In this document: positions 1 to 41,546 of the stretch, in pieces
Layout of the letters: every line of letters begins with the position of its first letter
How positions within the stretch are numbered: position 1 is the stretch's first letter
DNA from: a virus
Length of the DNA stretch: 41,546 nucleotides
IMG/VR virus record: IMGVR_UViG_3300036832_000168
Coordinates: 1 to 41,546 of that record
Strand: one strand, 5' to 3'
Program-made: the position numbers and the translations under genes
The notes under the pieces: generated by a model
Told to the model about the DNA's origin: nothing
The model's input: only the letters and a program-made list of their open reading frames with translations
The model's database searches: none

Positions 1-243
1 TTCAACATCAGCCAGCGCGAGGCGCGTGCCGCTGACCGCGAGGCCACGCGTCAGACGGACGAGGACGAGCCGGAGCCCGCGAAGGCGACCCGGACCCGCC
101 GCACCGCTGCAAAGCCCGCTCCGGCGACCTCCGGCCGCTCCGGGGGCCGTGCCGGGAAGGCTCCGGCCGGGAAGCCTGCCGCGAGGACCCGGAGCCGCCG
201 CGCGACGGCCGACGCGGAGCCTGGGGGTGACGCTCCGTTCTAG
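1..243 (+). CDS. C-terminal fragment of a protein with a basic Ala/Arg/Pro-rich tail ending in PF (partial)
   Basis: The window opens inside a reading frame that runs in frame 1 to the TAG at 241-243; about 80 residues are visible. The visible part begins with a charged helical stretch (REARAADREATR), followed by an acidic patch (DEDEPEPA) and a long low-complexity tail of Arg, Ala, Pro, Gly, Ser and Thr that ends GGDAPF. The tail closely resembles that of the SSB-like protein at 2720-3655: both contain ATSGRS and DEDEPE and end in Pro-Phe. The acidic-PF ending is the hallmark of single-stranded DNA-binding proteins, so this could be a second DNA-binding or recombination protein. The folded domain lies outside the window, so the function cannot be assigned. 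Confidence 0.75.
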   Translation, partial: FNISQREARAADREATRQTDEDEPEPAKATRTRRTAAKPAPATSGRSGGRAGKAPAGKPAARTRSRRATADAEPGGDAPF

Positions 244-253
244 ACCTTCCCCG

Positions 254-308
254 GAAGGACTCCAGGCCCGGCCGCGCTCCACCCCGCTGCGGCCGGGCCT
301 GGGCCTTC
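254..308 (+). terminator. Strong hairpin, probable terminator after the partial gene
   Basis: A perfect 12-bp inverted repeat, AGGCCCGGCCGC at 264-275 and GCGGCCGGGCCT at 289-300, has a 13-base loop and starts 21 bases after the TAG stop. The stem can be extended by GAAGG (254-258) with CCTTC (304-308). No long T-run follows, which is common for terminators in high-GC phages. Its 3' arm overlaps the start of the second large hairpin (304-414), so the two structures could compete. Confidence 0.7.
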
Positions 309-414
309 TAGTCCCTACCCGGAGGATTGCGGGCGCATTGCGCAAGGCCCGTCTGAAACTCCGGCCGGTGAACCGCCATAGTTGCGGCAGTTCCTCCGGG
401 TAGGGTCTAGAGGG
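304..414 (+). ncRNA. Candidate structured RNA or leader element (long closing stem with inner hairpins)
   Basis: The 14-base arm CCCTACCCGGAGGA (313-326) is exactly complementary to TCCTCCGGGTAGGG (392-405). After one mismatch (312/406) the stem continues with 304-311 against 407-414, including CTAG/CTAG and one G-U pair, giving about 22 pairs. Inside the 65-base interior are CGGGC/GCCCG (330-334 with 347-351), CTG/CAG (353-355 with 388-390) and CCGC/GCGG (373-376 with 384-387, 7-base loop), so a multibranched fold is possible. The element lies in the 5' leader of the operon starting at 443. No T-arm or other tRNA hallmark is visible and it matches no riboswitch class I recognise. It may be a regulatory leader, a free RNA or a replication-related structure. 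Confidence 0.5.
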
Positions 415-442
415 TAGCGAACGAAAGGCAAGGGAAGGCGAA

Positions 443-577
443 ATGAGCTTCAAGAACTGGCTGATATCAATGGGCTGCTGGATTGAAGTGACCCAGGCAA
501 ATGATGGAAGCGGATATGAGTGCTGGGCTATTACGCTTCCGGACGGAACCGTCCAGGAGGTGACAATCAATGTCTAG
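443..577 (+). CDS. Small hypothetical protein, 44 aa
   Basis: The ATG follows a good ribosome-binding site (AGGGAAGGCGA). The 44-residue product starts MSFKNWLISMGCWIEVTQ, contains a short beta-like segment (ECWAITLPDGTVQEVTINV) and ends at TAG 575-577. It overlaps the start of the next gene by 8 bases (ATGTCTAG), which suggests translational coupling to the Cas4-like nuclease. It is the first gene after the structured leader. I do not recognise a family. It is soluble, with one strand-rich half and two cysteines. Confidence 0.65.
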   Translation: MSFKNWLISMGCWIEVTQANDGSGYECWAITLPDGTVQEVTINV

Positions 578-1670
578 CCTTCCTGTCCTGCGAACCTCAG
601 AGCGAAGACTCTTCAAGGAATGTCCTTGGTCTTGGTACCAGGCATACCGGATGGGCTATTCGCCAAAAGGCGTTCAGGCCGACGCGGCGTGGTTCGGTAT
701 CGGAGTTCACGAAGCGTTGGCTCAATGGTATAAGAAAGGCAAACGCCGTGGAATCCATCCGGCCGAATTCTTTGAGGACTGGGTGGGCGATGAAATAGGC
801 TTCGCTAAGTCCTGGCTGGATGACGAATTCGAGGAAGCCGTCTGGTATGACGCCAAGGACCTAGGCGTAGAAATGCTTGAGAACTATATCAAGCGCTACG
901 GCAAGGACCCACAGTGGTCGATAATCGCGACGGAGCAGCCGTTCGCCATTACGATCACGGACGGAGGCAAGCCCGTCGCTATCTTCAAGAGCCGCTGGGA
1001 TGGCGTAGCTCGCGACCTCGCGACCGGCAAGATCATTCTGCTAGAGCACAAGACAGCCGCAGCGATCCAGACGGCCCATCTAGAGAATGACGATCAGGGC
1101 GGAAGTTACTTCGCCGTCGCTGGCCATATCCTCCGGAAGAATGGCGTGCTTAAGCCAGGCGAGGAAATTGAGATGATCGTCTACAACTTCCTCCGGAAGG
1201 CGAAGGCCGATGAGCGGCCACGGGACGATCAGGGAATGTACCATAACAAGCCGACAAAGGCCAACTACGTTGAAGCTCTTACCGGAGTTGACGGCTGGAC
1301 TGAAGTTCAGCTCAAGAAGATGAAGGTTGAAGACCTTGACGCGATAGCGGCCGACAATTACCTAGTGGTTTACGGAGACGTATCCAAGAGCCAGCCCGCT
1401 GAGCTATTCCTCCGGCATCCGGTCGTGCGGACCCAAGCGGAGAATGCGACTCAGCTCCGGAAGATCGCGGACGAGGTGCGCTGGATGGATGCCGTCCGCG
1501 ACGGAACGCTGCCGCTTATCAAAAGCCCATCCAAGAACTGCGTCCGCTGCCCGTTCCGCAATCCGTGTATTCTTCACGATCAGGGCTCCGATTCCTACCG
1601 CGATATACTAGATGCTAACTTCTATCAGGTAGACCCGTATCAGGACGACACCAAGACCGCAGCCGTTTAG
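570..1670 (+). CDS. Cas4/AddB-like PD-(D/E)XK exonuclease with Fe-S cluster cysteines
   Basis: This is a RecB-family nuclease of 366 aa, probably a DNA end-processing exonuclease for recombination or replication. The N-terminal motif LRTSERRLFKECPWSW carries Cys18. Other nuclease hallmarks are His47 in GIGVHEAL, then Asp144 (RWDGVARD) followed by Glu159 and Lys161 (LLEHKTAA), giving the D-x14-ExK core. Near the C-terminus CVRCPFRNPC provides Cys324, Cys327 and Cys333. Together with Cys18 these match the four-cysteine iron-sulfur staple of Cas4 and AddB proteins. The start ATG has GGAGG 10 bases upstream and overlaps the preceding small gene. It is followed after 13 bases by the ATPase gene; in many phages a nuclease of this type, a Sak4-like ATPase and an SSB are grouped as a recombination module. 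Confidence 0.88.
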   Translation: MSSLPVLRTSERRLFKECPWSWYQAYRMGYSPKGVQADAAWFGIGVHEALAQWYKKGKRRGIHPAEFFEDWVGDEIGFAKSWLDDEFEEAVWYDAKDLGVEMLENYIKRYGKDPQWSIIATEQPFAITITDGGKPVAIFKSRWDGVARDLATGKIILLEHKTAAAIQTAHLENDDQGGSYFAVAGHILRKNGVLKPGEEIEMIVYNFLRKAKADERPRDDQGMYHNKPTKANYVEALTGVDGWTEVQLKKMKVEDLDAIAADNYLVVYGDVSKSQPAELFLRHPVVRTQAENATQLRKIADEVRWMDAVRDGTLPLIKSPSKNCVRCPFRNPCILHDQGSDSYRDILDANFYQVDPYQDDTKTAAV

Positions 1671-1683
1671 GAAGGCGACCATA

Positions 1684-2604
1684 ATGCCACCAGCCAAGAC
1701 TGGAACGCGAGCCAAGACCGGCACCGCCGCGCGACGATCAAGCGCGAAGGAAAACAAGGACGCTCCACAGATGATGATGGAGGCGACCGTCGAGATTGAG
1801 GAAGTGGCGCTGGCGGCTCACTCGACCTCCAAGAACATTATCCTGTACGGTCCTCCCGGAGTCGGCAAGACCCGTCTCGCGGGTGGCGCGCGTAATGCCG
1901 TATTCCTCTCAACGGAGCTTGAAGGTGCCGTCTCCGCTCGTGTCTCCGGCTCGCGAGCGCGTATGTGGCCGGCTCCGTCCTGGGAGTACGCAGTAGCCGG
2001 AGTCCGGAAGGCAGAGCAGGAGCTGACGGAAGACGACTGGCTCATTATCGACTCCGGTACGAACATGCAGGAAATGTATATGCGTTGGATTCTTGAAGTT
2101 GAGAATTCCCGGAACGCGGCTCGCGACCTCGACATCCCGGCCGTCCAGAACCACCAGAAGTACCAGAATGGCTTCAAGCGGTGGTACGGCCGGATTATCG
2201 CCATGAAGGCCAATACGATCTTCATCTGTAACTCGATGATCGCGGAGGAAGCCGAAGGCGATACGCGCGTTATCCCGCTGCTGCTCGGCAAGAAAGGCGA
2301 GATATCCGACTACATTTCGGCCCAGGCCGGAGTCATCCTATACTACTCCGTAAGTCGCGAATCGAGAGAGGCCGACGCGGTTGGACCGGATATCGTCCGG
2401 AGGCTCTTGTGCCAGCCGTTCCCTCCCTGGCTCGCGAAGGACCGTTACGACGTTCTAGGTACGTCAATCGACGTTCATCACGGCGACAATACGGTTATGG
2501 CGGATATCATCGACAAGCTCGACAAGGCGGGGAATGTCAGGGACAGGGACCGGGAGACTAGAGCTGGCCGACCCAGAAGGGCAATCAGGCCAGTGGCTAG
2601 TTAG
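1684..2604 (+). CDS. RecA-like / Sak4-type P-loop ATPase
   Basis: This 306-residue protein has an N-terminal basic, disordered tail of about 30 residues (KTGTRAKTGTAARRSS) and then a single P-loop ATPase domain. Walker A is GPPGVGKT at residues 56-63 and a Walker B-like strand WLIIDS lies at 119-124. Phage proteins of this kind (Sak4 and related RecA-fold ATPases) act with a cognate SSB in single-strand annealing or strand exchange. Here the SSB-like gene follows almost immediately and the Cas4-like nuclease precedes it. The C-terminal 40 residues are basic (RDRDRETRAGRPRR). An AAA helicase-loader role is an alternative, but no second ATPase motif or sensor region is obvious. Confidence 0.85.
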   Translation: MPPAKTGTRAKTGTAARRSSAKENKDAPQMMMEATVEIEEVALAAHSTSKNIILYGPPGVGKTRLAGGARNAVFLSTELEGAVSARVSGSRARMWPAPSWEYAVAGVRKAEQELTEDDWLIIDSGTNMQEMYMRWILEVENSRNAARDLDIPAVQNHQKYQNGFKRWYGRIIAMKANTIFICNSMIAEEAEGDTRVIPLLLGKKGEISDYISAQAGVILYYSVSRESREADAVGPDIVRRLLCQPFPPWLAKDRYDVLGTSIDVHHGDNTVMADIIDKLDKAGNVRDRDRETRAGRPRRAIRPVAS

Positions 2605-2608
2605 CCAT

Positions 2609-2719
2609 ATGGACCTGCGGCATCCGTGGGTCCGTTTCGTCACGAAGGGAGAGCACGCCGCAGACCATAGACTCCATCCGGAACGAATAGATCATTATCA
2701 CCTGAAAGGCGAAAGTTAA
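2609..2719 (+). CDS. Small hypothetical protein, 36 aa
   Basis: A short frame fills the 115-base gap between the ATPase and the SSB-like gene. It starts at ATG 2609 and ends with TAA directly against the ATG at 2720. The product (MDLRHPWVRFVTKGEHAADH...) is rich in His and Arg. The ribosome-binding site is weak, so it may be a leader peptide or simply a spacer; the frame also extends upstream into the ATPase gene. I do not recognise a family. Confidence 0.4.
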   Translation: MDLRHPWVRFVTKGEHAADHRLHPERIDHYHLKGES

Positions 2720-3655
2720 ATGCCGAAGCTCCGCGCCGAAGACATTGAGGGAATCGATGTCGATTACCTCGATTCTATCGAGTACAGTACGGAGGAATTC
2801 GACCGTTACGACGGCGAGGTGCCGCCCATCGGCCTGACTCTCTCCGGCTACACCAAGAAGATCTGGTGGACTCGTTCCGCCAAGGATGACGCCATGCTCA
2901 AGATCCTCTGGGTCGCTGACGAGAATGAAGGCGACCTGGAGGAATACAACGGCTGTCCCTTCTGGCTCAATGCCGCGCTTATCGGAGGCGCGAAGTTCAA
3001 GTGGGCTCCGTGGATGGAAGTCTACGGCTTCACCCTCAAGAAGGTCCTCACCACGACCTACGTCTCCAAGAAGGAAGACCAGAACGGTGCGCCTGTGGAG
3101 CGTATCGGTTCCTGGAAGCCCGGAGCCGAGAGCGACGCAGCCTGGTGCTATATCGTCACCGACCAGGAGCCGTACAACGGCGTGATGCAGCCGCGCGTCA
3201 AGGAATGGATCGCGTGGGATGACTTCAGCCCGGACGGCGAGGCCGCAGAACCGGGAGACGAGGACGAGCCGGAAGACCTCGTGGATGAGGACGGTAACCT
3301 GGTCGATGAGGACGGCAACCTCATTGACGAGGACGGCAACCTCATCGAGGACGGCGAAGCTGACGGCGACGAGGACGATGAGCCGCCTGAGGACGAGCCT
3401 CCGGCCCGGACTGGCCGCCGCGCTCCGGCCCGGACTGCGCAGTCCGTGCGAGCCGCTAGGACGGCCTCTAAGCCCGCGACGGCCCGGACGGGCTCTAGAA
3501 CGAGGACGAACGCGGCTAAGCCCGCTACGGCCCGCTCCGCTCGCGCTACGGCGACCTCCGGCCGGTCCCGGACGGCGAAGCCCGCTGCGACGGCTGCCCC
3601 GGCTCGCTCTACCCGTACCAAAAGGCGCGGCACCGACAACGACCCGCCATTCTGA
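2720..3655 (+). CDS. Phage single-stranded DNA-binding-like protein with acidic repeats and SSB-type PF tip
   Basis: The 311-residue protein has an N-terminal folded domain (about 1-175) rich in aromatic residues and strands (KIWWTRS, WLNAALIGGAKFKWAPW, EWIAWDDF). An acidic linker follows with three DEDGNL repeats (188-208), then a long basic Ala/Thr/Arg-rich tail (about 225-305) that ends DNDPPF. The terminal acidic-PPF is the signature by which SSB proteins recruit partner proteins, so a role in coating single-stranded DNA and recruiting the adjacent nuclease and ATPase is likely. The fold itself cannot be proven by reading. The tail resembles that of the partial gene at 1-243. A clear ribosome-binding site (GAAAGGCGAAAG) precedes the ATG. 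Confidence 0.7.
   Translation: MPKLRAEDIEGIDVDYLDSIEYSTEEFDRYDGEVPPIGLTLSGYTKKIWWTRSAKDDAMLKILWVADENEGDLEEYNGCPFWLNAALIGGAKFKWAPWMEVYGFTLKKVLTTTYVSKKEDQNGAPVERIGSWKPGAESDAAWCYIVTDQEPYNGVMQPRVKEWIAWDDFSPDGEAAEPGDEDEPEDLVDEDGNLVDEDGNLIDEDGNLIEDGEADGDEDDEPPEDEPPARTGRRAPARTAQSVRAARTASKPATARTGSRTRTNAAKPATARSARATATSGRSRTAKPAATAAPARSTRTKRRGTDNDPPF
3281..3343 (+). repeat. Three tandem 21-bp repeats encoding (V/I)DEDGNL
   Basis: Three consecutive heptapeptide units, VDEDGNL, VDEDGNL and IDEDGNL, occupy residues 188-208 of the SSB-like protein, followed by a truncated IEDGE unit. The DNA copies differ only at a few positions. The acidic linker separates the globular domain from the basic tail. Confidence 0.9.
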
Positions 3656-3736
3656 GGACCTGGCCGCAACCGTCAAGCGGCTCCGTGACGAGCTTCACGC
3701 GGAGCTGATGAACAAGTCCTGGAAGGGAGGTTAACC

Positions 3737-3856
3737 ATGATCCGCCTGTTCCGTCGCCGGAGTCCCTATGGCGGCCGTTGCTGCGGGAACAACTTCCTAG
3801 GCGGCTGCTCATGCCCGCGTCGGTGTAACTGCCGCTGTATGGGCTGTAACTGCTAA
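3737..3856 (+). CDS. Cysteine-rich mini-protein, 39 aa (9 Cys)
   Basis: A strong Shine-Dalgarno sequence (GGAAGGGAGG) lies just upstream of the ATG at 3737. The product begins with a basic segment (MIRLFRRRSPYGGR) and then carries nine cysteines in 25 residues: CC at 15-16, then Cys 24, 26, 30, 32, 34, 37 and 39, as CSC, CNCRC and CMGCNC motifs. This density suggests zinc or other metal binding like a metallothionein, or a disulfide-rich or lasso-like small product. No leader/core or maturation enzyme is evident, so metal binding is the more economical reading. It stands between the SSB-like gene and another small gene in the same operon. The family is not recognised. Confidence 0.7.
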   Translation: MIRLFRRRSPYGGRCCGNNFLGGCSCPRRCNCRCMGCNC

Positions 3857-3869
3857 CCGGAAGGTAACC

Positions 3870-4001
3870 ATGTCTGAAGACTGGTTCAGCAACCCGAACG
3901 GCGAGAGCCTGGTTATGGAGATCCCCATCCATACCGGGCTCGCCGGTCCTATCACGCCGTTCGGGAATCATCCCTACAAGGACCGTCCACAGAACCTCTA
4001 G
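3870..4001 (+). CDS. Small hypothetical protein, 43 aa
   Basis: The ATG at 3870 has CGGAAGGTAACC upstream, a good ribosome-binding site. The product (MSEDWFSNPNGESLVMEIPIHTGL...) is Pro/Gly-rich with one short strand, ends at TAG 3999-4001, and shows no membrane segment or cysteine. The flavoprotein gene follows after 12 bases with its own AGGAGG-type site. The family is not recognised. Confidence 0.6.
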   Translation: MSEDWFSNPNGESLVMEIPIHTGLAGPITPFGNHPYKDRPQNL

Positions 4002-4013
4002 GAGGAACCCGCC

Positions 4014-4841
4014 ATGTCCCGCACAGTTATCCTGGGATGTGGCCCGGCCGGACTGGCGGCGGCTGCGGCTGCCGTCAGTTCCGGCCATGAGGCCATAATC
4101 ATAAGTAATGTTGACGAGCCGTCTACGCTCTACGGGTGCCAGTATCTACACGCGCCCATTCCCGGATACGAGGACGTGGCGCAGGTCCGGGTAACCTACT
4201 CGCTAATTGGGACTCCGGAAGAATACCGCGCGAAGGTCTATGGCGGAACCTGGAAGGGAAAGGTTAGCCCGGAGGACTTCGCCGGAGATCACGACGCATG
4301 GGATATCCGCGAGACGTACGCGCGGCTCTGGACGGATCTGATCGGCTCCATGAAGGTCGGCTTGATTAAGAAGTATATCAAACACGGCCTAATCCCGTTT
4401 ACGTCTTCGCTCCATCCAGACCTTATCGTCTCGACCATTCCGGCCCAGGCGTTGTGTCAGTCGTCGGCTCACCAGTTCAAGAGCTATACGATATACGCAA
4501 ACGGAAGCACAAGCCCATTCTCCGGCACCGTGCCGCAGGAGGCGAATTCCGTTATCTGCGACGGGACGAGCGAGCACCCCTGGTACCGGGTTAGCAATGT
4601 CTTCGGCTACCGGACTACGGAATGGCCGGCCCTGCCGCCGCGAGCATCCGGAGCCGTCGCTGTCGTCAAGCCGCTCTGGACCGACTGTAACTGCCACCCG
4701 TGGGTCCTCCGCGCAGGCCGCTACGGAGCCTGGGAGAAGGCACGGCTAGTCCACGAGGTCTACCCGGCCGTAAAAGCGGCTCTAGAGCCTTCTGATGCCT
4801 ACTGGGTGCCGGGAGAGGGTGGGTCCGCATGGCGGATGTAA
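4014..4841 (+). CDS. FAD/NAD(P)-binding Rossmann-fold flavoprotein
   Basis: This 275-residue protein has an N-terminal dinucleotide-binding motif, VILGCGPAGLAAAAAA, with GxGxxG at residues 8-13. Later come a strand-loop typical of the family (DLIVSTIPAQALC, around residues 139-150) and a C-terminal GRYGAWEKARLVHEVY segment. These features occur in the UDP-galactopyranose mutase / amine-oxidase superfamily of FAD proteins. At this length it lacks much of a substrate domain, so the substrate cannot be told. Related compact flavoproteins are common in actinophages beside nucleotide-metabolism genes. It is preceded by GGAGGA and overlaps the next gene by 13 bases. A role near ThyX is possible but is only inference. 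Confidence 0.75.
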   Translation: MSRTVILGCGPAGLAAAAAAVSSGHEAIIISNVDEPSTLYGCQYLHAPIPGYEDVAQVRVTYSLIGTPEEYRAKVYGGTWKGKVSPEDFAGDHDAWDIRETYARLWTDLIGSMKVGLIKKYIKHGLIPFTSSLHPDLIVSTIPAQALCQSSAHQFKSYTIYANGSTSPFSGTVPQEANSVICDGTSEHPWYRVSNVFGYRTTEWPALPPRASGAVAVVKPLWTDCNCHPWVLRAGRYGAWEKARLVHEVYPAVKAALEPSDAYWVPGEGGSAWRM

Positions 4842-5494
4842 GTCCGTTCCGCTCCGGAGCCGGGAAGCCCGTCATCGCTCTCGACATAGACGGGACGCTG
4901 GGCGATTACCACAAGCACTTCCTGTGGTTCGCCACTCACTGGTTCGGCCGGGAATTCCCGCCTCCGGAGGAAGCCCGGTATGGAGTGCGGCTCTCCACCT
5001 TCATGGGCATCTCTCACCGCGAGTACCGGGAATGTAAGCTCGCATATCGTCAGGGAGGCCTGAAGCGCTTTATGCCGGCCTACCCATTCGCGAGCGAGCT
5101 AACCTCCGGCCTCCGCGAGGACGGAGCCCATATCTGGCTCTGTACCACGCGGCCATACCTCCGGCTAGACAACATAGACCCGGACACACGGGAATGGCTC
5201 CGTCGTAACAAAATCGAGTATGACGCGGTAATCTTCCCAGGACTCGATGAGGATGAAGGATCAAAATACCGGGACCTCATAGAGCAGGTCGGCCTGGAAC
5301 GGATTGTCGCTATCTGTGATGACCTACCGGAACAGACGGACGACGCCTATAATCGCGGTATAGAGACGGTCTATATCAGGGACCAGCCCTATAACCGGGC
5401 CAACTCCATACACCGTTACCGGATCCACGACCTTACGGAGCTTCATCGTCTCCTATCAATCGACCTCTACACGTGGAAGGAACAAAATGCCTAG
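4829..5494 (+). CDS. HAD-superfamily phosphatase, possibly 5'(3')-deoxyribonucleotidase
   Basis: This 221-residue protein has a HAD motif I, ALDIDGTLGDYHKHF, with the nucleophile/acid pair Asp19 and Asp21. A motif II threonine lies in WLCTTRP (about residue 110), and a motif IV DD pair in VAICDDLPEQTDD (about residue 168). The substrate is not given by the sequence. The position beside thyX and the length fit a deoxynucleotide phosphatase, but other small-molecule phosphatases are possible. The start overlaps the end of the flavoprotein gene, and its stop overlaps the next ATG (ATGCCTAG). Confidence 0.78.
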   Translation: MADVSPFRSGAGKPVIALDIDGTLGDYHKHFLWFATHWFGREFPPPEEARYGVRLSTFMGISHREYRECKLAYRQGGLKRFMPAYPFASELTSGLREDGAHIWLCTTRPYLRLDNIDPDTREWLRRNKIEYDAVIFPGLDEDEGSKYRDLIEQVGLERIVAICDDLPEQTDDAYNRGIETVYIRDQPYNRANSIHRYRIHDLTELHRLLSIDLYTWKEQNA

Positions 5495-5717
5495 GCAAAT
5501 TTCTGTAGCGGAATCAGCTCAGGTCGTCATCGCAGGTCTCCACAGCAAGCTGGCGGAGGCCAAGAAGGAACATGACGAATTCGTGGAAGAGCTTTCCGTG
5601 TTCGTCCCGGAGTCGTACGACGGAGACGGGTCCGCAGAGTCCTGTATCCTCCAGTGGGCCAAGGATGTCGATACGCTCGCGGGTATCGTCTCGCGGCTTA
5701 CGTCTCCGTACCGTTAG
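5487..5717 (+). CDS. Hypothetical protein, 76 aa, helical
   Basis: The start overlaps the HAD gene stop and GGAAGGAAC lies upstream of the ATG. The product is mostly alpha-helical: a first long helix (AQVVIAGLHSKLAEAKKEHDEFVEEL) and a second (ILQWAKDVDTLAGIVSRL) separated by an acidic loop (ESYDGDGSAES). There is no catalytic motif, cysteine cluster or membrane segment. It may be a small adaptor or nucleoid-type protein; the function is unknown. Confidence 0.65.
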   Translation: MPRQISVAESAQVVIAGLHSKLAEAKKEHDEFVEELSVFVPESYDGDGSAESCILQWAKDVDTLAGIVSRLTSPYR

Positions 5718-5800
5718 GCCGGGCCATGGAGCCGAGACAGCGGATTAGCCCGCACCTTGGCCTATACATCCAAATCCCTCCGGGAGCAAGGAATGAAGAA

Positions 5801-6688
5801 ATGACCGATAACGACAAGACCATAGTCCGGTACGCGGATGAGGCAATGTTTACAGCCAAACCTCTTGTGACGGAGGGGGACGAGGTAAGGCCGCACGTCA
5901 CCGTCATCGACATGACGTCAGACCCGCTCCGGAAGATTACAGCCGTAGCCGCGCTGTACCATGGCGGCATTGTCCGTGACCCCACTACGGTATCGCGCGA
6001 GGAAGCTATGGCGACCGTCCGTGGCATCGGACTATCCAAGATCGCAGCTCCGGCTGAATGGGTCCGGATATCCCTATTCTTTGAGGGAGTATCACGAGCC
6101 TTTACCCATCAGCTTGTCCGGCAGCGGACGGCGACATTCGTCCAGGAATCGCTACGGTTCGCCGTGAAGGAAAATGCGGCCTGGGAGATAGTCCTCCCAC
6201 CTAGCCTCGCAGGCAAGCCCGGAGATGATCCGGCCCGGCAGGTATGGGAGGATGACGTACGGAAGGCTGCGTGGTCCTATAACGCTCTTATCGGAGCCGG
6301 TATGCCCGCAGAGGACGCGAGAGGTCTACTCCCTACCAATATCGCCACTCGCGTTCATTATACTACGGACCTCCGGAACCTCATCGATCATTCCGGGCTC
6401 CGGCTCTGCTCCCAGGCTCAGCACGAATGGAAGCAAGTGTGGGTGGAGATAATCCGCGCCATCCTTGCCTACGGCCCGGAGGAAGACCGCTGGCAGCAAA
6501 GGGAGATAGCACGGCTATTCCGGCCCATCTGCTATCAGACCGGGAGATGCGAGTTCATGGGAGCAGATGACCGTTACTGTGTCATTCGCGAGCGGGTAGA
6601 AGCCCATCATGAGCGCGGCGAACGGCCGGAGCTATGGACCGATATTGACCCGCACGCCTGCCTCCATCCGGAGGCCGCTCGCCGTTGA
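5801..6688 (+). CDS. thyX: Flavin-dependent thymidylate synthase ThyX
   Basis: ThyX makes dTMP from dUMP with methylene-tetrahydrofolate and reduced FAD, and supplies thymidine for phage DNA. The diagnostic ThyX motif RHRxxSxNExSxRY appears in divergent form as RQRTATFVQESLRF at residues 107-120; the preceding FEGVSRAFTHQLV helix is also typical. From the ATG at 5801 the protein has 295 residues, somewhat longer than bacterial ThyX. I chose 5801 because AAGGAA stands at the right distance and the sequence then begins like the family. The in-frame ATG at 5726 and the open frame to 5654 have poorer sites, and the latter overlaps the preceding gene. Confidence 0.93.
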   Translation: MTDNDKTIVRYADEAMFTAKPLVTEGDEVRPHVTVIDMTSDPLRKITAVAALYHGGIVRDPTTVSREEAMATVRGIGLSKIAAPAEWVRISLFFEGVSRAFTHQLVRQRTATFVQESLRFAVKENAAWEIVLPPSLAGKPGDDPARQVWEDDVRKAAWSYNALIGAGMPAEDARGLLPTNIATRVHYTTDLRNLIDHSGLRLCSQAQHEWKQVWVEIIRAILAYGPEEDRWQQREIARLFRPICYQTGRCEFMGADDRYCVIRERVEAHHERGERPELWTDIDPHACLHPEAARR

Positions 6689-6738
6689 CCTGAAATAGTC
6701 AAAAACCGTTCCAGTTCTGCAGACCCAACGGAGTAAAA

Positions 6739-6951
6739 ATGGCAAATCCGGTTAAACAGCCGGCTACTGAGACCATTTACCTAGCGGAATGGATCCAATG
6801 TACGCGCTCCGCAATAGCCCGCTTGGATAGGTCCCTGAAGCTATACAAGTTTCTCAAGAAAGAACAGGAAGCTAATGAGCGAGACTCCAGCCGGAAACCA
6901 CGGCCATTCCCCCAGTCCTATGGACCAGGAACCTTTGGTCCCTCCGGATGA
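6739..6951 (+). CDS. Hypothetical protein, 70 aa
   Basis: The ATG at 6739 follows an ACGGAG site after a 50-base non-coding gap. The product has one helical stretch (ETIYLAEWIQCTRSAIARLDRSLKLYKFLKKEQE) and then a disordered Pro/Ser/Gly tail. The tail-coding part overlaps the next gene by 77 bases in another frame, so either this C-terminus or the next N-terminus is probably loosely constrained. The family is not recognised. Confidence 0.6.
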   Translation: MANPVKQPATETIYLAEWIQCTRSAIARLDRSLKLYKFLKKEQEANERDSSRKPRPFPQSYGPGTFGPSG

Positions 6952-7222
6952 TATCATGGTCATCCTCGCTCACCTTATCGCGGAAGCGCTCCGTGAGGCA
7001 ATGGAGCAGGCCCACGACTGTGTGTACGATATAGTAGGGACGATGTATAAGGGACCGGAGCCCGGCCGTCCGCGCCATCCGCGCCTGGCTGGGCCGGAGA
7101 CTACCCGCGTACTTATGAGGTGCCAGATCTGCCACGACCTTGTCGTCAAAGATCTGGACGGCCGATGGAGCCCGCACGAGATATTCCGGGACGAGCCACT
7201 AACGGCAGGGGAAGGCGAATGA
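6875..7222 (+). CDS. Hypothetical protein, 115 aa, with CxxC motif
   Basis: The start at ATG 6875 has AGGAAG upstream, although the first 16 residues are low complexity; a later ATG at 6920 lacks a site. The core contains a helix (VILAHLIAEALREAMEQAHDCVYDIV), a proline-rich linker and a LMRCQICHDLVV segment resembling half of a zinc ribbon, with His and Cys nearby. The stop overlaps the next start (ATGA). A small zinc-binding protein is possible; the function is unknown. Confidence 0.62.
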   Translation: MSETPAGNHGHSPSPMDQEPLVPPDDIMVILAHLIAEALREAMEQAHDCVYDIVGTMYKGPEPGRPRHPRLAGPETTRVLMRCQICHDLVVKDLDGRWSPHEIFRDEPLTAGEGE

Positions 7223-7569
7223 AGGTTAGTAGGGAAGACGACGACATCGCGCGAGAGGCCGCGTATGACTTCCTTAAGCGGCTAGGGCTAGAGCCGACTC
7301 CGGACGCCATAGGACAGCTCTCCGGCCCGTTTACGGCTGCTCTAGAGAAGATGTGTACGCGCGGATACCCAGATGAGTTCTGGAAAATGCGCGGCTGGCG
7401 CGGAATCGTCCAGAACATCCTCAACAAGTCGCTCCGTATCGAGATGCGGTCGTGGCGACGGCGAGAGTTTGATGATGACTCCGCCATCGATCTCATTAAC
7501 GAGTGCGGCTTCTACTGGCGCATGGAGAACCAGGGCCCAGTCTGGGGCCGTCTAGGAGAGCCCGGCTAA
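7219..7569 (+). CDS. Hypothetical protein, 116 aa
   Basis: I chose ATG 7219 (ATGA overlap with the previous stop, with GGGGAAGGCGA upstream) over the longer open frame from 7120. The soluble product has an N-terminal helix (DDDIAREAAYDFLKRLGL), a central aromatic/charged segment (YPDEFWKMRGWRGIVQNIL) and a basic stretch (RIEMRSWRRREF). This could fit a nucleic-acid-associated protein, but no domain is recognisable. Confidence 0.68.
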   Translation: MKVSREDDDIAREAAYDFLKRLGLEPTPDAIGQLSGPFTAALEKMCTRGYPDEFWKMRGWRGIVQNILNKSLRIEMRSWRRREFDDDSAIDLINECGFYWRMENQGPVWGRLGEPG

Positions 7570-7682
7570 TGTGCGTTTGCGGAGATCCGATCATAGTCCA
7601 TTGTATTCCGGTTGGAGAGGACCACGATAGCCATTGTCTTATGTGTAACTGCCTGGCCTACCAGAGGAAACGTGATGAGTGA
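7569..7682 (+). CDS. Cys/His-rich mini-protein, 37 aa
   Basis: The ATG overlaps the preceding TAA (TAATG). The product MCVCGDPIIVHCIPVGED... has Cys at 2, 4, 12, 23, 26 and 28, and His at 11, 19 and 22. Paired CVC and CMCNC-type knuckles around a 10-residue spacer look like a compact zinc-binding fold. It ends in a basic YQRKRDE tail. It is the second tiny Cys-rich protein in this operon (the other is at 3737-3856), with no obvious sequence kinship beyond composition. The function is unknown; a metal-binding transcription or antirestriction factor is conceivable. Confidence 0.6.
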   Translation: MCVCGDPIIVHCIPVGEDHDSHCLMCNCLAYQRKRDE

Positions 7683-7923
7683 AAAGGAAGATCCAAAGCT
7701 TCAGCGCTTCATCGAAATCAACGGCCTGTGGTTCGAGATCATACCGCCAAAGCCATGGCCGGCCGTCCTCCCGGAGCTAACGCCGGAGGAAATGTGCGAG
7801 GCCGCGCAGCGCTACATTGATAAACGCTATCGCGAAGTAATGGACCATACCTCTCTAGGCGAGTACCGGAGCTATGGTCATACCGATCCTGGAGACGGAG
7901 GCGAGCCCGATGAAGCTAGTTGA
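7675..7923 (+). CDS. Hypothetical protein, 82 aa
   Basis: Starts at ATG 7675 after AGAGGAAACG, overlapping the previous gene by 8 bases; the open frame upstream to 7612 overlaps the mini-protein and is not needed. The product has a strand-rich segment (FIEINGLWFEIIPPKPWPAVLPEL) and a helix (PEEMCEAAQRYIDKRYREVM), with an acidic, Gly-rich tail. The family is not recognised. Confidence 0.62.
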   Translation: MSEKEDPKLQRFIEINGLWFEIIPPKPWPAVLPELTPEEMCEAAQRYIDKRYREVMDHTSLGEYRSYGHTDPGDGGEPDEAS

Positions 7924-8014
7924 TAAGGCCATCCGGATACTCATCCTGCTGGCGCTTATCATCCTTGTCGTCTCGCTCCTAACCGGAGTCTTCCAAGGAC
8001 ACGCGCACTTATGA
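7910..8014 (+). CDS. Small single-span membrane protein, 34 aa
   Basis: The ATG at 7910 overlaps the previous gene. The product is MKLVDKAIRIL followed by a strongly hydrophobic run (ILLALIILVVSLLTGVF), giving one transmembrane helix with a positive N-terminus and a short Gly/His C-terminal end. The stop overlaps the next start (ATGA-type at 8011). It is too short for an enzyme. It could be a membrane anchor, a superinfection-exclusion peptide or an early membrane protein. Confidence 0.6.
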   Translation: MKLVDKAIRILILLALIILVVSLLTGVFQGHAHL

Positions 8015-8247
8015 TAGGCCGCTTCCTCGTTATCCGGCCGGTGCCTCCGGCTCTATTCGACGACAAAGAAGCTCTCTATGACGCTCTCCGTCCGATCTGG
8101 AATGAAGAGCTGCAGAACAAGGCCGGGATTCCGCTAGTGGGCCCGCTCCACTACAAGCGGCTCGAATTCGTCTCGCCAGAACTTGCCTCATTCGTTCCGT
8201 ATGTCCCAATCGCAATCCACGGTCCAGCGGAGACTATGGCGCCATGA
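8011..8247 (+). CDS. Hypothetical protein, 78 aa
   Basis: This gene is coupled on both sides: its ATG overlaps the stop of the membrane peptide, and its stop overlaps the PHP-domain gene by 4 bases (ATGA). The product begins with a strand (GRFLVIRPVPPALF), then a helix (DDKEALYDALRPIWNEEL), then a second strand-rich part. It could be a small alpha/beta domain. There is no recognisable family. Confidence 0.65.
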   Translation: MIGRFLVIRPVPPALFDDKEALYDALRPIWNEELQNKAGIPLVGPLHYKRLEFVSPELASFVPYVPIAIHGPAETMAP

Positions 8248-9173
8248 AATTCGTCAACCTCCACCATCATACGACGTTTAGCTTTGGCGACGGGTATGGG
8301 ACTCCACTGGAGCACGTCCTGCGAGCGGTGGAGCTTGGCTATTCGGCCATAGCCGCAACGGAGCACGGGAATGTGTCCTCGCATTTCCAGCTGGAGAAAG
8401 CCGCGCTCGCGAACGGCATCAAGCCGATCTTTGGGCTTGAGGCTTATACCGGCTCCGTGGACCCGGATACCCGGCAGCAGTTCAAGTTCCACCTCACGAT
8501 AATCGCGGAGACTCTCGATGGATACCGTAACCTCAACCGAATCGTCACCCAGTCTTACCTCGACGCTTACTACCATCCAACAGTGGGTGGAGAAAGTCTC
8601 CGAAGGAATGCAGAAGGTCTTGTCATTCTGTCAGGATGTACTGGAAGCCTACTCGCGTGCTCTCTTGTCGGCGGCAAGGGAATTCCTGAGCCGACTTCCC
8701 GCGACGGCTATGCCTGGGATGACGCCAGACTCGTCATCCAGCGCTTTGCCGCTCTATTTGGGTCCCGTTATTATCTTGAGGTCCAGCCATTCTGGGAGCT
8801 GGAGAAGTCCCAGCGTATCAATACCGCCTATGCGAAGCTCTCCAGAGAAATGGGAATCCCGATGGTCGTCACGAATGACGTCCATTATCCCAGGCCAGAG
8901 GACTCTGAAATGCAGGCCATCCTTCACGCGGTACGGCGAGGAAAGCATACCGTAGAGGAAATGCAGCGAGAGTGGAATTACTCCGTTCCCATGACGCTGC
9001 CGTCCTCCGACCGGGACCTAGGCGAGCGGCTTATGAAAACCGGCCTTACGCGAGACGAGGCGTGGCAGGCTATCTGTAATACGGCCGACATAGCGGCCGG
9101 GATAAACTTTAAGCTACCGAAAGCCGAACGGCTAAAGTACCCAATCCAGAAAGAAGACCTAGAGCCGTGGTGA
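8244..9173 (+). CDS. PHP domain of DNA polymerase III alpha (N-terminal half of a split C-family polymerase)
   Basis: The 309-residue protein matches the amino-terminal PHP domain of DnaE/PolC and nothing else of the polymerase. Landmarks are NLHHHTTFSFGDG (HxH metal motif, residues 3-5), TEHGN (canonical TDHGN with Glu for Asp), GIKPIFGLEAY, FHLTIIAE, ILSGCTGS and TNDVHYPRPEDSEMQAILHAVRRGKH, all in family order. Most metal ligands are retained, so a PHP proofreading or structural role remains possible. It ends with FKLPKAERLKYPI, exactly where DnaE passes from PHP to palm. The remainder of the polymerase is at 12281-14560. No intein motif is present at the end. Confidence 0.87.
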   Translation: MKFVNLHHHTTFSFGDGYGTPLEHVLRAVELGYSAIAATEHGNVSSHFQLEKAALANGIKPIFGLEAYTGSVDPDTRQQFKFHLTIIAETLDGYRNLNRIVTQSYLDAYYHPTVGGESLRRNAEGLVILSGCTGSLLACSLVGGKGIPEPTSRDGYAWDDARLVIQRFAALFGSRYYLEVQPFWELEKSQRINTAYAKLSREMGIPMVVTNDVHYPRPEDSEMQAILHAVRRGKHTVEEMQREWNYSVPMTLPSSDRDLGERLMKTGLTRDEAWQAICNTADIAAGINFKLPKAERLKYPIQKEDLEPW

Positions 9174-10003
9174 ATCAAGATGATAAGGACCCTATCTGCT
9201 ACCTAGGGACCCATAGACTGAAATGGCTATGGTCTGGCGATGTTGATTTCCGGCTATTTATTCACCAGGCCGGTATAACAAGGACGGCCCAAAGGGCAAT
9301 AGTTCCATGGGGTATGGACTCCGGAGGCTACTCAACCCTAAGCAGATTCGGCAAATGGGATATAACCCCAGCCCAGTATGTACGCAAGACAGCCTGGTGC
9401 GACCGGCATATTGGCAATCTCGAAATGGCCGCTCCACAGGACTGGATGTGCGAGCCGCCAGTAATCGCAAAGACCGGACTGACTCCTGGAATTCATCAGA
9501 TACGTACAACAATCAACTTCTCAGTACTGAATGAACTATGGCCGCAGCATAGCGATGAGGAAAGCCCGTATTTCCCGGTCCTACAGGCGGCACCAGGAGA
9601 TATTGACGGCTACCTTAGGCATATAGACATGTACGAGGAAGCCGGGATAAACCTATGGGATTACCATACGGTTGGCATCGGAACCGTATGCCGGATTCAG
9701 AGCAACAAGATTATCGGCTTGCTCGCCCGCGAGCTAAATCAGACCGGCCTACGATTCCACTGGTTCGGTGTAAAAACGGACGGCATCCCTCTCGTATGGC
9801 CTCGTGATAAACACCGTAAGGCATTTGGCTCTTTCGATTCCATGGCATGGAGTGCCACTGCCCGATACCGGCCTGTCCTCCTTCCGGAATGTAAGGGGAA
9901 CGGCCATATTAATTGTGCTAACTGCGTTATCTGGGCGCGGAAATGGCGCCAGGAATACATCATGGATACAATCGGTGAACTCAGGAAGGGAAATGGAAAA
10001 TGA
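9167..10003 (+). CDS. dpdA: DpdA-like 7-deazaguanine DNA transglycosylase
   Basis: DpdA is the DNA-acting relative of tRNA-guanine transglycosylase; it exchanges guanine in DNA for a 7-deazaguanine base. In this 278-residue protein the catalytic-site strand WGMDSGGYSTLSRFGKW has Asp51, and GIGTVCRIQSN lies at 170-180. A FHWFGVKTDG strand follows, then FDSMAWSATAR with Asp224 as the likely nucleophile. A Cys/His metal site follows (Cys242, His248, Cys250, Cys253). All are in the order seen in phage DpdA. The start is GTG: 9167 or 9170, the latter overlapping the previous stop as GTGA. It is followed by a precursor transporter and QueC in overlapping frames, forming a DNA-modification cassette. 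Confidence 0.88.
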   Translation: MVNQDDKDPICYLGTHRLKWLWSGDVDFRLFIHQAGITRTAQRAIVPWGMDSGGYSTLSRFGKWDITPAQYVRKTAWCDRHIGNLEMAAPQDWMCEPPVIAKTGLTPGIHQIRTTINFSVLNELWPQHSDEESPYFPVLQAAPGDIDGYLRHIDMYEEAGINLWDYHTVGIGTVCRIQSNKIIGLLARELNQTGLRFHWFGVKTDGIPLVWPRDKHRKAFGSFDSMAWSATARYRPVLLPECKGNGHINCANCVIWARKWRQEYIMDTIGELRKGNGK

Positions 10004-10524
10004 ATAACAAGACAATCGGCGGGATCTTCGCGGCTATATACGTCGCAACGATCGTTCTAGCTAACTGGCTGGTTCACCGGTTCGGGCTTATCCCAGTCGG
10101 ATTCGGGCTCATGGCTCCGGCTGGGGTCTACGCGGCTGGCTTCTCATTCCCGGCCCGTGATTTCGTCCAGAGGTCCCTAGGACGTATAGCCGGAATCGCG
10201 CTTATCCTAGTTGCGGCCGGGCTCTCGTTCGCCTTCAGCCCGACGCTAGCTATCGCTTCCGGGGTGACATTCCTTGTAAGTGAGAGCCTGGACTTTTCCT
10301 TGTATACCTGGCTCGCTAGGCGATGGTTCATTTGGGGCGTTCTAGTCTCCAGCGTTATAGCGGCCATCATAGACTCGCTGCTATTCCTCTATCTCGCGCA
10401 TATCCCGTACAACGTAGCCCTGGCCGGGCAGATAGTAGGTAAACTAGAGGTAATCCTAATCGTGGGTATGCCATTGACATTTATCCTTAAGCGGAAGATA
10501 TCCCTAACCCCAGCAGAGGCGTGA
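10000..10524 (+). CDS. yhhQ: YhhQ/VUT-family queuosine-precursor (preQ0/preQ1) transporter
   Basis: This 174-residue, very hydrophobic protein has five or six predicted membrane helices (AAIYVATIVLANWLV; FGLMAPAGVYAAGFSF; IAGIALILVAAGLSF; WGVLVSSVIAAIIDSLLFLYL; VILIVGMPLTFIL). It carries the family motif around ESLDFSLYTWLAR. YhhQ-family proteins take up 7-deazaguanine precursors. It is shorter than bacterial YhhQ (about 220 aa) but similar to phage forms. It overlaps DpdA by 4 bases and is immediately followed by QueC, so its cargo is most likely the precursor used by DpdA. Confidence 0.82.
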   Translation: MNNKTIGGIFAAIYVATIVLANWLVHRFGLIPVGFGLMAPAGVYAAGFSFPARDFVQRSLGRIAGIALILVAAGLSFAFSPTLAIASGVTFLVSESLDFSLYTWLARRWFIWGVLVSSVIAAIIDSLLFLYLAHIPYNVALAGQIVGKLEVILIVGMPLTFILKRKISLTPAEA

Positions 10525-11150
10525 TGACGACAATAGCAATTCTGTCGGGCGGAATCGACTCAACGTGCGCAGCTTCCGTCACAAGGGCTACATCCGCAGT
10601 CACATTCGACTACGGTCAGCGGCACCGTCGTGAGATAGATGCGGCACGGCGAGTAGCAGAGTATCTCAACATTAGATGGCAAGTGTTCGGGCTACCGGAC
10701 ATACTATCCAAATCAGCATTGCTAGGCGATGCTGATATCCCCCATGGCCGTTACGATGATCCATCGATGAAGATAACCGTCGTACATGGCCGTAATCTTC
10801 TATTCGTTGCGACTGCCATCGCAGCAGTAACTCGGCCGGGAGATAAGCTAGTAACTGGCGTTCATGCCGGAGACCATCCTATATACCCAGACTGTCGTCC
10901 TCGTTTCTGGGCGGCTGTCAGGCTCGCTGCGGAGGCATATAACATCAGCATCATCACTCCATTCATCAGAATGGATAAGGCCGGGGTAATCAAAGCCGGA
11001 CATGCCGCCGGAGCTCCGGTAGGCATTACATGGAGCTGCTATGAAGGAATGTCAGTTCACTGCGGCAAGTGCGGAACCTGTACTGAAAGAATCGAAGCAT
11101 TCAAGCTGGCAGGAATAAACGATCCGACTATCTATGATAAGGAAGCCTAA
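10524..11150 (+). CDS. queC: 7-cyano-7-deazaguanine (preQ0) synthase QueC
   Basis: QueC converts 7-carboxy-7-deazaguanine to preQ0 using ATP and ammonia. The 208-residue protein shows the PP-loop SGGIDST at residues 8-14, GRNLLF at 89-94, and HAGDHPIYPDCRPRFW at 114-129. The zinc site near the C-terminus has Cys172, Cys180, Cys183 and Cys186 (SCYEGMSVHCGKCGTC). The length is close to the family's 220-230. I take ATG 10524 (TGATG overlap with the transporter stop) over the GTG at 10521. The other precursor enzymes (FolE, QueD, QueE) are not in this window; they may be outside it or supplied by the host. Confidence 0.93.
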   Translation: MTTIAILSGGIDSTCAASVTRATSAVTFDYGQRHRREIDAARRVAEYLNIRWQVFGLPDILSKSALLGDADIPHGRYDDPSMKITVVHGRNLLFVATAIAAVTRPGDKLVTGVHAGDHPIYPDCRPRFWAAVRLAAEAYNISIITPFIRMDKAGVIKAGHAAGAPVGITWSCYEGMSVHCGKCGTCTERIEAFKLAGINDPTIYDKEA

Positions 11151-11356
11151 TGCCAAGAAGTGAGAATTCAATCGTTCCGCTACCGGGAAACGTTACGATC
11201 ATGACGGCGAGCCCGGACGGCCGGGCTTATACTCACGTCCAGATTGACCGTGGAATGCTAGAGGATGAGGAGCTATGCCCCACGGCCGTCAGGGAAGTCC
11301 TCCGGCGACTCGATGAAGCACTAGCCGAACTAACCAGGGGAGGACGTACGCCATGA
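11150..11356 (+). CDS. Hypothetical protein, 68 aa
   Basis: Its ATG shares a base with the queC TAA (TAATG) and its stop overlaps the next ATG. The product has a strand-rich N-terminal half (SIVPLPGNVTIMTASPDGRAYTHVQI) and a C-terminal helix (PTAVREVLRRLDEALAELTRGG). There is no known domain. Its position between queC and a methyltransferase leaves open a link to the modification cassette, but nothing in the sequence shows it. Confidence 0.65.
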   Translation: MPRSENSIVPLPGNVTIMTASPDGRAYTHVQIDRGMLEDEELCPTAVREVLRRLDEALAELTRGGRTP

Positions 11357-11883
11357 CCGCAGAATCGTGGAACATGCCGATCGACATTATGGGAATGCTC
11401 CGTCTCGGAGCCGACCGGCCGCGTATCCCGTCCTGGGAGTACGAGTCCAGGCCGCCTGGCGGCCTCGTGCTTAACCTTGGGGCCGGAGCAAAGCTAATCC
11501 AGCACTCCGTGGCCCTGGACCTCCCGGAGTGGGATGCGGATTGTGACCCAATCCCGTACGGAGACGAGACGGTAACAGCCATCTACGCGCTCCATTTCCT
11601 AGAGCACGTAAATAACCCCATCGCGCTACTCCGCGAGTGCCAGCGGGTCCTTAAGCCCAGATGTCATCTCAATGTCGTGGTCCCTCACTGGAATACCCAG
11701 CTCGCGCATTCCGACCTCGACCACAAGTCTTCCTGGGACGAGGAAACATGGAGCCGGATATTCCAGAATGAATACTACGACAAGGACCATAAGGACTGGA
11801 GCTTCCGTATCGGGACCAACGTCCTAATGGGAATCGACGCGCGGAACCTCCTCATCATTACCCAGCTCATCAAGGAACGGTAA
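11353..11883 (+). CDS. Class I SAM-dependent methyltransferase (Methyltransf_11-like)
   Basis: This 176-residue protein has a glycine-rich SAM motif, LNLGAGAKLIQ (about residues 37-47), an acidic motif II (VALDLPEWDAD), and the family signature ALHFLEHVNNPIALLRECQRVLKPRCHLNVVVPHW. This places it in the Methyltransf_11 type of small-molecule or glycan-related enzymes rather than in the DNA adenine/cytosine methylases; no DPPY or PCQ motif is visible. The C-terminal part (SDLDHKSSWDEETW) is polar. It is coupled to both neighbours. Since it follows queC, tailoring of a modified base is possible but unproven. Confidence 0.8.
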   Translation: MTAESWNMPIDIMGMLRLGADRPRIPSWEYESRPPGGLVLNLGAGAKLIQHSVALDLPEWDADCDPIPYGDETVTAIYALHFLEHVNNPIALLRECQRVLKPRCHLNVVVPHWNTQLAHSDLDHKSSWDEETWSRIFQNEYYDKDHKDWSFRIGTNVLMGIDARNLLIITQLIKER

Positions 11884-12281
11884 TGGAACCCATTCCAGAA
11901 CATCTCCAGCATGAGCTGGAAGTCCTCCAGGACCTCCGGGCCGTAGTCCGCGAGGCACACGAGGCCATCCAGGACCTCCGTACGGCTATCCGCGAAGCCC
12001 GCGAGCTGCGGGAGCGCTTCCTAGCAGCTCCGGAGCTAGCGGAACAGCTAGGCGAGCGGGTGAAGGAGGGACTGGACGAGTACGGCAAGGTTCTCCAGGA
12101 GGCTATCAAGGTAGCCGAACAGGCCATGTACAATCGTTTCGATGTCCTGACGGCTATCTGCCTAGGCGAGGACCCGGAATCCATTAGGACAGGTGTCACA
12201 TCAATGCCGCAGCTACTCCGCGAATTCATCGCGACTCGTGGTGACCTCCCTTACCGGCTCGTCAAGATAAAGGACAAGTAA
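11883..12281 (+). CDS. Coiled-coil hypothetical protein, 132 aa
   Basis: The product is almost entirely helical with heptad-like patterns (HELEVLQDLRAVVREAHEAIQDLRTAIREARELRERFL, then LAEQLGERVKEGLDEYGKVLQEAIKVAEQAM). A more globular basic C-terminal part (MPQLLREFIATRGDLPYRLVKIKDK) follows. It probably oligomerises. Its stop overlaps the start of the polymerase gene by one base (TAATG), so it may be made in proportion to the polymerase, possibly as a partner or clamp-like accessory. This is only inference from position. Confidence 0.68.
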   Translation: MEPIPEHLQHELEVLQDLRAVVREAHEAIQDLRTAIREARELRERFLAAPELAEQLGERVKEGLDEYGKVLQEAIKVAEQAMYNRFDVLTAICLGEDPESIRTGVTSMPQLLREFIATRGDLPYRLVKIKDK

Positions 12282-14560
12282 TGCTTGATACGCTTTCTGC
12301 CGAAGATTTGTTGTGGGATTGGGCCCGTAAAGGATGGCGCTATCGCGGCCTAGGACGTATGCCGCAAGCCGAGCAGGACTGGCACGGTGCGCGGGTTAAG
12401 CGTGAGATGGATATGATCCTTGGGAAAGGACTAGCCGACTTCTTTCTGTTTACCTCCGATACGATCCGATGGGCGAAAGACAACGGTGTCGTTATCGGTC
12501 CCGGACGCGGAAGCACCGCCGCGAGCGACGTTGCATACATCACCCGTATTACGGAAGTCAATCCGTTCCGGTACCCGGATATGATCTTTGAGCGCTTCCT
12601 TGACGTTACCCGGCACGACCCACCCGACATCGACGTTGACTGCTCTGACGAGCAGCGCTATATGGTCCGTGACTATCTCGCATATAAGTACGGCCCGGAG
12701 TGCGTAGGCCACATTGGTAACTTTATCCGGTACAAGGCCAAGAATTCGCTCAAGGATGTCGGCCGGGTCTATAACATCCCGCTCCATGCTATAGAACAAA
12801 TCGGCAACGTCGCGATTGACCGGAGTGGTGGTGACTCGCGAGCGGACGCGACCCTGACTGACACCTTTGAGATGTTCCAGTCGGCCCGCGACATCCTGGA
12901 GCAGTATCCAGATATTGCGAAGGCCGCACGGCTTGAGGGTAATTACCGTGGGCTATCTATCCACGCCTGCGGCCTAATGGTGGCTAGCTCGCCGCTAACC
13001 GACGTCTGTGCCGTCTATACCGGGAAGGACGGCGAGCGTGTCGTTAGCCTGGATAAAGTCGATGCGGAGTACATCGATGCGCTTAAACTCGACTTCCTGG
13101 GACTCTCGACTCTTGGCATGATTACCCGGTGCCTCGCTATGGCCGGGCTGACGCTAGCCGACCTCTACGCCATCCCAGACACAGATGAGTCTGCGATCAA
13201 TGTATTCCGGACGAATGACCTCATGGGAGTCTTCCAGTTCGGAGCGCGAGCTACCCGGCTCGTAAACCGTGACGTCCATCCGGATAACTTCTGGCTCATC
13301 GTTTGTATCAACGCTCTCTCGCGGCCGGGTCCTCTATTCTCCGGGCAGACCGCTGAGTTTATCGACGTACGGCACGGCCGGGAGCTCGCGACCTCGCTCC
13401 ATCCGATTGTCGATGATATCACGGCCCATACCTACGGGCAGATGATCTTCCAGGAACATATCCTCCGGGCTCTCCGCGAGATAGGCAATCTCCAGTGGAC
13501 TAACGTTCACCATATCCGGCGCATTATCGCTAAGAAGTCCGGACAGGCGGCATTCCAGCAGAACTTTGAAGCGTTCGCTCAGGGAGCACACGACCTACAC
13601 GGAATCGATCATGAGCTTGCCGACCAGATCTGGCACCGTCTCGTTACGGCTGGGACGTATGCGTTCAACGTCGCTCACGCCGTCTCCTATTCGCTGCTCG
13701 CATTCTGGACCGCCTGGCTCAAGGTCCACTACCCGCTGGAGTTTTACGCGGCCTCACTTGTGAAAGCCGAAGGCGACAAAGAGCTGACGTTTAGGCTCCA
13801 GCGTGACGCACTCGCGCACGGCATCGATATCAAGCCGCCGCAGATAGGGATTAGCGGGAAGACCTGGACTCCGCACTTTGTCGCTAACGACCGGCCGGAG
13901 CTTCGCCGGCTGGAGCTGATAGCCGGCTGGGGAGCCGTTCCGGGTATCGGTCCTAAGAAGGCTCCTGCGCTCGCGGAGGCAGCCGCTACGGCCTCCGCGT
14001 GGGCCGACCTCGCGGAAGTACCAGGCATCGGGCTTGAGACCGTAGAGACGATGCAAGCCTTCTCAAGAGCGAAGGACCCGTTTGGGCTCTACCGGACGGA
14101 GCGCAAGCTAAAGGCCGTACGCCTCTGGATCCGGAAGCAGAAGGTCGTCCCGATGCCCACTCACAACGGCGACGCACTGGCCATAATGAAAGTCCCTGAT
14201 AACCGGAACAGCGGAGGCCGATGGATCGTCGGACCTCGCGTGGTTTACTTCGGGGTAGTAAGGCGTGTCGAGTATAAAGACGTTATCGAGGACGAGCGGA
14301 GCCGTACCGGCGAGGAAATAGAAGATATAGTCAAGCGCCTTAAGCGTCCCGACCTCGCGAAGCGTGCCACGCTTCATATGTACGATGAAGGTGAGGAGGA
14401 AGTTTATGCGAGGATCAACCGCTGGAGATTCCCGGAGCTAGTAAGCACGCTAGAGCGTATCCGGATAAACCACGACGTTGTGGTAATCCTGGGGCACCGT
14501 ATCGCCGGGTTTGGTACTCCAATCCGTACCGACAAAATCTGGGTCATCGACCCTGATTGA
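12281..14560 (+). CDS. dnaE: DNA polymerase III alpha, palm/fingers/HhH/OB part (C-terminal half of a split C-family polymerase)
   Basis: This 759-residue replicative polymerase lacks the PHP domain. The first 70 residues match the palm-linker of DnaE (REMDMILGKGLADFFLFTSDTIRWAK). GPGRGSTAAS follows (73-82), then PPDIDVDC with catalytic Asp116 and Asp118, and the third Asp271 in ALKLDFLGLSTL. SIHACGLMVA and the fingers region are recognisable. Two PGIG helix-hairpin-helix motifs lie at about 550-590, and an OB-like domain starts at FGVVRRVEY (about 660). No 3'-5' exonuclease domain is present. The PHP half is encoded 3.1 kb upstream, with the DpdA/YhhQ/QueC cassette and three further genes between. 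Confidence 0.92.
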   Translation: MLDTLSAEDLLWDWARKGWRYRGLGRMPQAEQDWHGARVKREMDMILGKGLADFFLFTSDTIRWAKDNGVVIGPGRGSTAASDVAYITRITEVNPFRYPDMIFERFLDVTRHDPPDIDVDCSDEQRYMVRDYLAYKYGPECVGHIGNFIRYKAKNSLKDVGRVYNIPLHAIEQIGNVAIDRSGGDSRADATLTDTFEMFQSARDILEQYPDIAKAARLEGNYRGLSIHACGLMVASSPLTDVCAVYTGKDGERVVSLDKVDAEYIDALKLDFLGLSTLGMITRCLAMAGLTLADLYAIPDTDESAINVFRTNDLMGVFQFGARATRLVNRDVHPDNFWLIVCINALSRPGPLFSGQTAEFIDVRHGRELATSLHPIVDDITAHTYGQMIFQEHILRALREIGNLQWTNVHHIRRIIAKKSGQAAFQQNFEAFAQGAHDLHGIDHELADQIWHRLVTAGTYAFNVAHAVSYSLLAFWTAWLKVHYPLEFYAASLVKAEGDKELTFRLQRDALAHGIDIKPPQIGISGKTWTPHFVANDRPELRRLELIAGWGAVPGIGPKKAPALAEAAATASAWADLAEVPGIGLETVETMQAFSRAKDPFGLYRTERKLKAVRLWIRKQKVVPMPTHNGDALAIMKVPDNRNSGGRWIVGPRVVYFGVVRRVEYKDVIEDERSRTGEEIEDIVKRLKRPDLAKRATLHMYDEGEEEVYARINRWRFPELVSTLERIRINHDVVVILGHRIAGFGTPIRTDKIWVIDPD

Positions 14561-14585
14561 ACAAGAGCGAAAGAAGGCGAGCGGT

Positions 14586-14828
14586 ATGACCGCAGTAACT
14601 GATGAGGAAGTGATATACGTTCCCCATCCGGACGATATGGACCGGGAAACGTTTATTAAGCACGTAACCGCAAGACACGCGGACTCAATGCCGGACGGAT
14701 TCGACCTATCGGCCGACCGGATGACGGACTACGTAGAGGACTGCTGGCGTCGGTTCCACGAGCGGCTCCACCGTCTCCGCACTCCAACTCATGACAGGTA
14801 CGAACACGATCATCGGCTCCCGCTATGA
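14586..14828 (+). CDS. Hypothetical protein, 80 aa
   Basis: I chose ATG 14586, preceded by GAAGGCGAGCGG, within a longer open frame that starts inside the polymerase. The product is acidic at first (VTDEEVIYVPHPDDMDRETF) and then has a His/Arg-rich helical segment (DYVEDCWRRFHERLHRLRTPTHDRYEHDH). Its stop overlaps the next ATG. Similar short acidic-to-basic proteins are widespread in actinophages without assigned function. Confidence 0.65.
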   Translation: MTAVTDEEVIYVPHPDDMDRETFIKHVTARHADSMPDGFDLSADRMTDYVEDCWRRFHERLHRLRTPTHDRYEHDHRLPL

Positions 14829-15079
14829 GCGCTGAAGAAGACCAGGCCCTAGAGCGGCTAGCCGCGAGCTACAAGGCGCAGCGGGAAGACGGCGACCCTA
14901 ACCGGACAGAGTACGGATTCATGGTCATCCTTACCTGCCCTAACACGATGAGCCAGGCTGACGTAGAGCAGGACCTGAAGAACTCAATTGAATTCGGGAA
15001 CCCGCTCGTGGCGATAATGTACAACGTCCGGGCTCCGCGCTCCGTAGAGGTGGCCACGCCCCAGGGCGGAAAGCTCTAG
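14825..15079 (+). CDS. Hypothetical protein, 84 aa; last gene of the rightward operon
   Basis: The ATG overlaps the preceding stop by 4 bases. The product starts with a charged helix (EEDQALERLAASYKAQRE), then has strand-like segments (YGFMVILTCPNTMS; PLVAIMYNVRAPRSVEVAT) around a helix (ADVEQDLKNSIEF), a plausible ferredoxin-like alpha/beta fold. The function is unknown. It is followed by a strong hairpin terminator. Confidence 0.68.
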   Translation: MSAEEDQALERLAASYKAQREDGDPNRTEYGFMVILTCPNTMSQADVEQDLKNSIEFGNPLVAIMYNVRAPRSVEVATPQGGKL

Positions 15080-15091
15080 GAAGCCTTCTAA

Positions 15092-15144
15092 GCCGTCCGG
15101 GCTCCGTACCCTTATCCGGTACCGTACGGAGCCCGGAAAGCGGC
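15092..15144. terminator. Bidirectional hairpin terminator between convergent operons
   Basis: A perfect 13-bp inverted repeat, CCGGGCTCCGTAC at 15097-15109 and GTACGGAGCCCGG at 15124-15136, has a 14-base loop. GCCG (15092-15095) and CGGC (15141-15144) can extend it around a short bulge. It is symmetric, so it can stop transcription from both the early (+) and late (-) operons. A smaller GTCCG/CGGAC hairpin follows at 15159-15174. Confidence 0.8.
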
Positions 15145-15219
15145 TCTCGCTCGCTCTCGTCCGCGCTCACGGACTGGACCGGCCGGGCTCGCCGTCCGGG
15201 AACGTCCGGGAGCGCTGTT

Positions 15220-15891
15220 CTAGCGGCCAGGCCTGCTCAGAGGCTCCGGGACGAGCGGGTCAGATCCGGCCGTCGCGCGGCTCACCATCGCGTCATAGAC
15301 CGGAGTGCTACGACCTCCGGGCTTAACCCATACGCCACGGAACGGCCTCCGGTAGTAGCAGGCCCAGTCGCGCGGCTTGACGGCTGCGAACGCCGACATC
15401 AGGACGGCTCCGGGACGCATCATCTCCATTACGCCCAGTTCCCAGGCAATCTCTACCGCATCCGGGGCAACCGTATCGGCCTCATCTGATTTGAACGGCC
15501 GGGCCATATAGACGATATCCGCATCGCCCCATGGAGGGACTTCTGTGCGGAAGTCCATCTGATGAGTCAAGACGTTAAGCTTTTGTGCCTGATAGATATA
15601 ATCCGGGTTTATCTCATAGCCGATCGCGGTCATATCGAAGTGATACTGTGCGACATAGAGCTTTGTTCCTATCCCGGAACCAGCCTCCATGAAGATGAGG
15701 CGACGGAGGCCGTCCATCGCCGCGCTCCGCGCGACCACTAGCATCCGCGCGAATTCCTGAAGCTCCAGGGGGCTCCATCGCCATAGTTCTGGGTCCGGGT
15801 CAGTCGTCTCCCGCTCGCGGGCTAGCTGGGCCATTTCCAGCTTCGCTAGCTCTGCGAGCGAGAGCGACTGGAAGTCGCCGTCAGGATTCAA
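15220..15891 (-). CDS. SAM-methyltransferase-like protein with a capsid-like C-terminal peptide
   Basis: This is the last gene of the leftward late operon (223 aa). It starts with TTG at 15891, inside the end of the preceding gene. The N-terminal 60 residues are helical and charged. A Rossmann-type core follows: FMEAGSGIGTKLYVAQ (about 88-103, a glycine-rich SAM loop), TAIGYEINPDYIYQA with an acidic residue ending the second strand, then ADIVYMARPF. No catalytic motif for a DNA methylase (DPPY/NPPY) is seen, so the substrate is unknown. The C-terminus is odd: residues 209-218 read GSDPLVPEPL, identical to residues 14-23 of the major capsid protein at 27120-28355. Confidence 0.7.
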   Translation of the reverse strand: MNPDGDFQSLSLAELAKLEMAQLARERETTDPDPELWRWSPLELQEFARMLVVARSAAMDGLRRLIFMEAGSGIGTKLYVAQYHFDMTAIGYEINPDYIYQAQKLNVLTHQMDFRTEVPPWGDADIVYMARPFKSDEADTVAPDAVEIAWELGVMEMMRPGAVLMSAFAAVKPRDWACYYRRPFRGVWVKPGGRSTPVYDAMVSRATAGSDPLVPEPLSRPGR

Positions 15892-16039
15892 CGGTAACGT
15901 CTCCCACCGTCACATTGACCTCATCGCCGGAGGACTGGTCCACGTAGGTAATCCCTCCGGAGTTGCGGATGTCTTCGGCCGTCCGCTCTGCGGCCTCCCG
16001 GCTCTCAAAGTTCTGGAGCCGTACGAGGATATCAGTCAT
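15881..16039 (-). CDS. Small hypothetical protein, 52 aa
   Basis: The ATG at 16039 overlaps the preceding stop (ATGA). The product MTDILVRLQNFESREAAERT... has a helix followed by a strand-rich tail (GGITYVDQSSGDEVNVTVGDVTVES), an arrangement like a small ferredoxin-type or DprA-winged fold. It overlaps the TTG start of the methyltransferase-like gene by 11 bases. The function is unknown. Confidence 0.6.
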   Translation of the reverse strand: MTDILVRLQNFESREAAERTAEDIRNSGGITYVDQSSGDEVNVTVGDVTVES

Positions 16040-16215
16040 GACGGCACCCGGCAGCTGACAGGTATGGGCCTGGCGTACCGGAACATGGACCGGAGGAAGC
16101 GCTTGTCACCCACGCTGAGCAGCGGGTCGGCTTCCACCTCCCATTCCCTGTACTCGCGCTCGCCTAGCGTATCGATGACGATGATTGTGCCGTCATCGTT
16201 CGGCCACACAGTCAT
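16036..16215 (-). CDS. Small hypothetical protein, 59 aa
   Basis: Starts at ATG 16215 just after the stop of the zinc-finger-like gene (TAACCATG). The product MTVWPNDDGTIIVIDTLGERE... has a beta-hairpin-like N-terminal part and a basic second half (GDKRFLRSMFRYARPIPVSCR). It is coupled to the next gene by an ATGA overlap. There is no recognised family. Confidence 0.6.
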   Translation of the reverse strand: MTVWPNDDGTIIVIDTLGEREYREWEVEADPLLSVGDKRFLRSMFRYARPIPVSCRVPS

Positions 16216-16217
16216 GG

Positions 16218-16427
16218 TTACCTCGACTTGGGGCCTGAGCCGCCCTGGCCCAGTGCCTCGTGGAGGCCCATGTGGCCGTCCAGGCCGTCCTCCGCGACAA
16301 GCGCGGAACAGGTCTTGCAGACCTGGGCGCGGGCCTGGAGGTCTTCGCCGCCACCCTCCTGGTCGGTGTAGGCATAGACGGTGACGTAGCTGCCGCTGCG
16401 CGGAGGCTCTGGCACTGAGATAGTCAT
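16218..16427 (-). CDS. Small C2H2 zinc-finger-like protein, 69 aa
   Basis: The ATG at 16427 is preceded by AGGAGGAAAAAG, an excellent ribosome-binding site; the longer open frame from 16679 runs inside the endolysin gene and is not needed. The product has a strand-rich N-terminus (GSYVTVYAYTDQEGGGED) and then VCKTCSALVAEDGLDGHMGLH, which spaces Cys-x2-Cys-x11-His-x3-His like a C2H2 finger. A Gly/Ser tail follows. It lies directly after the endolysin in the late operon. Its role is unknown; DNA or protein binding is plausible. Confidence 0.68.
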   Translation of the reverse strand: MTISVPEPPRSGSYVTVYAYTDQEGGGEDLQARAQVCKTCSALVAEDGLDGHMGLHEALGQGGSGPKSR

Positions 16428-16461
16428 TCTTTTTCCTCCTGTTGTTTTCCTTCGGGTTACT

Positions 16462-17265
16462 TCAGAATCCGAGCTTGGTCCAGCCCCATGTGGTGCTGGG
16501 CGGGGTGAGCTGGTACTCGCAGGTGTCACCACCCTCATTGTCGTAATCGATGAAGATCCGGTCGTCGCCGTCCACAGCGATTGAGAGGCCGGTCTTGGCC
16601 TTGGAATTCGGGTCGATAACGCCGTATGATCCACCAGGCGGCATGTACTTGATTTGGCCGGCGCTGTTGATCCTGGCACGGTGCGGACGGTTCTGGCTGT
16701 CGAACGCTACTGCTGCGGTCATCATTCCTCCTGACGTAGCTGGTGGTGCGGGGCTTCCGCCTGCCTTGGCTCGCTTGATAACCTCGTCCATCGGGAAGTT
16801 ACCACAGTCGACGTGGCCGGAGCCCCAGGCTCCGAAGTTGACGTGTTCGCAGATTCCACGGACATCCGGATTCTGCGCCTGGGAATCATTCAGGAGCGTC
16901 CACGGTACGTTGTACTTATCGACACAGTAGCGGATCCATTCCGCTGCGTTGTCGAGTAGGATGCCCTTGGAGTTGAGCCAGGTATCCCGGCTCCACGAGG
17001 AATAGGAGCACATCTCCAGGGAAAGGCAGTACGGATTTGCATTCCCCTGAGTCCATGCCTTGTAGTTCTCATAGACGTACGCGCCGAATACACCACGCTC
17101 ATAGTTATCCGCACCGTGATGACTAGAGCACCCGGCCGACGGATTCTGGAACCACGCGCCAAGATCGCGGATCTTCATCGCGCCTTCGGTCGTATGGAGC
17201 ACGATCTTGTTGTATCCGCTCCGGGAAGTCGAGTAATGCGGCGATGGGATCCATACTTCTTTCAT
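16462..17265 (-). CDS. Endolysin: N-acetylmuramoyl-L-alanine amidase (Amidase_2) with C-terminal beta domain
   Basis: The enzyme cuts the amide bond between muramic acid and the peptide stem to lyse the host. The Amidase_2 fold spans about residues 1-170. The zinc ligand His24 lies in KIVLHTTEG, the catalytic strand in PYCLSLEMCS, and the second metal region in ICEHVNFGAWGSGHVDCGNFP with the typical HxDxG..FP ending. A Pro/Gly/Ala linker (AGGSPAPPATSGGMM) leads to a C-terminal domain of about 90 residues rich in strands (HRARINSAGQIKYM, TGLSIAVDGDDRIFI), probably for cell-wall binding. There is no signal peptide, so export would need a holin. The start overlaps the preceding stop (ATGA). Confidence 0.9.
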   Translation of the reverse strand: MKEVWIPSPHYSTSRSGYNKIVLHTTEGAMKIRDLGAWFQNPSAGCSSHHGADNYERGVFGAYVYENYKAWTQGNANPYCLSLEMCSYSSWSRDTWLNSKGILLDNAAEWIRYCVDKYNVPWTLLNDSQAQNPDVRGICEHVNFGAWGSGHVDCGNFPMDEVIKRAKAGGSPAPPATSGGMMTAAVAFDSQNRPHRARINSAGQIKYMPPGGSYGVIDPNSKAKTGLSIAVDGDDRIFIDYDNEGGDTCEYQLTPPSTTWGWTKLGF

Positions 17266-17549
17266 TCGTCGCCACCTCGCTCGTCCCGGCTCCGGTCATA
17301 CCCACGGCCGTCCAGGAAGTCCCTATACAGCCGTAGCCGCTCGCGAGCCTCCGGGGGCATACCGTCCTCGTCCCGGAAGCCCCAGGGCTCCCTGCCTTCC
17401 TCTCCGGACTCCGGAGTGGGGCCTGGAAGCTCCAGCTCTATTTCGCCGCGCTCCAGCTCAGCCAGATCGAATTCCTCCCCTGACCTGACCAGCCTCCGGC
17501 GAGGATGCCGTAGCCGTTCCCCCAGATGACGCTCAGGCTTAGATACCAT
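17262..17549 (-). CDS. Charged hypothetical protein, 95 aa
   Basis: This protein is very rich in Arg, Glu, Asp, Gly and Pro (LGERLRHPRRRLVRSGEEFDLAELERGEIELELPGP..., ending RGYDRSRDERGGDE) and probably disordered apart from short helices. The ATG at 17549 is preceded by GGAGGTG. It lies between the small membrane protein and the endolysin, so it might be a lysis-cassette or tail-associated accessory protein. No family is recognised. Confidence 0.65.
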   Translation of the reverse strand: MVSKPERHLGERLRHPRRRLVRSGEEFDLAELERGEIELELPGPTPESGEEGREPWGFRDEDGMPPEARERLRLYRDFLDGRGYDRSRDERGGDE

Positions 17550-17578
17550 TGTTCACCTCCTGCGGATAGCTTACTCCA

Positions 17579-17689
17579 TTACTTATGTTCATCCTTTTTA
17601 CTGCCCCACCGGCCATGCCAGCGAATATGTATATACAAAACAGCAAGCGCGAGGCCGCCAAGAATCGTATCTACATACGCCCAGATCAT
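17579..17689 (-). CDS. Small membrane protein, 36 aa; holin candidate
   Basis: Starts at ATG 17689 right after AGGAGGAAA. The product has one transmembrane helix (WAYVDTILGGLALAVLYIHI) and a strongly basic tail (RWHGRWGSKKDEHK) that would stay in the cytoplasm. Its position between the last tail gene and the endolysin, and its size, fit a minimal holin or pinholin-like protein. A single span is unusual for a classical holin, and no other multi-span protein is found in the late operon. The frame upstream to 17812 lies inside the tail gene. Confidence 0.6.
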   Translation of the reverse strand: MIWAYVDTILGGLALAVLYIHIRWHGRWGSKKDEHK

Positions 17690-17696
17690 TTTCCTC

Positions 17697-18545
17697 CTAT
17701 GACGGTATGAGCCCGTTATAGCCCTGCAGGGGGAAGAATCCATTGATCCGTATGACTGCGCCGTTAAGGCTAGGCGAGATACCCGCGACAGAAAGCCCAC
17801 CGCTAGCCCCAACGAATAGGCGAGGGAACCCGGTCGTGGTATCGGTGGATGCCGTGCCGGTTAGCTGCGCGACCGGCCACGAACAGCTTTGTGAAGGCCG
17901 GTATGCCGACGGGAACTGATAGAAGTCGATGCCATTATAGGAGCCCGACCCAGGCAGCTGAATCGAGCCTGCGACCAGTACAATCCCGTTAACGTCATCG
18001 AACCGCCATTGCGGCGGGAATTCACCGGCTACCGTCCCGACGTAGCTTCCGGTCAGCGGCCGCATATCATTCCACTGCTGCCTGGTGAAATCACGCTCAT
18101 CTACGAGCGTCGTCAGTCCTCCGGCCGATGTTGAGAGCCAGTTAGATACCGTTATGTCATAGATCCCGGTAGGGGTCTGGGTAATGGGCGGGATAACCGG
18201 CGAGCCCGAAGGCGTTCCAGTAATTACGACAGGCTGGACGACTGTAGGCGAGGTAGTTGCGCCGCGAGTTAGCCGAAGGACAAGCCGGTCTATCCGGTTC
18301 TGCGCCGACGCGGCCGGGATAGGTGTGCTTACCGGAGCGTCGCAGCGCCACAACTGGCCCTTGATGACTGCCTGTCCGCTCGCGATTACCGCATTCCGGC
18401 CTCCAGTATCGAGTGATGGAGCCATCGCATTCGTATTTGCCGGATCAATACCGTCGCGGCAGCCAAGCGAGGAAAGAAGCGATTCCCAGTCACTTGTCGT
18501 AGATAGCTGATTAAAGGCACTAGGCCGTGCGTCGTAAACCGCCAT
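17697..18545 (-). CDS. Minor tail / baseplate appendage protein, possible receptor-binding protein
   Basis: The 282-residue product begins MAVYDARPSAFNQLSTTSDWESLL, an N-terminal region commonly seen in actinophage tail-tip proteins. A globular segment with NRIDRLVLRLTRG follows, and the linker is Pro/Thr/Ser-rich (SPTVVQPVVITGTPSGSPVIPP). The C-terminal part is beta-rich (FPPQWRFDDVNGIVLVAGSIQLPGSG..., YQFPSAYRP), typical of fibre-like or jelly-roll head domains. As the last large structural gene before the lysis genes, it is the best candidate for receptor binding. No enzymatic motif is seen. Confidence 0.72.
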   Translation of the reverse strand: MAVYDARPSAFNQLSTTSDWESLLSSLGCRDGIDPANTNAMAPSLDTGGRNAVIASGQAVIKGQLWRCDAPVSTPIPAASAQNRIDRLVLRLTRGATTSPTVVQPVVITGTPSGSPVIPPITQTPTGIYDITVSNWLSTSAGGLTTLVDERDFTRQQWNDMRPLTGSYVGTVAGEFPPQWRFDDVNGIVLVAGSIQLPGSGSYNGIDFYQFPSAYRPSQSCSWPVAQLTGTASTDTTTGFPRLFVGASGGLSVAGISPSLNGAVIRINGFFPLQGYNGLIPS

Positions 18546-18551
18546 GATTCC

Positions 18552-19841
18552 TCACTTAGTCGCGAGCTTCTTTTCCAGCGCACGAATTCGCGCGCTTAGC
18601 TGTCCGATAATCTTCTGGTCCGTTGCGGTCGCATTCGCATTCTGCCCGACCGTTGGGGTTACCGCGAGAGCCGGAGTCTGTGCCGGGTCGGCTGTAAACT
18701 GGACTCCGGTAATAACGTCTGAATAGACGGAGCCCGGACGGACCTCTATGGTAACTATGTCGCCAAGGTAGTAATCCCGGCCGAACGTCAGGAAAGGCGT
18801 CTCCGCGAGCGTAGCCGTTAGGGTCGGCCCGGCCGCTCCGCTAAGGACTGCCTGCTGAGCAGTAGCATTGAGATTAGCAACTACTGTCTCAGAAGATGAG
18901 TCATTGAATACTTCTGTCTTATTATACTGAGTCGTGCCGCTCGCTGTCTGCTGAATAAAGTTTGTACCGGAGCCCTGGACCAGAGCATCAGTACAGGTTG
19001 GGTCGGTTAGCGAAAACTGGATGTTAGTCAGGTTGCCTAGGTCACGGGAGAACCAGGCCTTGCCGGAGAGGTCGCGCGGAACGTAGGTATCAAAGACGAG
19101 GCCGTGAGTCGCGGGATTACGGACGAGCGACACTCCCATCGCATTCCCGGAGCCTCCAGAGGCGATTAGAGCCCGGATAACGTCCATAAGGTTAAGATCT
19201 ACCCCAGAGCCGAATTTAGCCGTGTAGGAGACGCTAGGACCGCGTGCAAGGTCGGTTCCTAGCGTTAGCCCGGTTAGCCTCCGGCTCGCGAGCGCGGCCG
19301 GTCCAACATTGTTGTTTACATAGTGCTTTATTGCGGACTCTAGCTTCATAGCCGATACGGCATCGGTTCCTGCGGCCGTCTGGGCCGACCACGCGGCGCT
19401 GGGCGTAGGATACACAATCCGGTTCGCGATGAGACCTAGGTAGTCGGCTCCCGAGAGAGTAATGAACGGGCCGTTATAGGTCCCGGAGCCTACTGCGCCC
19501 GGAACAGAATCGACATAGCCCGGCACCTCGCATTTGCCGCCAAAGGTAAAAAGCCCGCGCCAGTTAATATTGACAAAGAAGTCGCCGGCCATAATGATGT
19601 TCCAGAGGAAGTCAGAATACGGGACCGTCATCGACCACGAGCCAACCGCATTGTAATAGAGCTGGGCCGTTAGGCTAACGAACTGGACCGGGCCCTGGCT
19701 TACAAGGTTCTTATCTATGATCTCAACCCAGACATAATCCTGCGAGCCCGCTCCGGGAGGAACGTACGCGGCCGGTGGATTCAGGGACCCACTAGCCTGG
19801 ACGGTATTCACCGTCCATGCGTTAACGCTTAGAATTGCCAT
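18552..19841 (-). CDS. Minor tail protein, ReqiPepy6 Gp37-like (tail-tip hub)
   Basis: This 429-residue protein follows the distal tail gene with a TAATG-type overlap. It shows the layout of the Gp37-like family of siphoviruses: an N-terminal beta domain (SQDYVWVEIIDKNLVSQGPVQFVSLTAQLYYN), a TVPYSDFLWNIIMAGDFFVNINWRGLFTFGGKCEVPG segment, then ITLSGADYLGLIANRIVYP. A helical bundle (AVSAMKLESAIKHYVNNN) and a long beta-rich C-terminal half follow. The last 20 residues form a coiled coil (KIIGQLSARIRALEKKLA), probably for trimerisation. It likely forms the central tail hub. Confidence 0.78.
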   Translation of the reverse strand: MAILSVNAWTVNTVQASGSLNPPAAYVPPGAGSQDYVWVEIIDKNLVSQGPVQFVSLTAQLYYNAVGSWSMTVPYSDFLWNIIMAGDFFVNINWRGLFTFGGKCEVPGYVDSVPGAVGSGTYNGPFITLSGADYLGLIANRIVYPTPSAAWSAQTAAGTDAVSAMKLESAIKHYVNNNVGPAALASRRLTGLTLGTDLARGPSVSYTAKFGSGVDLNLMDVIRALIASGGSGNAMGVSLVRNPATHGLVFDTYVPRDLSGKAWFSRDLGNLTNIQFSLTDPTCTDALVQGSGTNFIQQTASGTTQYNKTEVFNDSSSETVVANLNATAQQAVLSGAAGPTLTATLAETPFLTFGRDYYLGDIVTIEVRPGSVYSDVITGVQFTADPAQTPALAVTPTVGQNANATATDQKIIGQLSARIRALEKKLATK

Positions 19842-20743
19842 TACGCTCTATTCCACCTATTGGTCCAGGTGACCTGAACGGCCGTCGCGGAGGAAGCTCC
19901 GGCCATCGATATGCTGATAACATTGTCTCCAGCCATTAGCGGCCATAGATTCCGGATAGAAGTCCCAAGGACGAGCTGATCCCATATGTTTGCGGAAGTC
20001 GTTAGGTTGACCGCGTACTGGCCTCCGGGCTTTGTTGTTACCTGGACTACGTTCCCGGCCGGAACCGGGGCATTCAGCGACCACTGCTTGTTAGTGGTAA
20101 GATTCTTGAATGTTGGCGTACCGGGCCCAGTAATCGTCCACGTCGGATACGCGAGAGCGTTTCCATTGTTTGTGATAACCGCGTTGCCAAGAATGGTGCC
20201 GCTACTAAGCGGAATCGGCAGCAGCGGGAGGATTCCGGCCGCTATGTTCTGGGTATAGATAAGCGTTTGCTGAACTAGGTCAGACCAGTACGGGTCCGGA
20301 GTCTGAAGCACAATGGAGTAGACCGTTAGGTTATTGATCCCGACTTCCGGAGTATTAAGCCCACTAGTCGTAAAGACCTGGATCTGCCGGGTTGTACCGT
20401 CCGGCCTCTGGATCTGAAGCGAGGCTGCACGGGGAATCTCATTACGCCTATTGTAGAAAGCCCGGACTATCCGGTCCAGAAGAGCGTAATAATCATCCTC
20501 GCTATCCGAGAGCGGCCGGCCAACAATAATGGCAATCGCGATAGAGCCCGGCTGTGGGATATAGAAATTTGGTATAGCCGTTCCATCAAGTAGCGGAATC
20601 GTCTGGAGCACGACCGGGAATCCCTCGATTCCGGCAATAGCGGCACAGGCATATCCTCCCGCCATAGAGATATCGCTAAGGTTCCAGTTAATTCCGTCCG
20701 GGTCAACATAGGTAATCTGGAGCGGAGTTGGCGACACACTCAT
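19841..20743 (-). CDS. Distal tail protein (Dit-like)
   Basis: I chose the ATG at 20743, which shares a base with the tape-measure stop (TAATG) and follows GGAGG; the longer open frame to 20962 lies in the tape-measure gene. The 300-residue product has the order expected of siphovirus distal tail proteins: an N-terminal beta domain with WNLSDISMAGGYACAAIAGIEGFPVV, then LSDSEDDYYALLDRIVRAFY and RTIQVFTTSGLNTPEVGIN-like strands. A C-terminal galectin-like region follows (VITNNGNALAYPTWTITGPGTPTFKNLT). It connects the tail tube to the tip. Confidence 0.83.
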   Translation of the reverse strand: MSVSPTPLQITYVDPDGINWNLSDISMAGGYACAAIAGIEGFPVVLQTIPLLDGTAIPNFYIPQPGSIAIAIIVGRPLSDSEDDYYALLDRIVRAFYNRRNEIPRAASLQIQRPDGTTRQIQVFTTSGLNTPEVGINNLTVYSIVLQTPDPYWSDLVQQTLIYTQNIAAGILPLLPIPLSSGTILGNAVITNNGNALAYPTWTITGPGTPTFKNLTTNKQWSLNAPVPAGNVVQVTTKPGGQYAVNLTTSANIWDQLVLGTSIRNLWPLMAGDNVISISMAGASSATAVQVTWTNRWNRA

Positions 20744-23517
20744 TAGGACCTCCGTCCGTTCCTCGCTAGGGCTCCCTCTGTAAGCGACATCGCCTGGAAG
20801 GCCGTCTGGACGTGGGACTCGATAGCGGCTCCGGTAAGGCCATCGAAGTGGGCATGGTACGCTACTCCGTCGCCCCCTCGCGCTACTCCCTGAAGCTGCT
20901 TCTGCGTCAGGACTAGCTCTGGGGCTCCGGACATATTCCAGCCGAACGTCCCATGCGGCCACCAGCCACCCTCGTCATAGCCGTGGCCGGAGCCCATTCC
21001 CATTCCGCCTCGCATTAGCGACGGCCCGTATACGTGCTGGGCATAGTTAATAGCGGCTGCGACATTCGCGAGCGGGTCATAGATATTGTTCGAGGTTCCA
21101 GGTACGTGATAGGCCGCGAAGGTAGAGCCAATGGTCTGAAGCAGACCTCGCGACGGGTCACCCTGCTGAGCGTTAATGTCAGTAAGGTTAATCGCATTCG
21201 GGTTGCCGCCGCTTTCCGTCTGCATCTGATAGAGGACCTGCTTGCTAAGCGTAAGCGGGAGCCCAAGCATTGAGAGAGCCTGCGCGACTACTCCGGCCCA
21301 GCGGGCTACACCGCCACCTACCGAACCACCGAACAGCTTAGCAAAGAACCCGCCAATCTTCCCGGCTACCGACCCAAGCGCATCCAGAGCTTTCTTGGGT
21401 AGCCTCGCGATATTCACCAGGCCCTTCTGGATGAGCGAGCCGAGAGCGGCCGGGAGCCCGCCAAAGACGTTCTTGATAAAGTGCGTAAGGTCGCCGGCAG
21501 AAAGGATGCCGTGGAGCAGGCCCTGGATTAGATGGCTACCTATAGCAAACATGACTTGGGACGGCGAATGAATACCAAAGAAGTTCTTGATAGAATTAAC
21601 AACTGGATCTACGACATTTGCCTTTATCCATCCTCCAATACCTCCCATTGCCGACCGGATGCCATTGAGAAGGCCACTGATGATATTCCGGCCAGCATTC
21701 ACTAGCCAGGTAACGGCTCCGCTGAAGAAGTTGATAACATTATTCTTGAGGGTGGTAAACACGCCCATCAGGTCGCGGATACCACGGATGGCACGGCCGA
21801 CCGTATTGTTCCACATAAGGTCCCAGATACTCGCGACCGTATGCCGGGTGACATCAAATGCGTTAGCAATCGAGTGTAGCCCGGAGGAAATAATACGCTG
21901 GAGGTCGCGCTGCCCCCGGATAGCCCGGCCGACCGTATCCTGCCAGAACTGGTCCCATTGAACGGCGACTCCGTGCCGTATCTTATCAAACTCAACGGCA
22001 ATGTCGTGACGCATCTGGCCGAAATGCTGCACCACTAGGATGACCGCAGCGATAACCGGGAAGGCGATCCACTTCACCATTTCCCAGTGCGTCTCGATCC
22101 AGGTAGCAATATTCGTAAGGACCGCTATCGCATTGACTACAAAGATCACTATCTGAGCCAGGAAGTTCAGGAAGTCCGCGAATGCCTTGGGATTGTTAGA
22201 GATTGCCGCCGCAACCCGTTCAATAGCCTGCGCGAATGAGTCGAATATCCCTGGTATGTCCGGGGTAAAGGCCGTAAGGATTGCTACGAATGCCTGAGAG
22301 ATAGCATAGATTGACTTCTGGACTTCCGGCCTCGTAAATGCCTTCAGGACCGTATCAGCAAATATCTGGAGAGGTCCGGCTATTACAGCAATTGAAGCCC
22401 GGAACACCGGAGTCATAGTCTTGATTACATCGCTAATCGTATGTGCGATATGCTGCATAACCGGGACAAACGATGCACCGATGTCAGTCAGGGATTTCTT
22501 AGCGTCGGAGGCAACATTGCTGAATGCCTGACGGACGGCTTCCTGTCCCTGGGTCAGCCTATTCTTGTTATCATCGGCAGCTTTTTTCTGGGCGGCTGAA
22601 GTCCTCGCGTGCGCCGCCGCTAGGGCTCCCTCTGCGGTCGTTAGCTGGGCCGTCGTGGCCTTCCCGGAAGCACGGAGCGTATTAAGCCTCTGCTGAGCGG
22701 CTAGCTCGCTCGTCCTCGCCTGGGCGGCCTGCTGCTGAGAAGCCTTCGCCTGAGCGGAGGAAACGCCACCGACGCCAACGGCTCCGGCTATCCCTATTCC
22801 AGCAAGCGCTCCGCCAAGCGCGGTAACAATCGTCCCGGCTAGAGCCTGCCCGATAAACGGGAGCGCGACAAGGGCTCCGGCTCCAAGACCGCCAGCAACA
22901 TATGGATTCGATAGCGCGAGCCCGCCAGCCCCGGAAGCCGCACCGCCTCCGGCCTGCGCGCCACCTCCGGCTCCACCGCCCAGGAGCCCCAGAATGCCGC
23001 CTCGTCCGCCACCGCCACCAACGCTATCAGCTTCCTTCTGGAGAAGAGCTAGCTGAGCCTTTGCGGCCGTCGTATTGAACCGGACGTCAATCCCATCAGC
23101 CTTACGGCTTATCTTATCAAGTTCTTTCTCGATGACAGCCAGTTCCTCTAGGGCCAGCTTATCATCGATGATATTCTGCTTAGACAACTCAACTAGCAGA
23201 AGCTTAATCTTATGAAGCTTGACTTCTATATCGGTATCGTCTCCCGTTAGCTTGATATCCGGGAGAGCCTTCATCGCGGCTTCTAGCCGCTTCTTGAATG
23301 TGTCAGAGAATGCGCCTCCGGACTGCTCTCCGGCCTTTGCATAGTCAGCTTTCTTACGGCCCATCTCATTGACGATACCCTTGGATAGCTGACGCCCATA
23401 TTCCGTCCCTACGGAATCCGCCTCAGGCACTAGCTGACGTCGGAGGCTCGTATTCCAGCCGCGAGCGTCGGGCACGACTCCGACCGAAACACTACCGACA
23501 AATATTTCCGATGCCAT
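20743..23517 (-). CDS. Tape measure protein with C-terminal lytic-transglycosylase domain
   Basis: This is the longest late gene (924 aa). The N-terminal third is helical and charged. A very hydrophobic Gly/Ala segment (GAGALVALPFIGQALAGTIVTALGGALAGIG, about 220-250) follows, then Ala/Gln-rich coiled coil and repeated helical units (IRDLMGVF, IRSAMGGIGGWIKANVVDPV). The C-terminal part carries a transglycosylase-like domain: YQMQTESGGNPNAINL with the catalytic-type Glu, GDPSRGLLQTIGSTFAAY and NYAQHVYG. The protein sets tail length, and the enzymatic domain probably opens peptidoglycan during DNA entry. It is preceded by the frameshifted tail chaperones, as usual in siphoviruses. Confidence 0.93.
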   Translation of the reverse strand: MASEIFVGSVSVGVVPDARGWNTSLRRQLVPEADSVGTEYGRQLSKGIVNEMGRKKADYAKAGEQSGGAFSDTFKKRLEAAMKALPDIKLTGDDTDIEVKLHKIKLLLVELSKQNIIDDKLALEELAVIEKELDKISRKADGIDVRFNTTAAKAQLALLQKEADSVGGGGGRGGILGLLGGGAGGGAQAGGGAASGAGGLALSNPYVAGGLGAGALVALPFIGQALAGTIVTALGGALAGIGIAGAVGVGGVSSAQAKASQQQAAQARTSELAAQQRLNTLRASGKATTAQLTTAEGALAAAHARTSAAQKKAADDNKNRLTQGQEAVRQAFSNVASDAKKSLTDIGASFVPVMQHIAHTISDVIKTMTPVFRASIAVIAGPLQIFADTVLKAFTRPEVQKSIYAISQAFVAILTAFTPDIPGIFDSFAQAIERVAAAISNNPKAFADFLNFLAQIVIFVVNAIAVLTNIATWIETHWEMVKWIAFPVIAAVILVVQHFGQMRHDIAVEFDKIRHGVAVQWDQFWQDTVGRAIRGQRDLQRIISSGLHSIANAFDVTRHTVASIWDLMWNNTVGRAIRGIRDLMGVFTTLKNNVINFFSGAVTWLVNAGRNIISGLLNGIRSAMGGIGGWIKANVVDPVVNSIKNFFGIHSPSQVMFAIGSHLIQGLLHGILSAGDLTHFIKNVFGGLPAALGSLIQKGLVNIARLPKKALDALGSVAGKIGGFFAKLFGGSVGGGVARWAGVVAQALSMLGLPLTLSKQVLYQMQTESGGNPNAINLTDINAQQGDPSRGLLQTIGSTFAAYHVPGTSNNIYDPLANVAAAINYAQHVYGPSLMRGGMGMGSGHGYDEGGWWPHGTFGWNMSGAPELVLTQKQLQGVARGGDGVAYHAHFDGLTGAAIESHVQTAFQAMSLTEGALARNGRRS

Positions 23518-24035
23518 TATCGCCGTCCGGTTATCTCGTCAAGCTTCGCCTGTACTTCCTCATCAGGAATTCCCCGCAGCCGGGGATCAAGCTTCTTTGC
23601 CGTATCGATGCTGATAATACGGGCCTTCCGGTCGCTCCCTATGCCCGGCCTCCGGACTGGAGATGGACGAGGCACCTTTGACTCTGTCCGGCTCTGAATG
23701 AAGGACCATGAGAAATTCCGGACCTCATCTATAAGCAGGGCAATGAGAGTTTCCAGATTCGACCATGCGGCATACTCCGGATGTGGCTCGCGAGCGCGTA
23801 GCTCATCCTCCGGGACCGAATTCCTCATGGCTGTCATAGTCGCGCTCTCCGGAGGAAGCTGCTCGATTAGCACAAGCAGCCTCCGCCACGTTAGGCCGCT
23901 TCCAGGCTCGAATAGATCCCGGAAATCAGTCCTGTAATAGCGCTGTAGGTCTGCCTCTACTTCCTCCGGGAACGACCGCGTGAGCCAGACGGCCTTCGCG
24001 ATTTTCCCATCGACATACGGGCCTGGCGGCCGCAC
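23517..24035 (-). CDS. Tail assembly chaperone, frameshift extension (gpT-like part of gpGT)
   Basis: This frame has no independent ribosome-binding site and begins inside the gpG-like gene. It is expected to be made as a -1 frameshift fusion at the GGGAAAA heptamer (24002-24008): 113 residues from the upstream frame, then IAKAVWLTRSFPEEVEADLQ... to the stop at 23517, about 274 residues in all. The extension contains helices (LTWRRLLVLIEQLPPES; WSNLETLIALLIDEVRNFSW) and a Pro/Arg-rich linker. In siphoviruses the fused form binds the tape measure and recruits tail tube subunits; here it directly precedes the tape-measure gene. Confidence 0.85.
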   Translation of the reverse strand: MRPPGPYVDGKIAKAVWLTRSFPEEVEADLQRYYRTDFRDLFEPGSGLTWRRLLVLIEQLPPESATMTAMRNSVPEDELRAREPHPEYAAWSNLETLIALLIDEVRNFSWSFIQSRTESKVPRPSPVRRPGIGSDRKARIISIDTAKKLDPRLRGIPDEEVQAKLDEITGRR

Positions 24036-24340
24036 TCCGCGAACACCGCTTCAACCTGGTAATTGCGGAGGTCGGCCTCAAGCCAGTGCTCGTATTCCTC
24101 CTTGTCTGGGATTACCGCTTCGGCCCAGGCCTCCCAGTTCCCTACGGAGGCCGCTTGCATCGCTTCTGAGGACCAGTCTCCGGCGTGGAGTACGTGGACT
24201 ACCACGTTGTCTATCCGGACGCTTGTCGGCCGTCCTAGACGTTCTTTCCTGAGCTGATCATCGATCAGGTCCAGGTCCAGGTCAACGTCCTCATCTTCCC
24301 CTGGAGCCGCAGCATCCAGGTCTTCCGGCTCCGCGCTCAC
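23957..24340 (-). CDS. Tail assembly chaperone (gpG-like), 127 aa
   Basis: Starts with GTG at 24340, overlapping the major tail protein stop. The acidic N-terminus (SAEPEDLDAAAPGEDEDVDLDLDLIDD) is followed by a helical region (AMQAASVGNWEAWAEAVIPDKEEYEHWLEADLRNYQ) and a basic end (MGKSRRPSGSRGRSRRK). Acidic small proteins at this place, between the major tail protein and the tape measure, are the gpG-type chaperones. A -1 slip at GGGAAAA converts a fraction of the product into the longer gpGT form. Confidence 0.85.
   Translation of the reverse strand: MSAEPEDLDAAAPGEDEDVDLDLDLIDDQLRKERLGRPTSVRIDNVVVHVLHAGDWSSEAMQAASVGNWEAWAEAVIPDKEEYEHWLEADLRNYQVEAVFAECGRQARMSMGKSRRPSGSRGRSRRK
24002..24008 (-). 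promoter_or_regulatory. Programmed -1 ribosomal frameshift site GGGAAAA
   Basis: On the - strand the heptamer reads G GGA AAA in the gpG frame (ATG GGA AAA TCG), which is the X XXY YYZ slippery pattern. After slipping back one base the reading continues ATC GCG AAG, giving IAKAVW in the gpT frame. It lies within the only overlap of the two frames and at the usual place between tail chaperone genes. Confidence 0.85.
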
Positions 24341-25362
24341 GTGAAGTACGCCGTAACGTCCTGGCCGTAATCGATGTAGCGCTTGGCTACACCAGGCACG
24401 CCACCGATGGTCCCTGGATAGAACGTCCAGGTAAGGTCAAGCGTCGTAACATCGGCCTGCTGAATCTGGTCGTTGCCGCGAGCCGTCACCTTCGCGTTCG
24501 GAGCGTACATCCGCATCTGCTTGATGCCGTCATCGCTGTCGAACACGACGGCGTAACGGTTATCGGCCGGTGGGTCAGGAATGATATAGCTCGCCTGCCA
24601 TCCAGCCGTAGAGGCCGCGAGCGGCGCGGAGCCGGTAGAGGTCGGAGGTGCCGTCAGCGTCAGCCCGGTTCCGATCGGAGTTGGCGAGCCAGCCGTCTGC
24701 TGCCGGGTCACAGCGGTAGCAGAACCACCTGCCTGGCTAACGTAGGCGTACCACCCAGTGGCTCCGGGAGAGGTCGTTGGGCTAGGCACCGTAATGGTCG
24801 ACACGGAACCCGTGGTGACGATAGATCCGGCCGGAGACGGCAGGGTCTCACCGCCGCTGGCCGTTACGTAGCTGACCTTGACCTGATACGTCCCGGCTAG
24901 GACCGTGCCGCCGCTCGCGGATGTCGTCGGTACCGGAGCCACCGGGGCAGGCGGAACTGAGGAAGGCAGGAGCGGAGAGGATGTGACTGGGAAGATCGGG
25001 ACATCGTCGTACAAGGCTCTGGCGTACGGATTGATTGCTTCCAGGAGCGTTGCCTGGACGCTCTTGATCCCACCCGTCAGAATCGTCCGGATGGGCGTGA
25101 GGACTCCGGCGGCCGGAATATCCTTCACGGTCTCATCCAGCTTGAAGATATAGCCGGAAGTATCGACCCACCCACAGTTCTTGTAGGAAGCCCCAGGAAT
25201 CGTACTCACATCCTCAAATCCCGTTGGCGGCGTTGAGTTCTGTGGTGCGACCCAGACGATAACGTCTCCGGCCGCGTAGAGTAGGGCATTGTTCTTGGCA
25301 GTACCGCCACCAGCGAACGGAGTGACTACGTCCAGCTGCTCAGCGGAATTCTTTGATGGCAC
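24337..25362 (-). CDS. Major tail (tube) protein with inserted Ig/fibronectin-like domain
   Basis: The 341-residue product starts with GTG at 25362 after AGGAGGAAGT. The N-terminal tube fold includes VIVWVAPQNSTPPTGFEDVSTIPGASYKNCGWVDTSGY and KSVQATLLEAINPYARALYDD; the C-terminal tube part has YAVVFDSDDGIKQMRMYAPNAKVTARG and TTLDLTWTFYP. Between them, about residues 130-250, sits a Ser/Thr/Pro-rich insert (GTYQVKVSYVTASGGETLPSPAGS, ATGWYAYVSQAGG) with the look of an Ig or fibronectin type III domain that would decorate the tube surface. It is followed directly by the tail chaperones. Confidence 0.85.
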   Translation of the reverse strand: MPSKNSAEQLDVVTPFAGGGTAKNNALLYAAGDVIVWVAPQNSTPPTGFEDVSTIPGASYKNCGWVDTSGYIFKLDETVKDIPAAGVLTPIRTILTGGIKSVQATLLEAINPYARALYDDVPIFPVTSSPLLPSSVPPAPVAPVPTTSASGGTVLAGTYQVKVSYVTASGGETLPSPAGSIVTTGSVSTITVPSPTTSPGATGWYAYVSQAGGSATAVTRQQTAGSPTPIGTGLTLTAPPTSTGSAPLAASTAGWQASYIIPDPPADNRYAVVFDSDDGIKQMRMYAPNAKVTARGNDQIQQADVTTLDLTWTFYPGTIGGVPGVAKRYIDYGQDVTAYFT

Positions 25363-25370
25363 ACTTCCTC

Positions 25371-25763
25371 CTATGGATGAACTTGTAGTTCATATGTTGC
25401 GGAATAACGTACTAGGTCTGGATTCGCCTCCGGTAGTGATCTAGGTCCGGCAGTGGTCGTTACGTGAATTATCACCCCATTCGAGACTACCTTTCCCATC
25501 AGGGAAAGTATGTCACTCTGTATGTCTCGCGCTGCCGCAGAGACGCTTCCTACTTCGGCCTTGGGACCGAATACATCGATATCAACAATAGGCCGGTCTA
25601 CGCCAATGTTCCGGTTAGCTCCAGAAATACGATGAACGCGGGCAATGATCGTGTCTGATATCTCAGCAGGGAGGACAGTAACAAAACGGATATCGGGCTC
25701 TAGCGGGACGAGCGCATAGAGCACCATTGACTCCGCGTCAGGAAACGTTGGGACGTCAGTCAT
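25371..25763 (-). CDS. Tail terminator protein
   Basis: The 130-residue product (MTDVPTFPDAESMVLYALVPLEPDIRFVTVL...) has the alpha/beta layout of siphovirus tail terminators: an N-terminal helix, DIRFVTVLPAEISDTIIARVHRISG, then RPIVDIDVFG and a helix followed by VSNGVIIHVTTTAGPRSLPEANPDLVRYSATYELQVH. It is located between the HK97 gp10-like gene (4-base overlap) and the major tail protein, exactly where the terminator is found. Confidence 0.82.
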   Translation of the reverse strand: MTDVPTFPDAESMVLYALVPLEPDIRFVTVLPAEISDTIIARVHRISGANRNIGVDRPIVDIDVFGPKAEVGSVSAAARDIQSDILSLMGKVVSNGVIIHVTTTAGPRSLPEANPDLVRYSATYELQVHP

Positions 25764-26080
25764 AGTATCCTCTGGAATGCGGCACGAGCCAATGTATGGT
25801 ACGGCTCCTCACCGTAATGGGCGTACTCAACATAGAGCGCTTCCGGCGCATCATTGTAGACAATTGCCTCCGCGCGGTCATTCTTTGCGCCTCCGCGCGA
25901 ATGGTGCCGGACATGGAAGCTCGCCTTGTAGCGGCCGGGATGTGGTCCCTTCTCATCCACCGGAGCCGTCGCCTCCGCGATTGCCTTGATCCCATTCGCG
26001 AACACGACAAGCGTTCCCTCGATAAAGTCCGACCGGAGCATCCGGCCGACTCCCTCATGATCTGGGGTGAATGAACTCAT
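25760..26080 (-). CDS. HK97 gp10-like head-tail joining (neck) protein
   Basis: This 106-residue protein has a leading helix (SDFIEGTLVVFANGIKAIAEATAP) followed by the family-typical stretch HPGRYKASFHVRHHSRGGAKNDRAEAIVYNDAPEALYVEYAHYGE and a terminal helix (HTLARAAFQRIL). This is the HK97 gp10 pattern of a small protein at the head-tail interface. It overlaps both neighbours by four bases. Confidence 0.85.
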   Translation of the reverse strand: MSSFTPDHEGVGRMLRSDFIEGTLVVFANGIKAIAEATAPVDEKGPHPGRYKASFHVRHHSRGGAKNDRAEAIVYNDAPEALYVEYAHYGEEPYHTLARAAFQRIL

Positions 26081-26418
26081 GCCGACGCTCCGGTGACTAC
26101 CTGGGCCCGGACCTCGACCGGGGCCGTATTGTTACTGAACGGCGACCGGAAGGACTGGGGCTCGCCCTGGATCTCATAGGTGCGGCCGTTATAGAGGATT
26201 GCGTCAAGCGGGCCCACGGCCGTGCCGTACGGGAGATAAGCGACAATGGTCGTGCTTACCTGGTCGGTCCACTGGACCTGCTCAAAGCTCCCCTGCGGCG
26301 CGACTACGGCTCCGGCTACCGTCTCCGGCTCGTCCCTATAGGTATCGTTCCCGTAGTCGTCTAGGCCGCTTAGGACGCGATGCACGAGCGTCAGGGCGGT
26401 GCCGTAGGTAAAGGGCAT
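26077..26418 (-). CDS. Head closure / stopper protein
   Basis: The 113-residue product is beta-rich: FTYGTALTLVHRVLSGLDDYGNDTYRDEPETVAGAVVAPQGSFE, then TIVAYLPYGTAVGPLDAILYNGRTYEIQGEPQSFRSPF. The GRTYEIQGEP-type strand followed by VEVRAQVV resembles head closure proteins of siphoviruses (SPP1 gp16-like). It is in the usual place between the connector and the gp10-like protein. Its start overlaps the preceding gene's end by 28 bases. Confidence 0.78.
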   Translation of the reverse strand: MPFTYGTALTLVHRVLSGLDDYGNDTYRDEPETVAGAVVAPQGSFEQVQWTDQVSTTIVAYLPYGTAVGPLDAILYNGRTYEIQGEPQSFRSPFSNNTAPVEVRAQVVTGASA

Positions 26419-27095
26419 AACAACCTCACCCTAATCGTTCCCTGGCCCTGGCGGAAGTCCGCGAGCGAGGTCTTCATACCCGCATCCAGGAGTGCGGCCA
26501 TGAGCCCGGCTCCGGACGTACGGCGCATCGTGTACGAGTAAGGACCGATGGACTCAGACGCGAGCGTCGCACTCATCGTCGGAGTCGCTAGCTCCGACAA
26601 GACGGCCGTACAAAGAACGGCCGTTACTTCCTCCGGGCAGTTGACGTAACCGTGCGAGGCCGTAACCTGATAGCTCTCTGTCCACCAGGAATACTCATAC
26701 CAGTATTCCGGGAGATTAATGATCCCAGACTGCCACGGTCCCGGCACAGTTATCTTGTCGACGCCATCGAATTGATACCAGGTTACCGGGAAGTCTGGGA
26801 TTCCGGGCATTCCAGATATGGCTATAACGGAGGCAATAGAGCCGATAGGCCGCCAGGGAAGCTTGATAATTCCTCCGTCCGACACGATCACGATTGTATC
26901 GGAATCGTACCAGACAAAGTCCTCGCGGCAGTACCGGCGAATGATTGATGAGCCGTCGCGGAGTAGCGCATCAATCCGCGCTCCCTCGACTTGATTGAGG
27001 TTGCGGCCTAGCCGGTCCACGATGTCGTCTGGGCTGGCGAGTGGCGGCAAGGTTGGCTGCGCGCTACGCGGAGAGCTAGACCGCACCTCAGTCAT
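26391..27095 (-). CDS. Head-tail adaptor (connector) protein
   Basis: The ATG at 27095 follows TAGGAGGAAT. The 234-residue product begins with a disordered Pro/Ser part, then LASPDDIVDRLGRNLNQVEGARIDALLRDGSSIIRRYCRE, a helical pattern of gp6/gp15-type adaptors. The remainder is strand-rich (DSDTIVIVSDGGIIKLPWRPIGSIASVIA; PEYWYEYSWWTESYQVTASHGYVNCPEEVTAVLCTAVL) and ends with a helix. It follows the major capsid gene, as expected for the first adaptor of the neck. Confidence 0.82.
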   Translation of the reverse strand: MTEVRSSSPRSAQPTLPPLASPDDIVDRLGRNLNQVEGARIDALLRDGSSIIRRYCREDFVWYDSDTIVIVSDGGIIKLPWRPIGSIASVIAISGMPGIPDFPVTWYQFDGVDKITVPGPWQSGIINLPEYWYEYSWWTESYQVTASHGYVNCPEEVTAVLCTAVLSELATPTMSATLASESIGPYSYTMRRTSGAGLMAALLDAGMKTSLADFRQGQGTIRVRLLCPLPTAPP

Positions 27096-27119
27096 GATTC
27101 CTCCTAAGAAACAAAAGGA

Positions 27120-28355
27120 CTAAGAACGCTGAGGCCGCTGGCCCTGCCGTTCGGCCGGCTCCCGTTCCTTCTGCTCTTCCTTCTGCTCCCGCTCCTGCGC
27201 CCGTCGCCTCTGGGTCAGCTGCTTGCGGCCTTCCTCTGCGTCCTCCTGCTGCGCTTGCGCGCCTCGCTCCTGGGCCTCGTACGCCTCCACGTCCTGGGCG
27301 TTTTCCAAGACGACCTCCTGCTGGTCCCCTGCGAAAGAACCAACGTACGGATACGGAGGTGCCTGGATGACGCTGATCGGAGAAATGGTGGGCGGCGTGG
27401 CTCCGGTCGGGAGGATCGCGCCGAACGGCCACCGGGCCGTGATCGCGTCTCCGGGCCGCATGATTGTGACCGGGTTGACGGTCGCGTACGCGAGGCGCAT
27501 CGTCATCCGCATCGCCACGGAGTCCTGCTGCATGAGATTGAGAATGACCTTGCCGGTATCGTCGGAGATCACGCCTTCGGTGAACATCTTGAAGCTGATG
27601 TCCTGGCGCATCCCGATGATCGACTTGGTGAAGTCGCCGCAGAGCAGGACGGCTCCGGCCAGGCCCAGCTGCCAGGAACCGTTGTTGATCTCGGAAAGGT
27701 CGTAGCCGTAGAGCGAGCCGCCAGGACTGCTCGACATATCGGGCTGGTAAATCGGCGCACCCTGCGCCGACCGCATCCCGACGAGCTGCCACGACATTCC
27801 CGGCTGGGCCGCGAATCCGTTGACGGTGTAGCCGGACTGAGCCATCTGTACGCCCAGCTTGGATACGTCCACGCCGAGGTCGATGTTCGCGCCCTGGACC
27901 ACAAAGTGGCCCGACTTGCCGGCCCCAGGGAATACGGCCTCACCCCAGGTCACCGGCTTGTTGATGCCCCACAGGACGGCGAGGTCGATAAGCTGACCGA
28001 CTGCCTCTGTGATCCGGGGCTGGACCTCGGACCAGAGCGGAACGTCGGCATCGTCCAGGTAGGCTTCCGGAATCGGGACGATACAGGCCAGCTCTTCCAC
28101 GACCATGACGACGTTCTTCCACTGCTGGAGGCTCGTCTGCTTCATGCCGGTGTCGCCACCCACCCAGTATGCTACCGGGAGGACGTCAAGGACCGGCATT
28201 CGCTGGGTCTTGGCGGAAAGGATGGTCTTGTTCATGAGACGGAGCGCTGCCGATGCTTTCGGAGCCTCCTGGATGATTGCGGCCGCGAGCGGTTCCGGAA
28301 CCAGCGGGTCAGAACCAGTGGTTGTGCGGCCGACGTGCGTACTATACGTAGGCAC
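27120..28355 (-). CDS. Major capsid protein (HK97 fold) with a charged C-terminal extension
   Basis: The 411-residue product starts with GTG at 28355 after an AGGAAGG site. The family-typical N-arm is TGSDPLVPEPLAAAIIQEAPKASAALRLMNK, followed by the E-loop and spine regions (LPVAYWVGGDTGMKQTSLQQWKNVVMVVEELACIVPIPEAYLDD). The P-domain and A-domain follow, including LAVLWGINKPV, LLCGDFTKSIIGMRQDISFKM and QDSVAMRMTMRLAYATVNP. The core ends at about residue 350; the last 60 residues (ENAQDVEAYEAQERGAQ..., RRRAQEREQKEEQKEREPAE) form a Glu/Gln/Arg-rich helical tail not usual for HK97-fold capsids. It is encoded just after the scaffold. Confidence 0.92.
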   Translation of the reverse strand: MPTYSTHVGRTTTGSDPLVPEPLAAAIIQEAPKASAALRLMNKTILSAKTQRMPVLDVLPVAYWVGGDTGMKQTSLQQWKNVVMVVEELACIVPIPEAYLDDADVPLWSEVQPRITEAVGQLIDLAVLWGINKPVTWGEAVFPGAGKSGHFVVQGANIDLGVDVSKLGVQMAQSGYTVNGFAAQPGMSWQLVGMRSAQGAPIYQPDMSSSPGGSLYGYDLSEINNGSWQLGLAGAVLLCGDFTKSIIGMRQDISFKMFTEGVISDDTGKVILNLMQQDSVAMRMTMRLAYATVNPVTIMRPGDAITARWPFGAILPTGATPPTISPISVIQAPPYPYVGSFAGDQQEVVLENAQDVEAYEAQERGAQAQQEDAEEGRKQLTQRRRAQEREQKEEQKEREPAERQGQRPQRS

Positions 28356-28377
28356 TTCGGGTTACTGCCTTCCTGTG

Positions 28378-28968
28378 CTAGCGTTGCTCTAGGAGATTCC
28401 GGAACCATTGGTCCGGTGTCTGGGGAGTCTGCTCCCCAGCCGGAGCCGAACCGGCTCTCATCGACTCGACTGGCCGTGCGGCCGCAATCCCGTTACGGGA
28501 TTGCTGACCCGCTACCATCTGACTAGCTAGCTGAGTAGCCGTCTCCTGGATGACGCGAGCAATCGTCTCTGCGTGACCGTTCATCTCATCTTCCGTTCCG
28601 GAAGGGATGTAGTCGATCAGCTCGACAGGTAGGTCATTGGCGGCTGCGGCCATTACCCGGTTATGCGTGGTACGGGCCTCATCGCGTTCCTGCTGTACTT
28701 CGGCCAGTTCTGCCTTGAGCCTATCCGACTCAGACATTCCAGCCTTCTTCATTTCCGACAGCTCTTTCGCGGCTGCGGAATTCGCCTTGGACCTGTTCTC
28801 CCACTGGCGGGCTTTTGACTTCCAATCCGCCAGCTGGGCCGCTAGATCGGGCTCGCCGGAGTCGCCTGTGCCATCTTCAGTGATATCGTCGGATACCGTT
28901 CCGGCATCCTCGGCACCCTCTTGACCCTCTGCCGTTCCGGCCGGGTCTAGGCCAGCGTCCTCACTCAT
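28378..28968 (-). CDS. Scaffolding protein
   Basis: The 196-residue product has the classical composition: an acidic Gly-rich N-terminus (AGLDPAGTAEGQEGAEDAGT), a long central coiled coil (LAAQLADWKSKARQWENRSKANSAAAKELSEMKK, then SDRLKAELAEVQQERDEARTTHNRV), and a C-terminal DQWFRNLLEQR hook. It is encoded 22 bases upstream of the major capsid gene. It would template prohead assembly and be lost or cleaved during maturation. No prohead protease is obvious in the window. Confidence 0.87.
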   Translation of the reverse strand: MSEDAGLDPAGTAEGQEGAEDAGTVSDDITEDGTGDSGEPDLAAQLADWKSKARQWENRSKANSAAAKELSEMKKAGMSESDRLKAELAEVQQERDEARTTHNRVMAAAANDLPVELIDYIPSGTEDEMNGHAETIARVIQETATQLASQMVAGQQSRNGIAAARPVESMRAGSAPAGEQTPQTPDQWFRNLLEQR

Positions 28969-29020
28969 TTCTTTCCCCTGTTCAGCTAGGAGGGATTATA
29001 GATCGTTCCGGGCCGATTAG

Positions 29021-29281
29021 CTACCCTCCCTTCTGCTTGGCTTTGGCCATGGCTTCCTCTGTTCCCGGAGCGTGGCCGGGCCATCCTCCGGTGGCTCGCT
29101 TGTGGAGATTAGCGCACAGTCCCTTTACGATTCCGGGACCGACATATTTCCCAAGTTCTGTAACGCACCTATCGAAGTCACCTGGGACTCCCCAGTTGAT
29201 CTTCGCACGTCCCTTGCCGGACGCCCAGTAGTTCATTAGCCGCTCTGTACTCCGGGCTTCTCCCGGAGTTTTCTCTGCCAT
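29021..29281 (-). CDS. Conserved phage hypothetical protein, 86 aa
   Basis: I chose the ATG at 29281, preceded by GGAGGCAGTGTT; the frame extends upstream to 29311. The product starts with a helical basic part (KTPGEARSTERLMNYWASGKGRAKINWGVPGDFDRCVTELGKYVGPGIVKG) and includes LCANLHKRATGGWPGHAPG. Actinophages often carry such a protein next to the scaffold or capsid genes, but I know of no assigned role. It overlaps the previous gene by 46 bases. The downstream intergenic space to the scaffold start is 52 bases. Confidence 0.72.
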   Translation of the reverse strand: MAEKTPGEARSTERLMNYWASGKGRAKINWGVPGDFDRCVTELGKYVGPGIVKGLCANLHKRATGGWPGHAPGTEEAMAKAKQKGG

Positions 29282-29610
29282 AACACTGCCTCCACTAGGA
29301 GCGTCCCGCATTTTGCGGTACGGTTTGTATTTGCTACGTCGGATACATCAACCCGCCACCAATAAGTATTGGGTATCTGATTATCGGCCTTCGGGATAAC
29401 GAACTGAGCCATAAACTGGCCGGGATAGTCCGGGTCCGGGATGACTGCGGCATGAAACGTCAGAGTCGTATCATCCGTGTCGGCTGTATAGCGATTGTCC
29501 TTGTAATAGAACGTTGACGTTAGCCCGGTCGCGTCGGTAATCTCCGGCCCGAAATGTGAAAGGACTGTAACGTCATTATTCTGCGGGAACACGAGGACCT
29601 GTGTATCCAT
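29236..29610 (-). CDS. Hypothetical structural protein, Ig-like, 124 aa
   Basis: Its ATG shares a base with the stop of the large repeat protein (TAATG). The product is strand-rich: TQVLVFPQNNDVTVLSHFGPEITDATGLTSTFYYKD, TTLTFHAAVIPDPDYPGQFMAQFVIPKAD, NTYWWRVDVSDVA, and a short basic helix at the C-terminus. It looks like an immunoglobulin-type beta sandwich of a virion surface protein. It ends the beta-rich block between MuF and scaffold. No family is recognised. Confidence 0.62.
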   Translation of the reverse strand: MDTQVLVFPQNNDVTVLSHFGPEITDATGLTSTFYYKDNRYTADTDDTTLTFHAAVIPDPDYPGQFMAQFVIPKADNQIPNTYWWRVDVSDVANTNRTAKCGTLLVEAVLWQRKLREKPGVQSG

Positions 29611-31910
29611 TACCCAACCTCCGCACTCACTGTGATTACCTCGACTCCGGCCGATAGCCCCTGTGTTTCCACAGAAGCTGAAAGCCCACTAATGGACATG
29701 ACGGCATCCAGCCTGGCCGTCTCAATAGTTGCGCTTGGACCGTCCTTGACTTCAACGAATGCCGATATCTCCGGAGGCAGGAGCCCGGCCGTAAATGGCG
29801 GCAGGATAGCCCCATCTGCCCCTGAGACGGCAATGGACATCCCGCTCAGGCCTCCGGCTCCGGCGAGCCATCCCGTGGCCAGGACAGCAGCTCTAGCCGT
29901 CCCGGATACCGCTAGGCGGCCGGAGAGCGTCCCGGAGGCGACGGAGCGGGCCGTAGCCGTCCCGGTTAGGGCTCCGGAGCCGGAGAGGCTACCCGCCGCG
30001 AGCGAGGCCGTTAGGGAGCTTCCTACGGCCTTCAGGAGGCTGGTCACCGTCCCGGCCGCGAGCGAGGCCGACGCGGACGAGCCGGAAAGCGGGTAGGTGA
30101 CTGCCCCGGTCTGGATCGCGACGGCTCCGGACCCAGAGGACGCAGTGGCGGACTGGCCTGCTATCGGGGAGATTCTCCCAAGCGTTCCTGTAGCCTGGGA
30201 GGCGTTCACAGACGAGCCCGCCACCGCGCCGGTCATGGTGACGGCCCCAGACCCGGCCGACACGGAAATGCTAGAGCCCGCAAGGACTCCCTTAAGGCTG
30301 ATCGTCCCGGAAGCAGACGAGACGCCTGCGGAGCTTCCAGACAGTACTCCGGTCATAGTAAGAGAACCGGACGCGAGTGAGATGGCTGCGGCCGTCCCGG
30401 TCACCGGGTAGGTCTGCGCGCCTCCGGCAATGAAGACATTCCCGGACCCGGACGAGACGGAGGCCGATGAGCCGACCAGCGGAGAGACAGACACCACGGT
30501 CCCGTAGGCGGCTGAGGTGGCGAAAGATACCCCAGCTACGGCTCCGGTAAGTGTAAGTCCTCCGCTGGCCGACGATTGTGTTGCCGACGTGCCGGTCACC
30601 GCGCCCAGGAGACCAATAGCGCCACTAGAGGCCGACGCGGTAACCGACGTTCCGGAAACAACGGCAAGAAGGGTGATACTTGCCGAAGCTCCAGATATTG
30701 CGACGGACGATCCAGATAGCACTCCCTTCGCCGTTACCGACCCATTCGCAACAGATGTTGCGATGGCTGAGCCGGCCACCGCCATGACCCGGCCTATGGT
30801 ACCATTTGCAGAGGACGAGGATGCGGAGGAACCTGCGAGCATCGCCGTCATAGAAATGGTACCGTTAGCAAGGCTGGTACTAGTGGCGGAGCCGGAAGTA
30901 GCCATCTGGGCGACAACGGTTCCACTAGCACCACTAACGGTGGCCGACGTTCCTGAAAGGACCGTACTTGTCCCAATAACTCCGGTCGCACTAGATACCG
31001 GGATAGACAACCCTGATATGGAAAATACTGTGCCGCCGGACAGTCCTGGTATAGCAGCAAGGAAAGCGCCACCATTAGATGCGACGGTGAAACTACCGGC
31101 CGGAGTCCCGGCATCACCAGCAGGAGTTTTAACAAGAGAGGCAATCTGTATGCCAACGCTAGCCCCGGAACCAGTCGAGTTAACCTGGGGCTGATTTACG
31201 GCATGGCCCGACGGCTGTGTCAGTACTGCCGGGGGAGTAGTTGCCCCTCTACTAAGTCCAAACCAAAGCAGCAAAGAATTATCTCTAGCAGTAACAACAT
31301 CATTAGAAGGCAATGATGTCACAGTAGAGGCCGCAACAACACCCGAGACAGACGGACTCGATGGGTCGAACAAAGAAGAGTCGAAACTGGTTAGCGCAAT
31401 ACAAGCGGCACCAAGAACATGCCCAATGCTGATAGTGAATGTAAAGGTTGATCCTTCGGTGCCGTCTGTTACCTTCCAGAATATCTGGACTTCGCCATTC
31501 TGGCCGGTCGCAAGAGGCGCGCTACTGAAACCAGCAGGGCCGGTAAAAACTCCTGTAGCGGCACTACTAACAACCCATAGCAGGATAAGGGTTCCAGATG
31601 GGGTAGCCGAGCCAGTCCATGCCGGATTGTTTACTGACTGACTCGTAACAGTACCGGCCGCTGCAGCAGCTGAAGTCCCAGCAATAACCGGAGGCGTAAT
31701 ACCACCAGCCGGGATTATGCTGGAAGCTCCGGAAGCGCTAGAGGCAGAAGTGGAAGAGCCCGCGATTGCACCAGTAAGACCTAGAGTGCCATTCGCACTC
31801 ATTGATCCAGTAGTATCGGCCTGACCCGCTACTGGATATGTGACAGGGCCAGCTACCGCCGGTGCATAAGTAACCGGCGGTAGCCTACTGGCGCTTGCCC
31901 TGAATGGCAT
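29610..31910 (-). CDS. Large Ser/Ala/Gly/Thr repeat protein, putative head or tail fibre/decoration protein
   Basis: Start ATG 31910 (a TTG at 31913 is next to it). The 766-residue product has three parts. First come short N-terminal repeats (PVTYPVAGQADTTGSMSANGTLGLTGAIAGSS). Next, about residues 75-290, is a beta-sandwich-like domain (GTLILLWVVSSAATGVFTGPAGFSS, EVQIFWKVTDGTEGSTFTFTIS, NSLLLWFGLSRG) that resembles the neighbouring gene at 32432-33226. Last comes an array of about 19 repeats of 20 residues, pattern GSSxxxSxASGtxxltGaxa, then a 66-residue C-terminal cap. The regular small-residue pattern suggests a beta-solenoid or fibre shaft. Its place amid head genes points to a capsid-attached fibre. 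No homologous family can be named. Confidence 0.8.
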   Translation of the reverse strand: MPFRASASRLPPVTYAPAVAGPVTYPVAGQADTTGSMSANGTLGLTGAIAGSSTSASSASGASSIIPAGGITPPVIAGTSAAAAAGTVTSQSVNNPAWTGSATPSGTLILLWVVSSAATGVFTGPAGFSSAPLATGQNGEVQIFWKVTDGTEGSTFTFTISIGHVLGAACIALTSFDSSLFDPSSPSVSGVVAASTVTSLPSNDVVTARDNSLLLWFGLSRGATTPPAVLTQPSGHAVNQPQVNSTGSGASVGIQIASLVKTPAGDAGTPAGSFTVASNGGAFLAAIPGLSGGTVFSISGLSIPVSSATGVIGTSTVLSGTSATVSGASGTVVAQMATSGSATSTSLANGTISMTAMLAGSSASSSSANGTIGRVMAVAGSAIATSVANGSVTAKGVLSGSSVAISGASASITLLAVVSGTSVTASASSGAIGLLGAVTGTSATQSSASGGLTLTGAVAGVSFATSAAYGTVVSVSPLVGSSASVSSGSGNVFIAGGAQTYPVTGTAAAISLASGSLTMTGVLSGSSAGVSSASGTISLKGVLAGSSISVSAGSGAVTMTGAVAGSSVNASQATGTLGRISPIAGQSATASSGSGAVAIQTGAVTYPLSGSSASASLAAGTVTSLLKAVGSSLTASLAAGSLSGSGALTGTATARSVASGTLSGRLAVSGTARAAVLATGWLAGAGGLSGMSIAVSGADGAILPPFTAGLLPPEISAFVEVKDGPSATIETARLDAVMSISGLSASVETQGLSAGVEVITVSAEVG
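29811..30953 (-). repeat. Array of about 19 degenerate 60-bp (20-aa) repeats
   Basis: Each unit starts with G(S/T)(S/A) and has Ser at position 7, (A/S)xG near 9-11, then a hydrophobic strand. Examples are GSSAGVSSASGTISLKGVLA and GSSISVSAGSGAVTMTGAVA. Sixteen units are 20 residues, two are 25 and contain an inserted TYP(V/L)(T/S), and the last is partial. The DNA has diverged, so it is a protein-level repeat, not a recent tandem duplication. Confidence 0.85.
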
Positions 31911-31913
31911 CAA

Positions 31914-32423
31914 TTACCCTTGCGCGGGCTCGTCCCAGAGGACCCACGGGATAACGTTGACGGCAGCCTGGAAGGTACAACGTATCCTGATAAACCGGCT
32001 AGGCTGAACTCGCGGCCTAGTATCTGCGGGCCAGAAAACTCCGTATCCTGACTGTGGGCTTACTTCCTGCGTATCAAGGTAAGTCGGCGCGGTGGGCGTC
32101 ACCTCAGTAAGCGCATAGGCCGTCAGCGCCGCGCCACCGACACAAAGCGAGGCCGGAGCCTGCGAGTTGCCCCACGGCTCTGGGGTTAGCGAGGTCCCGC
32201 CAGTACACGCCGTAGGATCGTGAAGCAGCGAACAGATGCCGGGCACCTGCGTACCTCCGGCCGCATTGTCGAATGAAACTCCCCATCCGATAATCGCAAC
32301 GTCCGTAGTAGCCGGTACAGCCACCTGAATAACCGTCTTGATGGTTGCGGCAACCAGGCCCGTCACCACAGGAAGGAATGGCGTACCTGAAGCACGCGGG
32401 TTTGCCATATATGAATTAGACAT
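31914..32423 (-). CDS. Hypothetical structural protein, 169 aa, beta-rich
   Basis: ATG at 32423 after GGAGAGACG. The product MSNSYMANPRASGTPFLPVVTGLVAATIKTVIQVAVPATTDVAIIGWGVSFDNA... consists of alternating strands and loops, ending in PSRFIRIRCTFQAAVNVIPWVLWDE. This resembles jelly-roll-like decoration or fibre proteins of phages. It carries no enzymatic motif. It is adjacent to the repeat protein (3-base spacing), so both may act together on the particle surface. Confidence 0.65.
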   Translation of the reverse strand: MSNSYMANPRASGTPFLPVVTGLVAATIKTVIQVAVPATTDVAIIGWGVSFDNAAGGTQVPGICSLLHDPTACTGGTSLTPEPWGNSQAPASLCVGGAALTAYALTEVTPTAPTYLDTQEVSPQSGYGVFWPADTRPRVQPSRFIRIRCTFQAAVNVIPWVLWDEPAQG

Positions 32424-32431
32424 CGTCTCTC

Positions 32432-33226
32432 CTATCGGCCATAACGGGCTCCTATAAGCTCAGTAGTCATTTGCTGCGAAGGTATCGCGCCTGGATTGCC
32501 CTGTACCGCCCTGCGTATCCTCTGCGCCTTAGCGACAGCGCCTCCGCTGGCTTCGGCAAACTCCACGGCAAAGTCTGTCGGGTCGATTGCGGTCGTGGAA
32601 GTGGCCCCGCCTGGAGATCCGGTGGTTGTCTTCCATCCTATACTGGCTACTCCGCCATTCCCGGACTGAGTGTTCTGAACGAAATTAGTCAGCGCGGACG
32701 GCCCGGTACCACTCAAAGTCTCAGTAGCTGACAAAGCGGAATTCTGCCCGCCCCATCCCCAGATGTTAAGATTGCCCGCCACCGATACGGTATATACGGC
32801 ATCCGGGCAGGCAGTTACAAAGGCAGAAGCCGCGTGATATTCTGCCGACCCTACTACCGTCCAACCAGAGCCAAGCGTTGACCGCATAACTAGTGTTACA
32901 GATTCCGACCAAGCCGTTCCATTAAACGTTGCCGTAAAGGTTGTATCTGTGGTGGCCGATCCGACCGTCCCAGCAGCAAGCCTGTAGCCTAGCCAGTAAT
33001 TATCCTGGAAGGTGCTCGTAGCTCCATTTGGCTTCTGATTGCCCGGGGCATTCTGCAACATCGTGAAGCCAGGAATTGAAACCGAAGCCGCAGTAGAGCC
33101 ATTAGTCCAGACCAAAGAGACAACAATAAGGTCCCCGCCTTGTACGCCAGCAGGCAGGGTGATCGACTGTGTTGTAGTACCGTTATCAGTATTAGTATTG
33201 ACTGTGCCAACGGCACTCCAAGTCAC
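32432..33226 (-). CDS. Hypothetical structural protein, 264 aa, beta-sandwich type
   Basis: Starts with GTG at 33226 after GGGAGG. The beta-rich product contains QSITLPAGVQGGDLIVVSLVW, GFTMLQNAPGNQ, WLGYRLAAGTVGS, FTATFNGTAWSESVTLVMRS and YTVSVAGNLNIWGWGGQNS. The GDLIVVSLVW-type strand order is also seen in the internal domain of the repeat protein at 29610-31910, so the two genes probably share a fold. The C-terminus is basic (RIRRAVQGNPGA...). It is likely a virion surface protein. It is not recognisable as a named family. Confidence 0.68.
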   Translation of the reverse strand: MTWSAVGTVNTNTDNGTTTQSITLPAGVQGGDLIVVSLVWTNGSTAASVSIPGFTMLQNAPGNQKPNGATSTFQDNYWLGYRLAAGTVGSATTDTTFTATFNGTAWSESVTLVMRSTLGSGWTVVGSAEYHAASAFVTACPDAVYTVSVAGNLNIWGWGGQNSALSATETLSGTGPSALTNFVQNTQSGNGGVASIGWKTTTGSPGGATSTTAIDPTDFAVEFAEASGGAVAKAQRIRRAVQGNPGAIPSQQMTTELIGARYGR

Positions 33227-33242
33227 GGCCGATTACCTCCCA

Positions 33243-33527
33243 TCAAATAACCCTCATCGGCTCCGACAAACGGAATAGGACGACAGGCACCATGCCTCCA
33301 GCCTTAGCACATTCCTGGCAGATAGCTCCACCCCCTGCGACCAAGGCCGCATGGACCGGACAGAGCCAGATACGCCGCTCGTGCCCGACCACGCCACAGA
33401 CCCGGAGGTAAAGGCTCGCCGGAGTAGTGCCGCATTCCTCATGGCGCTCATTCACGATAGCGCCACACGGATAGCCGCGCGGAATCTTTAGGTCTGGGAT
33501 AGCTAGTCCCAGGCTGATAATCCCCAT
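33243..33527 (-). CDS. Small zinc-binding (treble-clef-like) protein, 94 aa
   Basis: The ATG at 33527 shares a base with the upstream stop. Cysteine/histidine pairs are PCGAIVNERHEECG, YLRVCGVVGHERRIWLCPVHAAL and AICQECAKAGG, in which CxxH and CxxC motifs could bind zinc. Hydrophobic strands follow (GMVPVVLFRLSEPMRVI). Small zinc-ribbon proteins occur in actinophage structural operons without assigned function. It stands between two beta-rich structural genes. Confidence 0.68.
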   Translation of the reverse strand: MGIISLGLAIPDLKIPRGYPCGAIVNERHEECGTTPASLYLRVCGVVGHERRIWLCPVHAALVAGGGAICQECAKAGGMVPVVLFRLSEPMRVI

Positions 33528-33991
33528 TAGACCTGACAGAGGAATCCGACTCCAGCGGAGCCGGTACCGGCCGCAGCCTGGAGCGAGTCACCAATCGCCG
33601 GAGTCCGCGAGGACGCGAGCAGGAACGCGGCAATCGTATGAGCTGCGGTGCCGCTCGCGAGGTCGCAGCAGATTCCCCAGAAGCAGCTTCCCGGAGCCGA
33701 CGTGAATGGGCCCCAGGTAAGTATGCCAGTATTGTAGATCAGCGACGGCGAAGCCGCTGTGGCCGATACCGGGCCATAGGGCTGACGTGCGTAGCCGGTC
33801 GCCGTATTGTATTCATTGATGGTTGCTCCGGCCATAGTCGTCTCCGTCGACTGAAGCACGCCTGATGCGGCCGAAGTCGAGAGCGCCATGTAAGTAGCCG
33901 CAACGGCCGGGCTCTGCGCCTTCAGGAATACGGCATTTAGGGCCTGCTGTTCCGCGTACTGGAACATCTGGCCCGCGCTGAGTAGTGTCAT
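33527..33991 (-). CDS. Hypothetical structural protein, 154 aa
   Basis: ATG at 33991. The product begins with a helical part (LLSAGQMFQYAEQQALNAVFLKAQSPAVAATYMALSTSAAS) and continues with strand-rich Gly/Ser/Thr segments (YGPVSATAASPSLIYNTGILTWGPFTSAPGSCFWGICCDLASGTAAHTIAAFLLAS). This is a layout typical of small phage decoration or tail-fibre-like proteins whose MALSTSA part binds other subunits. Three cysteines lie close together (SCFWGICCD). The family is not assigned with certainty. Confidence 0.65.
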   Translation of the reverse strand: MTLLSAGQMFQYAEQQALNAVFLKAQSPAVAATYMALSTSAASGVLQSTETTMAGATINEYNTATGYARQPYGPVSATAASPSLIYNTGILTWGPFTSAPGSCFWGICCDLASGTAAHTIAAFLLASSRTPAIGDSLQAAAGTGSAGVGFLCQV

Positions 33992-33998
33992 GATATTC

Positions 33999-34286
33999 CT
34001 ATCGCTCGTATGGCACGAATAGTTCCATGTACTGTGGATCTATGGTCGTGATCCGGCCGATCCCCGTCCTGTCGGTCCACTCGATCAGCGGCCAGCCAGA
34101 GTCCCGGTCGAATTCCAGGAGCCTGACGACCATTCCATGGCCCAAGTCAAGCTCCCTCATCTCAGCCGTCTGCTCGCCTTCCCTGACGTGCTCGCCAAGT
34201 CCTTGCTCCGTCGGGTGAGTGAATACAAACTCGTCTCCCGGCTGAGCGTTGGCGAGCGGCGCATCGCTCGTGATCTTCTTAGGCAT
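33999..34286 (-). CDS. Hypothetical protein, 95 aa
   Basis: I chose the ATG at 34286 after GGAGGCAGCA; the frame extends to 34322. The product (MPKKITSDAPLANAQPGDEFVFTH...) is compact and strand-rich (EMRELDLGHGMVVRLLEFDRDSGWPLIEWTDRTGIGRITTID), possibly an SH3- or OB-like barrel. It overlaps the preceding gene by 8 bases. The function is unknown. Confidence 0.65.
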   Translation of the reverse strand: MPKKITSDAPLANAQPGDEFVFTHPTEQGLGEHVREGEQTAEMRELDLGHGMVVRLLEFDRDSGWPLIEWTDRTGIGRITTIDPQYMELFVPYER

Positions 34287-34548
34287 TGCTGCCTCCATTC
34301 CAGCTATCTGGGATGTCCGCACCCCAGCCTTTCGCCTTAGCTACTCTTTTGATATAGGCACGGATCTTGGCATGTTCCTCCGGTGTGTTTGGGCGAGCCC
34401 GGCCGACGGCCTTGATAGCGGACGCAAGGGAGTCCTTACCCGTTCGCCGCGCTATCGGGAAGCGCGGTGCGTCCGATTGATTGGACTGGGACGGCGGCAG
34501 GGCCCGTCCCTTCTTTTGTAGCGACTGCCGTTGTTTCAGATCCGCCAT
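34279..34548 (-). CDS. Small phage domain protein, 89 aa (DUF6582-like)
   Basis: ATG at 34548 with GGAGTAGTC before it. The product starts with basic residues (DLKQRQSLQKKGRALPPSQ) and has the family-like core APRFPIARRTGKDSLASAIKAVGRARPNTPEEHAKIRAYIKRVAKAKGWGADIP. This FPI...AI.A.GR...I..RA...G pattern is common in actinophage head proteins, often fused to the end of larger proteins. Here it is a separate gene that overlaps the 3' end of the MuF-like gene by 113 bases in another frame. Its role in head assembly is unknown. Confidence 0.75.
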   Translation of the reverse strand: MADLKQRQSLQKKGRALPPSQSNQSDAPRFPIARRTGKDSLASAIKAVGRARPNTPEEHAKIRAYIKRVAKAKGWGADIPDSWNGGSNA

Positions 34549-35287
34549 GACTACTCCAGTATTTATCCCAGGCGGCTCGTGCAGCCGCTCCGCGTGTTCC
34601 CTTTGTCTCGCGACCCCAGGCCGCGCTCAATTCCGTATTAATGGACTTCTGTCCCCTAAAGACCGGCCGCGCGACGCAATGGCAATGGTCGTGCGCCCGG
34701 AAGTCGACTGTGGCCTCTGAATAGACTCCACCGCGTCCCGCGAGCATAGCACAGAACGAGCAGGCTCCGGGCTCGATAACCCGCTCCCAGCCCGTCGCTA
34801 CCGGGTCGATACCGGAAGCCTGGACGATCGTATTCCGGCCGCCCATTAGCGTCATCCGGGTAGAGGCTCCCCTGAGCGCATCCTGGGCCATGGTGGAGGC
34901 TTCGGCCGGGTCCTGTTCCTTAACAAAGTGATAGTACTGACCGCGACCCATAGCATTAACGACCCGGTTTATATAGTTCTCATCCGGCCGGATTCCCGGA
35001 ACATTGATATGCGGGAAGTCCGCGACAACCCTAGAGTTCACATAGTACTGTGCGGCCGACGCGGCTGCCGCGTCAAAGTGCGTCGAGATAATCCCGTTGG
35101 CGATTGGGTTCATCGTCTGCCAGGATTCCTCGAATGCGGCCGGAGCCGGGTTGATTATCTGGAGCCAGAGATTGTAAATAGCCGTCGCTACCCGCATAGC
35201 AATACTCTGCTGCTCCTGCCGGTAGCTAGCCAGCAGAAGCTGACCGCTCGCGGAGCGGCTAACCGGGAGCCCGGCCGGAGTAGTCAT
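34436..35287 (-). CDS. MuF-like head morphogenesis / capsid maturation protein
   Basis: This 283-residue protein follows the portal with a 4-base overlap. The N-terminal half is helical (IAMRVATAIYNLWLQIINPAPAAFEESWQTM; FDAAAASAAQYYVNSRVVADF). The middle has the actinophage MuF core: TRMTLMGGRNTIVQASGIDPVATGWERVIEPGACSFCAMLAGRGGVYSEATVDFRAHDHCHCVARPVFRGQ, with two CxxC/CxC pairs and DHCHC. These proteins bind the portal inside the prohead and in some phages are ejected. The C-terminal 70 residues are low complexity, part of which overlaps the next gene. Confidence 0.85.
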   Translation of the reverse strand: MTTPAGLPVSRSASGQLLLASYRQEQQSIAMRVATAIYNLWLQIINPAPAAFEESWQTMNPIANGIISTHFDAAAASAAQYYVNSRVVADFPHINVPGIRPDENYINRVVNAMGRGQYYHFVKEQDPAEASTMAQDALRGASTRMTLMGGRNTIVQASGIDPVATGWERVIEPGACSFCAMLAGRGGVYSEATVDFRAHDHCHCVARPVFRGQKSINTELSAAWGRETKGTRGAAARAAWDKYWSSHGGSETTAVATKEGTGPAAVPVQSIGRTALPDSAANG

Positions 35288-36903
35288 GCGTTCTGGCCTC
35301 CGGGCTCAGGCCGTCCTCCCGGACCTCGCGGTGCAACGGCAGGAGAGCCTCCAGGAGCCGGTATGCCCTGGATCGGGGCCGTCTGCCCGGCTACCCCAGC
35401 CTGGTTCGGTACGGAGCCGTTAGGACCCTGCCCCGGAGCTAGCTGGGCTTGCTGGTTCTGTGCTACGATCTGCTGAACGAGCTGCTGCGCCTGGGCCCGC
35501 TGCGCCGCAAGCCTCCAGGCCGCTACGTCCTCTGCCGTCGCTCCCGGAATCTTGGACCACAGTTCCTCCTGCGGCACCCCAAGCATCTGGGCTATCTGAG
35601 TAAGGCCCACGACCGTAGAGGCGAATGCACGTGCGCTTGTATCGCGCCAGATAACGGAGCCGAATAGGTCTTTCCAGCCTTCCTGGTCGCCGCGAGCTAG
35701 AGCCTCCAGCCTAAACGTATTACGCCAGGAATCGGTAAGGTTCGCCTTTAGCTCGTCAACATGCCGGTCCTGCCCGTCCTTGGCGGCCGCTAGAGCATCG
35801 GCCGACATATTGGCTATCTGGCCCAGGAGGTAATACGGAGGGATCTGACTCACAGTCGACATATGGCGGATGCCGTCCTCGCGGACTGCGGAGTATGGCG
35901 CCAGGGCCGTCTCCCCGAATTCCCCAAACTTGGTATTCGCATCCTCAGCCGCCCATACCCGGTCCACTCCTGGCCTGAATGGGGCCTGCTCCCGGCCGCT
36001 CTCATCGACCGGGGCCATTCCCGTAACCCAGCGCTGCCGGAAAGCCGCGAACTGCGTGCTTATCATAAGGTTGAATGTGTCAAAATTAATTTGGTCCTGA
36101 ATCGGGATGAGCGGCTCTATCTCGCCGGAGCAGTCATCCTCGCCGTCGAGGTCTGTCTCATAGAGGAACCGGACTACGGGGCAGACACCAAGACCGTGCT
36201 CAGCAACTGGGTTCTGTCCGCCCAGTAGTGGATCGGCCGGGTCTGCTATCTGAAGGTTATAACTCGCGAGCGGCGTATTGCCGGTAACAATATCAGAAGC
36301 CAGGATATAGCGGAACTGCTCATCATAGACATTGAGGAACATCCGGCTCTCATTACGCGGGAGCTGGACTAGCCGGACCTCTATTGCGTACTGCGCCCAT
36401 TCATCATCAATATCATCCGAGTACATAGCCGTCATCCGGCGAGGCGATACCGGCCGGATAACCGGAACGTCCTGTGACTGCTCGTCATCCGTCGATAGCT
36501 GGCCTGGAAGCACAACAATGTACGCAGAGCCAAACTTGACTACAGAACGATGAACTCCATGCTGACGTCCTATCATCCGGTTAGCCCGGAACGAGTCCCA
36601 GCCCGGAGTGGGCTTCTGCGGGCCAGCTACCTCGTTTGTAGTTGTCCCGGACGGCCGGTAGCCATCCACATGGAGATTCTGGCTGATGACCGAAACAACC
36701 AGCGGCAGGAAATTCCGCCTAGCTCGCCTGGCTATCCAGCGGTATTCCGCATTGACGCCTCTGGGCGTGTACGGCGGCTCATGCTTACCACGCACATAGT
36801 TGTTAATCTTCTGGAGCCGGACTTGTTCCGACTGACGCATAATAAGCGTCTGCGTCGCGAGCGCGGAAACGTCCGCTGGGTCGATTATCAACTGAAGCTC
36901 CAA
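35284..36903 (-). CDS. Portal protein (SPP1 Gp6-like)
   Basis: This 539-residue protein has a ring-forming core: RGKHEPPYTPRGVNAEYRWIARRARRNFLPLVVSVISQNLHVDGYRPSG at the N-terminus, then AYIVVLPGQ, the wing and stem parts (FDTFNLMISTQFAAFRQRWVTGM), and IRHMSTVSQIPPYYLLGQIANMSADALAAAKDGQDRHVDELKANLTDSW. All are typical of SPP1 Gp6-like portals. The last 60 residues are Gln/Pro/Gly-rich and disordered. The longest frame begins with TTG at 36903 after AGCAGGAT and overlaps the large terminase by 16 bases; a later ATG (36837) would shorten it by 22 residues. Confidence 0.9.
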   Translation of the reverse strand: MELQLIIDPADVSALATQTLIMRQSEQVRLQKINNYVRGKHEPPYTPRGVNAEYRWIARRARRNFLPLVVSVISQNLHVDGYRPSGTTTNEVAGPQKPTPGWDSFRANRMIGRQHGVHRSVVKFGSAYIVVLPGQLSTDDEQSQDVPVIRPVSPRRMTAMYSDDIDDEWAQYAIEVRLVQLPRNESRMFLNVYDEQFRYILASDIVTGNTPLASYNLQIADPADPLLGGQNPVAEHGLGVCPVVRFLYETDLDGEDDCSGEIEPLIPIQDQINFDTFNLMISTQFAAFRQRWVTGMAPVDESGREQAPFRPGVDRVWAAEDANTKFGEFGETALAPYSAVREDGIRHMSTVSQIPPYYLLGQIANMSADALAAAKDGQDRHVDELKANLTDSWRNTFRLEALARGDQEGWKDLFGSVIWRDTSARAFASTVVGLTQIAQMLGVPQEELWSKIPGATAEDVAAWRLAAQRAQAQQLVQQIVAQNQQAQLAPGQGPNGSVPNQAGVAGQTAPIQGIPAPGGSPAVAPRGPGGRPEPGGQNA

Positions 36904-38540
36904 ATCCTGCTCTTGCCGCTGCTACGTTCCGCTTCCTTGCGTTCCCTGTAGCCTTTCGACGCGAGGACGAGACGACGAGCGTGCCTCGCAATTATCATCG
37001 AGACGCAGCCGTCAATCTTACGCTCCGACTTCGGAGCTTCCTTGCTTATTGAGACTCCCCATTTGTTTGGCGCACGGCGAGCGTTAACCACATGCCGGCC
37101 CACTACGCCATCGCCGTCGTGGCTAAAGCCTCTTGAATCAATTTCGCTCTCCACCATTTCACACGCCTGAGTAAACTCTCCGACGTGCGACCGCATATCC
37201 CAGGCGACCGGCTGCGGGTCGCGGCCTCCGGGAACGGCCCAGATATCAAGCTCGTAATCATCGGTGAAGAGCTTGCGCCAGAGTATCTTGGTCGTCTCTT
37301 CCCATTCCTTAACGTCCGCAAAGAAGGCGCAAATATGGAACCGTGACTTCGCCTGCTCGACAGCAGCTAGGACTTCCTCTACCGGAATCTCACGGCCGGT
37401 CCCGCGCGGCTCCCAGATTCCAAGTGAGAACGTAAAGCCCGTCTCTATGTGGCAGCCAAGCAATGCCGTCGCGTCATCCTTACGCGAGCCGTCGAATCCA
37501 ACCGCGATGTCGGAACCGTCCTCAATATAGAAGTCAGGCTTGGCTAGCCGCGACCACTTCTGGTGCGTCGTCCAGGCATTCTGCGCGCTCTCCGGCCAGT
37601 TCAGGTAAAAGCGCTTGCTGACGTCGAGTGGGGTCTTGGGGCTCAATATCCGGTCTAGGATATTGTCCGGGTCAGCCCAGAAGCAATCGCCGTAAGTGAA
37701 CTCAATCGCCTTCCGGATAGAGGCGATATCATCCCAGTCGATATCCGGAGGCGCACACCGGGCATCATACAGGATCTTCGCCTTGCCCTTTAGCTTGCCT
37801 TCCTCCTGATCGACCCAGGCGTCAAACGTCCGCTCTGCGACCGTCTCTAGTCCGGGCTCCCACGCATTCGAGGTCTCAATAATCCGCGAGCCCGACTTGC
37901 CGACGTTCCGGTCCATTACCTCCGCGAGGTCTACGCCGCCATTCGTAGTGGTAAAGGATTCCGTCTGGTCGAGAATGGCGAAGGTCGTGAGCGCGCCTTC
38001 CTCTGTAGTCGGGCTGGACGTAATTACCATTAGCTGGCCGCCACCGGGAATGTGGAAGATAGTCATCCCGGCCGTTACGTCGTAGTCCCTCAGAATTCGG
38101 CTGTTCTTCGGCAGGAGCGCGCGTACCATTCGCATGGTATTTACATTGGCCTGGTCGTGGCTTGTCGCGCCTATCTGGACGAGCGGCATCGAGACCTTAC
38201 GGCCGACCGCTCCACCAACCACTCTATCATCAAAGTGATCCAGGCGAACCGGAGCGAGTAGCTCAATCAGTGACATGACTGCCGCGAATGGCGACTTACC
38301 CGCTCCCTTGGCCCAGCGGCGTACTCCGTGGTAATAGATCCAGCGCCCATTCTCATCGAGGGAATACCACCAGAGGACAAACCTGACCTGGCTTTCGATA
38401 AACTCCCATCGCTGGCCGGCCTCCGGGCCGTCAGGCTGCCGGAGGTATTTGGATGCCCAGTGAATGGCCTCCCAGCCTAGCGTAAGCTCCGGGATGCCTT
38501 CGGGCAGGGTTATCAATCTATCCCTGGGGGCAGCGAGCAC
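36888..38540 (-). CDS. terL: Terminase large subunit
   Basis: TerL packages DNA with ATP and cuts concatemers. I start it at GTG 38540, which overlaps the preceding TAG (TAGTG), giving 550 residues; the frame upstream to 38723 crosses another gene. The ATPase has a divergent Walker A, RRWAKGAGKSPFAAV, and a Walker B-like strand in FAILDQTESF. The nuclease half begins with VGFDGSRKDDATALLGC (first metal Asp), then ICAFFADVKEWEE and, further on, EFTQACEMVESEIDSRGFSHDGDGVVGRHVVNARRAPNKWG. The C-terminus is basic. It directly precedes the portal. Confidence 0.93.
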   Translation of the reverse strand: MLAAPRDRLITLPEGIPELTLGWEAIHWASKYLRQPDGPEAGQRWEFIESQVRFVLWWYSLDENGRWIYYHGVRRWAKGAGKSPFAAVMSLIELLAPVRLDHFDDRVVGGAVGRKVSMPLVQIGATSHDQANVNTMRMVRALLPKNSRILRDYDVTAGMTIFHIPGGGQLMVITSSPTTEEGALTTFAILDQTESFTTTNGGVDLAEVMDRNVGKSGSRIIETSNAWEPGLETVAERTFDAWVDQEEGKLKGKAKILYDARCAPPDIDWDDIASIRKAIEFTYGDCFWADPDNILDRILSPKTPLDVSKRFYLNWPESAQNAWTTHQKWSRLAKPDFYIEDGSDIAVGFDGSRKDDATALLGCHIETGFTFSLGIWEPRGTGREIPVEEVLAAVEQAKSRFHICAFFADVKEWEETTKILWRKLFTDDYELDIWAVPGGRDPQPVAWDMRSHVGEFTQACEMVESEIDSRGFSHDGDGVVGRHVVNARRAPNKWGVSISKEAPKSERKIDGCVSMIIARHARRLVLASKGYRERKEAERSSGKSRIWSFS

Positions 38541-38638
38541 TAAGGGACTCGCGGCCCGCCACGGACAACGGCGATGAGATAGGCGAGCGCCACGATGCCG
38601 ACCTCGACCACGAGTATCCAGCCTTGGGTAACAGTCAT
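38540..38638 (-). CDS. Tiny single-span membrane protein, 32 aa
   Basis: ATG at 38638 after AGGAGGAACA, a near-perfect site. The product is MTVTQGWILVVEVGIVALAYLIAVVRGGPRVP: one membrane helix and a short basic tail. Its TAG overlaps the GTG of the large terminase, so it may serve for translational coupling. Late operons often hold such membrane peptides; the function is unknown. Confidence 0.6.
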   Translation of the reverse strand: MTVTQGWILVVEVGIVALAYLIAVVRGGPRVP

Positions 38639-38646
38639 TGTTCCTC

Positions 38647-38943
38647 CTAGACGGTCGCGGTGACGACAGTCGCAAGCGGCAGCCCGCCTGTGCCGAGGTT
38701 TGTGACATTCGCGCGGATCGCACGGCGCGAATGGTGGAGCGCGGTATAGCCCCAGTTCGGCCCGGTTACCGCATCCTGCACGGTCCAGGTCGTACCGTCC
38801 GGGCTCGTCTCCAGGTTCACGACGGAATCCGTTGCCGGGCCGGTGACCTTGAGCGTGATGTTCCGGAAGACGTTCCCGGCTCCCGCGTCGATGATATTCG
38901 TGCCCGGACCCGTAGCGGACTGGGCGTTGTATGCGCTAGGCAT
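38647..38943 (-). CDS. Small beta-rich protein, 98 aa, possible decoration protein
   Basis: I start it at ATG 38943, overlapping the stop of the preceding gene; the longer frame to 39075 lies in that gene. The product begins MPSAYNAQSATGPGTNIIDAG, then alternating strands: NVFRNITLKVTGPATDSVVNLETSPDGTTWTVQ, WGYTALHHSRRAIRANVTNLG and ATVVTATV. This is the layout of a small immunoglobulin-like or capsid-decoration domain (single ETSPDGTTW turn). It lies upstream of terL, which is an unusual location for a decoration protein. There is no certain family. Confidence 0.68.
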   Translation of the reverse strand: MPSAYNAQSATGPGTNIIDAGAGNVFRNITLKVTGPATDSVVNLETSPDGTTWTVQDAVTGPNWGYTALHHSRRAIRANVTNLGTGGLPLATVVTATV

Positions 38944-39115
38944 TCTTGGTTCCCTTCTTTGCCTTGGCGATCTTCTGGAGATTCGCCTGCGTTTCTGCCT
39001 CGCCAGAGTCATCCGGGAGGTCTTCCCAGCTGGAGTCGCTAATGGGCTCGCTCGCGACCGGAGCCTTGTCGCCAATATTCAGCGGCGGCGAGCCCGGAGC
39101 AAGATGCTTTGTCAT
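38936..39115 (-). CDS. Small hypothetical protein, 59 aa
   Basis: ATG at 39115, preceded by GGAGG...GGAAGA, overlapping the stop of the metalloprotease. The product (MTKHLAPGSPPLNIGDKAPV...) is mostly disordered, with an acidic middle (SWEDLPDDSGEAETQ) and a basic Lys-rich end (AKAKKGTKNA). Its stop overlaps the next ATG (ATGCCTAG). It may be a small linker or scaffold-like protein; the function is unknown. Confidence 0.6.
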   Translation of the reverse strand: MTKHLAPGSPPLNIGDKAPVASEPISDSSWEDLPDDSGEAETQANLQKIAKAKKGTKNA

Positions 39116-40491
39116 TCTTCCTTCAGCCTCCTAGTTACATAATCGCCAAAGTATTTAGCGGCTGGCCGTGGAGCGGAGCTTAGCCGGTACTCCGTCCACA
39201 TCTCAGCTACCATCTCATTCATATTCCTAGCGCCATACCGCGAGACGGCCGAAGCAATCGCATCATAATTCTGAGCGCTGCCTAGCCAGTTCGGCACATT
39301 GATATGCCTCCGGCCGTACTGGTCCTCCTGTATCATCGGCTCCGTAAGGCCGGCCACCTTCGCGAACCCCTGCCAGAATTCCTGCTCTGGCTTCCCAAAG
39401 GCATTCGGATTATGCCGGTTAGCCATCATAATGCCGCGCTTGTTAATCTCGCCGTGGATACCATGTCCGAATTCATGCGTCAGCACATTCATTGAAAGGT
39501 CATGGTGTTGGTCGGTAGGAACCCACCATTCAGATTTCTTTTGGTAATCAAGAACGGCCTGTGCGTTATTCCCGGTAAGAACCTCCGGCTTGACGTGAAG
39601 CGTATTCATCTGGCCGGAATGACTCGCGAGCGTTGGGGTCTTACGCTTCCCGTGCGGAGCCTTTGTTACTGTTACGTCTGTCTTCGCCACAAGGTCCGGA
39701 GTTACCTGCGCCTGGTGCGTAGTCGCCTTAATGACCTGCTGGCGCATCCGCTTCTTGTCTTCGGCCGTCGCCTGGACCTTTACCTCAAGAGACTTCGGAT
39801 GGGCGACCTCGCCTGCCTTCGGGGCAGCTAGCTCCCGGAGTGCCCTTTCCTCCCGGCTCCCTGGGATAAGCGTCCCAAACTGATGATGATCCTCATTGAA
39901 TATTGCCAGCGTCGCATCCGTAATTGAATGGTACCGCATTGTCTTGCCCTTGATAGTTATATCAAAGGTGCCTTCCGGCCGGTAGAAGACCGGAATGCTA
40001 TTCACATTCGTGACGCGGTTAGGACGGCCGACAACATCCCTGTAAAGGCTGTCGCTAATCTCGCGGCTTGTCATCCGGGCAGGCCTAGGCGCAGATGGAG
40101 GTGACGGCTCCGGACGCGGCGAGCCCGGAGCCGTCACCGTTCCTGGAAGCGGAATGGGACTATGGCCTTCCTGGTGATGTTCTTTGCGGAAAGCGGCCAC
40201 GGCCGCTTCCCTGGGGTCCTTGTAATGGGCCGTAGAACCAGGCATCGTTACCCGGAGTCCCTTTGACCCCATATTCCGGACCATAAAGCCATTGACGCCT
40301 TTGCCCTTGCCTTCCGGAAGGTTCACAACTTCCTGGACTCGCTTGTGAACTTCCTCTAGGCTTGCGGCCGCTCGCGCCTCATCCGTTTGCTTTCCCTTGG
40401 CCGCCTCCGTCGCGAGTCGCTTGACGACACCGCTGGTAGACCAGCGGCCGTGGTAGCCGCGAAGCTCTCGGCTTACGTCATGAGCAACCAT
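39112..40491 (-). CDS. Zinc metallopeptidase-like protein with HEFGH motif
   Basis: The 459-residue product has the active-site motif LTHEFGHGIHGE (His339, Glu340, His343), with Glu426 or Glu430 in NEMVAEMW as likely third ligand. The N-terminus begins RELRGYHGRWSTSG, a segment shared by phage-encoded head-associated or toxin-like proteins. A duplicated region follows at about residues 68-108 and 166-206, each with a strand pair and a helix ending in (E/D)HHQ(E/F)G. A Pro-rich linker separates the two. It is placed upstream of terL in the late operon, so it may be a virion-borne protease or effector. The target is unknown. Confidence 0.78.
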   Translation of the reverse strand: MVAHDVSRELRGYHGRWSTSGVVKRLATEAAKGKQTDEARAAASLEEVHKRVQEVVNLPEGKGKGVNGFMVRNMGSKGLRVTMPGSTAHYKDPREAAVAAFRKEHHQEGHSPIPLPGTVTAPGSPRPEPSPPSAPRPARMTSREISDSLYRDVVGRPNRVTNVNSIPVFYRPEGTFDITIKGKTMRYHSITDATLAIFNEDHHQFGTLIPGSREERALRELAAPKAGEVAHPKSLEVKVQATAEDKKRMRQQVIKATTHQAQVTPDLVAKTDVTVTKAPHGKRKTPTLASHSGQMNTLHVKPEVLTGNNAQAVLDYQKKSEWWVPTDQHHDLSMNVLTHEFGHGIHGEINKRGIMMANRHNPNAFGKPEQEFWQGFAKVAGLTEPMIQEDQYGRRHINVPNWLGSAQNYDAIASAVSRYGARNMNEMVAEMWTEYRLSSAPRPAAKYFGDYVTRRLKEE

Positions 40492-41030
40492 TAGTGACCT
40501 GCCAGGTACTGCTGTAGCCGGGCCTGGACTGCCGCAGAACTGGAGGCAGGCCGCGCTCCGCTAGGCGCACGGGCCGGAGACGGCCTAGACGCGCCGGAGC
40601 GGCCCATAGCGGCTCCCTTCGCGACGGCTCCCGGCCTCCGGGCTAGCGCGGCTGCGCGGGCCGTAGCGAGCTTTCTAGCGGCTGCGGCCCGCTTGTTCGC
40701 GGCAGCGGTCTGCTTCCGGTGCTGGGCAGCGAGCCGGGCAGCGTTCTGGTGGAGCACGTTCTTGGTCTGGCCCTGGAGGCGGCGCTGCGCTGCGGCCGCT
40801 CGCCTCTGGGCTGGGGTCATCGCCTTGAGCTGGGCTGAGCGGGTCGCGCTCGCCGCATTCTGCGCCCGGATAATGGCGGCCGCCTGCTTTAGGGCCTGCT
40901 GGTACATCTGCGGCGTAATGGTAATCCCTGAGATAACCTGCGGCTGCTGGGTGGGCTTCCCTGGGGCAGTCTTACCCTGGCCGAATTTGCCTCCGGCCGC
41001 TCGCGGCTGCGCTCCAGTCCAGCCCGCCAT
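40491..41030 (-). CDS. Basic Ala/Arg/Gln-rich protein, 179 aa
   Basis: The product begins AGWTGAQPRAAGGKFGQGK, a GGKFG motif seen at the start of some phage internal proteins. It continues with long helical, very basic, Ala/Gln-rich segments (MYQQALKQAAAIIRAQNAASATRSAQLKAM; RRAAAAQRRLQG; AARLAAQHRKQTAAANKRAAAARKLA) and a Pro/Ser tail ending ARLQQYLAGH. The composition suggests nucleic-acid binding, perhaps a packaged or histone-like protein. Its stop shares a base with the next start. No domain is recognised. Confidence 0.68.
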   Translation of the reverse strand: MAGWTGAQPRAAGGKFGQGKTAPGKPTQQPQVISGITITPQMYQQALKQAAAIIRAQNAASATRSAQLKAMTPAQRRAAAAQRRLQGQTKNVLHQNAARLAAQHRKQTAAANKRAAAARKLATARAAALARRPGAVAKGAAMGRSGASRPSPARAPSGARPASSSAAVQARLQQYLAGH

Positions 41031-41392
41031 TACTTCACCACCCTAAGCCTGGCCTGCCAGCCCTGGACGACATCGTCTGCGGCTTTCTCGTCTGCGTCCT
41101 CGACTTCTGGGGGCTCAATCTCCACCTTGCCACGCTTGCGGTCTATATGGGTCGCGCCCAGCCGCTCCGACAAGCGGACGAAACTAGCCCCAATGGACGC
41201 ATTGTGGCTACGGAGGAAGATATCATAGAATTCGGCCGCAGTTACGGCAGTAGCCCAGTCTGACGCCTGGAAGTCCTTTGACTGGGCTGACAGCTTAAGG
41301 GAATTAAACCAGGACCTCGACTGCGGGAGCCAATGCGCGGCCGCAGTAGGAATTGGCCCATTATAAGCCTGGATGATCTTCTTTGGCGGCAT
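41030..41392 (-). CDS. Putative terminase small subunit
   Basis: I start it at ATG 41392, which shares a base with the stop of the preceding small gene (TAATG) and follows GGGTGGTGG; the frame extends upstream to 41512 through that gene. The 120-residue product has the pattern of P27-type small terminases: a basic start (MPPKKIIQAYNGPIPTAAAHWLPQSRSWFNSLKLSAQ), FQASDWATAVTAAEFYDIFLRS, a helix with SFVRLSERLGATHIDRKRGKVEIE, and an acidic linker. It is encoded at the head of the late operon, before terL but separated by six genes, which is not typical. Confidence 0.7.
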   Translation of the reverse strand: MPPKKIIQAYNGPIPTAAAHWLPQSRSWFNSLKLSAQSKDFQASDWATAVTAAEFYDIFLRSHNASIGASFVRLSERLGATHIDRKRGKVEIEPPEVEDADEKAADDVVQGWQARLRVVK

Positions 41393-41490
41393 TACCACCA
41401 CCCAGCTATGTGGCCTAGGGCAATCGTGATAACGATCGCACATCCTGTGGCGATAAGCGCGAGCCAGGCATAAAGCCCGATTGGCCTCAT
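41392..41490 (-). CDS. Tiny single-span membrane protein, 32 aa; first complete gene of the late operon
   Basis: ATG at 41490 follows GGAAGGGATTGTT, a strong ribosome-binding site. The product MRPIGLYAWLALIATGCAIVITIALGHIAGWW is one transmembrane helix with an aromatic end. The stop shares a base with the small terminase start. The same frame is open upstream to the edge of the window, so the peptide could also be the end of a longer protein, but the ribosome-binding site favours this start. It is the counterpart of the tiny membrane genes at 38540 and 17579. Confidence 0.55.
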   Translation of the reverse strand: MRPIGLYAWLALIATGCAIVITIALGHIAGWW

Positions 41491-41546
41491 AACAATCCCT
41501 TCCTGCACACAAAGCTCATGAAAACACACGCATGGGTCCAGAGCCT
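41491..41546 (-). other. Edge of window: leader of the late operon or end of an upstream gene
   Basis: This 56-base stretch contains the ribosome-binding site for the gene at 41490. One frame is open from the edge to a TGA that overlaps the ATG (ATGA), so an upstream gene could end here. No promoter can be assigned. Confidence 0.3.

What the first reader, a model, noticed from the sequence alone, without database searches (positions are those of the whole stretch)
9167..11150. DpdA-YhhQ-QueC: predicted 7-deazaguanine modification of phage DNA
DpdA motifs (DSGGYS, FDSMAWSATAR, CysX7CysX2Cys), a YhhQ-family transporter and a complete QueC are encoded in overlapping order. DpdA enzymes are known to place 7-deazaguanines in phage and bacterial DNA and so block host restriction. 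With no tailoring enzyme such as an ArcS-like amidinotransferase visible, preQ0 in DNA is the simplest expectation.
Basis: partly seen in the sequence, partly recalled or inferred. Interest (0 to 1): 0.75.

Follow-up and report, generated by a model that had tools for sequence, protein, structure and literature searches.

The report
Phage cassette for 7-deazaguanine DNA
An uncultured phage carries, between the two halves of its split DNA polymerase gene, three coupled genes that probably take up a guanine-like precursor, finish it, and swap it into the phage's DNA; the parts are known, but this combination is rare and would allow a test of a DpdA subgroup that has never been shown to work.

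Summary
dpdA (9167-10003), a COG1738/Vut_1-like transporter gene (10000-10524) and queC (10521-11150) are real, intact and overlapping. This DpdA is not the Rosebush type shown to modify DNA. It belongs to the 'singleton' mycobacteriophage subgroup, whose one tested member (phage Orion) had no detectable 7-deazaguanine; neither Orion nor its host makes preQ0. In 160 further loci of this subgroup (80 viral, 80 bacterial), 30 have the transporter gene near dpdA and none has queC within 6 kb. Two short unrelated contigs carry the same three functions with other DpdA types. FolE, QueD and QueE are absent from the window, but sister contigs extend about 4 and 9 kb past its ends, so their absence from the phage is unproven. 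Best reading: precursor uptake (or host CDG), QueC to preQ0, DpdA exchange into DNA, expressed with the polymerase. preQ0 is the likeliest product; whether this DpdA subgroup acts on DNA at all is the open question this locus makes testable.

The parts
8244..9173 (+). PHP half of a split DnaE (DNA polymerase III alpha)
   Evidence: PF02811 E=7e-31; phrog_405 DNA polymerase profile positions 42-330
9167..10003 (+). dpdA, Orion/singleton subgroup, TGT fold; start may be 9170
   Evidence: PF23859 E=3.7e-59; phmmer 1.7e-59 to OSmaximus, same species as Orion; AF2 pLDDT 90.7, top 5 PDB matches TGT
10000..10524 (+). Vut_1/COG1738-like membrane transporter (six-helix model)
   Evidence: PF02592 E=8.7e-6, below cut-off; phrog_4899 6e-31; TIGR00697 2.7e-7 below cut-off; AF2 pLDDT 92.7, weak ECF S-component-like fold
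10521..11150 (+). queC, canonical signature (SGGIDS, YGQRHRRE, VHGRN, YPDC, CX7CX2CX2C)
   Evidence: PF06508 E=5.2e-46; best PDB sequence matches are QueC 2pg3 and 3bl5; alignment; signature from PMC13329287
11150..11356 (+). small ORF of unknown function in the same coupled run
   Evidence: no family match
11353..11883 (+). SAM methyltransferase; resident of the DnaE region, probably not part of the dpd cassette
   Evidence: PF08241 3.4e-8; phrog_6636; homologue in Butterscotch beside DnaE without VUT or QueC; also in or next to the DnaE gap in L235 and L180
11883..12281 (+). 132-aa ORF, coiled-coil-like, unknown function
   Evidence: only weak matches
12281..14560 (+). palm/fingers half of the split DnaE
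   Evidence: PF07733 1.9e-61, PF17657 4.3e-31; phrog_11165 1e-240; 83% identical to L180, 68% to L181

Best explanation
dpdA-transporter-queC is a compact 7-deazaguanine DNA-modification cassette of the uptake type, carried in the gap of a split DnaE gene by a phage of actinobacterial type. The transporter brings a 7-deazaguanine precursor into the infected cell. QueC converts CDG (from the host, or imported) to preQ0 via ADG. DpdA, with a TGT fold and the D51/D224 pair, exchanges guanine for preQ0 in newly made phage DNA, protecting it from host restriction. Overlapping start and stop codons tie the cassette to both polymerase halves, so modification would be made together with replication. 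Shown here: gene presence, family, catalytic signatures, coupling, insertion site, and recurrent dpdA-transporter pairing. Inferred: precursor identity, that this DpdA subgroup acts on DNA, the product dPreQ0, and the protective role.
For: Families and intact motifs; TGT fold. The QueC residues shown to be essential in E. coli (Y35, R99, Y131, Y189; PMC13329287) all have counterparts. The transporter gene is near dpdA, in most cases directly adjacent, in 17/80 viral and 13/80 bacterial loci, with at least 10 changes of state on the DpdA tree, though only 2 are forced by starred branches; related transporter genes also sit beside two other TGT-like families in StevieRay, Aoka, ReqiPine5, Pam5 and RHph_N3_2. 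Across 20 records with a transporter and a TGT/DpdA-like gene, hits to QueD, radical SAM (QueE) and FolE number zero, and QueC is found only in the window, L117 and L119. L117 and L119 carry dpdA-queC-transporter with other DpdA types; L119's transporter passes the TIGR00697 cut-off (93 against 51 bits). Rosebush, which encodes DpdA and the preQ0 enzymes, carries about 28% of its G as dPreQ0 (PMC6884629).
Against: Orion, with the same DpdA subgroup, had no modification (PMC6884629). Window DpdA has no phmmer match (E<=10) to Rosebush-type DpdA. Transporter scores are below curated cut-offs. With no QueD or QueE in the window, QueC's substrate source is unknown; if preQ0 itself were imported QueC would be superfluous. 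QueC has VHGRN where VPxRN is canonical and X7 where X8 is canonical in the Zn motif (most other aligned phage QueC proteins share X7, and L100/L101 have VQGRN).
Confidence: 0.6

Rival explanations
1. The phage makes the base from GTP: FolE, QueD and QueE lie in the part of the genome missing from this fragment, and the transporter is an extra.
For: The window is a fragment: sister G003 extends about 9 kb beyond its left end and G001 about 4 kb beyond its right end. Most of the 80 QueC loci have folE, queD and queE nearby, and L108 and L110 have the transporter as well.
Against: In loci with the full pathway queC usually sits beside queD; here it sits beside the transporter and a small ORF. 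None of 20 transporter-plus-TGT/DpdA records holds QueD, QueE or FolE. The extra stretches of G001 and G003 hold none either, but those phages also lack dpdA.
Confidence: 0.22
2. Orion-type DpdA does not modify DNA with preQ0: it acts on another target (for instance tRNA) or another base, and QueC supplies that.
For: Orion DNA was unmodified; Hutinet et al. note that this subset may have functionally diverged (PMC6884629). No QueC within 6 kb in 160 loci of the subgroup. Its best structural matches are tRNA-TGTs.
Against: The Orion result is explained by the lack of any preQ0 source in phage and host. The window links this subgroup to QueC in overlapping genes, and many relatives pair it with a queuosine-precursor-type transporter gene. 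The published 9g DpdA did not replace tRNA TGT in E. coli (PMC6884629), though it is another subgroup.
Confidence: 0.2
3. The product in DNA is dADG (or a methylated form made by the neighbouring methyltransferase) rather than dPreQ0.
For: QueC works through ADG; Salmonella phage 7-11, a DpdA-only phage, carried a trace of dADG (PMC6884629). A methyltransferase gene lies downstream (11353-11883).
Against: The methyltransferase homologue sits beside DnaE in Butterscotch, which has no VUT or QueC hit, and in the DnaE gap of L235, so it belongs to the polymerase region. Rosebush DNA carries dPreQ0 with only a trace of dADG (PMC6884629).
Confidence: 0.12
4. The genes are passengers of no present function, a chance insertion in a tolerant gap.
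For: The cassette is absent from syntenic sisters, so it is a lineage-specific insertion.
Against: All three frames are intact with catalytic residues kept, start and stop codons overlap, and the same three functions occur in unrelated phages.
Confidence: 0.06

Closest known systems
dPreQ0 pathway of Mycobacterium phage Rosebush (Rosebushvirus; Arbiter L269 is the same species)
   Same: DpdA plus QueC encoded together without an amidotransferase; product dPreQ0 shown for Rosebush (PMC6884629)
   Different: Arbiter has dpdA-queC-queD-queE-folE and no transporter hit; its DpdA is another subgroup with no phmmer match to the window's
Singleton DpdA of Mycobacterium phage Orion (Pegunavirus; OSmaximus L019 is the same species)
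   Same: Same DpdA subgroup, 42% identical, same invariant residues
   Different: OSmaximus has no hit to QueC or to the transporter; Orion DNA was unmodified (PMC6884629)
DpdA-transporter pairs, e.g. Sinorhizobium phage phiLM21 and the uncultured phages L049, L059, L094
   Same: Transporter gene directly beside a DpdA of the same family, or nearby (L059, L094)
   Different: No QueC in the record
Short contigs L117 and L119 (dpdA-queC-transporter, then terminase genes)
   Same: The same three functions in adjacent genes without queD, queE or folE on the contig
   Different: Other DpdA subfamilies, other gene order, not in DnaE; contigs of only 5.4 and 9.7 kb
Split DnaE of Mycobacterium phage Leopard
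   Same: PHP and palm halves in separate genes, split at the same domain boundary
   Different: Only one small ORF in the gap, no dpd genes

Membership tests
DpdA (PF23859) | Match above the curated family cut-off | tested here: met
   200.5 bits against a cut-off of 27
DpdA (PF23859) | TGT fold | tested here: met
   AF2 model pLDDT 90.7; five best PDB matches all TGT, probability 1.00, TMq 0.54-0.59
DpdA (PF23859) | Two catalytic Asp, equivalents of TGT D102 (SGG motif) and D280 | tested here: met
   D51 in DSGG and D224 in FDSMAWS invariant in 45/45; the assignment to TGT residues rests on motif resemblance (own knowledge of TGT), not on a residue-level superposition
DpdA (PF23859) | Zn-binding site of Cys/His | tested here: inconclusive
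   C242, H247, C250, C253 present; C242 kept in 25/45 and H247 in 32/45 relatives; metal not testable
DpdA of the experimentally confirmed (Rosebush) subgroup | Sequence membership of that subgroup | tested here: not met
   No phmmer match at E<=10 to Arbiter/Rosebush or Sour DpdA; 1.7e-59 to the Orion-type protein
DpdA (PF23859) | Base exchange in DNA | not testable with these tools
   Needs LC-MS; Orion, same subgroup, was negative without a base source (PMC6884629)
Canonical QueC (PF06508 cluster 1) | SGGxDS, YxQxHxxE, VPxRN, YPDC, C(x)8CxxCxxC and the Tyr in the Zn region (PMC13329287) | tested here: met
   SGGIDS, YGQRHRRE, YPDC, CY present; VHGRN keeps the essential Arg; Zn motif is CX7CX2CX2C as in most other phage QueC proteins aligned
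Canonical QueC (PF06508 cluster 1) | NCBIfam TIGR00364 equivalog cut-off | tested here: inconclusive
   142.5 bits against 150.3, E=1.2e-41; QatC scores only 16 bits
COG1738/YhhQ queuosine precursor transporter | Match above curated cut-off | tested here: not met
   PF02592 26.6 against 27.2; TIGR00697 30.6 against 50.95; filed as a Vut_1-like relative, not as YhhQ
COG1738/YhhQ queuosine precursor transporter | Polytopic membrane fold with genomic link to 7-deazaguanine genes | tested here: met
   Six-helix model; near dpdA in 30/160 loci
COG1738/YhhQ queuosine precursor transporter | Transports preQ0 or preQ1 | not testable with these tools
   Substrate is hard to predict from sequence (PMC11130926)
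preQ0 de novo pathway (FolE-QueD-QueE-QueC) | FolE, QueD and QueE present | tested here: inconclusive
   None in the window, but the genome is incomplete
dG+ (archaeosine) or dPreQ1 phage pathway | ArcS, Gat-QueC or QueF/QueF-L present | tested here: inconclusive
   None among the window proteins scanned against Pfam; QueC is 209 aa without a Gat domain; a few small ORFs were not scanned and the genome is incomplete

The most novel reading that the evidence does not exclude
The phage transporter imports CDG (or another QueC substrate) rather than preQ0, so that transporter plus QueC replaces FolE-QueD-QueE and lets an Orion-type DpdA modify phage DNA in hosts with no queuosine pathway: a scavenging route to modified phage DNA that was not found described.
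Probability: 0.15. Interest if true: 0.7.

Novelty: new variant of a known kind. Interest (0 to 1): 0.45.

Why it matters
Nearly 400 phage records carry DpdA of this type, and its function is unknown: the one tested phage had unmodified DNA, and the authors asked whether the subgroup had diverged. A phage in which this DpdA overlaps with a queuosine-precursor-type transporter gene and a canonical QueC says that the subgroup probably does use 7-deazaguanines, and turns the question into a plasmid and LC-MS experiment. The recurring pairing of DpdA with a transporter (30 of 160 loci), in records that lack QueD, QueE and FolE, suggests that many phages scavenge the modified base instead of making it, which the papers found here do not test. 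Hutinet et al. noted phage YhhQ genes but no correlation with any phage group.

Tried and rejected
Single-protein scan with DpdA in viral contigs found nothing; the transporter alignment had no searchable stretch and the single transporter found nothing, so transporter neighbours were taken from DpdA and QueC loci. The downstream methyltransferase as a tailoring enzyme: rejected as unlikely, because it accompanies DnaE in phages without the other genes. phmmer of the transporter against PDB gave only a glycerol-3-phosphate acyltransferase at E=0.044. L035/G027 seemed a second case of this DpdA with QueC, but that record carries a separate Rosebush-type dpdA-queC-queD-queE-folE cluster several kb away, so it proves nothing. 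The idea that the window might be a complete 41.5-kb genome was dropped after comparing with G001 and G003. Orion and Rosebush records themselves were not held; members of the same species were used. Papers on DpdL/DpdM/DpdN-type tailoring enzymes were not found in the library, so those enzymes were not sought.

Full report
OBSERVATION. The window is a 41,546-base virus record classed as linear. Its left third is an early-gene block on the + strand; structural genes are on the - strand. Pfam puts the first and third well above cut-off as DpdA (3.7e-59) and QueC (5.2e-46); the second is a Vut_1 relative just under the cut-off, with TIGR00697 'queuosine precursor transporter' at 2.7e-7, also under cut-off. 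These scores exclude chance for DpdA and QueC; for the transporter the case rests on the family as a whole (9/9 members match Vut_1), on its six-helix model and on its genomic company. Foldseek gives it only weak similarity to ECF S-components (RibU, probability 1.00 but E=0.03, TM about 0.5).

ENZYME INTEGRITY. DpdA: the AF2 model is confident (pLDDT 90.7) and its five best PDB matches are tRNA-guanine transglycosylases. D51 (DSGG), D92, C175, H198, D224 (FDSMAWS) and C253 are invariant in 45 sequences; C250 is kept in 41, C242 in 25 and H247 in 32. QueC: the signature defined experimentally for canonical QueC (PMC13329287) is met, with two small departures, VHGRN for VPxRN and CX7C for CX8C; the shorter Zn spacing is shared by most other phage QueC proteins aligned.

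WHICH DpdA. By phmmer the window protein matches the OSmaximus DpdA at 1.7e-59 and does not match the Rosebush-type DpdA at E<=10. OSmaximus and Orion are the same species, Pegunavirus Pg1. Hutinet et al. (PMC6884629) describe the mycobacterial singletons as a separate subgroup whose function needs study, and report no 7-deazaguanine in Orion DNA, expected since neither Orion nor M. smegmatis encodes the preQ0 pathway.

COMPANY OF THIS SUBGROUP. In 80 viral loci, 17 have a Vut_1-type gene near dpdA, in most cases directly adjacent; none has queC, queD or queE within 6 kb, and one (L035) has folE. In 80 bacterial loci, most of them from Actinomycetota, 13 have the transporter gene adjacent and none has queC, queD, queE or folE. 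On the viral DpdA tree the transporter label needs at least 10 changes, fewer than any of 500 shuffles, though only 2 are forced by well-supported branches. Whole-record searches for QueC in over 40 records of this subgroup found it in the window and in one 127-kb record, G027, which has its own Rosebush-type cluster. The mycobacterial branch that includes OSmaximus has no transporter gene next to dpdA, and in four whole mycobacteriophage records of the subgroup and in Streptomyces phage Gilgamesh none was found anywhere (that search had no positive control). Related transporter genes also neighbour two other TGT-like families in cultured phages. The window's combination is therefore unique among the loci seen, but two short contigs, L117 and L119, have dpdA-queC-transporter with other DpdA types, upstream of terminase genes, where Sour and Arbiter have dpdA-queC-queD-queE-folE.

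MISSING STEPS. FolE, QueD and QueE (radical SAM) are not in the window by family search or by tblastn with phage homologues. The window is incomplete: whole-contig synteny with G001 and G003 shows about 4 kb beyond the right end and about 9 kb beyond the left. So either the host, the medium through the transporter, or an unseen part of the genome supplies the QueC substrate. None of the 20 searched records with the transporter and a TGT/DpdA-like gene has QueD, QueE or FolE, which favours supply from outside the phage. If the transporter carried preQ0 alone, QueC would be needless unless the host supplied CDG; hence the minority reading that it carries CDG.

PLACE IN THE GENOME. The flanking genes are the PHP domain and the palm/fingers of DnaE, two ORFs whose profile matches abut (positions 42-330 and 336-895 of phrog_405). 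About half of 80 relatives have the same split, with gaps up to about 1.2 kb, and most of the rest have one fused gene; Leopard is a cultured split example. No relative has dpdA, transporter or queC at this place. In the syntenic sisters G001, G002 and G003 the same junction is 183, 181 and 10 bp, so the 3.1-kb stretch here is a lineage-specific insertion into a permissive gap (inference from presence and absence). A methyltransferase gene is also found in or beside this gap in L235 and L180, and beside DnaE in Butterscotch; it is best seen as a polymerase-region gene. Overlapping or abutting stops and starts run from PHP to the DnaE palm gene, so modification enzymes and polymerase are probably made from one message (inference).

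MECHANISM. Uptake of precursor or use of host CDG; QueC to preQ0; DpdA exchange of G for preQ0 in replicated phage DNA; protection from restriction. The chemistry and protection are established for other phages (PMC6884629); for this subgroup they are inferred. Confidence 0.6.

NOVELTY. All parts are known kinds; the uptake-plus-QueC form, its tie to the Orion-type DpdA, and the place inside a split DnaE were not found in the papers searched. Filed as a new variant of a known kind.

Noticed in passing
8244-9173 and 12281-14560: DnaE is split into a PHP gene and a palm/fingers gene; the same split occurs in about half of 80 related uncultured phages and in Mycobacterium phage Leopard, with 0-1.2 kb of small ORFs in the gap. 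Possibly a two-subunit replicase with a separate PHP protein.
   Followed up: partly
11353-11883: SAM methyltransferase (phrog_6636) that recurs in or beside the DnaE gap in related phages (L180, L235) and beside DnaE in Butterscotch; target unknown.
   Followed up: partly
L117:839-2936 and L119:1100-3426: Two unrelated short phage contigs with dpdA-queC-transporter upstream of terminase genes, where Sour and Arbiter have dpdA-queC-queD-queE-folE: the transporter seems to stand in for the three early enzymes.
   Followed up: partly
L323:2620-3849: Orion-type DpdA with an adjacent transporter gene in a bog metagenome bin labelled Melainabacteria, so the pair may extend beyond Actinomycetota.
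   Followed up: no
4014-4841 and 4829-5494: Oxidoreductase-like and nucleotidase-like genes that keep company with DnaE and ThyX in Mycobacterium phages Butterscotch and Leopard, Nocardia phage P3.1 and the sister contigs; function unknown.
   Followed up: no
G027:37971-47714 (L270): One phage record with two different DpdA subgroups, one in a full preQ0 cluster and one Orion-type several kb away.
   Followed up: partly

Follow-up and report, generated by a model that had tools for sequence, protein, structure and literature searches.

The locus examined here raises the question of why a methyltransferase-like protein of a tailed phage should end in a peptide that also lies near the start of the phage's own major capsid protein (MCP). 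The window, i.e., the whole stretch of DNA analyzed, is IMG/VR virus record IMGVR_UViG_3300036832_000168, 41,546 bases in length and encoding 53 proteins. A sequence-only reading had pointed to the decapeptide GSDPLVPEPL, common to residues 209-218 of the enzyme (15238..15267, minus strand) and residues 14-23 of the MCP (28287..28316, minus strand), and had offered three explanations: a recombination scar, a mimic targeting the enzyme to the capsid, and an assembly decoy. The coordinates of the decapeptide are correct, and the likeness continues upstream, making the shared segment larger than was claimed. The C-terminal tail of the enzyme, YDAMVSRATAGSDPLVPEP (residues 199-217, 15241..15297, minus strand), and the MCP N-arm, YSTHVGRTTTGSDPLVPEP (residues 4-22, 28290..28346, minus strand), which would be the model of the mimic, both follow a motif of approximately 19 residues, Y-x3-[IV]-x-R-x(4-5)-D-P-L-V-P-[EQ]-P. 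Between Y199-P217 of the enzyme and Y4-P22 of the MCP, 13 of 19 residues are identical with equal spacing, and with the enzyme as query against the record, the MCP arm was matched at an E-value of 5e-5. Short Pro/Glu-rich peptides are frequent, and a chance or convergent proline-rich tail could be imagined; however, only about 8.5e-5 shared 10-mers are expected among the 53 window proteins, shared 8-mers averaged 0.04 over 300 shuffles, and the family-wide conservation and co-variation described below make this explanation extremely improbable.

The enzyme gene (15220..15891, minus strand) begins with a TTG start codon at 15891 and encodes a protein of 223 amino acids. The window protein itself has no direct family match in Pfam and PHROG searches. 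Many homologues do, however, hit methyltransferase models of Pfam, with Methyltransf_25 the best at 1.4e-6. The AF2 model (mean pLDDT 82) has a class I methyltransferase fold up to approximately residue 192, with low confidence at residues 199-223. The nearest folds include TehB and the protein lysine methyltransferases aKMT and DOT1L; the best Foldseek match is aKMT (5fad, E 1.6e-8), and VIA comparison gave Z 14.8 (rmsd 2.9, 151 aligned) to TehB and Z 14.2 (rmsd 3.1, 138 aligned) to aKMT. The glycine-rich SAM-binding motif I, EAGSGIGTK, is conserved across 25 homologues, with A70, G71, G73, I74, G75, T76 and K77 invariant and E69 nearly so. By modeled fold and motif I, the protein is class I SAM-dependent methyltransferase-like, with predicted catalytic activity, and it may methylate phage DNA or a head protein. 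The early cluster encodes another methyltransferase at 11353-11883 (Methyltransf_11, 3e-8), which carries no tail. Nearby, at 9167-11150, are genes for DpdA (Pfam E 4e-59) and QueC (5e-46), separated by a vitamin/PreQ0-transporter-like match (Vut_1) just below the cut-off; judging from the DpdA and QueC genes, the phage DNA probably carries 7-deazaguanine bases. Elsewhere in the window, the protein encoded at 2720-3655 contains a short acidic repeat, DEDGNLVDEDGNLIDEDGNLI, at 3270-3340, followed by a low-complexity Ala/Arg/Thr-rich end.

The MCP (27120..28355, minus strand; 411 amino acids) matches Pfam Phage_capsid at 3.4e-21 and PHROG 10 at 5e-42. Among solved structures the Muddy capsid (8edu) is nearest, at E 1.3e-90 by sequence, and the MCP model aligns to it with Z 22.6 (rmsd 4.7, 258 aligned), placing the MCP in the HK97 fold. 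Among 42 MCPs with identities down to 47%, five arm residues never change (R10, D16, L18, P20 and P22) and three more (Y4, P17 and V19) hardly do, in agreement with the earlier placing of the segment in a conserved N-arm. The MCP arm (residues 1-19), like the enzyme tail, is modeled by AF2 with low confidence, as would fit arms that become ordered only upon docking. In two of the related records, L078 and L079 (IMGVR 3300031912_000032 and 3300031954_000041), the MCP frame is split into two overlapping ORFs; these records are near-identical and come from different metagenomes, so that the split reflects either a genuine frameshift or a sequencing error common to both.

Homologues of the enzyme were collected from viral contigs and whole records, giving 36 distinct sequences including that of the window, or 35 with a complete 3′ end after one cut by a contig end was left out. 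The tail is present in 29 of these 35, down to approximately 45-50% identity, behind a linker that varies from 4 to 16 residues. In a comparison of 28 tails, five motif residues never vary, namely Y, R, D, V and the last P; the search pattern demanded these five, and no tail failed for want of one. Between tails, the DPLVPEP stretch of seven codons has a mean pS of 0.71 and a mean pN of 0.11. The sequence-only reading had suggested that the peptide is kept by selection, given that the two DNA copies agree at 24 of 30 bases, with all six differences at silent third positions. The counts are confirmed, but the silence of the differences follows from the identity of the two peptides and is no proof by itself; the third positions agree at 4 of 10 codons, roughly as in unrelated pairs. 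Selection cannot be read from one such pair, and it is the homologues that support it. The presence of the tail in nearly all of them leaves the sequence-only reading standing.

Six of the 35 homologues lack the tail (L165, L202, L167, L168, L209 and L031). Four of these (L165, L167, L168 and L209) have different short C-terminal ends that are partly alike, SVQRAVTRSL or SVQSSVIKTL; a search of the available sequences found no convincing match that would make these ends mimics of another protein. In cultured phages, tblastn returned no convincing enzyme homologue, only two weak partial matches (E 0.07 and 0.2), and bacterial genome contigs yielded none. The tail peptide alone had no tblastn match in the phage collection, and the tag was not found in cultured phages. 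The closest cultured MCP relatives examined, those of Muddy, JacoRen57, ReT1v-1 and Bbif-1, repeat their own arm nowhere else.

Where homologous tails do change by non-synonymous substitution, the MCP arm of that phage changes in parallel, and this is more telling evidence than an unchanging tail would be. Among 20 phages with the enzyme tail and both genes, which are related to each other, the MCP arms fall into two classes, GSD-PLVPEP and [P/V]D-PLVPQP, and the class of the tail (GSD or other) agrees with that of its own MCP arm in all 20. One class change suffices on the MCP tree but three are needed on the enzyme tree, with a switch of the tail each time, suggesting that the tail tracks the capsid with which it cohabits rather than the descent of the enzyme; of these three independent contrasts, only one sits on well-supported branches. 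Similarity between tail and arm is greater in own pairs than in permuted pairs (p 0.004), and a partial Mantel test of tail and arm distances, given enzyme-core and MCP-body distances, gave r 0.50 (p 0.001). The tag usually departs from the arm of its own phage at several positions, as in RQEPHDPLVPEP against RSSGTPDPLVPQP, suggesting mimicry of a pattern rather than of an exact sequence.

These comparisons also bear on the proposal of a functionless scar left by recombination or gene conversion. Third codon positions agree at 0.35 with the own arm and at 0.33 with foreign arms; being no nearer to the own arm, they exclude recent DNA copying and rule out gene conversion between the MCP 5′ end and the enzyme 3′ end. 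Ancient copying of the MCP 5′ end is a possible origin of the tail. A scar, however, would hardly be conserved in 29 homologues over approximately 50% protein divergence, with synonymous sites near saturation and no excess DNA likeness to the own MCP gene, and this explanation is very improbable.

The mimic is the best supported of the three explanations first offered, carried by the conservation and co-variation of the tail, with docking itself proposed on these grounds. We assign a probability of roughly 0.58 to the tail being a portable capsid-docking tag that mimics the MCP N-arm and holds the enzyme at the head. The folded domain ends at approximately residue 192, and the short variable linker would present Y-x3-[IV]-x-R-x4-5-DPLVPEP. 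This motif would fill the site of an MCP N-arm, either on a neighboring MCP or on the shell during assembly, and might thereby hold a few enzyme copies in or on the head. Tag and arm would then be under one structural constraint, and the tag would be expected to change when a lineage carries another MCP type. N-arms of HK97-type capsids contact neighboring subunits and stabilize the shell (PMC12749128, PMC12407261), and both scaffold peptides (PMC5644958) and encapsulin cargo peptides (PMC6668986) bind beside the N-arm or N-terminal helix; a flexible extension bearing the motif could dock in the place of an arm. More tentatively, tailed phages with this type of capsid might use the N-arm sequence of their MCP as a portable address, tagged enzymes and small head proteins filling vacant arm-docking sites, such as those left by the absent penton at the portal vertex, thereby placing cargo at a defined position on the shell, with co-evolution of tag and shell.

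The genomic position of the enzyme gene is consistent with an association with the head. It is the last gene of the late minus-strand operon, with the endolysin gene (16462..17265, minus strand) as its upstream neighbor and a convergent DNA polymerase III alpha-like gene (12281..14560, plus strand; PHROG 11165, 1e-240) beyond it. This order of endolysin, tailed enzyme and convergent DNA polymerase is kept in the tailed relatives that were mapped, and the tailed enzyme shares the strand of the MCP in all 21 records in which the two strands could be compared. Tailless enzymes of the same family, in contrast, lie opposite the MCP in 3 of 3 cases and on the DNA polymerase strand in the three mapped. 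The association between tail and MCP strand (Fisher 5e-4, a nominal p since the phages are related) suggests that tail and late-operon position go together; the exception is L031, a distant (~30% identity), tailless enzyme encoded near the MCP gene on the same strand. Standing at the end of the head-tail-lysis operon, the enzyme is probably made late. This position counts against the suggestion that the free enzyme acts as an assembly decoy, occupying arm-docking sites to tune capsid size or assembly rate. Competition between a native and a foreign peptide for an MCP site is known from the 80alpha scaffold and SaPI1 CpmB (PMC5644958, PMC12749128); however, a decoy would not need the intact SAM-binding motif that is conserved here, and we regard this role as improbable and less likely than that of a mimic.

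A portable binding motif would be expected to recur at either end of unrelated proteins, and this is what was observed. The degenerate pattern DPLVP-x-P occurs at 54 sites in 50 whole records, while the reversed control pattern occurs at none; the sites that were placed belong to MCP arms, enzyme tails and small-protein carriers, and in records with both genes they are those of the MCP and the enzyme. Three further kinds of carrier, all unrelated small proteins in related phages, were identified. The first is a head-region protein with the tag at its N-terminus, encoded approximately 1.2 kb upstream of the MCP in L094, L115 and L143 and also found in L135; its GTG start is preceded in L094 and L135 by GGGAGGT, which resembles a ribosome-binding site. 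In L115 (6976-7341) and L094, translation of this protein could also begin at a second codon, the ATG that opens MATPDVATMR; its GGAAGG-like ribosome-binding site lies within the tag region, and tagged and untagged forms may both arise. The cultured phage KimJongPhill encodes a relative of the L115-type protein, gp11, between MuF and scaffold genes, and gp11 lacks the N-terminal tag. A weak match of the L115 protein to PHROG 9161 was dropped, as it also occurred in 7 of 14 control genomes. The second carrier, in L307, is a 60-residue protein with PVYDAMIKRAGDGPDPLVPEPL followed by a basic end, encoded between MuF-like and scaffold genes, in the gap between the MuF-like gene and a gene of the first kind. 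The third, in L248, is a 73-residue protein with the tag NNYAAMIRRTPDGSDPLVPEPGP at its C-terminus and a start that overlaps the preceding stop; it is encoded on the DNA polymerase strand and not on the late strand, which counts against a docking tag. A C-terminal DPLVPEP in L271 was set aside as probably due to chance, lying in a short ORF and lacking the motif Arg. Two of these small proteins are encoded among the head genes.

The location of these two carriers near MuF-like and scaffold genes is also what the main rival to the docking tag would predict, namely recognition of the motif by a third partner in the head (scaffold, MuF/portal vertex or protease), which would recruit the MCP and tagged proteins to the assembling prohead. 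The scaffolding protein is a possible partner of this kind, its separate gene adjoining that of the MCP in the window (28378..28968, minus strand; Pfam DUF4355 1.1e-5, PHROG head scaffolding), and in 80alpha the scaffold C-terminus touches the MCP N-arm (PMC5644958). In mature HK97-type heads, however, the N-arm binds the E-loop and neighboring subunits (PMC12749128), and such a lasting contact between MCPs would alone explain the conservation of the motif in the MCP; we consider recognition by a third component rather unlikely.

A different role for the tail would be that of a pseudosubstrate or recognition element, the enzyme methylating the MCP arm and its own tail regulating the active site. 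The lysine methyltransferases among the nearest folds and the invariant Arg common to arm and tail would suit such a role, but the motif is without a conserved lysine, TehB matches the fold equally well, the tail is of low confidence in the model, and the other tag carriers are not methyltransferases, making this role distinctly improbable.

Head-targeting peptides are already known from T4, P1 and encapsulins, and by analogy the docking tag proposed here would work alike, although its sequence resembles none of them. The T4 capsid targeting sequence (CTS) is N-terminal and cleaved and has not been described as copying the MCP, whereas the tag here copies the MCP N-arm and is C-terminal in its main carrier. 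The CTS is a short conserved peptide that brings diverse phage proteins into the head (PMC3012670), and the peptide described here is similarly common to otherwise unrelated proteins, i.e., the enzyme and the L115-type, 73-residue and 60-residue proteins. In P1, the anti-restriction protein DarB enters the head via a terminal signal, 30 residues of which suffice to carry a reporter into the capsid, and even the Dar proteins themselves yielded no consensus signal (PMC9024508). DarB resembles the enzyme as a phage protein with a terminal peptide, in the enzyme a putative head signal, though that of DarB is N-terminal. The N-terminal placement of T4- and P1-type signals recurs here only in the head-region proteins, the tag being C-terminal in the enzyme and the L248 protein. 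Encapsulin cargo peptides are likewise terminal peptides beyond the folded domain of an enzyme, as is the tail after approximately residue 192, but the one compared, TVGSLIQ, is unlike the tag motif. Encapsulins are also non-viral shells, while portal, large terminase, scaffold and major tail protein are present here as in a complete tailed phage, and the tag copies the shell's own arm. The C-termini of SaPI1 CpmB and the 80alpha scaffold show that similar peptides can reach one MCP site near the N-arm helix (PMC5644958, PMC12749128); these peptides are of the scaffold type, neither copies of an MCP arm nor carried on an enzyme. In the open-access literature searched, no report of a head-targeting peptide copying the MCP arm was found, and the exact peptide does not occur in the text.

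If the tag docks as proposed, it would represent natural cargo loading in true phage heads via mimicry of the shell's own arm, and thereby a phage counterpart to encapsulin cargo peptides. It would explain how the enzyme could travel in or on the virion; once there, the enzyme could act on phage DNA after ejection, by analogy with the virion-borne anti-restriction proteins of P1 that protect its DNA (PMC9024508). The motif would also provide a short signature by which head-associated proteins may be spotted among uncharacterized phage proteins.
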